From the IMG/VR virus record IMGVR_UViG_3300021057_000021, positions 1-40,298 of that record: a DNA stretch of 40,298 bases; one strand, 5' to 3'. The DNA comes from a virus. The notes under the pieces are model-generated. The model did no database searches and was not told the origin of the DNA. It saw only the letters and a list, made by a program, of their open reading frames with translations. This document shows positions 1 to 40,298 of the stretch, in pieces. The position numbers and the translations under genes are program-made. Numbering within the stretch: position 1 is the stretch's first letter; each line of letters starts with the position of its first letter.

Positions 1-7
1 CGAGCGC

Positions 8-22
8 TTGGGCCTGACCCAA
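8..22. promoter_or_regulatory. Operator-like inverted repeat, copy 1
   Basis: Core TTGGG-CCTGA-CCCAA, a perfect 5+5 inverted repeat with a 5-base spacer, upstream of the rightward gene at 84. It belongs to the eight-member TTTGGG-N5-CCCAAA family described in the findings. If the genome is circular, it shares one control region with the copy at 40188. Confidence 0.7.
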
Positions 23-83
23 CGTCGGATTTGATCACCGTGGGGATGGCACGACCCTTGCCTAGCGTCGTAAGACACGAACC

Positions 84-373
84 ATGCCAGACCTGCCCTG
101 TGCCTGGTGCGACGAGCTTGTCTCCGACGAGCTAGACGCAGCCGGCTACAGCTACCATAACCCCTCTGGTGTTACCCACACGCGTGTGCATGCGGATGGG
201 CACGTGACCCTGTGCAGCTACCACCGCGAGTGCCGCATCCGTTCCGCACTGGGCTCGGTTGGCCACGCTGTAGCTGCTATGGCGGTACCGAGGAAGATCC
301 GCCCGGGTTCACGCGTCGCGAGGCTGCCCTAGCTGCATACGACATCCTGCGTAAGAGAGGGTTGGTTCCGTAA
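84..373 (+). pseudogene. Small Cys/His protein, interrupted by a -1 frameshift
   Basis: Translation from ATG 84 gives a small protein with a CAWC knuckle at residues 6-9 and an HRECR motif, then a helix ending GSVGHA. The zero frame stops at 332 with an unrelated arginine-rich tail. From about base 267 the -1 frame reads CSCYGGTEEDPPGFTRREAA and on to a TAA at 371-373. That tail resembles a small zinc-binding protein family I recall from many phages, in which GSVGH is followed by CSC-GG-EEDPP. One missing base near 264-269 would explain the break. It may be a real mutation, an assembly error or a recoding site; no classical slippery heptamer is evident. The gene converges on the leftward gene ending at 376. 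Confidence 0.75.
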
Positions 374-375
374 CG

Positions 376-603
376 CTAGCGCTCGTCCCGTGGCTCGACA
401 CACGCCCCGTACCAGCCCTGACGGTTGACGTACGCTCCACCTCGCTCCTCGCAGGCCTCTTGCCTCGCGCTGTATTCACAGGCGTAGAGCAGTGCACCGA
501 GCAAGACACAGAGCAAGAGGAAGCTGGTAGCCATCGGCGCGGTGACCCTCGTGGCCCACTCGGCGAACCGGGCCGCACGCGTTCTACAGTCGAAGTCCGT
601 CAC
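376..603 (-). CDS. Small single-pass membrane protein
   Basis: 75 residues from a GTG at 603-601 whose G is shared with the TAG stop of the upstream gene, so the two are probably translationally coupled. Residues about 25-42 (SFLLLCVLLGALLYAC) form one transmembrane helix. The C-terminal part is polar, with two cysteines around a GGAYVNRQGWYGAC segment that could form a disulfide outside the cytoplasm. A later ATG (MATSFLLL) could give a shorter form. No family is recognised. It is the last gene of the left-arm leftward operon. Confidence 0.6.
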   Translation of the reverse strand: MTDFDCRTRAARFAEWATRVTAPMATSFLLLCVLLGALLYACEYSARQEACEERGGAYVNRQGWYGACVEPRDER

Positions 604-776
604 TAGCGCTCGCTCCGCTTGGCCAAGTGCCACCCGTCGCACACAGGGCAAGCGTAGACCACGAGCCTGGGCGATCCACTCGCCCGAGCCTCGCTAGCTA
701 CCGCGCTCGCGTGCCTGCGCGTCGAGTAGCGCTTCTTACGCGAACAAAACCACGCGGCGTCAGCCTCCGTCTGCAT
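603..776 (-). CDS. Small CPVC-WH protein (zinc-ribbon-like)
   Basis: 57 residues from ATG 776, overlapping the end of the upstream gene by 17 bases in another frame. The N-terminus MQTEADAAWFCSRKKRYSTR is basic. The C-terminus has a C-P-V-C-D-G-W-H-L-A-K motif, a pattern common in tiny phage and plasmid proteins with a Y-C-x-x-C-x-x-W-H core. This suggests a half zinc ribbon; function is unknown. The coding frame fits exactly between its neighbours, the main reason to accept so short a gene. Confidence 0.65.
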   Translation of the reverse strand: MQTEADAAWFCSRKKRYSTRRHASAVASEARASGSPRLVVYACPVCDGWHLAKRSER

Positions 777-972
777 GGCACCCCTCGCGCTCGTGGTCTT
801 GCACAGCCGCGCGCACGCGTAGCCAAGCGGCTTGTGAGTCGTACGTCCGAGACAGGCTCGCTAGCTCGCTCACGCCCCAACCGCACTCACACCGAGCGCC
901 ATGGAGCACGAGATCCTCGTCGGTCAGCATCTGTGTGGTTCGGCTGATCCTGCTCTCCGCTACGCTCGGCAT
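760..972 (-). CDS. Hypothetical 70-residue protein with CEC motif
   Basis: Starts at ATG 972, overlapping the stop of the upstream gene (960-962). An internal start at MLTDEDLVLHG would shorten it by 14 residues. Around residue 28 it has GARCECGWG, and near the C-terminus HEREGCHADGG. The pattern C-x-C ... H-x3-C-H suggests a small metal-binding fold of the kind that recognises host or phage DNA or protein, but no family can be named. Confidence 0.6.
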   Translation of the reverse strand: MPSVAESRISRTTQMLTDEDLVLHGARCECGWGVSELASLSRTYDSQAAWLRVRAAVQDHEREGCHADGG

Positions 973-1145
973 TGGTGCTTACCCCTCAGGTACGCGCGCC
1001 TGTCTTGCACGCTCTTGGCGCACCAGCCTGGCCGCTGCAGGCACTCGGCGCACAGCCGCGAGTAGACCCCACAGCACATGTGCTGGAGTTCGAACCCGGG
1101 CGCGCATGACAGTTCCAGCGCGCAATACGCGCAAGTCCAAGTCAT
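960..1145 (-). CDS. Small cysteine-rich protein (two CxxC knuckles)
   Basis: 61 residues from ATG 1145, which overlaps the TGA of the DUF3310 gene as ATGA. Cysteine pairs CAYC (residues 5-8) and CAEC (32-35), plus CC at 24-25 and a late QC, look like a treble-clef or double zinc knuckle. An in-frame start at 1373 exists, but the extension is arginine/glycine-rich out-of-frame shadow of the DUF3310 gene and is rejected. Function unknown. Confidence 0.7.
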   Translation of the reverse strand: MTWTCAYCALELSCAPGFELQHMCCGVYSRLCAECLQRPGWCAKSVQDRRAYLRGKHQCRA

Positions 1146-1474
1146 AGGCTTAGACCTTGCTCCGCTCGGTCGATCGCTCGGTCCAGATACGCCCGGGCCT
1201 TCCGCAGATCCTCCGCCGCTGGCCCCTTGTGTCCCGCACGGAGGATGTACTTGCACACGTTCCCGAGCAGGTACCCAAGTCCAAACGCCGCGATCACGTC
1301 CCACGCTTCCAACCCTCCCCGGATGTAGTGCGCGGGCCGGTTGACGGCATCGTGTGTTGCGGGTGGTCTGCATAGCCCTTTCTCGCGGTATCGCCTGACC
1401 TCATCCTGACCCTCGCGGATGAGTTCGCGCGCTCTCGCTACGGTCATCTCCGGCACGGCCTCACGCTTACCCAT
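1142..1474 (-). CDS. DUF3310 family protein
   Basis: 110 residues. The C-terminal two thirds carry the DUF3310 (SaV-like) signature: D-A-V-N-R-P-A-H-Y near residue 43, then WDVIAAFGLGYLLGNVCKYI and a terminal helix LRKARAYLDRAI. This family is common beside replication or nucleotide-metabolism genes in phages and was linked to a phage nucleotide kinase regulator; its exact role is not settled. The start at 1474 is preferred because GGGGGA lies 4 bases upstream, within the end of rusA. Upstream in-frame ATGs at 1516 and 1495 are possible. Confidence 0.85.
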   Translation of the reverse strand: MGKREAVPEMTVARARELIREGQDEVRRYREKGLCRPPATHDAVNRPAHYIRGGLEAWDVIAAFGLGYLLGNVCKYILRAGHKGPAAEDLRKARAYLDRAIDRAEQGLSL

Positions 1475-1913
1475 GGAGTCCCCCAATCCATACATGACAG
1501 CCGGGCTCGCTGTCATAGACTTTTTCTGCGTGCAGGCTCACCACCTGCGAGTCGTCTCGCCATAGCCCTGCCAGGGTGATCCCATCGAGGACAGCCCTTA
1601 CGAGCTTGTCGAGGTCACCGCGCGTCGTGTGCCAGCGGGGAGAGCGATCGCGAACCTGCCCCGACGGTAGGTAGTGACCCTTAGGCCTGCGCATCCCGAA
1701 CCGGAGCCTGACCTTGACGGCACCCGTGATGTCCCGCTTATCAGTCGCGGTTCGAGTGCACTCGCACACGTGAGACTCCCACGCTTTCAGTTCGGTATTG
1801 GCTGGCGCGAACCTGCCCGGACCGAACACGCGCATAGAGCCCTTTGTCCGCGGATCGCCCGATACGAAGTAGCAGGCGATCTCCGTGGGGGCTGCGCTTC
1901 TGGTCATACCCAT
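1467..1913 (-). CDS. rusA: RusA-family Holliday junction resolvase
   Basis: 148 residues, a normal RusA length. The hallmark C-terminal motif is present: D100-L-D102-K103-x6-D110-G, then W-R-D120-D121-x3-V, the acidic cluster that coordinates Mg2+ in the RusA dimer. RusA cuts four-way junctions and probably resolves recombination intermediates before packaging, partnering the RecA-like ATPase at 6290. Start chosen at 1913 (MGMTRS); 1907 is an equally possible ATG. It is the first protein gene downstream of the tRNA pair on the opposite strand, so a leftward promoter probably lies in 1914-2019. Confidence 0.92.
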   Translation of the reverse strand: MGMTRSAAPTEIACYFVSGDPRTKGSMRVFGPGRFAPANTELKAWESHVCECTRTATDKRDITGAVKVRLRFGMRRPKGHYLPSGQVRDRSPRWHTTRGDLDKLVRAVLDGITLAGLWRDDSQVVSLHAEKVYDSEPGCHVWIGGLHG

Positions 1914-2019
1914 GTTAGACACTCTCCCTGACTGGGCCGCTCGTGTAGGGTTATCGCTTGTAACGATGTCAGGCCTCGTGCCTGTCACTCCCTGCACTCC
2001 ACTTGTCCGGTTACCCCCT

Positions 2020-2089
2020 GCGGGATTGGGTAGCAGCTAACCCGGAGGCCTCATAAGCCTTAGACCTCGGTGCGAGTCCGAGTCCCGCA
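2020..2089 (+). tRNA. tRNA with CAT anticodon (Met or Ile2)
   Basis: Acceptor GCGGGAT pairs with GTCCCGC. The anticodon stem GAGGC/GCCTT closes a loop CTCATAA with anticodon CAT. T-arm CTCGG-TGCGAGT-CCGAG is perfect; discriminator A. CCA is not encoded. Elongator Met and lysidine-modified Ile cannot be told apart here. It is on the strand opposite to the surrounding protein genes. Confidence 0.88.
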
Positions 2090-2099
2090 ACTAGAGCAG

Positions 2100-2171
2100 G
2101 CTGACTTGACGTAACTGGTAGCGTTCTAGGCTTCCAACCTGGCCGTGTGGGTTCGAGTCCCGCAGTCAGCT
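2100..2171 (+). tRNA. tRNA-Gly (TCC)
   Basis: Acceptor GCTGACT/AGTCAGC is a perfect 7-bp helix. Anticodon stem CTAGG/CCTGG with loop CTTCCAA gives anticodon TCC (reads GGA). T-arm GTGGG-TTCGAGT-CCCGC. It lies 10 bases after the CAT tRNA and its last bases overlap the stop of the convergent leftward gene at 2166. Confidence 0.9.
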
Positions 2172-2471
2172 CCCGTTGATCACCCCCTCCGCGACATCTG
2201 ACAGATCCACATCCGCAAGAGTCAGAGCCCGTCGCGCGCAAGCCATGGCCTCGTCACGCGACGTGAACGCTCCGAGTGATTGGCCGTTGAGCCACACGGT
2301 GATCCGGTCCTCGCGGCGCTGCCGCTTTGGCTGCGGTCCCGTCACTCGACCCACACCCCATACTTCAAGGATGCCCCATCGCCGGTAGTCCACGTGCGTG
2401 AATTCGGCGCGGAAGTCGTCCTCGATTTCGAGGCGGAACCGCGCGAACACCTCTCTGCGCGTTGGCGCCAT
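2166..2471 (-). CDS. Hypothetical 101-residue protein
   Basis: Not recognised. Starts at ATG 2471. Predicted mixed alpha/beta: an N-terminal RFRLEIEDDFRAEF segment, a middle region with W/G (RRWGILEVWGVGRV), a basic PQPKRQRR linker and a C-terminal helix ending DVAEGVINGS. The WLNGQSLGAFTSRDEAM segment looks like a beta-hairpin followed by a helix, as in small nucleic-acid-binding domains. Its stop overlaps the tRNA-Gly 3' end by 6 bases. Confidence 0.65.
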   Translation of the reverse strand: MAPTRREVFARFRLEIEDDFRAEFTHVDYRRWGILEVWGVGRVTGPQPKRQRREDRITVWLNGQSLGAFTSRDEAMACARRALTLADVDLSDVAEGVINGS

Positions 2472-2499
2472 TTGTCAGCTCTCGAATGCGCGGACACCA

Positions 2500-2727
2500 T
2501 CAGTTCCCCCACGGGTGCGGCGCGTCTTGCTTGAGCCCTAGCGCCGCGTTGACCTCGCGCGCGCGCTGGATCCGTCTAAGCACGAGCGTGGCTCCGAATG
2601 ACTTCGCCGCTGCGGCCAGGTCCTCGCCGAACACGCGCAACTCCGTTCGCCAGTCGTGCGCCATGAGCGACACGGCCAGGTCACCGAGTGCCGCGCGCAC
2701 GAACCACGCTGCGGAAAAGCGCCTCAC
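2500..2727 (-). CDS. Hypothetical 75-residue helical protein
   Basis: GTG start at 2727 forms a GTGA overlap with the stop of the upstream gene. It is mostly helical (RFSAAWFVRAALGDLAVSL, then ELRVFGEDLAAAAKSFGATL) and ends in DAPHPWGN. A longer frame to 2847 is a shadow of the upstream gene. Function unknown; its place in a run of tightly coupled small genes suggests an early accessory role. Confidence 0.65.
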   Translation of the reverse strand: MRRFSAAWFVRAALGDLAVSLMAHDWRTELRVFGEDLAAAAKSFGATLVLRRIQRAREVNAALGLKQDAPHPWGN

Positions 2728-3002
2728 TTGCTCACCTTGGCAGCGCGCTCGGCCCAGAGTTGATCCATGGCCGCGCTGAACTCGCGAACCCACTGCTGAC
2801 GGTACGCGGGCCCTGTCTGCGCGTACGACCCTCGCATGCTGGCCCACTCGTCCGCGCGCGTGGTCGCGATCCGCTCGGCCTGTGGCAGGAGTCGGTTACG
2901 CTCGTCGACGTAACCGCAATCGTGTTTGTCGGGACGGATCACCACGTGCGTCACCGGACACACGGCCTCCGTATGCTTGCACTTGCGAGCCGGGTACGGC
3001 AT
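2724..3002 (-). CDS. Hypothetical 92-residue protein with Cys/His N-terminus
   Basis: ATG 3002 overlaps the upstream TGA as TGATG. The first 35 residues carry C-K-H, C-P-V-T-H and H-D-C-G, compatible with one zinc site. The rest is a long charged helix (ERNRLLPQAERIATTRADEW) and an amphipathic tail FSAAMDQLWAERAAKVSK. No family recognised. Confidence 0.7.
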   Translation of the reverse strand: MPYPARKCKHTEAVCPVTHVVIRPDKHDCGYVDERNRLLPQAERIATTRADEWASMRGSYAQTGPAYRQQWVREFSAAMDQLWAERAAKVSK

Positions 3003-3502
3003 CAGAAACCCGCTTCCTTGAGGCACTCGCGCACTCCCTCGCGGACAATCTCGCGCACCTTGTCGAGGGGGACGCTCGCATCCTTGACAGACTGGGTAAC
3101 CACGTCGCGGATCACCTGGAGGAGCACATCACTCGCGCTGGTGTCCGGCGGTGGTACCTCGTGCGGTGACTCCGAGTCCCGCGCGCGCTCGCGCACGGCG
3201 TTAGCGATGCTCGCGGCGTAGCTCTGGGCCCCGTTCGGTTTGGCGCGCACGTCCCGCTGTCCGTTGATCCGCGCCTGGAGTACCGCCCTGCGCTCACCCA
3301 GCCCGGCCATCGCCTCGCGCACGTCAGCGCGGTGTACCCACAGGAAGCGCCCGAGATACTCCGAGCGCACCCGCTTGGACCGCACCCAGCCCTGCAGGGT
3401 CGCATGGTGCAGCCCGAACTCCGCCTCGATCCCGTGCGCGGGCGCGAACCCGAGGCTCACTAGCTCGGATCGCATGCGCGCAGTCAGTTCCGTGTCTCCC
3501 AT
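3002..3502 (-). CDS. DNA-binding protein with MerR/excisionase-like HTH
   Basis: 166 residues from ATG 3502, preceded by AGAAAGG at 8-base spacing. Residues about 24-62 look like a winged or MerR-type HTH that reads a start context: EAEFGLHHATLQGWVRSKRV, then LGRFLWVHRADVREAM, the usual helix-turn-helix then strand pattern. The C-terminal 100 residues are a basic linker (QARINGQRDVRAKPNG) and two amphipathic helices (LLQVIRDVVTQSVKD; DKVREIVREGVRECLKEAG), suited to oligomerisation. It could be a regulator of the early arm or a replication accessory factor. Confidence 0.7.
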   Translation of the reverse strand: MGDTELTARMRSELVSLGFAPAHGIEAEFGLHHATLQGWVRSKRVRSEYLGRFLWVHRADVREAMAGLGERRAVLQARINGQRDVRAKPNGAQSYAASIANAVRERARDSESPHEVPPPDTSASDVLLQVIRDVVTQSVKDASVPLDKVREIVREGVRECLKEAGF

Positions 3503-3516
3503 GTCATGTGCCTTTC

Positions 3517-4260
3517 TCAGAACAAAGAAGGTTGATAGTCGCGCAAGATCACTTCGTCCCCGTTGATCCTGCGTCTCGCCAGTGCGGCGTATTCGGGACT
3601 CATCTCCCACCCGAGAAACGATCGACCGAGCGCCTTACACGCAACGCCCGTAGTACCCGACCCGCAGAACGGATCCAGAATGAGATCGTTCTCGTCGGTG
3701 AACAACCTGACTAGCTCGGTCATGAGCGGCAGCGGTTTCATCGTCGGGTGCGGGCTGCGCTCGGCATCGGGCTCGCGATGTCGCGTGTGCGAGAACACCC
3801 CGACCCGTCCGCCTCCGCTCCATTCCTTCCGCCCGGGCTGGTGTGCGACCACGATCGACTCGTACCCGACCCCGGGACGATCGCCCGAGTATTGCGGCTG
3901 CGCGTCAGGCTTGATCCACACCATGGTGCGGACGTAGTCCAGGCCCGCGCCCATGAGGCACGCACGCCAGAGGTGTACCGCCTCGACTTGGCAGAACACG
4001 AGAACCCACCGACGAGCGAGCCGGGCGAACTGCGTCGCACAGTCCAGGCGCAGGGACTCGGTCATGGGCTCGAACTCCAGCGGTGATTCCACCACGGTCA
4101 CCTGACCCGCATCGTCGTATAGCCTCCGACGCTGCATCCCGTGAGCCTCACCCTCAAAGGGTGGATCGGTGATCACGTGATCGACCGAGCGATCGGGCAG
4201 CGACGGCATACCCGTAACCGCGTCGACGCAGTCACCCTCGCGAACGCCCCACCTAGTCAC
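3517..4260 (-). CDS. Orphan DNA methyltransferase (beta-class, N4/N6)
   Basis: 247 residues. Motif IV DPPF at 32-35 comes before motif I DPFCGSGTT at 196-204, with HPTMKP at 171-176 between, the order of beta-class adenine-N6 or cytosine-N4 methyltransferases. The region between (about 36-170) is the target-recognition part. The AdoMet pocket would be formed by FCGSGTT and the following GWEMSPEYAALARRR. No restriction endonuclease is next to it, so the likely role is protecting phage DNA or regulation. DPPF does not by itself settle N6 versus N4. Confidence 0.92.
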   Translation of the reverse strand: MTRWGVREGDCVDAVTGMPSLPDRSVDHVITDPPFEGEAHGMQRRRLYDDAGQVTVVESPLEFEPMTESLRLDCATQFARLARRWVLVFCQVEAVHLWRACLMGAGLDYVRTMVWIKPDAQPQYSGDRPGVGYESIVVAHQPGRKEWSGGGRVGVFSHTRHREPDAERSPHPTMKPLPLMTELVRLFTDENDLILDPFCGSGTTGVACKALGRSFLGWEMSPEYAALARRRINGDEVILRDYQPSLF

Positions 4261-4438
4261 CGCGGCTGCCCTCGTTGCGGCGCGCGTCCTCGCGGCGCTG
4301 CAACTCAGCCCGCACGACCGCGAGAACGATCGCGCGCGCAGCAGTCCGCACCATTGCGCCTAGCGCCTCGTCGTCGTCGACGATGTCTTGAATGGCCTGA
4401 AAGAGGATGGTTAGCGGAACCCGTTCCTTATCGCTCAC
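4253..4438 (-). CDS. Hypothetical 61-residue helical protein
   Basis: GTG start at 4438 with AGAAAGG 8 bases upstream; the stop overlaps the methyltransferase start by 8 bases. One acidic segment (DIVDDDEALGAMV) is followed by a helix ARAIVLAVVRAELQRRED. Function unknown. The longer frame to 4489 runs into the tRNA-Gln gene and is rejected. Confidence 0.6.
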   Translation of the reverse strand: MSDKERVPLTILFQAIQDIVDDDEALGAMVRTAARAIVLAVVRAELQRREDARRNEGSRGD

Positions 4439-4461
4439 ACACTCTGCCTTTCTGCCCGAGG

Positions 4462-4534
4462 TTCGGGCGGAGGGAGTCGAACCCGTCACTCACGGAGTCA
4501 AAGTCCGCGCTGCTACCGATTGCATTACGCCCGA
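4462..4534 (-). tRNA. tRNA-Gln (TTG)
   Basis: Acceptor TCGGGCG/CGCCCGA is a perfect 7-bp helix with discriminator A. Anticodon stem GCGGA/TCCGT with loop CTTTGAC gives anticodon TTG. The T-loop is TTCGACT, but the T-stem ACGGG/CCCTC has only three Watson-Crick pairs, so it is somewhat degenerate. One base separates it from tRNA-Arg. Confidence 0.8.
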
Positions 4535-4535
4535 G

Positions 4536-4610
4536 TGACCATGGCGGGAATCGAACCCACGCGTTACTACTTAGGAGGTAGCTGCCCGAGATCCATCAGG
4601 CGTCATGGTC
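4536..4610 (-). tRNA. tRNA-Arg (CCT)
   Basis: Acceptor GACCATG/CATGGTC is perfect. Anticodon stem GCTAC/GTAGT with loop CTCCTAA gives CCT, reading the AGG codon that is rare in high-GC hosts. T-arm GTGGG-TTCGATT-CCCGC is perfect; discriminator A. Bases 4611-4682 downstream of the next gene hold no clear gene. Confidence 0.92.
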
Positions 4611-4682
4611 AGAGAGGGTGTGTTTCAGGGCCGCGCACACCCAACGCGGTTACACAGGCGGGACGAACCCAGACCCTCCCCC

Positions 4683-5321
4683 CTAATCGTCGTCGTCCGG
4701 TTGGCAGTAGACCCGCGGGCCCGGCGGAGGGAGCGCCTTGACCCGCTTCCGCACTTCGGCGGTCCAGGCCGCGGACATCCGCTCGCGCATCTCGGGCGTA
4801 GCGACGAGCGCGAACGCGGCCCGACGCTGATCGGCGAACCGCTGCAGCCCTCCGAGGATCGCCACGTCGATCGCGCGCTCATGCTCGTACGCCAGTGCAG
4901 CGAGCACACCGGCCATGACGTTGACGAGCCCGCGCATCGCACGCTCGTACTCCACCTCGGCGCGGATGTTCCTCGGGGTGTGGCCGACGGCCTGGCCGTT
5001 GCGGATGTGGTACCGCTGCGCCTCGGGATCGTTCGCGGCCCGCAGCGCGCTGCGGATGATCTGTCCACTGCACGACGTACACCGAGATTCCCCGGGCTTA
5101 ACCGGGCGCGCGCACGTGCTGCAGCCACCGACGAGCCGCGATCGAAACGTCCCGCTCGTCGACGACGTAAACGTCAGCGCGGGCGCGGCCGTCGTCGTCG
5201 AGGTCGCGACGGGGGCCATGGGGATCCTAAGAGTCTGCGTCTGACACACGTGCACGGCTGCGCCATCGTGCGCCGGGTACCACACCGCGCAGCGATCGCA
5301 CTTATAGTGAAACCTCACCAT
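4683..5321 (-). CDS. Zinc-ribbon protein with helical C-terminal domain
   Basis: 212 residues from ATG 5321. The N-terminus has CDRC (8-11). After a Ser/Thr/Pro-rich linker there is a second four-cysteine knuckle, CSTCARPVKPGESRCTSC, typical of a zinc ribbon. The C-terminal half is helical (ILGGLQRFADQRRAAFALV). The GHTPRNIRAEVEYERAMRG segment does not match a family I know. Overlaps the upstream gene by 7 bases. Function unknown, possibly nucleic-acid binding. Confidence 0.75.
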   Translation of the reverse strand: MVRFHYKCDRCAVWYPAHDGAAVHVCQTQTLRIPMAPVATSTTTAAPALTFTSSTSGTFRSRLVGGCSTCARPVKPGESRCTSCSGQIIRSALRAANDPEAQRYHIRNGQAVGHTPRNIRAEVEYERAMRGLVNVMAGVLAALAYEHERAIDVAILGGLQRFADQRRAAFALVATPEMRERMSAAWTAEVRKRVKALPPPGPRVYCQPDDDD

Positions 5322-5659
5322 CCGTGATCCCCTTTCTTGCCCTTAGCAGCCCGGGCTGACACTGGCACTCGCGGAGTCTGGCGTTGACGTGCGCAATCGG
5401 GACACCACATCACTTCGTGTTCAGACACTGAGGCTTCGCCGCGGGACCGGAGCACTTGGTTTGTCCGTTCGAGCCATGCCTCCGCCACCGCAGTAACAGG
5501 CACCATCGCGCCACAGTCTCTACAGGGCCACAGGTTGCACGTTGGCTGTCCCCCTACCCCGATAGCCCCCAGTCCCACAGCGTTGCTCCTGCGCGATTCT
5601 GGTGCATTTGGCGGGGTGTCTGGACTGCCACCCGCACTCCGAGGCTTCCGCGGGGTCAC
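5315..5659 (-). CDS. Zinc-finger-like protein, 114 residues
   Basis: ATG 5659 overlaps the upstream gene stop. The Pro/Ser/Arg-rich first 40 residues look disordered. Then LWPCRDCGAMVPV (CxxC) and MWCPDCARQR (CxxC), about 40 residues apart, form one treble-clef-type site. The C-terminus is basic (ARAAKGKKGDHGW). Likely a nucleic-acid or protein adaptor; function unknown. Confidence 0.75.
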   Translation of the reverse strand: MTPRKPRSAGGSPDTPPNAPESRRSNAVGLGAIGVGGQPTCNLWPCRDCGAMVPVTAVAEAWLERTNQVLRSRGEASVSEHEVMWCPDCARQRQTPRVPVSARAAKGKKGDHGW

Positions 5660-6018
5660 TTGGACACGTCCTCGTCTGTGCCAAATCGCTTGCGGTATTC
5701 AGTCCGCGCCGCGTCGAGGTAGCGCGAGATTGTCTCGGGCCCGTATAGGGTCTCAGGCCGCAGATACGGGAACATCTTCGCATCCGACTTCCACCCGAGG
5801 ACGACCGCGCAATACCAAGCCACCTTTCGCAGTTCCAACGCGCTCAGTCCCTCGTCGAGACGAGCGCAGATCAGACTGCAGTGCTTAAGCGTCCCCGAGT
5901 AACTCACACCGTTGTAGCGGCTGAGTGAGTGCAGCACAGGCATAGCCCTTTCTCGGCTAGCAGCGTCCGCTTTGACTTTCGCGCCCCGGCCCCGCTTGAG
6001 TTTCGTGTTCTCGGTCAT
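5656..6018 (-). CDS. Phage replication protein with Phg_2220_C-like domain
   Basis: 120 residues. Residues about 31-112 match my memory of the conserved C-terminal domain of phage replisome organisers (Phg_2220_C): LSRYNGVSYSGTLKHCSLI, then ARLDEGLSALELRKVAWY, W-K-S-D-A-K-M, and YLRPETLYGPETISRYL. Those proteins usually have an N-terminal winged helix; here only a short basic leader remains. The frame is open to an ATG at 6351, but that extension would translate the repeat region 6019-6289, so 6018 is preferred. ATG 5942, after AGAAAGGGCT, would start directly at the domain. It probably binds the adjacent repeats or loads the host helicase. Confidence 0.75.
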   Translation of the reverse strand: MTENTKLKRGRGAKVKADAASRERAMPVLHSLSRYNGVSYSGTLKHCSLICARLDEGLSALELRKVAWYCAVVLGWKSDAKMFPYLRPETLYGPETISRYLDAARTEYRKRFGTDEDVSK

Positions 6019-6116
6019 GGCTGCGAATCCGTCAAGTGGTCCGTTCGTTCGAATTTGGTCAGACCGACTGATCGATTGCGATGAAGGGTCCCCCATCCCA
6101 TGGGGGACTATAGGGG

Positions 6117-6160
6117 GTCTGAGATCTGGGATCTGAGATCTCAGATCTGAGATCTCAGAG
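6117..6160. repeat. Tandem AGATCT-centred palindromic repeats
   Basis: The unit CTGAGATCTCAG, itself a palindrome, occurs twice in direct tandem, with a partial third copy (TCTGAGATCTGGG) to the left. It lies in the candidate origin region and could be bound by a dimeric protein. Confidence 0.85.
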
Positions 6161-6180
6161 AGCACATTGCATGCCTGAGT

Positions 6181-6189
6181 TTGTCCACA
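6181..6189 (+). promoter_or_regulatory. DnaA box TTGTCCACA
   Basis: An exact match to the 9-base DnaA box preferred by high-GC bacteria such as Streptomyces and Mycobacterium (established knowledge), located among tandem repeats. A single box could occur by chance, so its weight comes from the context. Confidence 0.5.
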
Positions 6190-6289
6190 GGGCATTTGAT
6201 CGCTCTTTGCGCCTGTTGGCCTTATCGACCGGAGCAATTGATCGAGCAATTGATCGGTTGGTATGACCACTCCGCACCATGGGAGTGTG

Positions 6290-7324
6290 TCACTCGGCCC
6301 TTTCATCGATAGGCTCATTACACAGGGACTCCAGCCCTGCGCGCATGGCATCGAGGCTGATCCGCTCGGTCAGCTCCTTCCATGAGCCCGTGCCGAAGTG
6401 TCGCTCTAGCGCGATAGCCTTGCGCGTCTTGTCCGCTGCGCTCTGACCGGGCCAGCGCTTGACCATTTCATGCTGGATCCGCTCGGCAAGGATCTCGCGC
6501 TCGTCCCGCTCGGGGTTGCGGCCACCTTCGTTGACGTAGTGCCTGGTTTTCGTCGACGTATCCACCCCGGTGTGCCCGGCGGGATTGAGCAAGCGCACGT
6601 GCGGCTCGAAGTCAGCGAACGTCGGGCGCTTGAAACTGCGGCCGTTGATCAGGTCAAAGCGATCCTTGATCACGTGCGCGAGGATCTCGATCCCGTCGTC
6701 GTCGGACCGGTCCTTTTCCATTTCGACGACGAGGGAGGGCTCGAACCCAAACTCTCCCTCCACTTTCATCTTGATCCCCGTCTTGATCAGCTCGCGCTTG
6801 CCGCGTTCGTTCACCTCGAAGTCGTATTCGTATCCCGCGCGCCCGCACACGATGATGTGTAGCGGGGCGTTGAGGTACAACGCGGGCCACGCCGACCACT
6901 TGGCTTTGACTGCGGCCCAGTCCTGAAACTCTAGCTTCGTCGTCGGGGCGCGACCCTTGGCCCGTTGCGCCTCTTGCAGTGCGGCCAGGTAGCTGCGCTG
7001 CACTTCCTCCCATACGTGAGAGATCGAGTCGACGATCAGCACGGACACACCGGCCGCGATCGCCTCTTGCGTTACCGCGAGCAGGTCAGCGAGCGCGCGT
7101 GTCTTGCTCACGAGGAGCGGCTGACCCGTGCGTTCCTTGACCCGGCCTTTCCAGAAATCCGATCCGGTCTCGGTGTCGAACATCGCGATCGGACCGGTGA
7201 GCTTGAAGTGCTCGCGCGTACCGATCGCTAGCTCAATCGCGGTGTGTGTCTTGCCTGAGCCTGCGAACCCTAGAAATCCTGCTTTGAGGTATCCCGCGTC
7301 CGAGGCGGGTGCGAGGAGTGACAC
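6290..7324 (-). CDS. RecA-like P-loop ATPase (Sak4-type recombination protein)
   Basis: 344 residues from GTG 7324, with GGAGGT 10 bases upstream. Walker A G-F-A-G-S-G-K-T at 19-26 and Walker B VLIVDS at 95-100 place it in the phage nucleotide-binding AAA/RecA core group that includes Sak4 single-strand annealing proteins. The domain runs to about residue 240 (HIIVCGRAGYEYDFEVNE). The C-terminus is a helical tail with YVNEGGRNPERDEREILAER. Role: recombination or replication restart with RusA. A longer frame to 7429 is a shadow of the overlapping small membrane gene. Confidence 0.85.
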   Translation of the reverse strand: MSLLAPASDAGYLKAGFLGFAGSGKTHTAIELAIGTREHFKLTGPIAMFDTETGSDFWKGRVKERTGQPLLVSKTRALADLLAVTQEAIAAGVSVLIVDSISHVWEEVQRSYLAALQEAQRAKGRAPTTKLEFQDWAAVKAKWSAWPALYLNAPLHIIVCGRAGYEYDFEVNERGKRELIKTGIKMKVEGEFGFEPSLVVEMEKDRSDDDGIEILAHVIKDRFDLINGRSFKRPTFADFEPHVRLLNPAGHTGVDTSTKTRHYVNEGGRNPERDEREILAERIQHEMVKRWPGQSAADKTRKAIALERHFGTGSWKELTERISLDAMRAGLESLCNEPIDERAE

Positions 7325-7443
7325 GGCGGAGGTAACCTCCGCTCGATGCGCGTGAGCGAGAACGCTCCGACGACGGCAGGCAAGAGCGCGAGGCCTCCGA
7401 TCAGGAGACCCACGACGAGCCCATACCATTCGTCAGCAGTCAC
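7270..7443 (-). CDS. Small membrane protein overlapping the ATPase start
   Basis: 57 residues. The GTG at 7443-7441 forms a GTGA overlap with the repressor stop. Residues 8-30 (GLVVGLLIGGLALLPAVVGAF) are one transmembrane helix, followed by TRIERRLPPP and a polar tail. The last 55 bases overlap the ATPase gene in a different frame. Placement directly after the repressor suggests a lysogeny- or exclusion-related membrane peptide. Function unknown. Confidence 0.65.
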   Translation of the reverse strand: MTADEWYGLVVGLLIGGLALLPAVVGAFSLTRIERRLPPPCHSSHPPRTRDTSKQDF

Positions 7444-7640
7444 GCGACACCGAGCAAGTAAGAGACAGTGGTATCGAGGGCACGGGCAATGCGCGATAGC
7501 CGCGACGCGCGCGGCATGGTGCGCCCCGTTTCCCAGTCAGCCACAGTGCACCCGCGGACGCCGACGCGCGCGGCCAGGTCTGACTGGCGCCAGCCTTTCC
7601 GCTTGCGCCGCATTGCGATCCGTCGAGCCGTTACGTTCAT
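7440..7640 (-). CDS. Small Cro/CI-type XRE repressor
   Basis: 66 residues from ATG 7640, all one helix-turn-helix domain. N-V-T-A-R-R-I-A-M-R-R-K-R is helix 1, WRQSDLAARVGVRGCTVADW the recognition HTH, then ETGRTMPRASRLSRIARALD and the closing VSYLLGVA. It lacks the C-terminal dimerisation/cleavage domain of lambda CI, so it is Cro-like or needs a partner. No Shine-Dalgarno precedes the ATG; a TTGACG lies about 30 bases upstream and operator copy 2 is only 9 bases away, consistent with a leaderless, autoregulated transcript. It is the leading candidate reader of the dispersed operators. The longer frame to 7736 is unlikely. Confidence 0.85.
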   Translation of the reverse strand: MNVTARRIAMRRKRKGWRQSDLAARVGVRGCTVADWETGRTMPRASRLSRIARALDTTVSYLLGVA

Positions 7641-7648
7641 GGTACGCG

Positions 7649-7665
7649 TTTGGGGTTGTCCCAAA
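7649..7665. promoter_or_regulatory. Operator-like inverted repeat, copy 2
   Basis: TTTGGG-GTTGT-CCCAAA, a perfect 6+6 inverted repeat with a 5-base spacer. It is 9 bases upstream of the repressor ATG and just downstream of a leftward TTGACG, well placed for autoregulation. Confidence 0.8.
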
Positions 7666-7747
7666 AATCCGTCAAGCGAATCGCGCGACGTCGAGCGGAA
7701 CCGCGCGAGGTCATGCACGAACTTCCGAGTGGTCACGTGGCGCGCGC

Positions 7748-7762
7748 TTGGGTTTCACCCGC
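7748..7762. promoter_or_regulatory. Operator-like inverted repeat, copy 3 (degenerate)
   Basis: TTGGG-TTTCA-CCCGC. The left half and central CCC match the family; the right flank is GC instead of AA. It is in the divergent control region. Confidence 0.45.
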
Positions 7763-7918
7763 ATGCTGTGGGACAAACGGTGCACATCCGGATCGCCGGC
7801 CGCGGAGCCTAGCAGAAAACGCCGTCCGGAGCGGGGTTCGTGTCGCGGGCTTGTGAGTTTCTCGACGACGAACCCTTGCCAGTGAGCCCGGTCCTGTGGC
7901 TATAGGGTGGACCACATT

Positions 7919-7935
7919 TGTGGGACAGACCCAAA
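7919..7935. promoter_or_regulatory. Operator-like inverted repeat, copy 4
   Basis: TGTGGG-ACAGA-CCCAAA; one half differs at one position. It lies just downstream of a candidate rightward -10 (TATAGG at 7901), so binding would block transcription of the 7991 operon. Confidence 0.65.
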
Positions 7936-7990
7936 CGTTAACCGCGGGGACGGTTGACGCGAGGGCCATCCTGCGGGGACGCTCGTCCCC

Positions 7991-8548
7991 ATGACCCAAA
8001 AGCAACGCGTCCCTAGGAAGAATCAGCGCAGCGTGTCTCAGCCCGGCCTGCTCTACGAGCGGATCGCATCGGCTATCCGTGCACAGTTAGACCCTGACGT
8101 GGTGGCCCAGATCGCGGAGCGCGTGGTGGCTGAGGCCGTCGAGGCGGAGTACCAGCAGGCTGCGCAACGGCTCGCGGCCATGCTCGGCGCTGCGCCCGCG
8201 CCTCCGCCCGCTCCTCGGCCCGCGCGTCGTGCGCCTCCGCAAGCGGCGAAGCCTCCGGCGAAGAAACCCAACGGAGCGAACCACGAGCGCAAACGCGCCG
8301 CACCGCGCCCGCGCGTGGACAAGATTCCGATCGGAGTCCAAGCGAAGCGCGCGCGCGATTTCCTGCGCAAGGGGCCCGCGACGGGGGTTGATATCATCGC
8401 GGCCGTGCGCCCGAAGGAAGCGATCGACCCTCGCAGGATCCCGGCCGTGTGGGCGCAATTGCGCGAGCGCGGGGGGCTGAAAGTCTCGGCGGCCGGATAT
8501 GACCGCGAGGGTCACGGCAAGCTGACTCTCTGGAAATTGGACGAGTAG
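7991..8548 (+). CDS. Basic two-domain protein, possibly winged-helix
   Basis: 185 residues. The N-terminal 60 residues are helical (LYERIASAIRAQLDPDVVAQ). Residues about 68-115 are a disordered Ala/Pro/Lys linker (APPPAPRPARRAPPQ). The C-terminal 70 residues (QAKRARDFLRKGPATGVDI, then PAVWAQLRERGGLKVSAAGY) look like a winged helix that ends in a strand, LTLWKLDE. It is the first gene of the rightward operon under operators 3 and 4. A DNA-binding role such as early regulator is inferred, not proven. Confidence 0.7.
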   Translation: MTQKQRVPRKNQRSVSQPGLLYERIASAIRAQLDPDVVAQIAERVVAEAVEAEYQQAAQRLAAMLGAAPAPPPAPRPARRAPPQAAKPPAKKPNGANHERKRAAPRPRVDKIPIGVQAKRARDFLRKGPATGVDIIAAVRPKEAIDPRRIPAVWAQLRERGGLKVSAAGYDREGHGKLTLWKLDE

Positions 8549-8551
8549 ATC

Positions 8552-8824
8552 ATGCGACGCACCCGTCACGAGTGGGAGGCACTCGCGGCCGTAACCGCGG
8601 GCTACGTCGAGCGCGGGCTCGGGATCATCCGCGGCTATAACCTCGCGGCCTATGGCGACGAGGATCCCGACCCCGAGCCCGATGACACGCTGGATTTCTG
8701 GCGCGGCTGGGTGAGCTACGCGGAGATCATGACGATCGACGGGTGCGCTACGGACCTCGACGCGTACAACGCGGGGATCGTCGCGCGTGAACTGTGGCTC
8801 GCGATAGTGGAGGGGGAAGAGTGA
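8552..8824 (+). CDS. Hypothetical acidic 90-residue protein
   Basis: Starts at ATG 8552, three bases after the previous stop. The composition is acidic and aromatic (DEDPDPEPDDTLDFWRGW), with a C-terminal helix NAGIVARELWLAIVEGEE. No motif recognised. It is translationally coupled to the next gene by a GTGA overlap. A DNA-mimic-like acidic character is suggestive only. Confidence 0.65.
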   Translation: MRRTRHEWEALAAVTAGYVERGLGIIRGYNLAAYGDEDPDPEPDDTLDFWRGWVSYAEIMTIDGCATDLDAYNAGIVARELWLAIVEGEE

Positions 8825-9141
8825 AGCGGCTCAAGGTCACGGCCGCGATGCTGCGGCGGATGGGAGCCTGCGCACGCCAGGTGCTGCACTTCGACCACGT
8901 CTACCCTGACGGGGTGGTTCTCACCGACGAGCAGGAACATAACCTCTGGGTTGTAATCGACGCGCGGGAACACCTGTTCAATCTGTGGTGGTTCGGCGTC
9001 TCCCTGAACCGGCTCGTCGCCGTCGATCGGCGACTCCCTGGGTGCTGGTGTTGGCTCTGCTGTAAGGACACGCGCTCGGCAGAGTTCGCGTTCGCGGGTG
9101 TGCTCGCTAATCTCGTGGCCGCACTGGACAAGGCTCCGTGA
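8821..9141 (+). CDS. Hypothetical 106-residue protein
   Basis: GTG 8821 (GTGA overlap), with GGAGGGGGAAGA just upstream. The N-terminal pattern M-G-A-C-A-R-Q-V-L-H-F-D-H-V-Y-P-D-G-V resembles a small domain I have seen in many phage and bacterial hypothetical proteins, in which a cysteine-containing helix is followed by W/Y-P-D-G. A second part has CWCWLCCKDTRSAEFAF. Function unknown. The ORF to 8794 is not used. Confidence 0.65.
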   Translation: MKRLKVTAAMLRRMGACARQVLHFDHVYPDGVVLTDEQEHNLWVVIDAREHLFNLWWFGVSLNRLVAVDRRLPGCWCWLCCKDTRSAEFAFAGVLANLVAALDKAP

Positions 9142-9299
9142 GCTACTACCCGCCCGATTGGGATCCGGATACATACGCTCTGTGCGGGTGGCCTGAGTGC
9201 GCCTGCGGAGGTCATAGCTACATGGTCAAGCCACCCCTCAGTAGTTTCGCCTGCGCCACGATTGGGCTCGGGCTGCTAGCCTTCGTCGCGTTGCGCTAG
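9138..9299 (+). CDS. Small membrane protein with CGWPECACGGH motif
   Basis: 53 residues from GTG 9138 (GTGA overlap). An N-terminal aromatic stretch (YYPPDWDPDTY) is followed by a cysteine-rich turn with three Cys and a His, then a hydrophobic C-terminus (FACATIGLGLLAFVALR) that could be a transmembrane anchor. A tRNA-like T-arm begins only about 12 bases after its stop. Confidence 0.6.
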   Translation: MSYYPPDWDPDTYALCGWPECACGGHSYMVKPPLSSFACATIGLGLLAFVALR

Positions 9300-9340
9300 T
9301 CAGCACGGGTGCGGGGTGCGATTCCCCGCCGCAGGCCTCT

Positions 9341-9410
9341 TGCCCTGTCCGGTGGACCGGACGCCGGGACTTGTAGCCCGGGCGAAGTGGTTCGATTCCA
9401 CCACGGGCTC
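9341..9410 (+). tRNA. Irregular tRNA-Thr-like sequence (TGT?)
   Basis: T-loop TTCGATT with GTGG/CCAC stem and a 3' ACGGGC that pairs with 5' GCCC(T)GT only if one T is bulged. Anticodon stem CCGGG/CCCGG closes an 8-base loop, ACTTGTAG, rather than 7. The D-arm GTCC-GGTGGACC-GGAC is plausible. Two single-base irregularities make it a degenerate or unusual tRNA. Confidence 0.4.
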
Positions 9411-9411
9411 C

Positions 9412-9506
9412 GCTAGCAACGCGCACTCCTTGCAGGAGTGATCGCCCTGTAAAGGCGAGCGCGGGTGTGACTCCGATGGGCTGCCCCGGTAGGTCACACT
9501 GCTAGC
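9412..9506 (+). tRNA. Irregular tRNA-Tyr-like sequence (GTA)
   Basis: Acceptor GCTAGCA/TGCTAGC is a perfect 7-bp helix. Anticodon stem TCGCC/GGCGA with loop CTGTAAA gives the classic Tyr GTA loop. The D-region forms CACTCC-TTGCA-GGAGTG. The T-arm is not canonical: instead GTGTGAC...GTCACAC forms a long arm with an inner GGG-CTG-CCC. Length 95 bases suits a long-variable-arm tRNA, but the missing TTC loop is a serious departure. Confidence 0.4.
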
Positions 9507-9512
9507 GGCTAT

Positions 9513-9585
9513 GGCGCTCTCACCTAGCGGCCAGGGTCCCGGGCTTTCAACTCGGGTGCGGCGGGTTCGATTCCCCCGAGCGCTA
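9513..9585 (+). tRNA. tRNA-Glu (TTC)
   Basis: Acceptor GGCGCTC/GAGCGCT (one G-T pair). Anticodon stem CCGGG/CTCGG with loop CTTTCAA gives TTC. T-loop TTCGATT with a mostly paired stem GCGGG/CCCCC; discriminator A. Forward strand, within the 9300-9611 tRNA block. Confidence 0.85.
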
Positions 9586-9611
9586 CGACGAGCAACGCGA
9601 CACGAGGAGCA

Positions 9612-9860
9612 ATGTCTACCACCGACGATACCAGACCGATCAAGGCTCCCCCGTCTGTTGCGCGCGTCGAGCGTTGGCTCGAAAGCAAGTTCGCTCCGAT
9701 CCCGGCTCTGGCAGATCTGGCGAGCTACATCGTATGGCGCGGGATCAAAGACAGCGCGCGCGACGAGCGAACCGGGGAGACGATGGGGCCACCCGCGCAC
9801 GATCACTTTCGCCGCGCCGCGCTGGCGCTCGCGCACGAACTCCTGTGCAGGGGCGAGTAA
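9612..9860 (+). CDS. Hypothetical 82-residue protein
   Basis: ATG 9612 follows GAGGAGCA, a good Shine-Dalgarno; further upstream is GAGCAACGCGACAC, a start-associated sequence also seen near 39002 and 40119. The fold looks helical (VERWLESKF, LADLASYIVW, FRRAALALAHELL). No family recognised. First of three tightly coupled genes ending in the excisionase-like gene. Confidence 0.65.
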   Translation: MSTTDDTRPIKAPPSVARVERWLESKFAPIPALADLASYIVWRGIKDSARDERTGETMGPPAHDHFRRAALALAHELLCRGE

Positions 9861-10135
9861 TGGGCCGGCCGAAGTTCGTTCCCGACGTCCAGACCATGCG
9901 ATGGGTGCTCCGCCGCGCCGCGCAGGCCGCAAAGGATCTGCGTCGCGACGCAGACCACGACGGCAAGCGCGGGCGCTACCACGAGGCGATGCTCCACGAG
10001 GCCAGCGCGTTCGCGATCATGACGTTCGCGGAAGAGCTGCGCGCCGCGGACATCGCGTGCCGCAAGGCGAGCGGGCTGCCGATCTTCATGGACACGGAGC
10101 CCGAGCTACCCGCGGCCGCGGAGCCTGCGCCATGA
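9860..10135 (+). CDS. Hypothetical helical 91-residue protein
   Basis: ATG 9860 overlaps the previous TAA as TAATG. Three helices, rich in Arg, Ala and Glu (VLRRAAQAAKDLRRDADH; YHEAMLHEASAFAIMTFAEEL; IACRKASG), then a Pro/Glu/Ala tail. Function unknown. The longer frame from 9674 is a shadow. Confidence 0.65.
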   Translation: MGRPKFVPDVQTMRWVLRRAAQAAKDLRRDADHDGKRGRYHEAMLHEASAFAIMTFAEELRAADIACRKASGLPIFMDTEPELPAAAEPAP

Positions 10136-10317
10136 GCCCGAGCCTCGAACTCGTGGCGATTAAGGACGTCCCTACGCGGTTCCCGTGGTGGCCGTTCTCG
10201 GTCTGGACCACGTACAACCTGATCCAGCGCGGCAAGCTGCGCGCGGTGCGGGTCGGGCGCAGACGACTCCTAACGGAGGATCACCTGCGCGAATTCATCG
10301 CGCGGAACACGCGCTAG
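10132..10317 (+). CDS. Excisionase-like HTH protein (putative Xis)
   Basis: 61 residues. A compact MerR/excisionase HTH: L-V-A-I-K-D-V-P, WTTYNLIQRGKLRAVRVGRR, L-L-T-E-D-H-L-R-E-F-I, the usual helix, turn, strand and final helix. ATG 10132 overlaps the prior stop as ATGA. Its stop overlaps the convergent integrase stop (CTAG). Such proteins direct prophage excision by binding the attachment-site arms. Next to the integrase this is a strong functional guess. Confidence 0.8.
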   Translation: MSPSLELVAIKDVPTRFPWWPFSVWTTYNLIQRGKLRAVRVGRRRLLTEDHLREFIARNTR

Positions 10318-11438
10318 ACGGGCCGGAGGATTCGTCCGCGCGCATCACGCGCGCCCGCGATCGCGATGTTCAGCGGGGGGCGACGAGCGTCCGGGATGGT
10401 GAACTGCAGCCGACCATAGTCCTGAGTGAACACGTCCGGGGTATGGTGCGCGTACGTCGTTTCGGTCACCGTGACCGACGAGTGGCCCAGGATCTTGGAC
10501 AAGCGGAAGATGTCCCCTCCGTTCCGCACCCAGTGCGTCGCGAACGTGTGGCGGAGATCGTGAAACGTCAGATCCTTGTCTAGCTTCGCTGCGTCTCGCG
10601 CCTTGTAGAACGCGATCCGCACGCCGGCCTGCGCCCGAACTCCTCCGAGCGGTGAGGGGAACACGAGGAGCGCACCGTCCCGCTTGAGTGCGCGAGCGCG
10701 CAGCATCGGCAGCACGACATCCAAGATCGGAACGGTGCGCGGCTCACCCGTCTTAGTCGTCCCGTGCTTTCCGCGATGCACGTCGATTTCCCTGCGCTCT
10801 AGATCTACGTCGGCCCACTGCAGATGCAGAAGCTCATCGAACCGCATACCTGTTGCGAGCGCGAGCGCGATCAGATCGCGGTACTCCTCGGTGCATGCGG
10901 CCAGGAGCCGGGTCATTTCCTCGCGCGTGCGGATCCAGTTGTAGCGCTCCCTCGGGACCGCTACCGGGGTAATGCGTACGTACGGGCTCGATTCGAGCCA
11001 CCCGCTACTGACGAAGTGTGCCAGCGCGCACGCGAGGACGATCAGCCGCGTGTTCACGGTGCGCGGCTTTGCCGTGCGTGCCTGGCGATCGCGAAACGTG
11101 GTGATGTGCGCCCGTTTGATGTTCACGATCGGCGTGCCCCCGAACGCGGGGATCAAGTGACGCAGCGTGACCGAACGGAACGAGCGATAGGACCTGGACT
11201 CCGACTGCTCAAGGTGATCGATCCACGCGTGGGCCGCTTCCGCGAACGTGCGATCGAGGCTCATCTCCGCGGGCAACTCACCCGCGCGGATCTTCCGCGC
11301 TGTAACCATGGCCTCTTGCTCGGCAGCGATGGCTGCTTTCTCCGAGCCGTACGCCCCGACGTAGTCTTTATCGGTCCCGGTCCTCGGGATGTAGACGTAG
11401 TAACGCGTCCCGCTCTTGCTCTTGCTCTTCCGGATCAT
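10314..11438 (-). CDS. int: Tyrosine-type site-specific integrase
   Basis: 374 residues. The catalytic set is R199 in TGMRFDELLHLQW, K229, H293-x2-R296 in HDLRHTFATHW, G318-H319 and Y329 in TTYAHH, all present, so it should be active. The N-terminal part (residues 60-160) is the core-binding SAM-like domain and residues 1-60 are a basic arm-type binding region with a KSKSKSGTRYYVYI start. Start 11438 is used: GGAAAGG is 11 bases upstream, though GGAGG directly abuts the ATG, and an operator copy (11458) lies between it and a candidate promoter. ATG 11486 is the alternative and would place the operator within the gene. Confidence 0.93.
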   Translation of the reverse strand: MIRKSKSKSGTRYYVYIPRTGTDKDYVGAYGSEKAAIAAEQEAMVTARKIRAGELPAEMSLDRTFAEAAHAWIDHLEQSESRSYRSFRSVTLRHLIPAFGGTPIVNIKRAHITTFRDRQARTAKPRTVNTRLIVLACALAHFVSSGWLESSPYVRITPVAVPRERYNWIRTREEMTRLLAACTEEYRDLIALALATGMRFDELLHLQWADVDLERREIDVHRGKHGTTKTGEPRTVPILDVVLPMLRARALKRDGALLVFPSPLGGVRAQAGVRIAFYKARDAAKLDKDLTFHDLRHTFATHWVRNGGDIFRLSKILGHSSVTVTETTYAHHTPDVFTQDYGRLQFTIPDARRPPLNIAIAGARDARGRILRPV

Positions 11439-11457
11439 CCTCCGTGCTGCCTTTCCG

Positions 11458-11474
11458 CCTGGGCCTTTCCCAAG
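11458..11474. promoter_or_regulatory. Operator-like inverted repeat, copy 5
   Basis: CCTGGG-CCTTT-CCCAAG. Central GGG-N5-CCC matches the family with one flank changed. It lies 20 bases upstream of the preferred integrase start and downstream of a -10-like TATGCT (leftward), so it could repress int. Confidence 0.55.
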
Positions 11475-11486
11475 CGCAGCGAGCAT

Positions 11487-11680
11487 ACACCCGTCAGGAC
11501 AACGTCAGGACAAACCGATCGTAAGTATTTATGATCATTCGACGATATTTGTTCTGGGACAATGTTTCCGTATCCATCTCGCGCACTTAGCACCATGGTC
11601 TAACCCAAGCGACTCCACGCGCTCCGACGAGAACGCAGACCGCCACAAAGCACGACGGGACAACGTCAGGACAACGGCCG
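11487..11680. other. Candidate attP with arm-type repeats
   Basis: GTCAGGACAA occurs three times: two head-to-tail copies 12 bases apart starting near 11493, and a third near 11668. Related GGGACAA lies near 11556 and 11655. Between them a distinctly AT-rich stretch (about 11521-11555, with TAAGTATTTATGATCATT) stands out in the GC-rich genome and is the best core candidate. Repeats flanking an AT-rich core beside int are typical of attP. The exact core cannot be placed without the host attB. Confidence 0.6.
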
Positions 11681-11703
11681 CGCGTCGTGGCACTGTGCTC
11701 CGC

Positions 11704-12099
11704 ATGGACCACGACGACAGTCCGACCACCGACGACGACGCGCACGAGAGCGAGGACCACGCGGAGCACATCGCCCGCTTGCGCCTCGTGAGCCGTGCGT
11801 TTCACCGAGCCGTCGAGGCTCTTAACGAGATCGACCTAGAGCTAGCGGTCCAGAACCGTGGCCACGTCGTGGCCGCGTGGGACGGTTACCTCTTTCGCCT
11901 GCTCGTCGCGAAGCTCTATACGCGGCTCGCTGCAAAGCTCGTCCCGCTGGTCATGGAGGCGATCGACCGGACGCGCGGCCCGAACGATGGGGACGTAACG
12001 CGGGACGAAGTGCTCGCGGAGTTCGATCGCGTGGCGGAGGAGCTGCTGACCATGGTCTCGCACGTGGAGATCAACCTGAACACCGCGAGCAAGGCATGA
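11704..12099 (+). CDS. Hypothetical 131-residue helical protein
   Basis: ATG 11704. An acidic disordered N-terminus (DHDDSPTTDDDAHESED) leads into three long helices (FHRAVEALNEIDLELAV; LFRLLVAKLYTRLAAKLVPL; VLAEFDRVAEELLTMV). No family recognised. The upstream extension crosses the attP candidate and is rejected. First of four coupled rightward genes downstream of the integrase region. Confidence 0.7.
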   Translation: MDHDDSPTTDDDAHESEDHAEHIARLRLVSRAFHRAVEALNEIDLELAVQNRGHVVAAWDGYLFRLLVAKLYTRLAAKLVPLVMEAIDRTRGPNDGDVTRDEVLAEFDRVAEELLTMVSHVEINLNTASKA

Positions 12100-12401
12100 C
12101 CATGGCCGATACCGATCGCGATCGCGAGTTGATCGAATCGATGGCGCGCGCGGACGACGTGCTCACCAGCGACGAACGCAGCCCGGACCACATGAGCAAG
12201 TGCGGCAACTGCACCTATCAGTGGCTCATGGCCGAAGTGGCTCGCGAGTTCGCGGCCGCGGAACGGTGGGACGTGCGCGCGTGGATCGACGAGGTAGCCC
12301 GCAGGTGGGACGCAACGGAATTCGTCCGGCTCTGGACCGCGGAGACAGAGGCCGGACGCGATCCGCGTGCGGCGTTCGAGGCGCGCGGGTGGATCCCATG
12401 A
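12096..12401 (+). CDS. Hypothetical 101-residue protein with CGNC
   Basis: ATG 12096 (ATGA overlap); ATG 12102 is an alternative. Acidic N-terminus, then C-G-N-C, a likely metal knuckle or redox pair, then an amphipathic helix rich in Trp/Arg (AAERWDVRAWIDEVARRW). No family recognised; a zinc-dependent DNA-binding or adapter role is only a guess. Confidence 0.65.
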   Translation: MTMADTDRDRELIESMARADDVLTSDERSPDHMSKCGNCTYQWLMAEVAREFAAAERWDVRAWIDEVARRWDATEFVRLWTAETEAGRDPRAAFEARGWIP

Positions 12402-12610
12402 CCAAGGTCCCACTCCTCCCATCGCCCGGACTGAACACCGCGTACACCAAACGCCACGAATGGATCCTGCTCGCGGACAACGGCCGCAAGTTCAAGTGCG
12501 AGCGCTGCGGCGCGTCCTACGAGATGAACCTGCCCGCTCCGCTCGACGTGTACATCGCGGCATGTAACGCGTTCCTCAGGTCTCACAAGCGCTGCAAGGT
12601 GCAGAAGTGA
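12398..12610 (+). CDS. Small CERCG zinc-finger-like protein
   Basis: 70 residues, ATG 12398 (ATGA). Has KFKCERCGASYEMN and later C-N, H-K-R-C, a C-x2-C...C...H-x3-C arrangement that suggests a single zinc site. The start HEWILLADNGRKFKCERCG is similar in spirit to classical zinc-ribbon openings. Coupled to the next gene by GTGA. Confidence 0.7.
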   Translation: MTKVPLLPSPGLNTAYTKRHEWILLADNGRKFKCERCGASYEMNLPAPLDVYIAACNAFLRSHKRCKVQK

Positions 12611-12798
12611 GCGGACCGTTCCAGACCCGCCGTGACTCAGGCGAACTGCGCTACTTCGCCACGCTACGCGAGGCGATGGCGGACGCGGCGGACGAGTCCG
12701 TGTGGAAGGTGTCCTTTGACGCTGTCTCGGGTGAACGCGTGCGGCTCGTCCGACACGATCAAGGCTGGGTCTACGAACCGCTACCGACGCTCGCGTAG
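12607..12798 (+). CDS. Hypothetical 63-residue protein
   Basis: GTG 12607 (GTGA overlap). The sequence looks like a small beta-rich domain: GELRYFATLREAMADAAD, WKVSFDAVSGERVRLVRH, GWVYEPLP. Function unknown. Last gene of the rightward block; it faces the end of the late operon 22 bases away, where the two transcripts must terminate. Confidence 0.65.
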   Translation: MSGPFQTRRDSGELRYFATLREAMADAADESVWKVSFDAVSGERVRLVRHDQGWVYEPLPTLA

Positions 12799-12820
12799 TC
12801 GCTTCCTCCGCGCCCGCGCG

Positions 12821-13372
12821 TTACGTAAGGTGCAGCGGACGGATGATGTACCCCGATAGCGCCCACAGGCTCGCGTCCGTCACGCGCACAGCTCCGTAGC
12901 GCTTACCCGTGGTCGGATCGATCCGGTTCTGCCGTGCCCCCGAGCAGTGCGCCACGTCCAGATCCTCCCACCACTCGGGACCACCACGGACGAAGTCAGC
13001 GTGTACCCCGACGATGATCCCGCAGTGGCCCGGGTAGTCCCTGCGTCCGTCGTGATCGAGGTCGGGCCCTGGCTTGACGATGATATCCCCGACGCGCACC
13101 GCGGCCATCCGCGGAACGAGCACAAACCTCGTGCGGCGCTTGAGTGCGTCCGCAACGATCGCATTCGTGTTCCACGCGTCGCGCCGATAGCCGGCTGCCC
13201 ACGCGATCAGGCCCGAGCAATCACACGTGCCCGGGTGCGGGTTTCCGTCCGCGTCGAACGGGCTGGCCTCTGTGTACGGTGCGCCTCCGCCGAGTTTGTA
13301 ATAGCCCTGGCCTCGCGCAGACAACGCGCGCGCGACCACTTCGGACGCGGGGCGCGGAGCCCACGACGTCAC
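12821..13372 (-). CDS. Endolysin, NlpC/P60-CHAP-like cysteine peptidase
   Basis: 183 residues from GTG 13372 (GTGA overlap). Catalytic Cys52 lies in CDCSGLIAWAAG and His115 in PGHCGIIVG, the two essential residues of NlpC/P60-type cell-wall peptidases; a later His141 follows (AHCSG). Between them D103-x-D105-x-D107-G resembles a calcium-binding loop. It would cut the peptide part of peptidoglycan at lysis. No signal peptide, so it needs a holin. Last gene of the late operon. Confidence 0.85.
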   Translation of the reverse strand: MTSWAPRPASEVVARALSARGQGYYKLGGGAPYTEASPFDADGNPHPGTCDCSGLIAWAAGYRRDAWNTNAIVADALKRRTRFVLVPRMAAVRVGDIIVKPGPDLDHDGRRDYPGHCGIIVGVHADFVRGGPEWWEDLDVAHCSGARQNRIDPTTGKRYGAVRVTDASLWALSGYIIRPLHLT

Positions 13373-13515
13373 CGGACACCGTCCCGCGCCTTTCCCCACC
13401 CGTGCTGACGGATAGACGCTTCGAGGGCACGGCGGATGATCTCGCGCACGTCATCCTTGCTCAGTTTGATCGCGCTGAGATCCTCGTAATCGATCGGAGG
13501 TGGGTCGCGCCGCAT
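13369..13515 (-). CDS. Hypothetical 48-residue protein in lysis cassette
   Basis: Reads MRRDPPPIDYEDLSAIKLSK, then DDVREIIRRALEASIRQHGW. ATG 13515; the stop overlaps the endolysin GTG. Its single strong amphipathic helix and exact fit between the neighbours support it as real. Function unknown; perhaps a lysis regulator. Confidence 0.6.
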   Translation of the reverse strand: MRRDPPPIDYEDLSAIKLSKDDVREIIRRALEASIRQHGWGKARDGVR

Positions 13516-13517
13516 GC

Positions 13518-13802
13518 TCAGCCTCCCCGGAACTTGAGAGTGCGCGGAGGTGGAGTCAGGTCTCCGTTGCCTGCGTCGACGCGCGCGGCTGATACCTCCG
13601 CCCGGATCTGTCCTAGCTCCTCGCGCACGAGGGCAAGCTCCCCGACGATGCGATCACCGATCTTATTTGTCGCTTCCATCTGCGCGGCCATCTGCGCCTG
13701 GACGAGGTCAACGATCTTACGGATCGACCACACGAGCAGGCCGACCACGAGCCCTACGATCCCGAGGACGGATGCGCCTTGCGTCGCGACGTCCGGGCTC
13801 AT
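13518..13802 (-). CDS. Membrane protein, possible holin or spanin-like
   Basis: 94 residues. One transmembrane helix at about 12-27 (VLGIVGLVVGLLVWSI), then a long charged coiled-coil (DLVQAQMAAQMEATNKIGDRI) and a Pro-rich basic end. One-helix membrane protein next to an endolysin fits a type III holin or a spanin/Rz-like inner-membrane subunit. ATG overlaps the upstream stop (ATGA). Confidence 0.6.
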   Translation of the reverse strand: MSPDVATQGASVLGIVGLVVGLLVWSIRKIVDLVQAQMAAQMEATNKIGDRIVGELALVREELGQIRAEVSAARVDAGNGDLTPPPRTLKFRGG

Positions 13803-14026
13803 GGTGCGCGCTCGGCCTGCACCTTCCCCTTGCCGAAGTCCGCCAGTCCCTGCGCGCCAATGTACGTCGCGGCCACGACGATCACTTGCTCCACCTGCTC
13901 GGGGCCGATGTCGATCCCGAGTTTGCGCAGCGTGGGTGCGGTAGCCGCGAACACGGCCGTAGCCGTCGCTGCTACAGCCTTCTTAGAAGAGACAAGGGCA
14001 CGAGCGAATCGACGCAGCAGGGACAT
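13799..14026 (-). CDS. Small hydrophobic lysis-module protein
   Basis: 75 residues, preceded by GGAGGTGATCC, a near-perfect Shine-Dalgarno with 6-base spacing, so it is probably highly translated. Hydrophobic stretches (AVAATATAVFAATAP; VIVVAATYIGAQGLADF) suggest one or two short membrane segments, consistent with a holin. Basic at the N-terminus (SLLRRFARALVSSKK). Family not recognised. Confidence 0.6.
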   Translation of the reverse strand: MSLLRRFARALVSSKKAVAATATAVFAATAPTLRKLGIDIGPEQVEQVIVVAATYIGAQGLADFGKGKVQAERAP

Positions 14027-14039
14027 GGATCACCTCCAC

Positions 14040-15095
14040 TCACGCGAGATAGGTATACAGCGACACCGCGTTAAGAGTCACCGTATTTGCACCGTTGGAA
14101 GTGCGGCACTGGAGATCCAGTTTGTCGAGAAGGTTATCCGTCGTGATCGTTGTCGTCGTCGTGTACCAGGCTGAGGCCGTCCCCATCCCCGTAATCGATG
14201 CGGCCGTGCCACCCGTGCTCTGTAGCCTGACCTCGCCAGTAGCCGAACCGGTCACGCTGCAGTGTACCGCTAGCACGACGTTCACCGTCGACGCCGACGT
14301 ATCCGAAACACGGATGTGCTTAGCCTCCCCTTCCTCGTCGGAATGGAAGTAATAGCCAGGGGTCGAGGCACTCACCGACGTGGAGCCGTCGATTACGTTC
14401 GTCCACGTCGTGGAGTTAAATGTGGGGTTGGTTCCAGTGCCCGACCCTCCCCACGACAGGAGATGACGTCCGTTCCGTCGCCACATCTCGGACATGCCTT
14501 GTAGGATCCGGAGGTGGGTCGCGTCGTACACCGGTTGCTCGATCGTCGGGGCAGCCTCGACGTAGTAGTTAGTAGCCTCGTCGACTTCGGGGTTAGCGAT
14601 CTCGTACAGCAGCACGGACAACGGCCGCGCATAGTCCTCGGTGGTCAGGTCTAGTTCGTAGTCCGCGTCAGGATCCACGTCGACGGTAGCATCGCGCCAG
14701 ATGATCTCACTCGGGACGTCCGTCGGTGCGACGAGCGACGCGCCCGCATGGATCTGCACAGAGTCCGAGCCACCCGCGACCTTGCTAGCGCGGAACGTAA
14801 AGATCGGGTCGCCCGCGGAGCCCTTATCCGAGCGGCCCATTCCGGCGATGATTCCGATCTTCGTCGCGGCCAGGCCCGTGTGACAGCGCACGCGCCAGAT
14901 CACCGTAGACGCACTGATACCGGTGAACCGTTGCTCGAAGTCACCCCAGCGAAAGAACGTCTTACGCCGATAAGCCAGCGCATGGTTCTGCGCGGTCACT
15001 AGCTGGCGCAGGAAATACGCGTCGGGGATCTGGCCGTTCCGGGCCCACCGGAACGGGTGGATCATCTTCGGGTAATTGATATTAGCGTGCGGCAT
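14040..15095 (-). CDS. Tail-tip/fibre-associated structural protein
   Basis: 351 residues. Starts at ATG 15095 (TGATG with the previous stop). The N-terminus (INYPKMIHPFRWARNGQIPDAY) is followed by beta-rich sequence with Thr/Ser/Gly repeats and a C-terminal domain (EEGEAKHIRVSDTSASTVNV) that resembles a carbohydrate-binding beta-sandwich. Position at the end of the tail genes suggests a distal tail or receptor-binding part. The frame extended to 15239 is not supported. Confidence 0.7.
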   Translation of the reverse strand: MPHANINYPKMIHPFRWARNGQIPDAYFLRQLVTAQNHALAYRRKTFFRWGDFEQRFTGISASTVIWRVRCHTGLAATKIGIIAGMGRSDKGSAGDPIFTFRASKVAGGSDSVQIHAGASLVAPTDVPSEIIWRDATVDVDPDADYELDLTTEDYARPLSVLLYEIANPEVDEATNYYVEAAPTIEQPVYDATHLRILQGMSEMWRRNGRHLLSWGGSGTGTNPTFNSTTWTNVIDGSTSVSASTPGYYFHSDEEGEAKHIRVSDTSASTVNVVLAVHCSVTGSATGEVRLQSTGGTAASITGMGTASAWYTTTTTITTDNLLDKLDLQCRTSNGANTVTLNAVSLYTYLA

Positions 15096-18000
15096 CAGAT
15101 CACAGCGTCTAGTGACGTGGCCAGTAGTTGCGCAAACCCGCGTGTCTCGATCTTCTGCTGCCCCTGGATCACGATGTACCCAATCCCAGTGCCGGGATCG
15201 CACATCTTGAGATCGAGGGTCCCACCGTAGGAGTCCCACGTCGACGAGGCCACGGTAATGTCGTCGGACTCGTACGGGCCGACGAGGACGAAAGTCGGAA
15301 TCGTGGTGTCAGTCTGCGAAAGACTTGACCCGATAGGCGGGTGGCGACACAGGCTGATGCGAATCGTCCGCGAGCTTCCATCGCTCGTCCGCGCCCACAC
15401 TCGATATCGCAGGTGTCGCGTACGCGCGTTGAGAACGCCCGGGTGCGCCGTGTAGGGCTCGATCGCCAAGATCTGCCAGACGGGTGTACCCGAGACAGAG
15501 AGCGTGTTCCGGTACAGAACAGGGTCACTAGGCGCTGTTCGCGCAGACACGAGGCTATTGGCCAGCCTCGCGGCATCGAATTCATAGCCGGTGGCCAGTG
15601 GCTTACCGTCGCCCGAGGCAAGAGCCGCGTACAGTGCAACAGACGTTTCCTCGAAGTCATCCTCCGTCCAGGTAACGGCCGTGTTCGAGTCGTAGCCGTA
15701 TTCGTACGCGCTGATCGTGTCTTGCACCATCCCGTCCGCGTCGTCCGCCTGGAACACGTTGACCTGCTGCGCGGCCACACAGTCCGTATAGGACTGCGCG
15801 ATCATCCGGTAGCGCAGGGCGGTAGACCACCCGGCCAGTCCCGTGGTCAGCACGCACGTGTTAGCCCCGGTGTTCACGGACACGATCGTGTCTAGCCACG
15901 TGGTAGGCGATGCCGGATCGTCGGGATCGATCTCGATGATCCGCACCTTGTCACCCGCGGCGAAGCGCCCAACGTCGACGGTCTGCGACGACTCCGAATG
16001 CTTGTGCGCGTGAAGCGTGAGTGTCTTAGTCCCAGCGTCGTATCCGGCATTCGGCGCGGTCTCGTTCACCTGCGCCGTCGGGCAGTAGGCCACGACCTTA
16101 GCCCTAGGCAGGATCACGAGATCGACTTCGCCATGCGGAGGCGAGTCCGCGTCCCCCCAGTCCGCGCGATGCGCCATGACCAGACAGGCCTTAGCGGTCA
16201 CGCTGCGCGTACCGGTCAGCGGGTCGCGCACCCAGTCGTCCGCAATCGTCCCGATGTCCCCGGGCGCGCATCCTTCGTAGAACGCGGGAAGGATCGTACG
16301 CCGCAGGATGCGGAGCGGCTGCGAGAACGTGCGCAGCGCGGTAGCCAGGCGCTCGCTCACCGCATTGATCGGTCCGTTCGCGGGTGTGGTGAACGTGTTA
16401 CGCAGACTGATCGTTACCGCGCGCTGCATCCCGTGATCGTACTGACTTGCCTTGTCGATCAGGTTGACCGTGTAGCGGTAGCCCCCGCTCAGCACTCGGT
16501 CGTATTCGAGCTTGATCTGGTTAATCTGATACTCGTCGGTCTCATTCGCCGGAGTCCGATGCTCGTCACGTGTCCCCGCGGGCGCAGCCTTGTTATTCTC
16601 GGTGAAAGCGTGGGTAGCGATGGCCGCAGCCGGGGTGCTCCACGATCCGATCCGGATCCCTTGATCCTTCCACACGAACCCAGAGAGACCCGCGACGAGG
16701 TCACACCCGATCTGATCGATGATACCCGTGGGCTCGGTGATCACCACGAACGGGTCAGGCATCGAGCTACTGAGGCTGACCATGCTCGTGGTCCACCCTG
16801 TGCCGAGTAGCTCCCACGGGATCGCGGCCCCGAGTTGAGCCGGGAACACGTCATAGCTCCCATTATAGGAAGCGGTCCCCGTCGACGTGAGGATACGTGT
16901 CAGGACAGTGAGGAAGTCCCCGACGATGATCCCAACCTGCCTAAGGATGAGCGGCGGGTCTGCCGCGCTGCGTTCGTAGAACGCGATATGCTCGCCCACC
17001 TGGGTATTCAGGACCGGGGACAGCGCGACGTTCGGCGCTAGCGTGTTCGCGTCGACGAGGTCCATCAGGAAGACAGGACCATCTCCGATCTGGACCGCAC
17101 CCACGTTATCAAACAGGGTCGTATTGAATGACCAATCCGACGGGAAGTAAGACGTATTGTTAAACCAAGTCCCGCGGACGTTCTCAACGTCGATGTTATA
17201 GGAGCCCGTTGCCTCCACAGGGATGAGGACGGCGAGCGGGACAAGATCGGAAGTCCGGTCCTGTGTGGCCGAGTCCTCCCACCCGCGGAGGATGCTGCCC
17301 GGTGGCTCCCCTCCGTAAGAGAACCCCATGTAGCGCTTCACCTCGGGCGGAAGGTGGAGACCACACAGGTTCGTCGACGTCGCGGATCCTCCGCTGTATT
17401 GCATGCGCGAGCGGATCTGCCCGTCGCTGGTGTACACGCGCGGTTCCCACTGCTGGAGAATCCCAAGCCGGCCCGCATTGAACTCGTCGAAAAGCCACTC
17501 GTTCAACGCGCTTGCGAAGTCTTCCAAACTGTAGATGCCCGCGAGGATCTCGTTAGCACCCGCAGAGCCGGACACCACGGTAAGCGCGTTCGCTTGAAGC
17601 GTGGTTCCGGCCTCGGTGTCCGCTGCATCGAACACCCAGCCCTCTTGCAGATAGATCCCTTCGGCAACCTGCGCCGTCCATTGATCGCGGAGGAGCACAC
17701 AGTCTCGGATCGCGGCGCGCGCGTCTTGGAGTTCGATCACCGTGTGGCCGTCAGCCTCGTCGCGCGTCCCAACGATACGGCCCGCGAACACGAGCTGAGC
17801 CTGCGCCTTTGTGTCGAGGACTCCGCCCTTGAGTTGATGAGCCCAGATCCCGACCCACCGGCCCACCCACACGCGCGGCTGTGACGTCACCCAAGGCTTA
17901 ATCACCATCCCATCGGCGACATCGGGCAGAACGTGTGCGCGACCAAAGCGCGTGCCCGTTTCGCTACTAGCCTTGAAAGGTGCCGCATAGCCGCGGGTGC

Positions 18001-18439
18001 ATCCGGTGAACGTGGTGGCTGTCTTGCCCGTGTATTCGATCCGCTCGGTCCCGATGTAGATCGAGCCACTGCTCGGGAACGTCGACGTTGACAGCACGGT
18101 GACTGTCGTGGCCGTGGCCGTCAGTTCTGCGTTGAGCCTCGTCTCAAAGCCGCGCGCCGAACCGAACACCATGACTCCGAACGTGTCCGCGGATCCAGGC
18201 GGGATCAGGATCTCCACGTTCATCGGATCGACGTCCGCACTCCACGGCTTAAGGCTCTGGCCATCGCCCCACCGGATCCGCATTCCGGTCACCGCGGCGT
18301 TAAAGTCCGTCCCGCTCCACGCGGTGGTAGCGAGCGAAGCGTCCGACCCCGAGTAGGCCAGAGTCGTAACTCCCTCGACGGCCGCAATAAACTGCAGTCC
18401 GAGGCTTCCCGCCTGGATCGCGGTGAGCGTCGTCCCCAC
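15095..18439 (-). CDS. Large tail-tip/baseplate structural protein
   Basis: 1114 residues, the largest gene, GTG start at 18439. Mixed beta-rich composition over the full length. The C-terminus holds an HAHKHSESSQTVDVGRFAAG segment with DKVRIIEIDPDDPASP, then a beta-strand-rich domain. The middle has glycine/threonine-rich strands typical of tail hub or Tal/J-like proteins. The N-terminal 200 residues likely bind the tail-tube end. No enzymatic motif is evident. It most probably carries receptor binding with the next gene. Confidence 0.7.
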   Translation of the reverse strand: MGTTLTAIQAGSLGLQFIAAVEGVTTLAYSGSDASLATTAWSGTDFNAAVTGMRIRWGDGQSLKPWSADVDPMNVEILIPPGSADTFGVMVFGSARGFETRLNAELTATATTVTVLSTSTFPSSGSIYIGTERIEYTGKTATTFTGCTRGYAAPFKASSETGTRFGRAHVLPDVADGMVIKPWVTSQPRVWVGRWVGIWAHQLKGGVLDTKAQAQLVFAGRIVGTRDEADGHTVIELQDARAAIRDCVLLRDQWTAQVAEGIYLQEGWVFDAADTEAGTTLQANALTVVSGSAGANEILAGIYSLEDFASALNEWLFDEFNAGRLGILQQWEPRVYTSDGQIRSRMQYSGGSATSTNLCGLHLPPEVKRYMGFSYGGEPPGSILRGWEDSATQDRTSDLVPLAVLIPVEATGSYNIDVENVRGTWFNNTSYFPSDWSFNTTLFDNVGAVQIGDGPVFLMDLVDANTLAPNVALSPVLNTQVGEHIAFYERSAADPPLILRQVGIIVGDFLTVLTRILTSTGTASYNGSYDVFPAQLGAAIPWELLGTGWTTSMVSLSSSMPDPFVVITEPTGIIDQIGCDLVAGLSGFVWKDQGIRIGSWSTPAAAIATHAFTENNKAAPAGTRDEHRTPANETDEYQINQIKLEYDRVLSGGYRYTVNLIDKASQYDHGMQRAVTISLRNTFTTPANGPINAVSERLATALRTFSQPLRILRRTILPAFYEGCAPGDIGTIADDWVRDPLTGTRSVTAKACLVMAHRADWGDADSPPHGEVDLVILPRAKVVAYCPTAQVNETAPNAGYDAGTKTLTLHAHKHSESSQTVDVGRFAAGDKVRIIEIDPDDPASPTTWLDTIVSVNTGANTCVLTTGLAGWSTALRYRMIAQSYTDCVAAQQVNVFQADDADGMVQDTISAYEYGYDSNTAVTWTEDDFEETSVALYAALASGDGKPLATGYEFDAARLANSLVSARTAPSDPVLYRNTLSVSGTPVWQILAIEPYTAHPGVLNARTRHLRYRVWARTSDGSSRTIRISLCRHPPIGSSLSQTDTTIPTFVLVGPYESDDITVASSTWDSYGGTLDLKMCDPGTGIGYIVIQGQQKIETRGFAQLLATSLDAVI

Positions 18440-18440
18440 G

Positions 18441-19211
18441 TTACGACTCCACCTTGAGCCGCGGCATATCGATCACATACAGGCCGGTGTACCCCTGGAA
18501 CCACGTATTAGGGTCGAACGTCGGAGGCCACTGCGCCTTGACCACGCGGTACGTCCCGTCGACGTCCGCATCCCAGTAGAACCGGATCGGGGATCCCACC
18601 GAGAAGATTGACACACCGGAGTCAGCTAGTTGAGTCATTAGGTAGAACGTCTCTAGTGACTCGTTCGTGACGGACTCGGCGAACGTCCGCACGCGCTGGC
18701 GCTGCACACCCTCCCATCGAACTCCGTCGATCACGCGGTACTTATTGCCGTAGAACGAAACCTGATCCCCGCTCGGGCTGACCAGCGTGCGGAAGTCGGT
18801 GATCAGCGTGCCTGCGTCGGAGTCTCCATGCCGGGTGAACTTGGCGCACCCGGGAAGCCACATCCCATAAACGTGGTTCGCACCCGTCGCGGGTGATGAC
18901 GTCGATGCGACGTTCCCCGTAAACCCGAGGATGTCGCGCATGAGCGTCGACGTGAACGTCACGCTAAACGGGGTGGCGCTTGACTGGATCGTGACTCGAC
19001 CGGTCGCGGCGCTAACGCCCCCCTCACCGTCGCTCACGCTGATCGTCCAATTCGCACCCAGATCGTTATCGATCTCGGTGAGGAATTGATTGAAGTAGTA
19101 CGAGCCTGCGGGGACGCTAACGACGGTGGTACCGCCCGAGTCCGTAAAGCTCGCGGTGAGTGCGCCCGTCGTCGTAAACTGCGCCTCCAGCCTTCCGCCC
19201 TTGGCCGGCAT
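18441..19211 (-). CDS. Minor tail protein
   Basis: 256 residues, ATG 19211 overlapping the tape-measure stop (TGATG). Beta-rich throughout (RLEAQFTTTGALTASFTDSG; FYLMTQLADSGVSIFSVGS). It sits between the tape measure and the large tip protein, the usual place of a distal tail protein. No close family named. Confidence 0.7.
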   Translation of the reverse strand: MPAKGGRLEAQFTTTGALTASFTDSGGTTVVSVPAGSYYFNQFLTEIDNDLGANWTISVSDGEGGVSAATGRVTIQSSATPFSVTFTSTLMRDILGFTGNVASTSSPATGANHVYGMWLPGCAKFTRHGDSDAGTLITDFRTLVSPSGDQVSFYGNKYRVIDGVRWEGVQRQRVRTFAESVTNESLETFYLMTQLADSGVSIFSVGSPIRFYWDADVDGTYRVVKAQWPPTFDPNTWFQGYTGLYVIDMPRLKVES

Positions 19212-20752
19212 CAGGCAAACCTCACGCCGGTGGAAGCGTCGATCTGGCGACGAGCCCCACGCACTGCGCGGGCCACCTTGCCGTGACGTCTGCGCTGATT
19301 GTCCTCGGCGAAGTAGTCACCGACGAACACATTGATCGGTGCGTTCGATCCGCCTCCCCCATAACCTCCGCCGCCCGCGACGTAGGGCGCGCCTCCGCCA
19401 CCTCCGCCAGACACGCCAGCCCCTCCGCCTCCGCCACCTCCGCCGAGTGCGCGAGCGAGCGCACCGACGGCCACGGCCCCAGCGGCGTTCATTGCTGCAG
19501 CCTTGCCGTGCGTCGCGGCGGCCGCGACATTGCCGAACGCGAGTTGACCGATAGCCATCGCCCCGTGTTCGATCGCGCGCGCGAACATCGAGCTAGCGAT
19601 CCCGGAGATCGACTGCGTAAAAAAGGCCTTGATCGCCTGCGTCGCAGACAGCGAACCCGACACCCATGTATCGAATGCTGACTGCGCCGCACCTTGTAGG
19701 ATCTTGAATCCCTCTGCGTACGCATTGAAGTCATCCACGGGCCCAAACATGGACTCCAGCAGTCCCTGCTCGTGCTTTGCCCGGAGTGACTCGATCTCTT
19801 CCATCACCTCGGCAACGCGCTCCGCACTCGGGACAACGTCGTGCATCTCTGACAGGAGGGACTCGCGTCGGCCCTCGACGATGCGACGGTGACGATCCAG
19901 CGCGTTCTGATACGCGGCGTCCGCGTCAAACGGGATCTCTTCGTCGAAGTCCAGGCCAGTGCGCTGCAGCCCGTCCTCGTCGATATGGACGTTTTCCAGG
20001 GTGAACCCCTCATCGGTAGTGCGCGGATGCGTCCGCTTCCACTCCGCCGCAGCCTCCCTCGTCTTGCTGCCAACGTATTCGACGGGGAACGCGGATACGG
20101 GCACTCCAGCCTTGACCCATCCGGCGATCCGCGCGTCGCGGTCCTCGTCGGAGACTCCCTCGTCGTGGCCGATGAACTGCTTACCGCGCTCGATCGTGTA
20201 AGAGACAGCGCCGAATCCGCCCTGCCACGCTGCACCCATCAGGCGCTTCCGCTCTTGCTCCTTGATCAGCTCCTGGTAGTTCGGAACGCTTCCGCCGAAT
20301 AGGTCACCCGCCCCGCGAATGAACTCGCCAGTTGCTTCGCCTGCGGTCCCGGCGATGTCCGCGACGAGGCTAACCACCTTACCGAGTGCGTCGATCAGCG
20401 GGGAGAGTGCCTCGACGATCGCACCGATTCCGACCTTGACCTTGTCTAGTGCCCCCGACCATGTCTCTTGCGCCTTGCGCCAGCCGTCAGCGCTACGGCC
20501 CGTCGCCTTTTCCCATTCCTTGACCGCGTCGTCTGCGAGCTTGACGCCTCGGGTCGCGACCTCAAACGCGATATTGACCTTCGTCAGTCCCTTGGCCCAT
20601 CGCTCTAGACTCCTATTCTGAGCCTCCCCCATTTCCAGCGCGGACTTGGCTACGAAGTGCTGGAGCCCTGCAGCCTCGCGCAGACCACGCTTTAGGTCCG
20701 AGACATCGGCCCTAAACGTCATCAGCGTTTGTGCGAATAGCTGGAGACTCAT
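19211..20752 (-). CDS. Tail tape-measure-like protein
   Basis: 513 residues. Helical N-terminus (ADVSDLKRGLREAAGLQHF), a central stretch with hydrophobic helices (VGIGAIVEALSPLIDALGKV) and a C-terminal glycine-rich tail (GGGGGGGAGV). Tape measures set tail length; at about 0.15 nm per residue this predicts a short tail near 75 nm (inference). The C-terminal basic end has RRRHGKVARAVRGARRQ. Its length is modest for the family, and a hydrophobic helix near 375 may cross the host membrane at DNA injection. Confidence 0.75.
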   Translation of the reverse strand: MSLQLFAQTLMTFRADVSDLKRGLREAAGLQHFVAKSALEMGEAQNRSLERWAKGLTKVNIAFEVATRGVKLADDAVKEWEKATGRSADGWRKAQETWSGALDKVKVGIGAIVEALSPLIDALGKVVSLVADIAGTAGEATGEFIRGAGDLFGGSVPNYQELIKEQERKRLMGAAWQGGFGAVSYTIERGKQFIGHDEGVSDEDRDARIAGWVKAGVPVSAFPVEYVGSKTREAAAEWKRTHPRTTDEGFTLENVHIDEDGLQRTGLDFDEEIPFDADAAYQNALDRHRRIVEGRRESLLSEMHDVVPSAERVAEVMEEIESLRAKHEQGLLESMFGPVDDFNAYAEGFKILQGAAQSAFDTWVSGSLSATQAIKAFFTQSISGIASSMFARAIEHGAMAIGQLAFGNVAAAATHGKAAAMNAAGAVAVGALARALGGGGGGGGAGVSGGGGGGAPYVAGGGGYGGGGSNAPINVFVGDYFAEDNQRRRHGKVARAVRGARRQIDASTGVRFA

Positions 20753-20755
20753 TGC

Positions 20756-21163
20756 TTAGCCGTCACGCTTTGGCTGCATCCGCCACGCCCTCAGCCGCTC
20801 TACTGAGTTATCCAAGATCTCTAGTCCGTGTGCCAGTGACAAAGGCGGATCGTCCCCGACCCGTAGGCTCAACTGGGCCTTTTCGAACCACCGGAAACAA
20901 AACGCAATGTCCACGACGTCCGGTAGCTGTGTGGTGTACCCCGGGCACGTCGACGGCGGAGCGCTTTCGTCGCCTCGGTGCTGCCAGACCGATAGCGGCG
21001 TATCGACGCTGGGAGCGTAAGGACATCCCATGTGACTCCGCAGCTCCTCCGGGTTCTGTTCGAGACATACCCCGCAGTCGAGGAACTGGCGTTGTTCCGC
21101 GCGGACCTCTTGAATCCAAGGGAGGGCCCGCAATCCCTCGCTAACGTGGGGAGGGCACCACAC
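20756..21163 (-). CDS. Tail assembly chaperone-like protein, downstream partner
   Basis: 135 residues from GTG 21163, which follows GGAGGTGATC at 5-base spacing, a perfect Shine-Dalgarno. Contains CxxC-like CGVC, C-P-Y and later CPGYTTQLPDVVDIAFCFRW. Overlaps the upstream gene by 23 bases in the +1 frame. Position between tail tube and tape measure is that of the second tail-assembly chaperone, but the strong ribosome site argues for separate initiation rather than frameshifting. Confidence 0.6.
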   Translation of the reverse strand: MWCPPHVSEGLRALPWIQEVRAEQRQFLDCGVCLEQNPEELRSHMGCPYAPSVDTPLSVWQHRGDESAPPSTCPGYTTQLPDVVDIAFCFRWFEKAQLSLRVGDDPPLSLAHGLEILDNSVERLRAWRMQPKRDG

Positions 21164-21629
21164 ACCGCGTGATCACCTCCGCCCCAAGTTCGTTCACGAT
21201 CGAACCGAACGGATGACCAGCGGCAACACAGAGCGCATCGAGGTAGTCCACGAACTCGACCCGCACCATCGGGCCTAGCTCGGGAAAGTCTCGATCGCTG
21301 GCGCGGTCCAGCTTGGGTGCGTCAGGGATCTCGAAGTTGTCCACTCGCATAAGCGCGAGCCGGAACGCCAGCGCGCACATCTGCGTTGTGATCCCCGAGC
21401 CCCGTCCCTGCGGCATGAGCGCACGCATTGCGTGACCCTTGAGTGGCCGGAACACGAACAGGGTAGCGCGCTCACCCGGGCGGAGGAGTTCGTCCCATCG
21501 CTGCGTCTCGCACGCGGTCTCATACGCGCGCGCGTACGCTTCCGGGGACTCGAACCGCTCCGAGTCGAACGCGGGATCGTGCCTCCACGGAAGCGAGAAA
21601 GACTCCGTCAGGGGACGGGCTGTCAGCAT
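21141..21629 (-). CDS. Tail assembly chaperone-like protein
   Basis: 162 residues. A globular helical protein (ARAYETACETQRWDELL, LCVAAGHPFGSIVNELG) in the slot between the major tail protein and the tape measure, where lambda-like phages encode gpG/gpGT. The usual heptamer slippery site is not apparent near its end. Function by synteny only. Confidence 0.6.
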   Translation of the reverse strand: MLTARPLTESFSLPWRHDPAFDSERFESPEAYARAYETACETQRWDELLRPGERATLFVFRPLKGHAMRALMPQGRGSGITTQMCALAFRLALMRVDNFEIPDAPKLDRASDRDFPELGPMVRVEFVDYLDALCVAAGHPFGSIVNELGAEVITRCVVPSPR

Positions 21630-21632
21630 TGA

Positions 21633-22859
21633 TCACCCCAGTGCGAGACGCAGCGCGCTCAGGGTGAGTTCGCTCGTGGTGGTCCCGCCAGTATAGAAGT
21701 CAAAGGACAGGCGCTCGCGATTGATCCCGCCACCCATCTGCACAGGCTTGCGCTCGGTCATGCATGCGTTCGGCGCGTAGAGCGCAACGCGCTTACCGGT
21801 CGCTGCACCATTCAGTCCGTACAGCAGATGATAATACTGGGAGTCAGAGTCCCACCGTCCGGGCCACGTGGGCGAAGCCGTGGCCGCTTCCGCGTCGACG
21901 ACGACGGTAGCGCGGATCGTCGCTGGGGAGCGCTGGAGTTCGGTGATCGACTGGAACGCATTGACGCCACCCGGCCCCACCTTGGCCACCACACCGATGG
22001 TGTATTCGAGTTCGAACGAGCGAACGTTGTAGGTCTGGCGCGTCGCGGTCCCTGAGTTCTGGATAAACAGGCTGCCACCCGCGCACGGCGCAGGGTTGAA
22101 CGCGTCAACGCCGGTAGCCGTCGGGAACGTGACGGACACGGGCTCCCACCACGCAACCCCGAACGTGATCGAAATGCGCGGGATCTCGCCCGGGGAGAGT
22201 CCAGTGATCCGTACGCTCGTCGGGTAGCACCCGTGACAGAGATACTGCTGGTTAGCGGTAAGCAGCCTGCACCGGAGCGACGAGGCGGACGCACTGGCCG
22301 CGGTTTCCGTCGCATAGATACACACCGACGACGCGATCACGTCCCCGTTATTCAGGATCCCCGGGATCGCGGTGAGGTGAGTCAGCGTGCTGGATCCGTG
22401 CGCGCTGACCACGGACGGCTGGCCACCTCCGCGGCCGTCCCCGAGAGAGCCGCAGAACACGACTCCACCGACGGTGAGACCTGAGGCGGAGGCCGTCGGG
22501 GACGACGTGACAGACCCCGATCCGGTCCCTGTCGTGCCAGTGCCCGAGGACGTGGCGTTACCGAACACGTACCCCAAAAAGTCCTCGTGCTCTTCGAGGG
22601 TGATCGCCCCTGCGGTGGTAGAGCCATGGCCCGGGATCCAGAGTTCGATCGTGAACTCGCCACCCATGACGCCACGGACACCCATGGTTCCATCCTGCAG
22701 GCGCTGCACTGTCCGAGCCCCGGACACCTTGGCGTGTGTCAGCCCGCTGGCGTCGATCTCCCCGAGGACTGCGAGACGTCCCGAGACCGTCGACGCGTTC
22801 TCAGCGAACGAGGATTCGAGGGCATACTCGAACGCGCCGAGCGCGCTCGAACGGCTCAC
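21633..22859 (-). CDS. Major tail (tube) protein
   Basis: 408 residues from GTG 22859 (GTGA overlap with the mini-gene). The opening G-A-F-E-Y-A-L-E-S-S and VRGVMGGEFTIELWIPG pattern match tail-tube proteins, followed by Ser/Thr/Gly-rich beta sequence. Long for the family (typical 140-300), with an inserted Ser/Gly-rich region near residues 105-165 that may be a surface domain. The long beta-rich run supports a structural role. Confidence 0.75.
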   Translation of the reverse strand: MSRSSALGAFEYALESSFAENASTVSGRLAVLGEIDASGLTHAKVSGARTVQRLQDGTMGVRGVMGGEFTIELWIPGHGSTTAGAITLEEHEDFLGYVFGNATSSGTGTTGTGSGSVTSSPTASASGLTVGGVVFCGSLGDGRGGGQPSVVSAHGSSTLTHLTAIPGILNNGDVIASSVCIYATETAASASASSLRCRLLTANQQYLCHGCYPTSVRITGLSPGEIPRISITFGVAWWEPVSVTFPTATGVDAFNPAPCAGGSLFIQNSGTATRQTYNVRSFELEYTIGVVAKVGPGGVNAFQSITELQRSPATIRATVVVDAEAATASPTWPGRWDSDSQYYHLLYGLNGAATGKRVALYAPNACMTERKPVQMGGGINRERLSFDFYTGGTTTSELTLSALRLALG

Positions 22860-22912
22860 TTAGTCCCCGCGGACACCCTTTCCACGGACTGTGTCCGTTC
22901 GAGTGTGGTCAT
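22856..22912 (-). CDS. 18-codon mini-gene coupling two tail genes
   Basis: MTTLERTQSVERVSAGTK, then stop. Its ATG overlaps the previous stop as ATGA and its TGA overlaps the tail-tube GTG as GTGA, so ribosomes can pass directly through three genes. It is probably a translational-coupling leader that sets tube-protein output. Whether the peptide itself has a role is unknown. Confidence 0.55.
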   Translation of the reverse strand: MTTLERTQSVERVSAGTK

Positions 22913-23379
22913 GGCATAGCCCTCCAATACTGCACTTCGAGCCTGAGCACACTATACGCACAGGCTTGTCCTTCCTCGTACGTAGAATCGATCGTCCGCA
23001 CTGTGCCTGACACCGCGGTTTCCAGCGACGCATATCCGTTCGTGCCGATAGCGTCGGACACCTGCCGCATGTCCGACTCCATGAGGTCCCGGCGATCCAT
23101 GGCAGCGAGCGGCCCGCCCTGGAAGTCTAGCGGATAGGCGATCTCGCACACCACTTCGGTCTGGATCCACTCCTGATCGGTGTTCGTGACCGTCGGGTAA
23201 AGCAGCGTCCCGGTCCCGTACACCGAGAACAGACGGAGCGACGCGATCGGGTGCTCCTCGCAGAACGGCCGGAATGGGACCACGGCCTTATGCTCGCGGA
23301 ATGGCCGGCCCGCGAGGAGGAGCGGAGACAGTGCCTTGACCGTCGTGGCCATGGACTGGCGAATGCCTGACACGCTCAC
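22909..23379 (-). CDS. Tail terminator-like protein
   Basis: 156 residues from GTG 23379. A compact alpha/beta protein with ATTVKALSPLLLAGRP near the N-terminus, DAIGTNGYASLETAV in the middle and an aromatic beta end (SVLRLEVQYWRAMP). It lies between head-completion genes and the tail-tube gene, the place of tail terminators (gpU-like). Synteny is the main evidence. Confidence 0.6.
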   Translation of the reverse strand: MSVSGIRQSMATTVKALSPLLLAGRPFREHKAVVPFRPFCEEHPIASLRLFSVYGTGTLLYPTVTNTDQEWIQTEVVCEIAYPLDFQGGPLAAMDRRDLMESDMRQVSDAIGTNGYASLETAVSGTVRTIDSTYEEGQACAYSVLRLEVQYWRAMP

Positions 23380-23540
23380 TTGCTAGGCTCCGAAGTGGCG
23401 GGCTGGTCAGGGAGGCACGCTAGGAGCTTTGCCACGATCGCATGCTTGACGCGCGCGATCGAAACGTTCGGCGCGGCCCAGTGTTCGAGCAAGTCGAGCA
23501 GTAGGGCCTTTTCCTGCGCGGTAAAGACGGGCTCGCTCAT
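23376..23540 (-). CDS. Hypothetical 54-residue protein
   Basis: ATG 23540 overlaps the prior stop (ATGA); the stop overlaps the next GTG (GTGA). Helical (PVFTAQEKALLLDLLEHW; RVKHAIVAKLLACLPDQ). It fits tightly between two coupled genes and has normal composition, so it is likely real. Function unknown. Confidence 0.65.
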   Translation of the reverse strand: MSEPVFTAQEKALLLDLLEHWAAPNVSIARVKHAIVAKLLACLPDQPATSEPSK

Positions 23541-24421
23541 ACGACGATCCGCAGCTCCCCCGACGAGGTCTGATAGACCGAGCCCACCCCGAGCCCACCG
23601 GCCACGGCTGCGGCGTTGTTCGCGTAGGTCGAGATCGAACTGAGCTTAAGCAGCGTGGCCAGGGTAAAACTGGAGACCGTGGTACCGCTGCGCGCGACCG
23701 TAAACACCGCGCCTGCGGCGCCATAGGCATCGTTCACCGCGCGAAACGCGAACGTGTCACCCGCCCCGTAATCGAAGTCCCAGAACTTGTTATTTGCCGA
23801 GCCCGTCCCCGACTCGAAAAGCGCCTTACCCTTGAGGTGGAAGTTTGTATTCGCGTTCGCCTGCGTCGCGATACCCACGCGCACGGTCCCGTCCCTTGTC
23901 ATATGGACGATCGTGGTGGTGTCGTCCTGGGCCAGGAAGTGGTGGATCGCTCCGGTAAAGCTATTGTGGTTCTCGCCGCTCGACCGGATGATCGAGAAGT
24001 AGTGTGGGCGGACGTTCGTTCCGTTCGTGTGCTGATAGTTCCAACCGCCGGCTACCAGTTCGGTGGTTCCATCCGCGGCGGTATCGTAGGTCTCCATCTG
24101 CAGAAAGATCGCGGGCTCTGCGTTATTGACGCGCTGCCCGGGTGCGATCCAGTTGTAGCCGAGCGTTAGGAGTACGTCGTGCCGCGTGATGCTCGCGTGC
24201 GGGTGGTCGAAGTAGTACTGACTGATCGTCCAATTCGGGTAGGTCGAATCCAGGCTGGTGAACGCCATGTGATTCGTTCCCGTCGGGTACGTCGTCGCTG
24301 TGCCTGAAAAGCCGTTGATCGTCGTGGCCACGTCCGACAAAAACGTGGACAGTTGATTCCGGTTATTCGGCACCACTGGCAGGGTGGAAAGCCAGAGTCC
24401 CGTGGGCGCGGTCAGCGGCAT
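23537..24421 (-). CDS. Beta-rich structural protein (fibre/decoration-like)
   Basis: 294 residues. Aromatic, Thr/Asn-rich beta sequence (TATTYPTGTNHMAFTS; FHLKGKALFESGTGS) with a terminal AVAGGLGVGSVYQTSSGELR of the kind found at the C-termini of fibre proteins. ATG 24421. Probably a virion fibre or head decoration; the module position before the tail genes is unusual for a tail fibre. Confidence 0.6.
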   Translation of the reverse strand: MPLTAPTGLWLSTLPVVPNNRNQLSTFLSDVATTINGFSGTATTYPTGTNHMAFTSLDSTYPNWTISQYYFDHPHASITRHDVLLTLGYNWIAPGQRVNNAEPAIFLQMETYDTAADGTTELVAGGWNYQHTNGTNVRPHYFSIIRSSGENHNSFTGAIHHFLAQDDTTTIVHMTRDGTVRVGIATQANANTNFHLKGKALFESGTGSANNKFWDFDYGAGDTFAFRAVNDAYGAAGAVFTVARSGTTVSSFTLATLLKLSSISTYANNAAAVAGGLGVGSVYQTSSGELRIVV

Positions 24422-24426
24422 CCGGT

Positions 24427-25053
24427 TTACGGCTCCGTCGCCACAGCCTGCGCCGCGCCAGAGTCGAACCGGGCGCGCGCTTGCGTCTTACTCGCCCCGT
24501 TATCCACTGCATAGATCCGCGTGATCCCGGCTGACGGCGCTGCAGGCTCCGCGATCTGCGGCAGCTCTAGGTAACTCTCGAACCGATGATTCAGGTTGCT
24601 GACCACCTGCGAACCCGACCCGTAGATCGATGCCGCGCCTCCGCCCGCGAGCGCCCACAGATCAGCCGAGATCCGATACAGCCCGGTGTTCGAGTCACCG
24701 ATGAACGCGAGCCCGCAGTCTGTAGCGGAGCCCGCGTCAATGAAGATCTGGCCACCCGTGGACATGTTCAGGTCAGTTCCGTTGATCACGCTGAGCCCGG
24801 CGGTAGCGACGAGTCCGCTCCCCGTTTGTACATAGGCCTGCAGTAGCCCGCCTGTGGTGGCCGCAACTGTATTGCTGGTGAAATACAGGCCGGTATTCGC
24901 GGCGCTGGTGCTACGGATGCCCGGCGCGGACTCGGATCCGTCTGGCACGGTCAGTACGCCCGTAAACGTCGACGTCCCGCTGACTGAGAGCGTCGTTACC
25001 GTCAGGGACGCGAAGCCCGACTGATACCCGCGCGCTCCGCTCGCGTAGCCCAT
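24427..25053 (-). CDS. Fibre-like virion protein
   Basis: 208 residues, ATG 25053 (TAATG overlap). N-terminus MGYASGARGYQSGFASLTV, then repeats of T-V-S-G-T-S-T-F. The A-F-I-G-D-S-N-T-G-L-Y motif is a familiar collagen-like/fibre signature repeated in phage fibres. The C-terminal GITRIYAVDNGASKTQARARF is typical of trimeric fibre ends. Together with the neighbour it may form an appendage on the head or neck. Confidence 0.7.
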   Translation of the reverse strand: MGYASGARGYQSGFASLTVTTLSVSGTSTFTGVLTVPDGSESAPGIRSTSAANTGLYFTSNTVAATTGGLLQAYVQTGSGLVATAGLSVINGTDLNMSTGGQIFIDAGSATDCGLAFIGDSNTGLYRISADLWALAGGGAASIYGSGSQVVSNLNHRFESYLELPQIAEPAAPSAGITRIYAVDNGASKTQARARFDSGAAQAVATEP

Positions 25054-25538
25054 TAGTTGATCCCCACCCCGTGACCCTTGCGGCCCACGAGGAACACGGT
25101 AACCGCGGTCCCGGTTCCGCCGATCGCGGTGATCTCGAAGTAGAGACGGGACGCGTGCGCCGTGAACGTCACCACCTCGCAGTGACGGATCGTATTCGAG
25201 CCCGTCTCCCCGATGGCTGCGCCCGCGTTGATCACCCCCTTCGTCGCGTCGCCACCCGGGCCAGCCGGACACCACGCGCCCGCGGAGATACTGCCGAGCG
25301 TGCCGAACATGAGCCACTGACGAATCGTGACCGTCATCGTCCCCGAGCCCGCAGTGCTCACCACGACGAGAGAGAGATCCTGCGGCATCTGTCCGCCGAA
25401 CGCGGAGATGATGTCTCGCACCGCGATCCCTGCAGTGGCGTTCGCAGGCGGCGAGTTAACCGCAGTCTCCGAGGCGAGAACCTCGATCGCGATCAGGGTG
25501 TCGCTCCCCGCAATTGTGGTGACGTCGCCGATCGCCAA
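25053..25538 (-). CDS. Hypothetical virion protein
   Basis: 161 residues from a TTG start at 25538 preceded by GGAGGTGA at 6-base spacing. Beta-rich, with Gly/Thr/Ala content (VVSTAGSGTMTVTIRQW; RLYFEITAIGGTGTAVTVFL). Looks like a small jelly-roll or Ig-like virion protein, possibly capsid decoration. No family named. Confidence 0.6.
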   Translation of the reverse strand: MAIGDVTTIAGSDTLIAIEVLASETAVNSPPANATAGIAVRDIISAFGGQMPQDLSLVVVSTAGSGTMTVTIRQWLMFGTLGSISAGAWCPAGPGGDATKGVINAGAAIGETGSNTIRHCEVVTFTAHASRLYFEITAIGGTGTAVTVFLVGRKGHGVGIN

Positions 25539-25541
25539 AGC

Positions 25542-26480
25542 TCACCTCCGCCAGATGGGTGCCCTTTCTGTCACCGCGGCTGCGCCTGACTCGGTGACTT
25601 GCTGGTTAACGCGAGGCTGTCCGATCAGAGCCTCATACCGATCCCAGTACCGATCGCGCGCACTATCGCGCGCGGTCTGTCCCACTCCGCCGTGGTCGAA
25701 CGCTTGCTCCGCCACGAGTGCCACGGCCTTAAGCCTGATCAGCTCGTTCAATACAGGCTGATTGCGGAACGCGTGATCCGCGAGGTCCCGCTCCCACAGG
25801 TCTAGCTTGACCTGCGCCACGGCCTCCGCGATCACTTGCTCACCCTGACCCACGCGATCATCGGTGTGCAACCGGGACAGCCACCCGCGAGACAGCCGAT
25901 CGACATCGGCCGGGGTAACCGTGTGCTGGAACGGATAGCGGACGAGATCAAAGAACGTGACACCCCGATACGTCACCGAGGACACGACGTAGGTCCAGAC
26001 CGCGCGCCACCTGGGGCGAGGGGAGAGCGGGTGGCTAAGGTTGTTCGTGTCGGCCACCCATGTGCTATCGACCGTCGCTGTCAGTCGGGTGGACACGAGC
26101 GTGTCCGCGCTCGCGTAGTCCGCCTGCATCGGGGTGCGGCTGTACGCGTTCGTGTTCGGGGTGTCGATGCGCGCGATCTCGATCCACTCGCGCTCCCCCG
26201 TCGCGGCCGTGGCCAGGAATTGACGGCCGCGAACGAGCCCGGTTACCGAGGACAGATTCAACTTCGTATCGTCGGACTGACTGAGCCCGCTCGCTGCGTT
26301 GAACGTCAGAGACACGGACTCGATCGACGGTGACCCCAGGGCAGAGCGCGCGGTGTTCGTGTCCGCCTCGGTATCTTCCCAGACTTGCACCGACGACACC
26401 GACGACGGCCGACCCTCTGGCGCATCGAAGTAGAGCGTTTGGCCAGTGACCGCAAAGAGGATGTCTTGCGCGTCAGTCAC
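25542..26480 (-). CDS. Head-tail connector / neck protein
   Basis: 312 residues from GTG 26480 (GTGA). A beta-rich N-terminal half, then a helical C-terminal half (VIAEAVAQVKLDLWERDLADH; LIRLKAVALVAEQAF). Position after the capsid region fits an adaptor. The repeated C-terminal helices with charged faces support assembly contacts. Function by context. Confidence 0.6.
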   Translation of the reverse strand: MTDAQDILFAVTGQTLYFDAPEGRPSSVSSVQVWEDTEADTNTARSALGSPSIESVSLTFNAASGLSQSDDTKLNLSSVTGLVRGRQFLATAATGEREWIEIARIDTPNTNAYSRTPMQADYASADTLVSTRLTATVDSTWVADTNNLSHPLSPRPRWRAVWTYVVSSVTYRGVTFFDLVRYPFQHTVTPADVDRLSRGWLSRLHTDDRVGQGEQVIAEAVAQVKLDLWERDLADHAFRNQPVLNELIRLKAVALVAEQAFDHGGVGQTARDSARDRYWDRYEALIGQPRVNQQVTESGAAAVTERAPIWRR

Positions 26481-27079
26481 TTGACCCACCACGGGCCGAG
26501 CTTGCCCGTCGACTTGTCGCAGATCCGTTCGGCCTTGGCCCAGAACATCCGCTCCGAGTCCGCCACGCTCTTACCGACGAAGTCACCGCGCGGGGTGATC
26601 ACGTCGACCATGAGCGTTGCCCACTCGTCCGCGAGCGCGGGGATCGTGTAATCGTTCGTGAGGCTCGGGCGGAACCGAGACTTGATCCCGACGATGCGAG
26701 ACAGCCGCGCGATGATCTTCGCCTCGCGCTCGTTCTTTGGCTTGCGGGACAGGAACGCCGTCCGCTTGCTCGGGCGCTTCGTGGGCCGTGCGATCGCAGA
26801 CTCCCCGACCAGCGTGGACTTATAGACTGTGTGCCCCGACTTCTCGGCCACCCGCTGCGCGCGCTTACTCGGGTTCGGCGCGACCACAGGCTTACGCTCG
26901 ACGACCGCATGCTCAGCCTCGCGCTCTACCGCGTCCGCGATCCGCAGCTCCTCGGTAACCAGGGTCTCGACGTCCGCGCTCGATGGATCACGGCCCGTGC
27001 CCCGGAGCCACGCTAGCCGATCCTCGATCAGCGTGTCCCGGATCCAGGCCGGATCCACCGTGGGGCGCGGGGCTGTCAC
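26477..27079 (-). CDS. Hypothetical basic head/neck protein
   Basis: 200 residues, GTG start (GTGA). Basic middle part (KRPSKRTAFLSRKPKNEREAK) and a C-terminal segment (ADSERMFWAKAERICDKS). No motif recognised. It lies between the head and tail blocks; a neck, head-completion or minor capsid role is possible. Confidence 0.6.
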   Translation of the reverse strand: MTAPRPTVDPAWIRDTLIEDRLAWLRGTGRDPSSADVETLVTEELRIADAVEREAEHAVVERKPVVAPNPSKRAQRVAEKSGHTVYKSTLVGESAIARPTKRPSKRTAFLSRKPKNEREAKIIARLSRIVGIKSRFRPSLTNDYTIPALADEWATLMVDVITPRGDFVGKSVADSERMFWAKAERICDKSTGKLGPWWVK

Positions 27080-27705
27080 TTCCGCTTGCCCCCGGACTCC
27101 GCTTGCTCTGCGCGCTCCATGAGCGCCTGTGCGAGCGTACGCATCGCCTCAGCCGTAACGGTCTGGCCAGCGCGCAGAGCGTCGATCGTTTCCTCGTGGT
27201 GGCGTTCACGCTGATCGCGATCGCGATCGGCCTCGCGCTTGTGCGCCTCAGCCTTAGCAGCCTCGCGCTCCTCGTGGCGCGCCTTGCGATAGTCCCGCTC
27301 GATCAGCGCATGGGGGCACGGGTTCTGCGGCCCGAACCCCCCACCCGTACACGGCTGGTGCTTACTCGGGTCTAGCAGGTCCTCGCACTGGATATGACGG
27401 GGCGAAATGGTCTCCGAGGCCACGAGGGCAATCGGACACCGGCCCCACGGCAGCCAACCGGCCCGAGTCTTAGCGGCGTACTTTTGCGCCTTGTATGGAG
27501 TCTCCCCATCCTCGGCGCGCGCGTTCGCGTTCCCCAGTGGCAGCGGGCACACCGTGCCACTGGGCTTAAGCATGAGCGCACTCCGCACCCCGGGGATCTT
27601 TTCGATCACCTCGCGGATCACTCCGCGCTCATCGCGCGTACGGATCACGCGCTGAGGGGGACGCCAAGTAGCGCCGTCTACGACTCGGTTACGGTTGATC
27701 TGCAC
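27076..27705 (-). CDS. Coiled-coil protein with N-terminal cysteine-rich domain
   Basis: 209 residues, GTG start at 27705 with GGAGG upstream. An N-terminal domain with C-P-L-P, C-P-I and CTGG...C-P cysteines is followed by a strongly charged coiled coil (about 145-195, HEEREAAKAEAHKREADRDR). Possibly a metal-bound head protein or assembly factor. No family named. Confidence 0.65.
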   Translation of the reverse strand: MQINRNRVVDGATWRPPQRVIRTRDERGVIREVIEKIPGVRSALMLKPSGTVCPLPLGNANARAEDGETPYKAQKYAAKTRAGWLPWGRCPIALVASETISPRHIQCEDLLDPSKHQPCTGGGFGPQNPCPHALIERDYRKARHEEREAAKAEAHKREADRDRDQRERHHEETIDALRAGQTVTAEAMRTLAQALMERAEQAESGGKRK

Positions 27706-27719
27706 TCACCCTCCAAGGG

Positions 27720-28391
27720 TTAGCGGGGCGACCCTTCCGCGTACTCCACACAGAAGTCCCACCGGCCAACGCCAGTGGCTCCCATGAGGATCAGGTTTCG
27801 GATCACGATGCCTTCGTCAGCCGCGAGGACGAGCGGGTACGCGTTGCCACCCTCGGCCAGTTGACGGCCGAACAGTGTTCCGAATCCCTCGCGCGCACCC
27901 GATGCCGCATCCGGCACGGTGTCCCCGATCGCCGATGACCACCCGGACAGGATTCCGATCGGGTTCGCGTCGAGGGTCTGTGTACCCGCGGTGAGCGCCC
28001 CGGTATCGGCCACGCGGCACAGGCCCGCGGTGGCCAGGATCGACGCGGGAAACGCGGCCAGGAGTCCGCCCGTATCGGACACGGTAGAGCCCGTGTCCAC
28101 GGCCGTGGCTCCGGTGTAACTCGCAGTGAAACTGCGCGCGACGATCAGATCGCACCCGGTCTCCTGCGCGGTACCATAGGCCGTGGTCAGGGTGAACTTC
28201 GCCCCGACGTAGTGGATCGCCAGTTGCGTAGTTGACGTGTTCGCCCGACGGAGCACGAACAGGTGACCAGCGGTAGCGGTACGCGCCGCGATCGTGGTAA
28301 CCGCGCCCGTGGACACCACGAGGCGACGGACGTTGGTAGCGTCAAATCCGGCATTGCTACCGGACTGCGGATAGGAAGCAAGGAGTGTCAT
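27720..28391 (-). CDS. Structural protein next to capsid gene
   Basis: 223 residues. ATG 28391 follows AGGAGGT at 7-base spacing. Beta-rich, Gly/Ala/Thr (TGAVTTIAARTATAGHLFVL; IVARSFTASYTGATAVDTG) with an IVIRNLILMGATGVGRWDF end. Placement directly after the capsid gene suggests capsid decoration or head fibre. Confidence 0.65.
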   Translation of the reverse strand: MTLLASYPQSGSNAGFDATNVRRLVVSTGAVTTIAARTATAGHLFVLRRANTSTTQLAIHYVGAKFTLTTAYGTAQETGCDLIVARSFTASYTGATAVDTGSTVSDTGGLLAAFPASILATAGLCRVADTGALTAGTQTLDANPIGILSGWSSAIGDTVPDAASGAREGFGTLFGRQLAEGGNAYPLVLAADEGIVIRNLILMGATGVGRWDFCVEYAEGSPR

Positions 28392-28407
28392 GGTTCATAC
28401 CTCCTGA

Positions 28408-29358
28408 TCACGCGTCCGTGATGATCGACGAACCCGCCGCGTCGAGGAGTTCCCCGACACCGACGCGCATGGTCGCGACGTACTCAGTAGCGCGGAGGCT
28501 GATGTCCCGGTCCGTCTCCAGACGGAACATCCGCTTCCACACGATACCGAGCGCAGCCATCGAGTCATTAGCCGGGCTCGACGGAACGAAACAGGCTCCT
28601 GTCACGTTCGCACCCGAGTCTGCGGTATCTGTCAATCCTGAAGACCAGACGGGGTATCCGCGGAACGTCATAACCTGGCCATTGCTCATACCCGCGTTAG
28701 CCCCGAGCCCCGGTGATCCCAGGAGTCGATCCTGCGCCGCGGTGTACACAGCCGACGAGGTCGAATTCGCGATCAGCGCCGCTTCGACGTCGTCGACTTG
28801 CTGCTCGTCGAGGACGTACACCAGCCCGTCGGGGGCACGGATACCGCGCTTGCGGATACCCACCTGCGCCGCGAGCATCTGCGCGACCGTCAGGTCAGCG
28901 CCCGAGACTCCATACGTGTTCGAGAACGCGGACAGCAGTGCACAGACGTCGTCCTCAAGACAGGTCATGAGGATACGCGTCGAATCCTGCAGAACGATCC
29001 GCAACCAGTCGATTCCAGCAATGGAATCCTCCAGCACGTTATCGGTAATCGTCCGCATCACTCCGAACTCGGACGCGGTCAAAGTGACCTTGTTAGAATC
29101 CAGAGCAGTATTCGACAGATCCGTCGCTTGCGTGGCATTGAACTCTGTGTCAACGCCAGAGCCACCATCCCCGACCGTCCCCATATCGGAAGCCAGACTC
29201 CACGCGTCGACCGCGTTGGACGCCTGTCCGATCAGCGAGTATTCGCGAAGGAACTGAGTGGCAACCACCCAGTCATGCGCATAGTCCATCATCAGCGGAT
29301 CGATGATGGCCGAGTAATAAACGTCATTCAGAGTGGTAGTGGTACTTTCTGCAGTCAC
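28408..29358 (-). CDS. Major capsid protein, HK97-like
   Basis: 316 residues from GTG 29358, with GAGGAG 4 bases upstream. Size and composition fit a HK97-fold capsid protein: an N-terminal arm, E-loop-like region near residues 60-110, and a C-terminal domain with WSSGLTDTADSGANVTG then FRLETDRDISLRATEYV. Preceded by a Glu/Ala/Arg-rich scaffold-like gene, the standard order. No separate protease gene is evident. Confidence 0.8.
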   Translation of the reverse strand: MTAESTTTTLNDVYYSAIIDPLMMDYAHDWVVATQFLREYSLIGQASNAVDAWSLASDMGTVGDGGSGVDTEFNATQATDLSNTALDSNKVTLTASEFGVMRTITDNVLEDSIAGIDWLRIVLQDSTRILMTCLEDDVCALLSAFSNTYGVSGADLTVAQMLAAQVGIRKRGIRAPDGLVYVLDEQQVDDVEAALIANSTSSAVYTAAQDRLLGSPGLGANAGMSNGQVMTFRGYPVWSSGLTDTADSGANVTGACFVPSSPANDSMAALGIVWKRMFRLETDRDISLRATEYVATMRVGVGELLDAAGSSIITDA

Positions 29359-29387
29359 GGGACTCCTCGACGGACGCCCTCACCCGG

Positions 29388-30005
29388 TTAGGGTGCGCGT
29401 CGCGATGGAACCGCCAGGCGCAGATCGCGCGCGTATTCCTCTGCCTTTCTGCGGAGAATGTGGTGTGCCTCGCGCTTGCCCTTAAGGGCCTCCAGGCGCT
29501 TGACGTCCTCACTCGTCCACTTGAAGGGATCCCCCGGGCGCTCCCACACAGGTAGTCCCTGTGGGGCTCCACCGTCGGAGCTGTTCTGGATCACGCGTGG
29601 TGCGTCGGGCGTTGTGGTTTGACTTGTGGCCCCGCTGCCCAGGAACGTAGACACCGTCTGCGCGGCCCACTCGGCGGGGTTGTCCGGATCGACGCGAGCG
29701 ATCAAGTCCCGTAGGACTCGCCGCTGATCGGCCGTAACACTACGGCCCGCGAGTGCGTCGTCTAGCGCATCCCTCTGCGCGAGCAGGCGCCGCGGATCTC
29801 CTGGCGGAGTCTGCGGTGCGTCCGGCTTCGGTTCCTTGGCTTGCTTGGCCGCTTCCTTGGCTTTGGCGTCAAACGTCCGGCGAGCGTCAGCCCACGCTGC
29901 ATCACGCGCAGCCTTAACCGCAGCCTCGTGCTCAGCACGAGTCAGGGTCTCAGCGGGCGCAGACTCTACGGTGGGATTGCCCGGTGGGGGAGCGTCATTA
30001 TCCAT
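29388..30005 (-). CDS. Scaffold-like protein
   Basis: 205 residues, ATG 30005 (TGATG). Very charged and helical with Ala/Arg/Asp/Glu (EHEAAVKAARDAAWADARRT; DDALAGRSVTADQRRVLRDL), Pro-rich spacers and a basic C-terminus, as in assembly scaffolds that bind the inside of the capsid through a C-terminal helix. It directly precedes the capsid gene. Confidence 0.75.
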   Translation of the reverse strand: MDNDAPPPGNPTVESAPAETLTRAEHEAAVKAARDAAWADARRTFDAKAKEAAKQAKEPKPDAPQTPPGDPRRLLAQRDALDDALAGRSVTADQRRVLRDLIARVDPDNPAEWAAQTVSTFLGSGATSQTTTPDAPRVIQNSSDGGAPQGLPVWERPGDPFKWTSEDVKRLEALKGKREAHHILRRKAEEYARDLRLAVPSRRAP

Positions 30006-30379
30006 CAGCCTTCCTCGCCCGATTCCCTCGGCGTCAGGGTGTCAGTCCACTCGCTTTCGCCCCACGCATCCGGGGCAGGGAGAGTGATTCCCGCGTCCTG
30101 ACTCACAGGGTCAGGCGCCTGAATCATTGGCGCCGCAGCGGGCGCGGTAAGTACGGTGATCGAATTACCCGCGGCATCGCGCAGAACGATCCCGTTCTCG
30201 TCGGAAATCACCGGCGGAGGTGGCTCCATGGTGAGCGTGACGAACTGGCCGCGAAGATCCACCGGTGGGGTCCGAGGATCACCATCGGTCTCGGCCACCG
30301 CGATGCGCAGCGTCAACTCCAGGCCACGGCCTCGGACGAAAGAGCCACTCGTGATCACGCCGTGAATGTTCATGGTCAT
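30005..30379 (-). CDS. Hypothetical 124-residue protein
   Basis: ATG 30379 (ATGA overlap); the internal ATG gives MNIHGV. Beta-rich (TSGSFVRGRGLELTLRIAVA; RGQFVTLTMEPPPPVIS), then a Pro/Ala-rich tail. Located between portal and scaffold. Could be a small virion protein; not recognised. Confidence 0.6.
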   Translation of the reverse strand: MTMNIHGVITSGSFVRGRGLELTLRIAVAETDGDPRTPPVDLRGQFVTLTMEPPPPVISDENGIVLRDAAGNSITVLTAPAAAPMIQAPDPVSQDAGITLPAPDAWGESEWTDTLTPRESGEEG

Positions 30380-30726
30380 TCGTCCGTGGGTGTATCGGTG
30401 GCACTCCCCGGAGCCCCACCATGCTTGATACTGTATTCGCCACACGTCAGCTCGTCATCCGGAATCCGGTCCGGCAGTCCGAGCCACAGACTCCGCAACT
30501 CCCTAACCTTGATAAAGGGAAGGAAGCCAATAAGCAAGCGCTCTGCGATCGGACGGGACGGTGCGTTAGAGTCCGCCGATCCCGCCGGAGTGGCGGGATC
30601 CTTGGCTGGACTCGTGGCGGGACTCGTCCCGCGTGACTCGGCCTGTGCGATCGCCTCCGCGGGATCAAGTCCGCGCTTTCGCGCCTCCGCCTCGATGCGC
30701 TTCCGGGTGACGTCAGACAGCGCCAC
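30376..30726 (-). CDS. Hypothetical 116-residue protein
   Basis: Start is GTG 30726 after GAGGTGATCC. N-terminal helix (DVTRKRIEAEARKRGLDPAEA), Ser/Pro/Ala-rich linker, then LLIGFLPFIKVRELRSLWLGL and a CGEYS segment. Overlaps the portal stop by 14 bases. Position after the portal suggests a virion or assembly protein; not recognised. Confidence 0.6.
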   Translation of the reverse strand: MALSDVTRKRIEAEARKRGLDPAEAIAQAESRGTSPATSPAKDPATPAGSADSNAPSRPIAERLLIGFLPFIKVRELRSLWLGLPDRIPDDELTCGEYSIKHGGAPGSATDTPTDE

Positions 30727-32209
30727 GGATCACCTCGTCTAGCCAGGCCCACTGATCAGGGCTGTCCACTGGCTTGCCCTCCTTGCCCTCCGCCTGCTCT
30801 GGATTCGCGCCCGCGGAACCGTCGATCGCCTGCAGGGGCCGCGTCAGCTCGGCCAGTTTGATCTTGTCCTCGATGCGTTGCTCGATGCGCTGCCATGCGT
30901 CATCGCGAGTGAGGTCAGGGTCCCGCTGCATTTCCTTCTCGATGATCGACGTCAGCATCGCGGACTGTTCGGCGTCGTAGATCTGAAGATCCTCGGCCGG
31001 GCTCCGCGGCATCTGGCTATCGCCAAAGTTGATTGACCACCCCTCGGTGCTGAAAGACAGATGGGGGGCGTCGTGCGCGATCACCATGGACAGAACGTCA
31101 GCGAGTTCGCGTTCTACCGCGCGGAACACGGGCTCTTGCTCGATGCGACGCTCGCGGATGCCCACGTGGCGCAGTTCGATCTCGTAGCCGGACGTCGCTC
31201 CCTCGTGGTGGAGAATCTGCGGCGGGATCCCGTGGTTCGCGGCCGCACGTTCGAGGATGTGATCGGCGGTCTCGCGGAACGGCCCGAGGTCCATGGACAG
31301 ATCCGCCGGGGTCAGCGTGACACCGTCGGGTAGCTCCACGATCCCTTCCGAGTCTAGCGGCTGCTTACGCGCAGCGCGGGCCGCATCGCCCGAGAGCACG
31401 CTCGTGCGGGTGGCGGACTTGGACTCCTTGAGCAAGAGGACGTTTTCAAACCACACGGCCTTATGCGCGCGAATGACGTCGCGAAACGTCGTCGTGTCCA
31501 TGATCCGGCCAGGCGGAGGATTCAGCGCGACGAGAACACCGGGGATCCGGTTGAACGGCAGCGGCTCGATCGCCCCGATCAAGTAGCCGCGCGACGACAT
31601 GCGAAACCGCTCGGTCTCGGTGGTAACCAGATACGCGGCCCGCTCTTGCCCGGGGAGCGTGGGCTTATCCACGGCCTGATCGACGATCGAACCGATGATC
31701 CGCGTGGGCTCGTCGGGGTGCGTGATCAGCCGGAAGTGCATCGGCTCCACCACATCGATCCGGGGGAGGCCATTCCACTTGGCGACGCGAGGCACGAGCC
31801 ACACCGCGCGATACAGGATCGCCAGCCGGTGGACTTCGAGCATGACCTCGTTTAGGCCGATGAGTTCGAGGACGGTCTGATACTTGAGGTTGTTACTCGT
31901 CCCGTCGACGGACCGCAGCGCGTGCCGCGTGTACAACCGTCCTAGCTCGTGGACCACCCGACGAGTCACGTTGTTATAGCCGGCCTGTTCTACCCATGCA
32001 TCGCGCAGGCGCTTGACGTCGGGATCGTCAAAGGCCTTATCGATAATCTCGCGGATGTACCTAGCCCCGTCGTCCCGGTACAACGCCGCGCGCTCGCGCA
32101 TGTCCTCGATCCGTCGATGCTCGTCGGAGAATGGGGACAGATAGCGATCGTTGATCCAGCGGAGCGTCAGCTCCCACGAACCACCCGCGATCATATCTGC
32201 GAGGCTCAT
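30713..32209 (-). CDS. Portal protein
   Basis: 498 residues, a common portal length. The N-terminal part (LRWINDRYLSPFSDEHRRIE), a long stem-like helical region, FRDVIRAHKAVWFENVLLL and a C-terminal crown region (DAEQSAMLTSIIEKEMQRD) fit a phage portal. It directly follows the terminase. ATGA overlap with the terminase stop. Forms the dodecameric DNA channel. Confidence 0.8.
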   Translation of the reverse strand: MSLADMIAGGSWELTLRWINDRYLSPFSDEHRRIEDMRERAALYRDDGARYIREIIDKAFDDPDVKRLRDAWVEQAGYNNVTRRVVHELGRLYTRHALRSVDGTSNNLKYQTVLELIGLNEVMLEVHRLAILYRAVWLVPRVAKWNGLPRIDVVEPMHFRLITHPDEPTRIIGSIVDQAVDKPTLPGQERAAYLVTTETERFRMSSRGYLIGAIEPLPFNRIPGVLVALNPPPGRIMDTTTFRDVIRAHKAVWFENVLLLKESKSATRTSVLSGDAARAARKQPLDSEGIVELPDGVTLTPADLSMDLGPFRETADHILERAAANHGIPPQILHHEGATSGYEIELRHVGIRERRIEQEPVFRAVERELADVLSMVIAHDAPHLSFSTEGWSINFGDSQMPRSPAEDLQIYDAEQSAMLTSIIEKEMQRDPDLTRDDAWQRIEQRIEDKIKLAELTRPLQAIDGSAGANPEQAEGKEGKPVDSPDQWAWLDEVIRGAV

Positions 32210-33900
32210 ACCGCCACCTCACCAAAGCGGACCCTCTCAATAGCGATCAAGGAGTAGCGCAATGCTGCGGGCCAGTGACTGCGGTCGTTTTCGTCCTTTC
32301 GATCCGCCTCAGCCTCCCCGGCCAGGTCACGCTCCGATCGCTCGAATGCCTCGACGAGCTTTCGCGCGGCGGGCTGCCGCATGTCGTCGCACGCAACAAA
32401 GAGCCTGCGCTCGCCGCTTGCATCCTTAAGCAAGCGCACGATCATCTCGATCCCCGCTTCCTTGTCCACGCGCCCGGGCTTGGGGGTTCCGATCGTCGGC
32501 CCGTGCCTCGGGTTCGGGGCGTAGAGCGCGGGGCGGATATCGAGCCCGAGGTTAGCGAGCGTCGTATACACGGACTTATCCGGGCTCTTGCTGTTCGTTC
32601 CGTGCGGGTCAGCGCGGATCAGCGCGCGCTCGCTACCGTCGAGGGGCCGGCCGCGGATATCGAGCTTATGCACGTTCCATTTGCTGCGTAGCCGCGCGAG
32701 GAGCTGCACTCCGTGCTCCTCCGTCGTGGTGTCCGTGGTCAGCTCGTCGACGACGTACCAGACGTAACGCTTTGCGCCCGGGACGCGGTACGCCTTCAAG
32801 ATCACCGAGACGTCCTTTAGCTTGCCCGGGTCATGACCGACGAGGACCGAATACAGCGGGCCGAACGGCTGGAGTACCTCGCGTGTGCAGTCTTGCGCAC
32901 CGAGCGGAATCATCCGCACCGTCTCGGCACGCGAATAGGTGTGATACACCATCCGCTCCGGGCCGACGTCGAGGGCCAGAACCTTGCGCTGATACTCGCG
33001 CTCGGTCAGTGACTCCTTGAGTTGTTCCCACCACGACGGCTCAATAAACGGGCTGTCCGGGCCGGCCATCCGCGCTTCACCCCAGATCGACGTGGACAGC
33101 ACGCGATCGCGCCAGCTGCGCCACTCGGTGTCATCCTTGGCCGTCGCAGTGCAGAACCGGAGATATCGCGCGTCCGCGGCATCGCGCCCGCGGGCCTCGA
33201 TGTCCCCGTCCACGTGTAGCTGATCCTGCATTTCGTCGGAGGCGCACGCGATCCAGTTCCAGCCCTGCACCCGCGATCCTTCGGCGTGTGACTGCTGGTG
33301 TGTCGAGACCAGCCGGACCGTGATTCCGTTAACCAGCGTGTACGTGCGCGCGTTACCTCTCCACTTCCACCACGTCCGCGGCCACAGACCGGTGATCGCT
33401 TGCTCGATCATGATCGCGCGGTCATTCGTCGGAGCGGTGGCTCCGATCTCACCGTCCATGCCAGTGGACTCCAGCGCGCGGAATCCAAGCCACTGGCACA
33501 TGGTTGTAGTCTTGCCCGCGCCCATCGCCCCATAGACGAGCAGGCGCATCGGCATTGACTCACCGTGGAGAATCAGGGGCTCCGCTTGCTCGGAGCAATA
33601 CCAGATCACCGGGCGCTCCGACGGGGCGACGAACCGCACAGGGCGGGCGCTCGTGTCCACGATACCGCCGCGGTGATGTTCGCGGAGTACGCGCAGCTTT
33701 GGCTTACGCCGGAGGAGCTGACGTCCGTCGGGATCCATGCGGACCACGCGCAGGGTTACCCCCATGTCCACGTATCGATCGGCGCGTTCGAGGACGTGCG
33801 AGACGTCCGCGCGCGCAGCCCGAACCCGGGTGGTGACGTCACTCAGAGGCATCGTCACTCCGACGAGCGCAACGGCCCACGCGATGAGCCTGCGGATCAA
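32206..33900 (-). CDS. terL: Terminase large subunit
   Basis: 564 residues from a TTG at 33900 that overlaps the previous stop as TTGA, with GAGG 7 bases upstream. Walker A YGAMGAGKTTT (about 124-131) and a Walker B-like SDEMQD give the packaging ATPase. The C-terminal part (LVGHDPGKLKDVSVILK; D-P-H-G-T-N) is the RNase H-like nuclease domain. ATG 33852, with GGAG upstream, would drop 16 residues including a hydrophobic N-terminal helix (LIAWAVALVGVTM). The ORF reaching 34023 is not likely. Confidence 0.88.
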   Translation of the reverse strand: MIRRLIAWAVALVGVTMPLSDVTTRVRAARADVSHVLERADRYVDMGVTLRVVRMDPDGRQLLRRKPKLRVLREHHRGGIVDTSARPVRFVAPSERPVIWYCSEQAEPLILHGESMPMRLLVYGAMGAGKTTTMCQWLGFRALESTGMDGEIGATAPTNDRAIMIEQAITGLWPRTWWKWRGNARTYTLVNGITVRLVSTHQQSHAEGSRVQGWNWIACASDEMQDQLHVDGDIEARGRDAADARYLRFCTATAKDDTEWRSWRDRVLSTSIWGEARMAGPDSPFIEPSWWEQLKESLTEREYQRKVLALDVGPERMVYHTYSRAETVRMIPLGAQDCTREVLQPFGPLYSVLVGHDPGKLKDVSVILKAYRVPGAKRYVWYVVDELTTDTTTEEHGVQLLARLRSKWNVHKLDIRGRPLDGSERALIRADPHGTNSKSPDKSVYTTLANLGLDIRPALYAPNPRHGPTIGTPKPGRVDKEAGIEMIVRLLKDASGERRLFVACDDMRQPAARKLVEAFERSERDLAGEAEADRKDENDRSHWPAALRYSLIAIERVRFGEVAV

Positions 33901-34349
33901 TGGCTGGCCTCGTCGTCGGAGGTGAGCCGCGCGCTCGCGTTGTTCTGCCGCAGCTCCGCGCGGAGACGTTCGTAGCGTTCGAGGACGTCGATCTCTTCGC
34001 GGTGGCGCGCCATCGCGTAGCACTCGGTTAGCGCCTTCTTTGCGATCTCGTAGACCTTGGCCGCGCTAACGAGCCGGCTCACGTGCTTTGGGGACTCGAA
34101 GAGATCAGGGTCTCGCGCGATCCTCCGCGCGATCCCCATCGACTCGCGGAACACGCTGCGCATCTTGCGCCTGCACTCGTCCGCGGAGTAACCGGGGGAC
34201 TCGTCCGCTGACGGAGTGTGAGGCATCCCCGGCGAATCGGACGAGCCCCCCTTAATGCACTTGCACGACTGGCCTACAGCGAACGTGACTCCGCACTCAC
34301 CACACCGATACAGCGTGTCACTGACTTGTGCCCATCGCGGACTGGCCAT
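33897..34349 (-). CDS. Putative terminase small subunit or zinc-binding partner
   Basis: 150 residues from ATG 34349. N-terminus has CGECGVTF and a C-K-C pair (CxxC...CxC), a zinc ribbon rather than the usual HTH. The C-terminus is helical (DECRRKMRSVFRESMGIARR; EIDVLERYERLRAELRQNN). Its place just upstream of terL is the classical slot of terS; the zinc ribbon is unusual. First gene of the late operon. Confidence 0.6.
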   Translation of the reverse strand: MASPRWAQVSDTLYRCGECGVTFAVGQSCKCIKGGSSDSPGMPHTPSADESPGYSADECRRKMRSVFRESMGIARRIARDPDLFESPKHVSRLVSAAKVYEIAKKALTECYAMARHREEIDVLERYERLRAELRQNNASARLTSDDEASH

Positions 34350-34430
34350 TATGCGCCTGTCCGGGGATGCCTCGACACTGACCCTGATAGCCCTGGCCTG
34401 GATTGTCAATGGGTATCGTAGGCTAGCTAC

Positions 34431-35117
34431 ATGGCGGTTACACAGCACTCTGTCACGTTGAACGATTGGGCCGAAGTCCGCGCAACGATCCGCAAGCGCA
34501 CGACGTCGACCGGGACGCGCCAGCGGGTGACCCTCGATATCAAGGCAAACCCGATCACGTTCAACGTCGATCCATTGAGCCTCGGGCGTGGCGTGGCCGT
34601 GGCCATCGCTACAGCGATCGGCGCGCAGATCCGCGCGATCGGATCCCCGGCCTCGCTCGCTACCCAGCTAGCGCGTAAGTACGCCCGGGCCGCGTTCGAT
34701 CGCGGTGACTCGTGGGCGACGCGACGCTACGCAGGCGGACGGATGGGCCCGATGCGGCCCGGAGCTGCGTCGGACAGCCGGCTGTTCAATGACTCGGGCC
34801 GGCTGGCCAAGGGGATCCATGCTGCGGCGAACCCGAAGGAACGCGCATGGACGATCAACGTACCCGCGAACCGACTCGACGCGCGCACATTCAAGGGGGC
34901 AGGGCTCAGCGTCATGATCGAAAAACTGCGCTCGCTCGTCCCGGGGTTGCTCAGCCCGGCAAGCCTGGTGAACGATCCAGGGGTACGCGCTGCGCTCTAC
35001 AAGGCCGTTGACGATATGGCAGGCCAGGCCGAGGACATGAAAAAGAAGATCCTCGACGAAGCCGCGAAGCTAGTCGCGAACGTCCGCGAGTTCGGGGAGG
35101 CGATAGACGAGGACTAG
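34431..35117 (+). CDS. Rightward protein, possible virion-assembly factor
   Basis: 228 residues, ATG 34431, the only rightward gene between the late operon and right arm. Features: an N-terminal beta part (RVTLDIKANPITFNVDP), a basic segment, then D-S-R-L-F-N-D-S-G-R-L-A-K-G and WTINVPANRLD, a pattern similar to Phage virion-morphogenesis-like domains (I am not certain). The C-terminus is an amphipathic helix. 82 bases separate it from the divergent late operon. Confidence 0.65.
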   Translation: MAVTQHSVTLNDWAEVRATIRKRTTSTGTRQRVTLDIKANPITFNVDPLSLGRGVAVAIATAIGAQIRAIGSPASLATQLARKYARAAFDRGDSWATRRYAGGRMGPMRPGAASDSRLFNDSGRLAKGIHAAANPKERAWTINVPANRLDARTFKGAGLSVMIEKLRSLVPGLLSPASLVNDPGVRAALYKAVDDMAGQAEDMKKKILDEAAKLVANVREFGEAIDED

Positions 35118-35305
35118 CGCGGCTGCGGCAGTGGGCTCCACGGGCTCCGCGTCAGCGCGAGGCACGCGGCGCACGTGGACTCCGCGCGGATCCAGGTGAA
35201 GCGATCTAGGCGCGACCGTGGCCGCTTGGTTACCGTCGAGCACACGTGCTTTCCCCACGTGGCGCGATCCTTCGGGTGCACGAGCAGATGAACCGTCAGA
35301 GCCAT
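35114..35305 (-). CDS. Small CAAC zinc-knuckle protein
   Basis: 63 residues from ATG 35305. CSTV and later C-A-A-C-L give two Cys pairs, with basic sequence between (KRPRSRLDRFTWIRAESTCA). A tiny treble-clef-type DNA- or RNA-binding protein is likely. It shares the CTAG stop with the convergent 34431 gene. Confidence 0.65.
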   Translation of the reverse strand: MALTVHLLVHPKDRATWGKHVCSTVTKRPRSRLDRFTWIRAESTCAACLALTRSPWSPLPQPR

Positions 35306-35315
35306 AGAGCCATAG

Positions 35316-35388
35316 AGCCCATGCCCGGACTCGAACCGGGGACCCACGATTTACGAAACCGTAGCTCTGGCCACTGAGCTACATGGGC
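35316..35388 (-). tRNA. tRNA-Thr (CGT)
   Basis: Acceptor GCCCATG/CATGGGC is perfect. Anticodon stem ACGGT/ATCGT with loop TTCGTAA gives CGT. T-arm CCCGG-TTCGAGT-CCGGG is perfect. CCA not encoded. Confidence 0.92.
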
Positions 35389-35391
35389 AAG

Positions 35392-35465
35392 TGCGAAGGG
35401 CGGGACTCGAACCCGCAGAGACCCGGGCTTGAGCCGGGCGCGTTTGCCAGTTACGCCACCTCCGC
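35392..35465 (-). tRNA. tRNA-Leu (CAA) with short variable arm
   Basis: Acceptor GCGGAGG/CCTTCGC with discriminator A. D-stem GCGT/ACGC; anticodon arm CCCGG-CTCAAGC-CCGGG is perfect and gives CAA. T-arm GCGGG-TTCGAGT-CCCGC is perfect. The variable region is only TCTCT, whereas bacterial tRNA-Leu normally has a long arm. Clear as tRNA; its identity as Leu depends on the anticodon. Confidence 0.9.
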
Positions 35466-35594
35466 AGAGTGACACCCCTCGGTTTAGTCTTGCTTCGCTG
35501 TGGCTACACGGCGCGGCATGGATGACCGACGTTCCCGTGCCCGGTGGACCGGGCGCCTGATGCTAGGCAGACACTTTCGCGGGGTGCCACAAAG
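35466..35594. terminator. Candidate two-hairpin terminator
   Basis: No gene is seen. At about 35533-35549 GCCCGG-TGGA-CCGGGC is a perfect hairpin, followed at once by GCCT-GATGCT-AGGC. No long T tract follows, so an intrinsic terminator is not proven. The 12-mer CCGGTGGACCGG is also found at 9349 within the tRNA-Thr-like sequence. Confidence 0.4.
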
Positions 35595-35825
35595 CTAGCG
35601 CCGCATGCGGACGCGCGCACTCGGCTGACGCTCGTGTCCCATGACCTCCGCGGCCCGCGTCAACTCGAACGGGTGCGGCCGTTCCATTTCCTGGGCTGCC
35701 TTGATCGCGTTGTAGAGGTCCGTAGCGAACACCATCGCCTCCGCTAGGGTGAACGTCCCGAGGCCTCCGACGTGGAGGAACACGCGATCTGTAGACGTGT
35801 CGAGACGAACAGAAATGCGAGCCAT
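35595..35825 (-). CDS. Hypothetical 76-residue protein
   Basis: ATG 35825. A beta-hairpin followed by a helix (ISVRLDTSTDRVFLHVGGLG; FATDLYNAIKAAQEMERP), then a basic C-terminus. It overlaps the ligase stop by 1 base. Looks like a small DNA-binding or ligase-associated protein; not recognised. Confidence 0.6.
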   Translation of the reverse strand: MARISVRLDTSTDRVFLHVGGLGTFTLAEAMVFATDLYNAIKAAQEMERPHPFELTRAAEVMGHERQPSARVRMRR

Positions 35826-36643
35826 CAGAGATCATCCCTTCTGCGCGCGATGCGCGCGAACCGCGGCGTAGCGCCAGCCTCATAGAATCCGTCGTGGGCC
35901 ACCTCCACCACGTCCCCGACCTTGAGCCCCATCGAGCCGCGCGCACTGACCACGAACGTGTGACCGCGCCAGACGAGCTGAGCCGCGCGCTTGCCCACCT
36001 CGGTAACCGTCGCGTCGATCGTGTCCGTCGCCTTGATCTTCCGCTTGGCGTTGCGCGCGCCGAGTGGCGCATCGAGGCGGACCGCAACGAGGCCTTCGCC
36101 ACCCTCGCGATCTACGTAGTCCCGCCACAACGCGCCGCAGTTTGACTCCAGCGGGACGATCGGCCACCTGCGCCCGTCGACGGGGACGGGACGAACAAAG
36201 CGCCCCGTAGTCCGCTCGTGCGCGCGCCCCTCCGCGTCGACGGTCCAGAGGTCCCAGCGAGTCAGCGCGCGGCCCGTAAGACACGCATGGCGCCGCGCGA
36301 ACTCCCACGAGTGCACGACCTGGCCCGCGAGCATGGCGAGATCGAACACGTGGATCGCGGAGTAGCCGCGCCTGGCCGTGGCCCTGCGTCCCGCCTCGGT
36401 CCCGCCGTCCCACTCGCCGCACAGGACCGCGTTCCGCAGGCCCGTGTGCGTCCCGAGCAGATCGCGCGCGCCGATGATCTCGCGGCCGTTGCGCCCGAGG
36501 ATACGCACCGCGCGGCCCTCGCGATCGGTGGACACACGTGCATAGCACCCGTCGATCTTCGGCTGGAATCCCCACGCGTCGCCGAGGTGGTACGCGCGAT
36601 CGAGCGTGAGCCGTCCGCGTGCGCCTGCGTAGTCAACGAGCAT
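35825..36643 (-). CDS. ATP-dependent DNA ligase
   Basis: 272 residues. Motif I K29-I-D31-G32 (QPKIDGCYARV) is the adenylated lysine site; motif IV-like E183-G-L-V is followed by motif V KRKIK (200-204). The C-terminal OB domain has VGDVVEVAHDGFYEAG and a terminal R-R-D. It is a minimal nucleotidyltransferase-plus-OB ligase, smaller than phage T4 ligase. It would seal nicks during replication or recombination. Overlaps the upstream gene as TGATG. Confidence 0.85.
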   Translation of the reverse strand: MLVDYAGARGRLTLDRAYHLGDAWGFQPKIDGCYARVSTDREGRAVRILGRNGREIIGARDLLGTHTGLRNAVLCGEWDGGTEAGRRATARRGYSAIHVFDLAMLAGQVVHSWEFARRHACLTGRALTRWDLWTVDAEGRAHERTTGRFVRPVPVDGRRWPIVPLESNCGALWRDYVDREGGEGLVAVRLDAPLGARNAKRKIKATDTIDATVTEVGKRAAQLVWRGHTFVVSARGSMGLKVGDVVEVAHDGFYEAGATPRFARIARRRDDL

Positions 36644-36744
36644 CAGAAGACCCGATCATCCGGCAAGAGCAGGAACGTCAGCAACTCGACGAGCGCGCGG
36701 AGCACGTCGACGATCCCACCGAACAGGAACACGTGGAGCCTCAT
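36643..36744 (-). CDS. 33-residue hydrophobic peptide
   Basis: MRLHVFLFGGIVDVLRALVE then LLTFLLLPDDRVF. ATG 36744 with GAGG 8 bases upstream; the stop overlaps the ligase ATG as TGATG. It could be a single transmembrane or amphipathic helix. Small, so moderate confidence. Confidence 0.5.
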   Translation of the reverse strand: MRLHVFLFGGIVDVLRALVELLTFLLLPDDRVF

Positions 36745-36774
36745 CAAAGGGGCCTCGATCGACCGGGCGCGATC

Positions 36775-36906
36775 CTAGCCCGCACGGAACCGCTCTTTCC
36801 ACTGTCCCGGCACGCGGTCCGACTCGAACCCGCAAAGCGCCGCCCCGTGCCAGAGGATGTGCACCACAGGGTCCACGTCTCCGAGTATGCCACGCCCCTC
36901 CGTCAC
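36775..36906 (-). CDS. 43-residue protein with HGAALCGF motif
   Basis: GTG 36906 (GTGA overlap with the upstream stop). The core H-I-L-W-H-G-A-A-L-C-G-F and V-P-G-Q-W resembles a tiny family I recall from phages (an H-x3-G-x2-L-C-G-F core followed by P-x-W). Function unknown. Confidence 0.6.
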   Translation of the reverse strand: MTEGRGILGDVDPVVHILWHGAALCGFESDRVPGQWKERFRAG

Positions 36907-37136
36907 GTGGTGATCGTCGTGGTGTCCGCGTTCGTCGACGGTGCACGTTTGGGGGACACCCGACGGCGCAGCGGTTTAGGCTTGCGCTGATACACGTGCG
37001 CGCTGACCGTGTACTCACGAACATAGATCACGTTCATCTCTTCGCGGTACCTGCGCCGGACTTCCTCCTCCTCTTCGGCCTTCAAGTCTTTTAAGAAGGC
37101 CTTAAGGATCTTCCGCTTGAAGTCGTCCGCGGTCAT
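36903..37136 (-). CDS. Highly charged 77-residue protein
   Basis: ATG 37136 (ATGA overlap). Charged helix (FKRKILKAFLKDLKAEEEEE, VRRRYREEMNVIYVRE), then a basic C-terminus and a Thr-rich tail. The last 20 residues are encoded over operator copy 6 (36948), with V-S-P-K-R-A-P at the same positions where the 37506 gene begins V-S-P-K-R-C-T, so the end may derive from a duplication of that start region. Confidence 0.55.
   Translation of the reverse strand: MTADDFKRKILKAFLKDLKAEEEEEVRRRYREEMNVIYVREYTVSAHVYQRKPKPLRRRVSPKRAPSTNADTTTITT
36948..36964. promoter_or_regulatory. Operator-like inverted repeat, copy 6 (degenerate)
   Basis: TTTGGG-GGACA-CCCGAC. The left half and centre match; the right flank is altered. 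It lies inside the coding end of the 36903 gene, unlike the other copies, and shares its surroundings (a 20-base near repeat) with copy 7. Confidence 0.5.
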
Positions 37137-37201
37137 GGCTTCGCCCCTTCGTCGGTCTTGAATTTGAACGCCGCATCCATGGCGGCCGTGAGAGATTCCA
37201 T
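37133..37201 (-). CDS. 22-residue peptide
   Basis: MESLTAAMDAAFKFKTDEGA then KP. ATG 37201 with GAAAGG 7 bases upstream; TGA overlaps the next ATG as ATGA. An amphipathic helix with a good ribosome site, so it may be a coupling leader or a real micropeptide. Confidence 0.5.
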   Translation of the reverse strand: MESLTAAMDAAFKFKTDEGAKP

Positions 37202-37231
37202 ATCCGTCCCTTTCTTCGGTTTTGTCCTCGG

Positions 37232-37422
37232 TGCGCGCTACGGGGTTCGAACCCGTAACCGCCGTGTGCATGCTCGTCTCCCTCGGGATCTCGTCTGCCT
37301 TGTCCCGCGACACGCGCAGCCCTATGACCAGCAGGGCTCACAGAGGGAGCGGGCCTACGCACGGCGGGATCTAGCCGGGGGCTTGACTCCTGGCCGCGTA
37401 TGCCGGTTTCCGCCAAGCGCGC
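37232..37422 (-). tRNA. tRNA-Leu-like gene split by about 100 bases
   Basis: The 5' part has acceptor GCGCGCT, then a Leu-like D-arm GCGGAAACCGGCATACGC and a CAA-containing segment (AGTCAAG). The 3' part has T-arm ACGGG-TTCGAAC-CCCGT, perfect, and acceptor AGCGCGC that pairs exactly with GCGCGCT; discriminator A, as in Leu. Between them lie about 100 extra bases with hairpins such as AGCCCT...AGGGCT. It is unusually long. See findings. Confidence 0.4.
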
Positions 37423-37427
37423 TTAGA

Positions 37428-37499
37428 TGGGTGCGGCGGGACTCGAACCCGCGCCATCGAGCTTATAAGGCCCGCGTGCGCGACCTTGCGCTCGCACCC
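37428..37499 (-). tRNA. tRNA-Ile (TAT)
   Basis: Acceptor GGGTGCG/CGCACCC is perfect. Anticodon stem CGGGC/GCTCG with loop CTTATAA gives TAT, reading AUA, a rare codon in high-GC genomes. T-arm GCGGG-TTCGAGT-CCCGC is perfect. Discriminator A. Confidence 0.92.
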
Positions 37500-37505
37500 G
37501 CGGCT

Positions 37506-37748
37506 TTAACTCGGTCCCGTGCCCCCTTTCTCGTAGCGCTTGCGCAGCCACGTCAGGAACTCGTCCGGCTCAAGCGCATCGAACGCCCCGCAGATCGGAG
37601 CCTCGTGCACCACCCCGACAGGGGCCGCACCCGGCTGCCCGGGCAGATAGGCCGCGTGGATCTCGCGGCCGCACGTGCACACGCACACGAACTCGGCAGG
37701 GAACTCGGTCCCGTTCTCGTCAGCGAATGTGCACCGTTTGGGGGACAC
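37506..37748 (-). CDS. Hypothetical 80-residue protein under operator copy 7
   Basis: The GTG start at 37748 lies inside the operator. A -35 TTGACG (37787-37782) and a -10 TATGCC (37763-37758), 18 bases apart, place the transcription start close to the GTG, so the mRNA may be leaderless. The protein has C-V-C-T-C-G-R-E (CxCxC), then Pro/Gly-rich turns and a helix EPDEFLTWLRKRYEKGG. Function unknown; its regulation makes it a likely early or repressor-controlled gene. Confidence 0.7.
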   Translation of the reverse strand: MSPKRCTFADENGTEFPAEFVCVCTCGREIHAAYLPGQPGAAPVGVVHEAPICGAFDALEPDEFLTWLRKRYEKGGTGPS

Positions 37749-37753
37749 CCAAG
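37737..37753. promoter_or_regulatory. Operator-like inverted repeat, copy 7
   Basis: TTTGGG-GGACA-CCCAAG, with both half-sites. It spans the GTG start of the 37506 gene just downstream of its promoter. Repressor binding here would block transcription directly. Confidence 0.75.
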
Positions 37754-37860
37754 CGAAGGCATATCAGGCATCCCCGATGCGCGTCAAGGAACGTGGCTTA
37801 CCCGAAAACACGGAAGGCCAGCCCGTAGGCCAGCCCTCTTGCGCGCGCTCTGGGACTGGG

Positions 37861-38235
37861 TTAGGGGCCCTTGACGATCGCGAGGACAGCCCGGAACGCG
37901 TCCAGAGCCTCGGGCGACTCGTCCAGCCGATCACCGGCCTCGATGAGCATCGCAAGACGCTCCGCCGGACCGAACACCCGCAGGAACCCGGGGCACGTGC
38001 AGAAGCATGCGCCGAAGTCCTCTGCGCCCCATACCTCCGCGTGACTCACACGCGCGTGACCGCAGCCCGGGCGCGCGCACCGACGGGCCGCGTGCGCAGC
38101 GCGGAGATCCTCCTCCGCACGCGAGCGGAGGTCCCGCTGTTCGTCCTCGGTGATCATGTCGATCGCCCGGGCCGTGCGCTCCGCCTCGCGCCACGTCGCG
38201 CGGTCAGGACGCTTCCGCTTGCTCAAGCGCGCCAC
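37861..38235 (-). CDS. Hypothetical 124-residue Cys/His protein
   Basis: ATG 38235. Basic helix (RPDRATWREAERTARAIDMI), then CARPGCGHARVSH and F-G-A-C-F-C-T-C-P-G-F, suggesting one or two metal sites, and a C-terminal helix AERLAMLIEAGDRL. Its stop is followed by about 110 bases with direct repeat AGGCCAGCCC. Not recognised. Confidence 0.65.
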   Translation of the reverse strand: MARLSKRKRPDRATWREAERTARAIDMITEDEQRDLRSRAEEDLRAAHAARRCARPGCGHARVSHAEVWGAEDFGACFCTCPGFLRVFGPAERLAMLIEAGDRLDESPEALDAFRAVLAIVKGP

Positions 38236-38606
38236 CTGCCCGCGAGCGAGACCACGGCCTCCGCGGCGCAGCCGTCGAGCCCGAGGAAGTCCCCATCCTC
38301 GACGTCCGCGCGCGTCCCGTCGTCGTGGAGATCCAGGGAGAGCGTGCCGATCACCGGGCCCCCACCGTTACCGCCATCGATCGGCACGTGCGCGCGGTTC
38401 GCGTCGAGCTGACCCGCACCGTCAACCGTGGCCGTCCCGTCCGCCTGGGGCGTAACCCCGAACTGGATCCGCCCGCTCGGGTAGCCGCACCCCGTGATCT
38501 CGTAGTCCACTTCCCAGAGCCCCCCGAGCGGCCGCGGATCGAAGTCCGTGGCGCAGCCCGAGACGAGCGAGACGACGAGCGCGATCGCGATGCGGCGCGT
38601 GTGCAT
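38223..38606 (-). CDS. Phage-encoded lipoprotein
   Basis: 127 residues. N-terminal signal MHTRRIAIALVVSLVSGCAT has the lipobox V-S-G-C, so Cys18 would be lipidated after signal peptidase II cleavage. The mature part is small, beta-rich and has two cysteines (EITGCGYPSG; LDGCAAEAV), possibly a disulfide. Phage lipoproteins often mediate superinfection exclusion or lysis. It is in the right arm, next to a likely regulator, so an exclusion role is plausible but inferred. ATG 38606 is in a TAATG overlap. Confidence 0.8.
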   Translation of the reverse strand: MHTRRIAIALVVSLVSGCATDFDPRPLGGLWEVDYEITGCGYPSGRIQFGVTPQADGTATVDGAGQLDANRAHVPIDGGNGGGPVIGTLSLDLHDDGTRADVEDGDFLGLDGCAAEAVVSLAGRWRA

Positions 38607-39004
38607 TAGAGATCCTCCGTGGTGATTGGGATAACCGGTTGCTCGTCGGAGCCCGTCGGTCCCGCGGTGAGCGAGCGAACTCCGAGATAGGTCTGTAGCG
38701 CTCGGCGGATTATCTCAGAGACACCCGTACCGAGGTTCGACGCGTGACGGATTATCGCCTCGTGCTCCGCGCTGGTGACTCGGACTTTGAGAGCGTACTC
38801 CTTCGTAATTCGGCGAGGCTTCGCGGAATCGCTCCACGAGAACGAGCCTTCGCCGTGGTCCGCGGACGCGTGCTCCCCGGCGTGGCCGTCACGGAACACG
38901 CACGGACCATGGATCCGATGCGAGGCGAGACAGCGCGGCCCCTTGCTCTTGCTCTTCGACGTCGACGGATCCTTGCTCTTGCTCTTGCTCTTGCCCTTGC
39001 TCAT
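38606..39004 (-). CDS. Lys/Ser-rich protein with ribbon-helix-helix domain
   Basis: 132 residues. N-terminal low-complexity KGKSKSKSKD...SKSKSKG tract is followed by C-L-A-S-H, C-V-F-R-D-G-H-A-G-E-H (a possible zinc site), then a ribbon-helix-helix DNA-binding domain (about 70-112, YALKVRVTSAEHEAIIRH, EIIRRALQTYLG). It could be an autoregulated transcription factor. The start region shares the leader with 40119 (GGAGCAACGCGAC). Confidence 0.7.
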   Translation of the reverse strand: MSKGKSKSKSKDPSTSKSKSKGPRCLASHRIHGPCVFRDGHAGEHASADHGEGSFSWSDSAKPRRITKEYALKVRVTSAEHEAIIRHASNLGTGVSEIIRRALQTYLGVRSLTAGPTGSDEQPVIPITTEDL

Positions 39005-39046
39005 GTCGCGTTGCTCCTGTGTGAGTGATTCGTGTGGCGCGCGCTC
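39001..39046 (-). promoter_or_regulatory. Start-associated leader repeat, copy A
   Basis: Reading leftward: GCCACACGAATCACTCACAC then AGGAGCAACGCGACATGAGC. The last part, GGAGCAACGCGACATGA, is identical to copy B at 40117-40133, and the upstream GCCACACG...AATCAC is also shared with a short gap. It joins promoter-proximal sequence, ribosome site and start codon. Confidence 0.55.
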
Positions 39047-39083
39047 GGGCTGCCATGCCGCGAGCTACGAGGCATCGCGCGGT

Positions 39084-39305
39084 CTACTTCGTACGACGGG
39101 ATTTGCTCGTCAGGGCCGCGAGCGTGCGAACGTTCGCGCATCCGTAGCACCCACGCGGACCGTCCGCGGAGTGCGCGGTCCCGTCGCGATGCGCCCACGG
39201 ATCTGGACGCTGCGGGCCGTGGAGGTGGTGGCTGCACGCGGTGCAGATCGATCCGATGTTCAGCGTCCCGCACTTGCAGGTCCACGAGCCACGCGGGGCT
39301 GTCAC
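39084..39305 (-). CDS. RanBP2-type zinc-finger-like protein
   Basis: 73 residues from GTG 39305. WTCKCGTLNIGSICTAC matches the W-x-C-x-C-x3-N-x5-C-x2-C pattern of RanBP2-type zinc fingers, which bind single-stranded RNA or proteins. A second CYGC follows in the C-terminus with a basic end. Overlaps the next gene in GTGA fashion. The role is unknown. Confidence 0.7.
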   Translation of the reverse strand: MTAPRGSWTCKCGTLNIGSICTACSHHLHGPQRPDPWAHRDGTAHSADGPRGCYGCANVRTLAALTSKSRRTK

Positions 39306-39532
39306 GAGTAGACCTCCGCCTCGACGACGCGGAAGATCATCGCGCCCGTCTCGCGGGCCATCGCGGCCACCACGCGCTCCGCGTGATCACGTGTGTGCAT
39401 CACCACGGCCTGGCCGTCGTGCGTGAACACGCGCGCGTTACCGTCGGAGTCGACGATCTCGACGAGCCACACCCGCGGCCACGGACGGTGACAGTGCGGG
39501 CAACCCTGGCCGTTGCGCTTGCGGGTCTTCAC
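39302..39532 (-). CDS. Hypothetical 76-residue CPHC protein
   Basis: GTG 39532 (GTGA). Basic start with C-P-H-C, then V-W-L-V-E-I-V-D-S-D-G-N, then a helical end (HAERVVAAMARETGAM). Looks like a small mixed zinc/beta domain; not recognised. The longer frame to 39709 is a shadow. Confidence 0.65.
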   Translation of the reverse strand: MKTRKRNGQGCPHCHRPWPRVWLVEIVDSDGNARVFTHDGQAVVMHTRDHAERVVAAMARETGAMIFRVVEAEVYS

Positions 39533-39909
39533 TTGCCACCTCCCACCTTGCGGAGGATGTGCCTGCGGACCTGCGCGTCCGTCGAGTAGTTCACGAGCTT
39601 GCGCTCCCACGACTCCAGCACGACGAGGTAGACGCCGTACCCGGGCGCAGCGTGGACCTTCCCATCCGCGTACAACGCAGACCACACGCGCCAGAACTGC
39701 ATATCCCACGTGGCCACGTTTGCCTCACGACGCGACGCGAAGCCCGGGTGCTCTTCGTACTCATCTCCGTGGTGGAGGATCGCGGTGTACGTGTGCGTCC
39801 GGCGATCGAGTTTGACTCGATACCACCCCGAGGGGTTGCGTTCCTTGTCCACGGTGCGCGGAGGCGGAGGGGACAGCACGACGAGTCCGACACGAGGCTT
39901 GCGGGTCAC
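39529..39909 (-). CDS. Hypothetical 126-residue protein
   Basis: GTG 39909 (GTGA overlap). Basic N-terminus, then a region rich in aromatic residues (SGWYRVKLDRRTHTYTAIL; QFWRVWSALYADGKVHAAP), likely a beta barrel or OB-like domain. Ends with STDAQVRRHILRKV. Not recognised. Confidence 0.65.
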   Translation of the reverse strand: MTRKPRVGLVVLSPPPPRTVDKERNPSGWYRVKLDRRTHTYTAILHHGDEYEEHPGFASRREANVATWDMQFWRVWSALYADGKVHAAPGYGVYLVVLESWERKLVNYSTDAQVRRHILRKVGGGK

Positions 39910-40121
39910 TGGCCCACCTCCGCGAGGATCTCCAGCGCGTCCATCCTGTCCTGGCAGTCCGGGCACCAGTCCGGGTGCGGGATCGCCGCAAGCGCGAGAG
40001 CCTTGGTAGCCGAGGTCAGCACCGACGCGTGCTCCTCGCAGATCGTCAGCCACCCGTTGCCCTCGTGGTTCCGGTCCACCGTGTACATCGTCCCCGTCTT
40101 TCTGCTGCGCCTCTTGATCAT
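39906..40121 (-). CDS. Hypothetical 71-residue CxxC protein
   Basis: ATG 40121 after GGAG at 9-base spacing (GGAGCAACGCGAC leader). Basic start KRRSRKTGTMYTVDRN, then I-C-E-E-H and W-C-P-D-C-Q-D-R, a two-Cys plus Cys/His arrangement, then helices. Leads the right-arm operon. Function unknown. Confidence 0.65.
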   Translation of the reverse strand: MIKRRSRKTGTMYTVDRNHEGNGWLTICEEHASVLTSATKALALAAIPHPDWCPDCQDRMDALEILAEVGQ

Positions 40122-40163
40122 GTCGCGTTGCTCCGTTGCTCGTCGGTGATTCGACGTGTGGCC
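40117..40163 (-). promoter_or_regulatory. Start-associated leader repeat, copy B
   Basis: Reading leftward: GGCCACACGTCGAATCACCG, then ACGAGCAACGGAGCAACGCG and ACATGA. Identical in its last 17 bases to copy A. It precedes the right-arm operon. A -10-like TACATT lies just upstream at 40171-40166. Confidence 0.55.
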
Positions 40164-40187
40164 ACAATGTACCACGCCTGTGGTCCA

Positions 40188-40204
40188 TTTGGGCCTGTCC
40201 CAAG
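40188..40204. promoter_or_regulatory. Operator-like inverted repeat, copy 8
   Basis: TTTGGG-CCTGT-CCCAAG, both half-sites present, near the -35 position of a possible leftward promoter with TACATT at 40171-40166. It controls the right-arm operon, and if the genome is circular it sits beside copy 1 at 8. Confidence 0.75.
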
Positions 40205-40298
40205 TGCCGAACGGACCACGGCGCTAAGTACGCGATCGGTGGGAACCCAAATTCCGGCGAAGTTTCCCGGAGTTCCAGGTCTGTGGGGCGAGGTGGCG

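Follow-up and report, generated by a model that had tools for sequence, protein, structure and literature searches.

The virus contig IMGVR_UViG_3300021057_000021, analyzed here over its full length of 40,298 bases (referred to as the window), looks like a temperate phage by gene content, encoding a tyrosine integrase (10314-11486) and an HTH repressor (7440-7736). Its segment 6019-6289 raises the question of whether replication of the phage starts between two replication-related genes, as proposed in a preliminary description of this DNA. We give a probability of about 0.72 to the reading that this segment is the replication origin of the phage and of the lambda type. Support for it comes from the position of the segment, its tandem repeats, its low helix stability and a comparison with 79 relatives. 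As an origin it would probably be unusual, since it lies outside a coding region and beside a stand-alone C-terminal domain of an initiator.

Repeats and helix stability of the intergenic segment

Segment 6019-6289 separates the gene of an AAA_24 (Sak4-like) ATPase from a Phg_2220_C gene. The AGATCT repeats, the tandem pair of 12-mers and the exact TTGTCCACA box reported in the preliminary description were all found in it at the places given. Six tandem 7-mers of the AGATCTC/AGATCTG/AGATCCC type, with five GATC sites, occupy 6118-6159 on the minus strand; read on the plus strand they are TCTGAGA, TCTGGGA, TCTGAGA, TCTCAGA, TCTGAGA and TCTCAGA, and a perfect 28-bp palindrome at 6132-6159 forms part of the array. 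No other tandem repeat in the window scores as high (TRF 70). The array has a tandem score of 23, whereas 500 dinucleotide-shuffled versions of the segment reached 11 at most and other sampled 271-bp windows 20; outside it, no copy with up to three mismatches was detected. Two perfect tandem 12-mers, GATCAATTGCTC, are present at 6232-6255 and a degenerate third copy, GATCAAATGCCC, with two mismatches, at 6190-6201, all on the minus strand.

In a nearest-neighbor scan of the record, 6106-6255 ranked first as the 150 bp of lowest helix stability, which makes it a candidate unwinding region; for stretches of 271 bp, the minimum begins at 6051. GC content drops from about 0.63 to about 0.5 in the segment. 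The window's best tandem array and its stability minimum fall together in this one non-coding segment, and no other place in the window joins strong repeats with low helix stability. Nine GATC sites were counted in 6019-6289, a high density, but one that is matched elsewhere in the window. A perfect hairpin, GTCCCCCAT-CCC-ATGGGGGAC, was recognized from the sequence and by DNA folding at 6088-6108, between the 7-mers and the C-domain gene; it has a 9-bp stem and is not followed by a T-run. A search of Rfam gave no match at gathering scores.

An open frame belonging to a 231-aa ORF runs through 6019-6289. Its codon log-likelihood here is -0.37 per codon, compared with a minimum of -0.144 among 162 real coding segments, and the segment is thus considered non-coding despite the open frame. 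A read-through or frame-shifted N-domain across 6019-6351 was ruled out by codon statistics, six-frame reading and tblastn. A GC-skew inflection anticipated at about 6150 is absent; the skew tracks the coding strand, and its sign flips at around 7.7-8 kb together with the switch in gene direction.

Palindromic repeats upstream of a gene start may also be sites of a transcription regulator acting on the downstream minus-strand genes, with no origin involved. Apart from 6019-6289 the minus-strand operon has no gap in this part, and the phage does encode an HTH repressor, yet we find this explanation rather unlikely. A promoter and terminator scan returned nothing, with no sigma-70-like promoter in 5600-6500, although host promoters may not follow the sigma-70 pattern. 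The motifs are also unlike the TTTGTCCCAC-type half-sites found close to the repressor, in agreement with the earlier view that these iterons are unrelated to the operator family, and they do not recur elsewhere. Regulator sites would further leave unexplained the extreme instability of the segment and the occurrence of repeats within coding linkers of most relatives, as described below.

The 120-aa Phg_2220_C protein

The gene at 5656-6018 (minus strand) encodes a stand-alone Phg_2220_C protein of 120 aa, equivalent to the C-terminal domain of phage initiators. Its membership in PF09524 is indicated by a match with an E-value of 1.5e-6 and 28.6 bits (cut-off 27), and it also matches phrog_22793 (4e-10) and phrog_428, a 'replication initiation protein' (9e-6). 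The protein retains the invariant residues of the family (W76, YLRP, T90, L91 and Y100) and its gene shows positive coding statistics. Its product is probably a replication protein that recruits helicase.

Proteins of cultured phages that contain the Phg_2220_C domain are 229-353 aa long and have it in their C-terminal part, and in 78 of the 79 relatives an open frame of at least 80 aa (median 162 aa) precedes the domain match. The protein of the window has no such N-terminal part and is therefore not the C-terminal part of a longer initiator. A tblastn search of the window with eight N-domains gave no homolog (best E 0.08). Searching viral and genome contigs with the single 120-aa sequence brought up no close relative, and no relative sharing the arrangement of a stand-alone C-domain with non-coding repeats was found.

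The preliminary description had named this protein as the most likely binder of the repeats, an assignment that our results do not favor. Only the C-domain is present, the N-terminal part seen in relatives is missing, and the predicted model is entirely helical (pLDDT 88), while fold and sequence searches of the PDB with the C-domain returned no relative. Nothing in these results marks the C-domain as a sequence-specific binder. A model of the full-length relative L185 (pLDDT 59) was too poor for use.

The absence of the N-part, along with a 12-mer family of only two good copies, could also indicate a degenerate remnant, in which the N-domain was lost, the origin was broken or moved elsewhere and the repeats are a relic. 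We regard this as quite unlikely: 7-mers and 12-mers alike are preserved as near-perfect copies, both the invariant residues and the positive coding statistics of the C-domain gene are retained, and the coincidence of strong repeats with low stability is unique within the window.

Domain-start repeats in relatives

The 79 non-redundant loci are profile-search matches in viral contigs and cultured phages, deduplicated by shared DNA words. In these relatives the place equivalent to 6019-6289 would be the linker between the N-terminal part of the initiator and its C-terminal Phg_2220_C domain, and we examined it in windows of 430 bp that extend 30 bp past the start of the domain match, accepting tandem repeats with a TRF score of at least 40. 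Repeats were present in 69 of the 79 domain-start windows and in 143 of 1307 other windows (11%), with p ~5e-50, a value that overstates independence because the loci partly share descent. Coverage by repeats rises from a baseline of about 1% to a maximum of 38% between -150 and -50. Domain-start stretches also tend to be easily melted, with 38 of 79 holding DNA of the least stable 1% of their locus compared with 11% of random windows. Coding across this place in relatives had been set out beforehand as an observation that would speak against an origin. The relatives do code there, but their origin-like repeats lie inside the gene, so that the coding does not refute an origin.

Two close relatives, L022 and L023, have AGATC pairs (AGATCTGAAGATCT and AGATCCAGATC) ahead of the C-domain. 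The reading frame of the pairs differs between them, suggesting a constraint at the level of DNA rather than protein. In L184, the relative ranked best by E-value, the repeats contain TCCGGA instead, showing that the repeat sequence itself is not conserved. Periods not divisible by three were seen in 26 of 69 domain-start windows and 57 of 143 other windows with repeats, a measure that does not separate coding from origin repeats. Coding repeats of low complexity may also occur in such linkers for reasons apart from replication.

Heptamer arrays in other initiator genes

A gene-blind scan for four tandem AGATCNN units returned 33 contigs, about 27 of them independent. In seven of these (L117, L126, L127, L131, L136, L138 and L140), which represent unrelated phages, the array lies inside a replication-initiation or DUF1376/primosomal gene, at residues 131-198, directly behind the N-domain. 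For random ORFs drawn from the same contigs, the 25 listed families (of 114) included no initiator family. When AGTACNN was scanned as a control, several initiator genes were matched too, which rules out a specificity for GATC; the association is with palindrome-cored 7-mer arrays and not with GATC in particular. Such AGATCNN and AGTACNN arrays in initiator genes are possibly a general origin mark in phages.

Arrays were also seen in the middle of genes that belong to no known family. A 413-aa protein at L119:8256-9497 contains five AGATCCC units mid-protein and may represent an undescribed initiator family. Family-less ORFs at L133:6779-7852 (357 aa) and L132:3737-4732 (331 aa) have AGATC arrays mid-gene and are candidate initiators.

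The candidate DnaA box

The exact TTGTCCACA at 6181-6189 (plus strand) is a candidate DnaA box of doubtful function. It is the only exact copy in the window and lies 21 bp from the 7-mer array. Matches with up to one mismatch occur at chance level in the window (5 seen, 4.9 expected), so the box alone says little. The preliminary description was correct in reporting an exact copy, while its role as an origin element finds no support among relatives: a TT(A/G)TCCACA box is present in the equivalent region of 0 of 79. The cluster of boxes typical of oriC is absent as well, the exact box being single.

The box could have another source. Its sequence is similar to the TTTGTCCCACA half-sites close to the repressor, and that of TTTGTCCACA at 6180 to the TTTGTCCCAC-type half-sites, so that what reads as a DnaA box could instead be an operator half-site in degenerate form. 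Half-sites of the TTTGTCCCAC type are located at 7656-7666, 7766-7777 and 7918-7929 in the repressor region and at 11552-11563 past the integrase.

These observations bear on the possibility of an origin of the oriC or plasmid kind, opened by host DnaA bound at 6181 together with AGATCT unwinding repeats, where the C-domain would only recruit helicase. AGATCT recurs in the 13-mers of E. coli oriC, and P1 oriR has AGATCCA heptamers with a DnaA box nearby. GATC-bearing 12-mers together with a DnaA box are found in V. cholerae oriII (PMC2865523). The window resembles oriII and oriR in having short GATC-containing repeats with a DnaA box close by, but differs from them in lacking an RctB or RepA initiator. 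Dam-regulated origins of this kind require methylation of their GATC-bearing repeats. GATC is present in the tandem repeats here, but the GTAC-cored control also marks initiator genes and GATC itself may not matter. An origin driven by DnaA is unlikely in our estimate: the box is single, near-matches are no commoner than chance, relatives lack it, and it resembles repressor half-sites.

Possible mechanism and comparison with known systems

For the lambda-type reading, we infer origin activity and the following order of events. A sequence-specific protein would bind the 12-mers, the 7-mers or both, and the helix would open in the adjacent unstable segment at about 6106-6255. The Phg_2220_C protein would then help to load the replicative helicase, and the neighboring Sak4-like ATPase may act later, in recombination-dependent replication. 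An ancestor presumably had the N-part; its loss would have left the repeats in non-coding DNA before the C-domain gene. The repeats may be read by host DnaA through its single box, by the 120-aa protein through its basic N-terminal tail, or by another phage protein such as those encoded at 3002-3610 and 7991-8548, for which no Pfam matches were obtained. The locus could also be a split or hybrid origin that dropped the sequence-reading half of the initiator and kept the C-domain as a helicase recruiter, with the reading left to a host protein (e.g., DnaA at 6181) or a separate phage protein; we hold this specific arrangement to be improbable.

Repeats inside the initiator gene are known from lambda O, P22 18 and phage L 18 (PMC8022706) and from SPP1 38 and 80alpha ORF20 (PMC5499656). 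The window shares with these systems repeats at the initiator locus, here 7-mers and 12-mers directly upstream of the Phg_2220_C gene, adjacent meltable DNA, here starting at 6106, and recombination genes beside them. Unlike in lambda-type phages, the repeats are not in the initiator coding sequence, a difference that concerns location only, and the N-terminal part of the initiator is missing. The tblastn search with eight N-domains detected no DNA-binding N-domain that would read the repeats in the window; a diverged or unrelated binder may exist. In Francisella phage KIRK, an origin was predicted in the Phg_2220_C gene (PMC7924643). KIRK has the same C-terminal family and iterons predicted at the gene, but its protein is a two-part protein of 240 aa with an AT-rich origin inside the gene, whereas the window has a 120-aa C-domain only.

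If the lambda-type reading is right, it would provide a positional rule for Phg_2220_C phages, with the origin located at the tandem repeats just before that domain. The phage would also be a natural case of separated origin and initiator halves, useful for testing which half reads the origin and which brings the helicase.

Gene neighborhood and further observations

The minus-strand early genes include RusA (1470-1997) and an N6/N4 DNA methylase (3517-4260). The RecA-fold ATPase gene upstream of the repeats (6290-7429, minus strand) belongs to Sak4/AAA_24 by its match to PF13479 (6.2e-9, 36.4 bits, gathering cut-off 27) and matches phrog_1366 (2.7e-44); PF13479 serves as the Sak4 family in PMC8093625. 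The true start of this gene is probably near 7312-7318. Relatives of the ATPase are 47-52% identical, and the only DNA similarity to cultured phages is a match of 95 bases within this gene.

Since the repeats lie between an ATPase gene and the gene of a small basic-tailed protein, a partition (centromere) site with its cognate ATPase and small binding protein comes to mind. Plasmid partition loci show the same layout of ATPase gene, tandem repeats and small protein gene. Such a site is very improbable here, as the ATPase is AAA_24/Sak4-like and not ParA, the phage has an integrase and the small protein is a member of a replication family.

Relatives of the ATPase offered little guidance on the downstream segment, most of them being without Phg_2220_C. 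Both were found only in L113, a contig from a Candidatus Cloacimonadota assembly, which encodes, at 540-1484 and 5221-6141, AAA_24 and a full-length Phg_2220_C initiator with AT-rich linker repeats. On the other side of the C-domain gene, a small protein with CxxC pairs (5315-5659, minus strand) has a homolog (BLASTP E 1e-10, 45% over 47 aa) that adjoins the full-length Phg_2220_C gene in L187/L023. The adjacency of Phg_2220_C and the CxxC protein in L187 and the co-occurrence of AAA_24 and Phg_2220_C on L113 support a real replication module.

Several other features of the window were recorded. The second most unstable stretch of the record, 11465-11620, is just past the integrase start and is a candidate attP region. 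Two further tandem repeats are CTTGCT (5.2 copies) and AGAGCCAT (2.8 copies), at 38972-39002 and 35298-35319. GATC occurs 492 times in the whole window, twice the first-order expectation of 248 and above the second-order expectation of 409, in a phage that has its own N6/N4 methylase.
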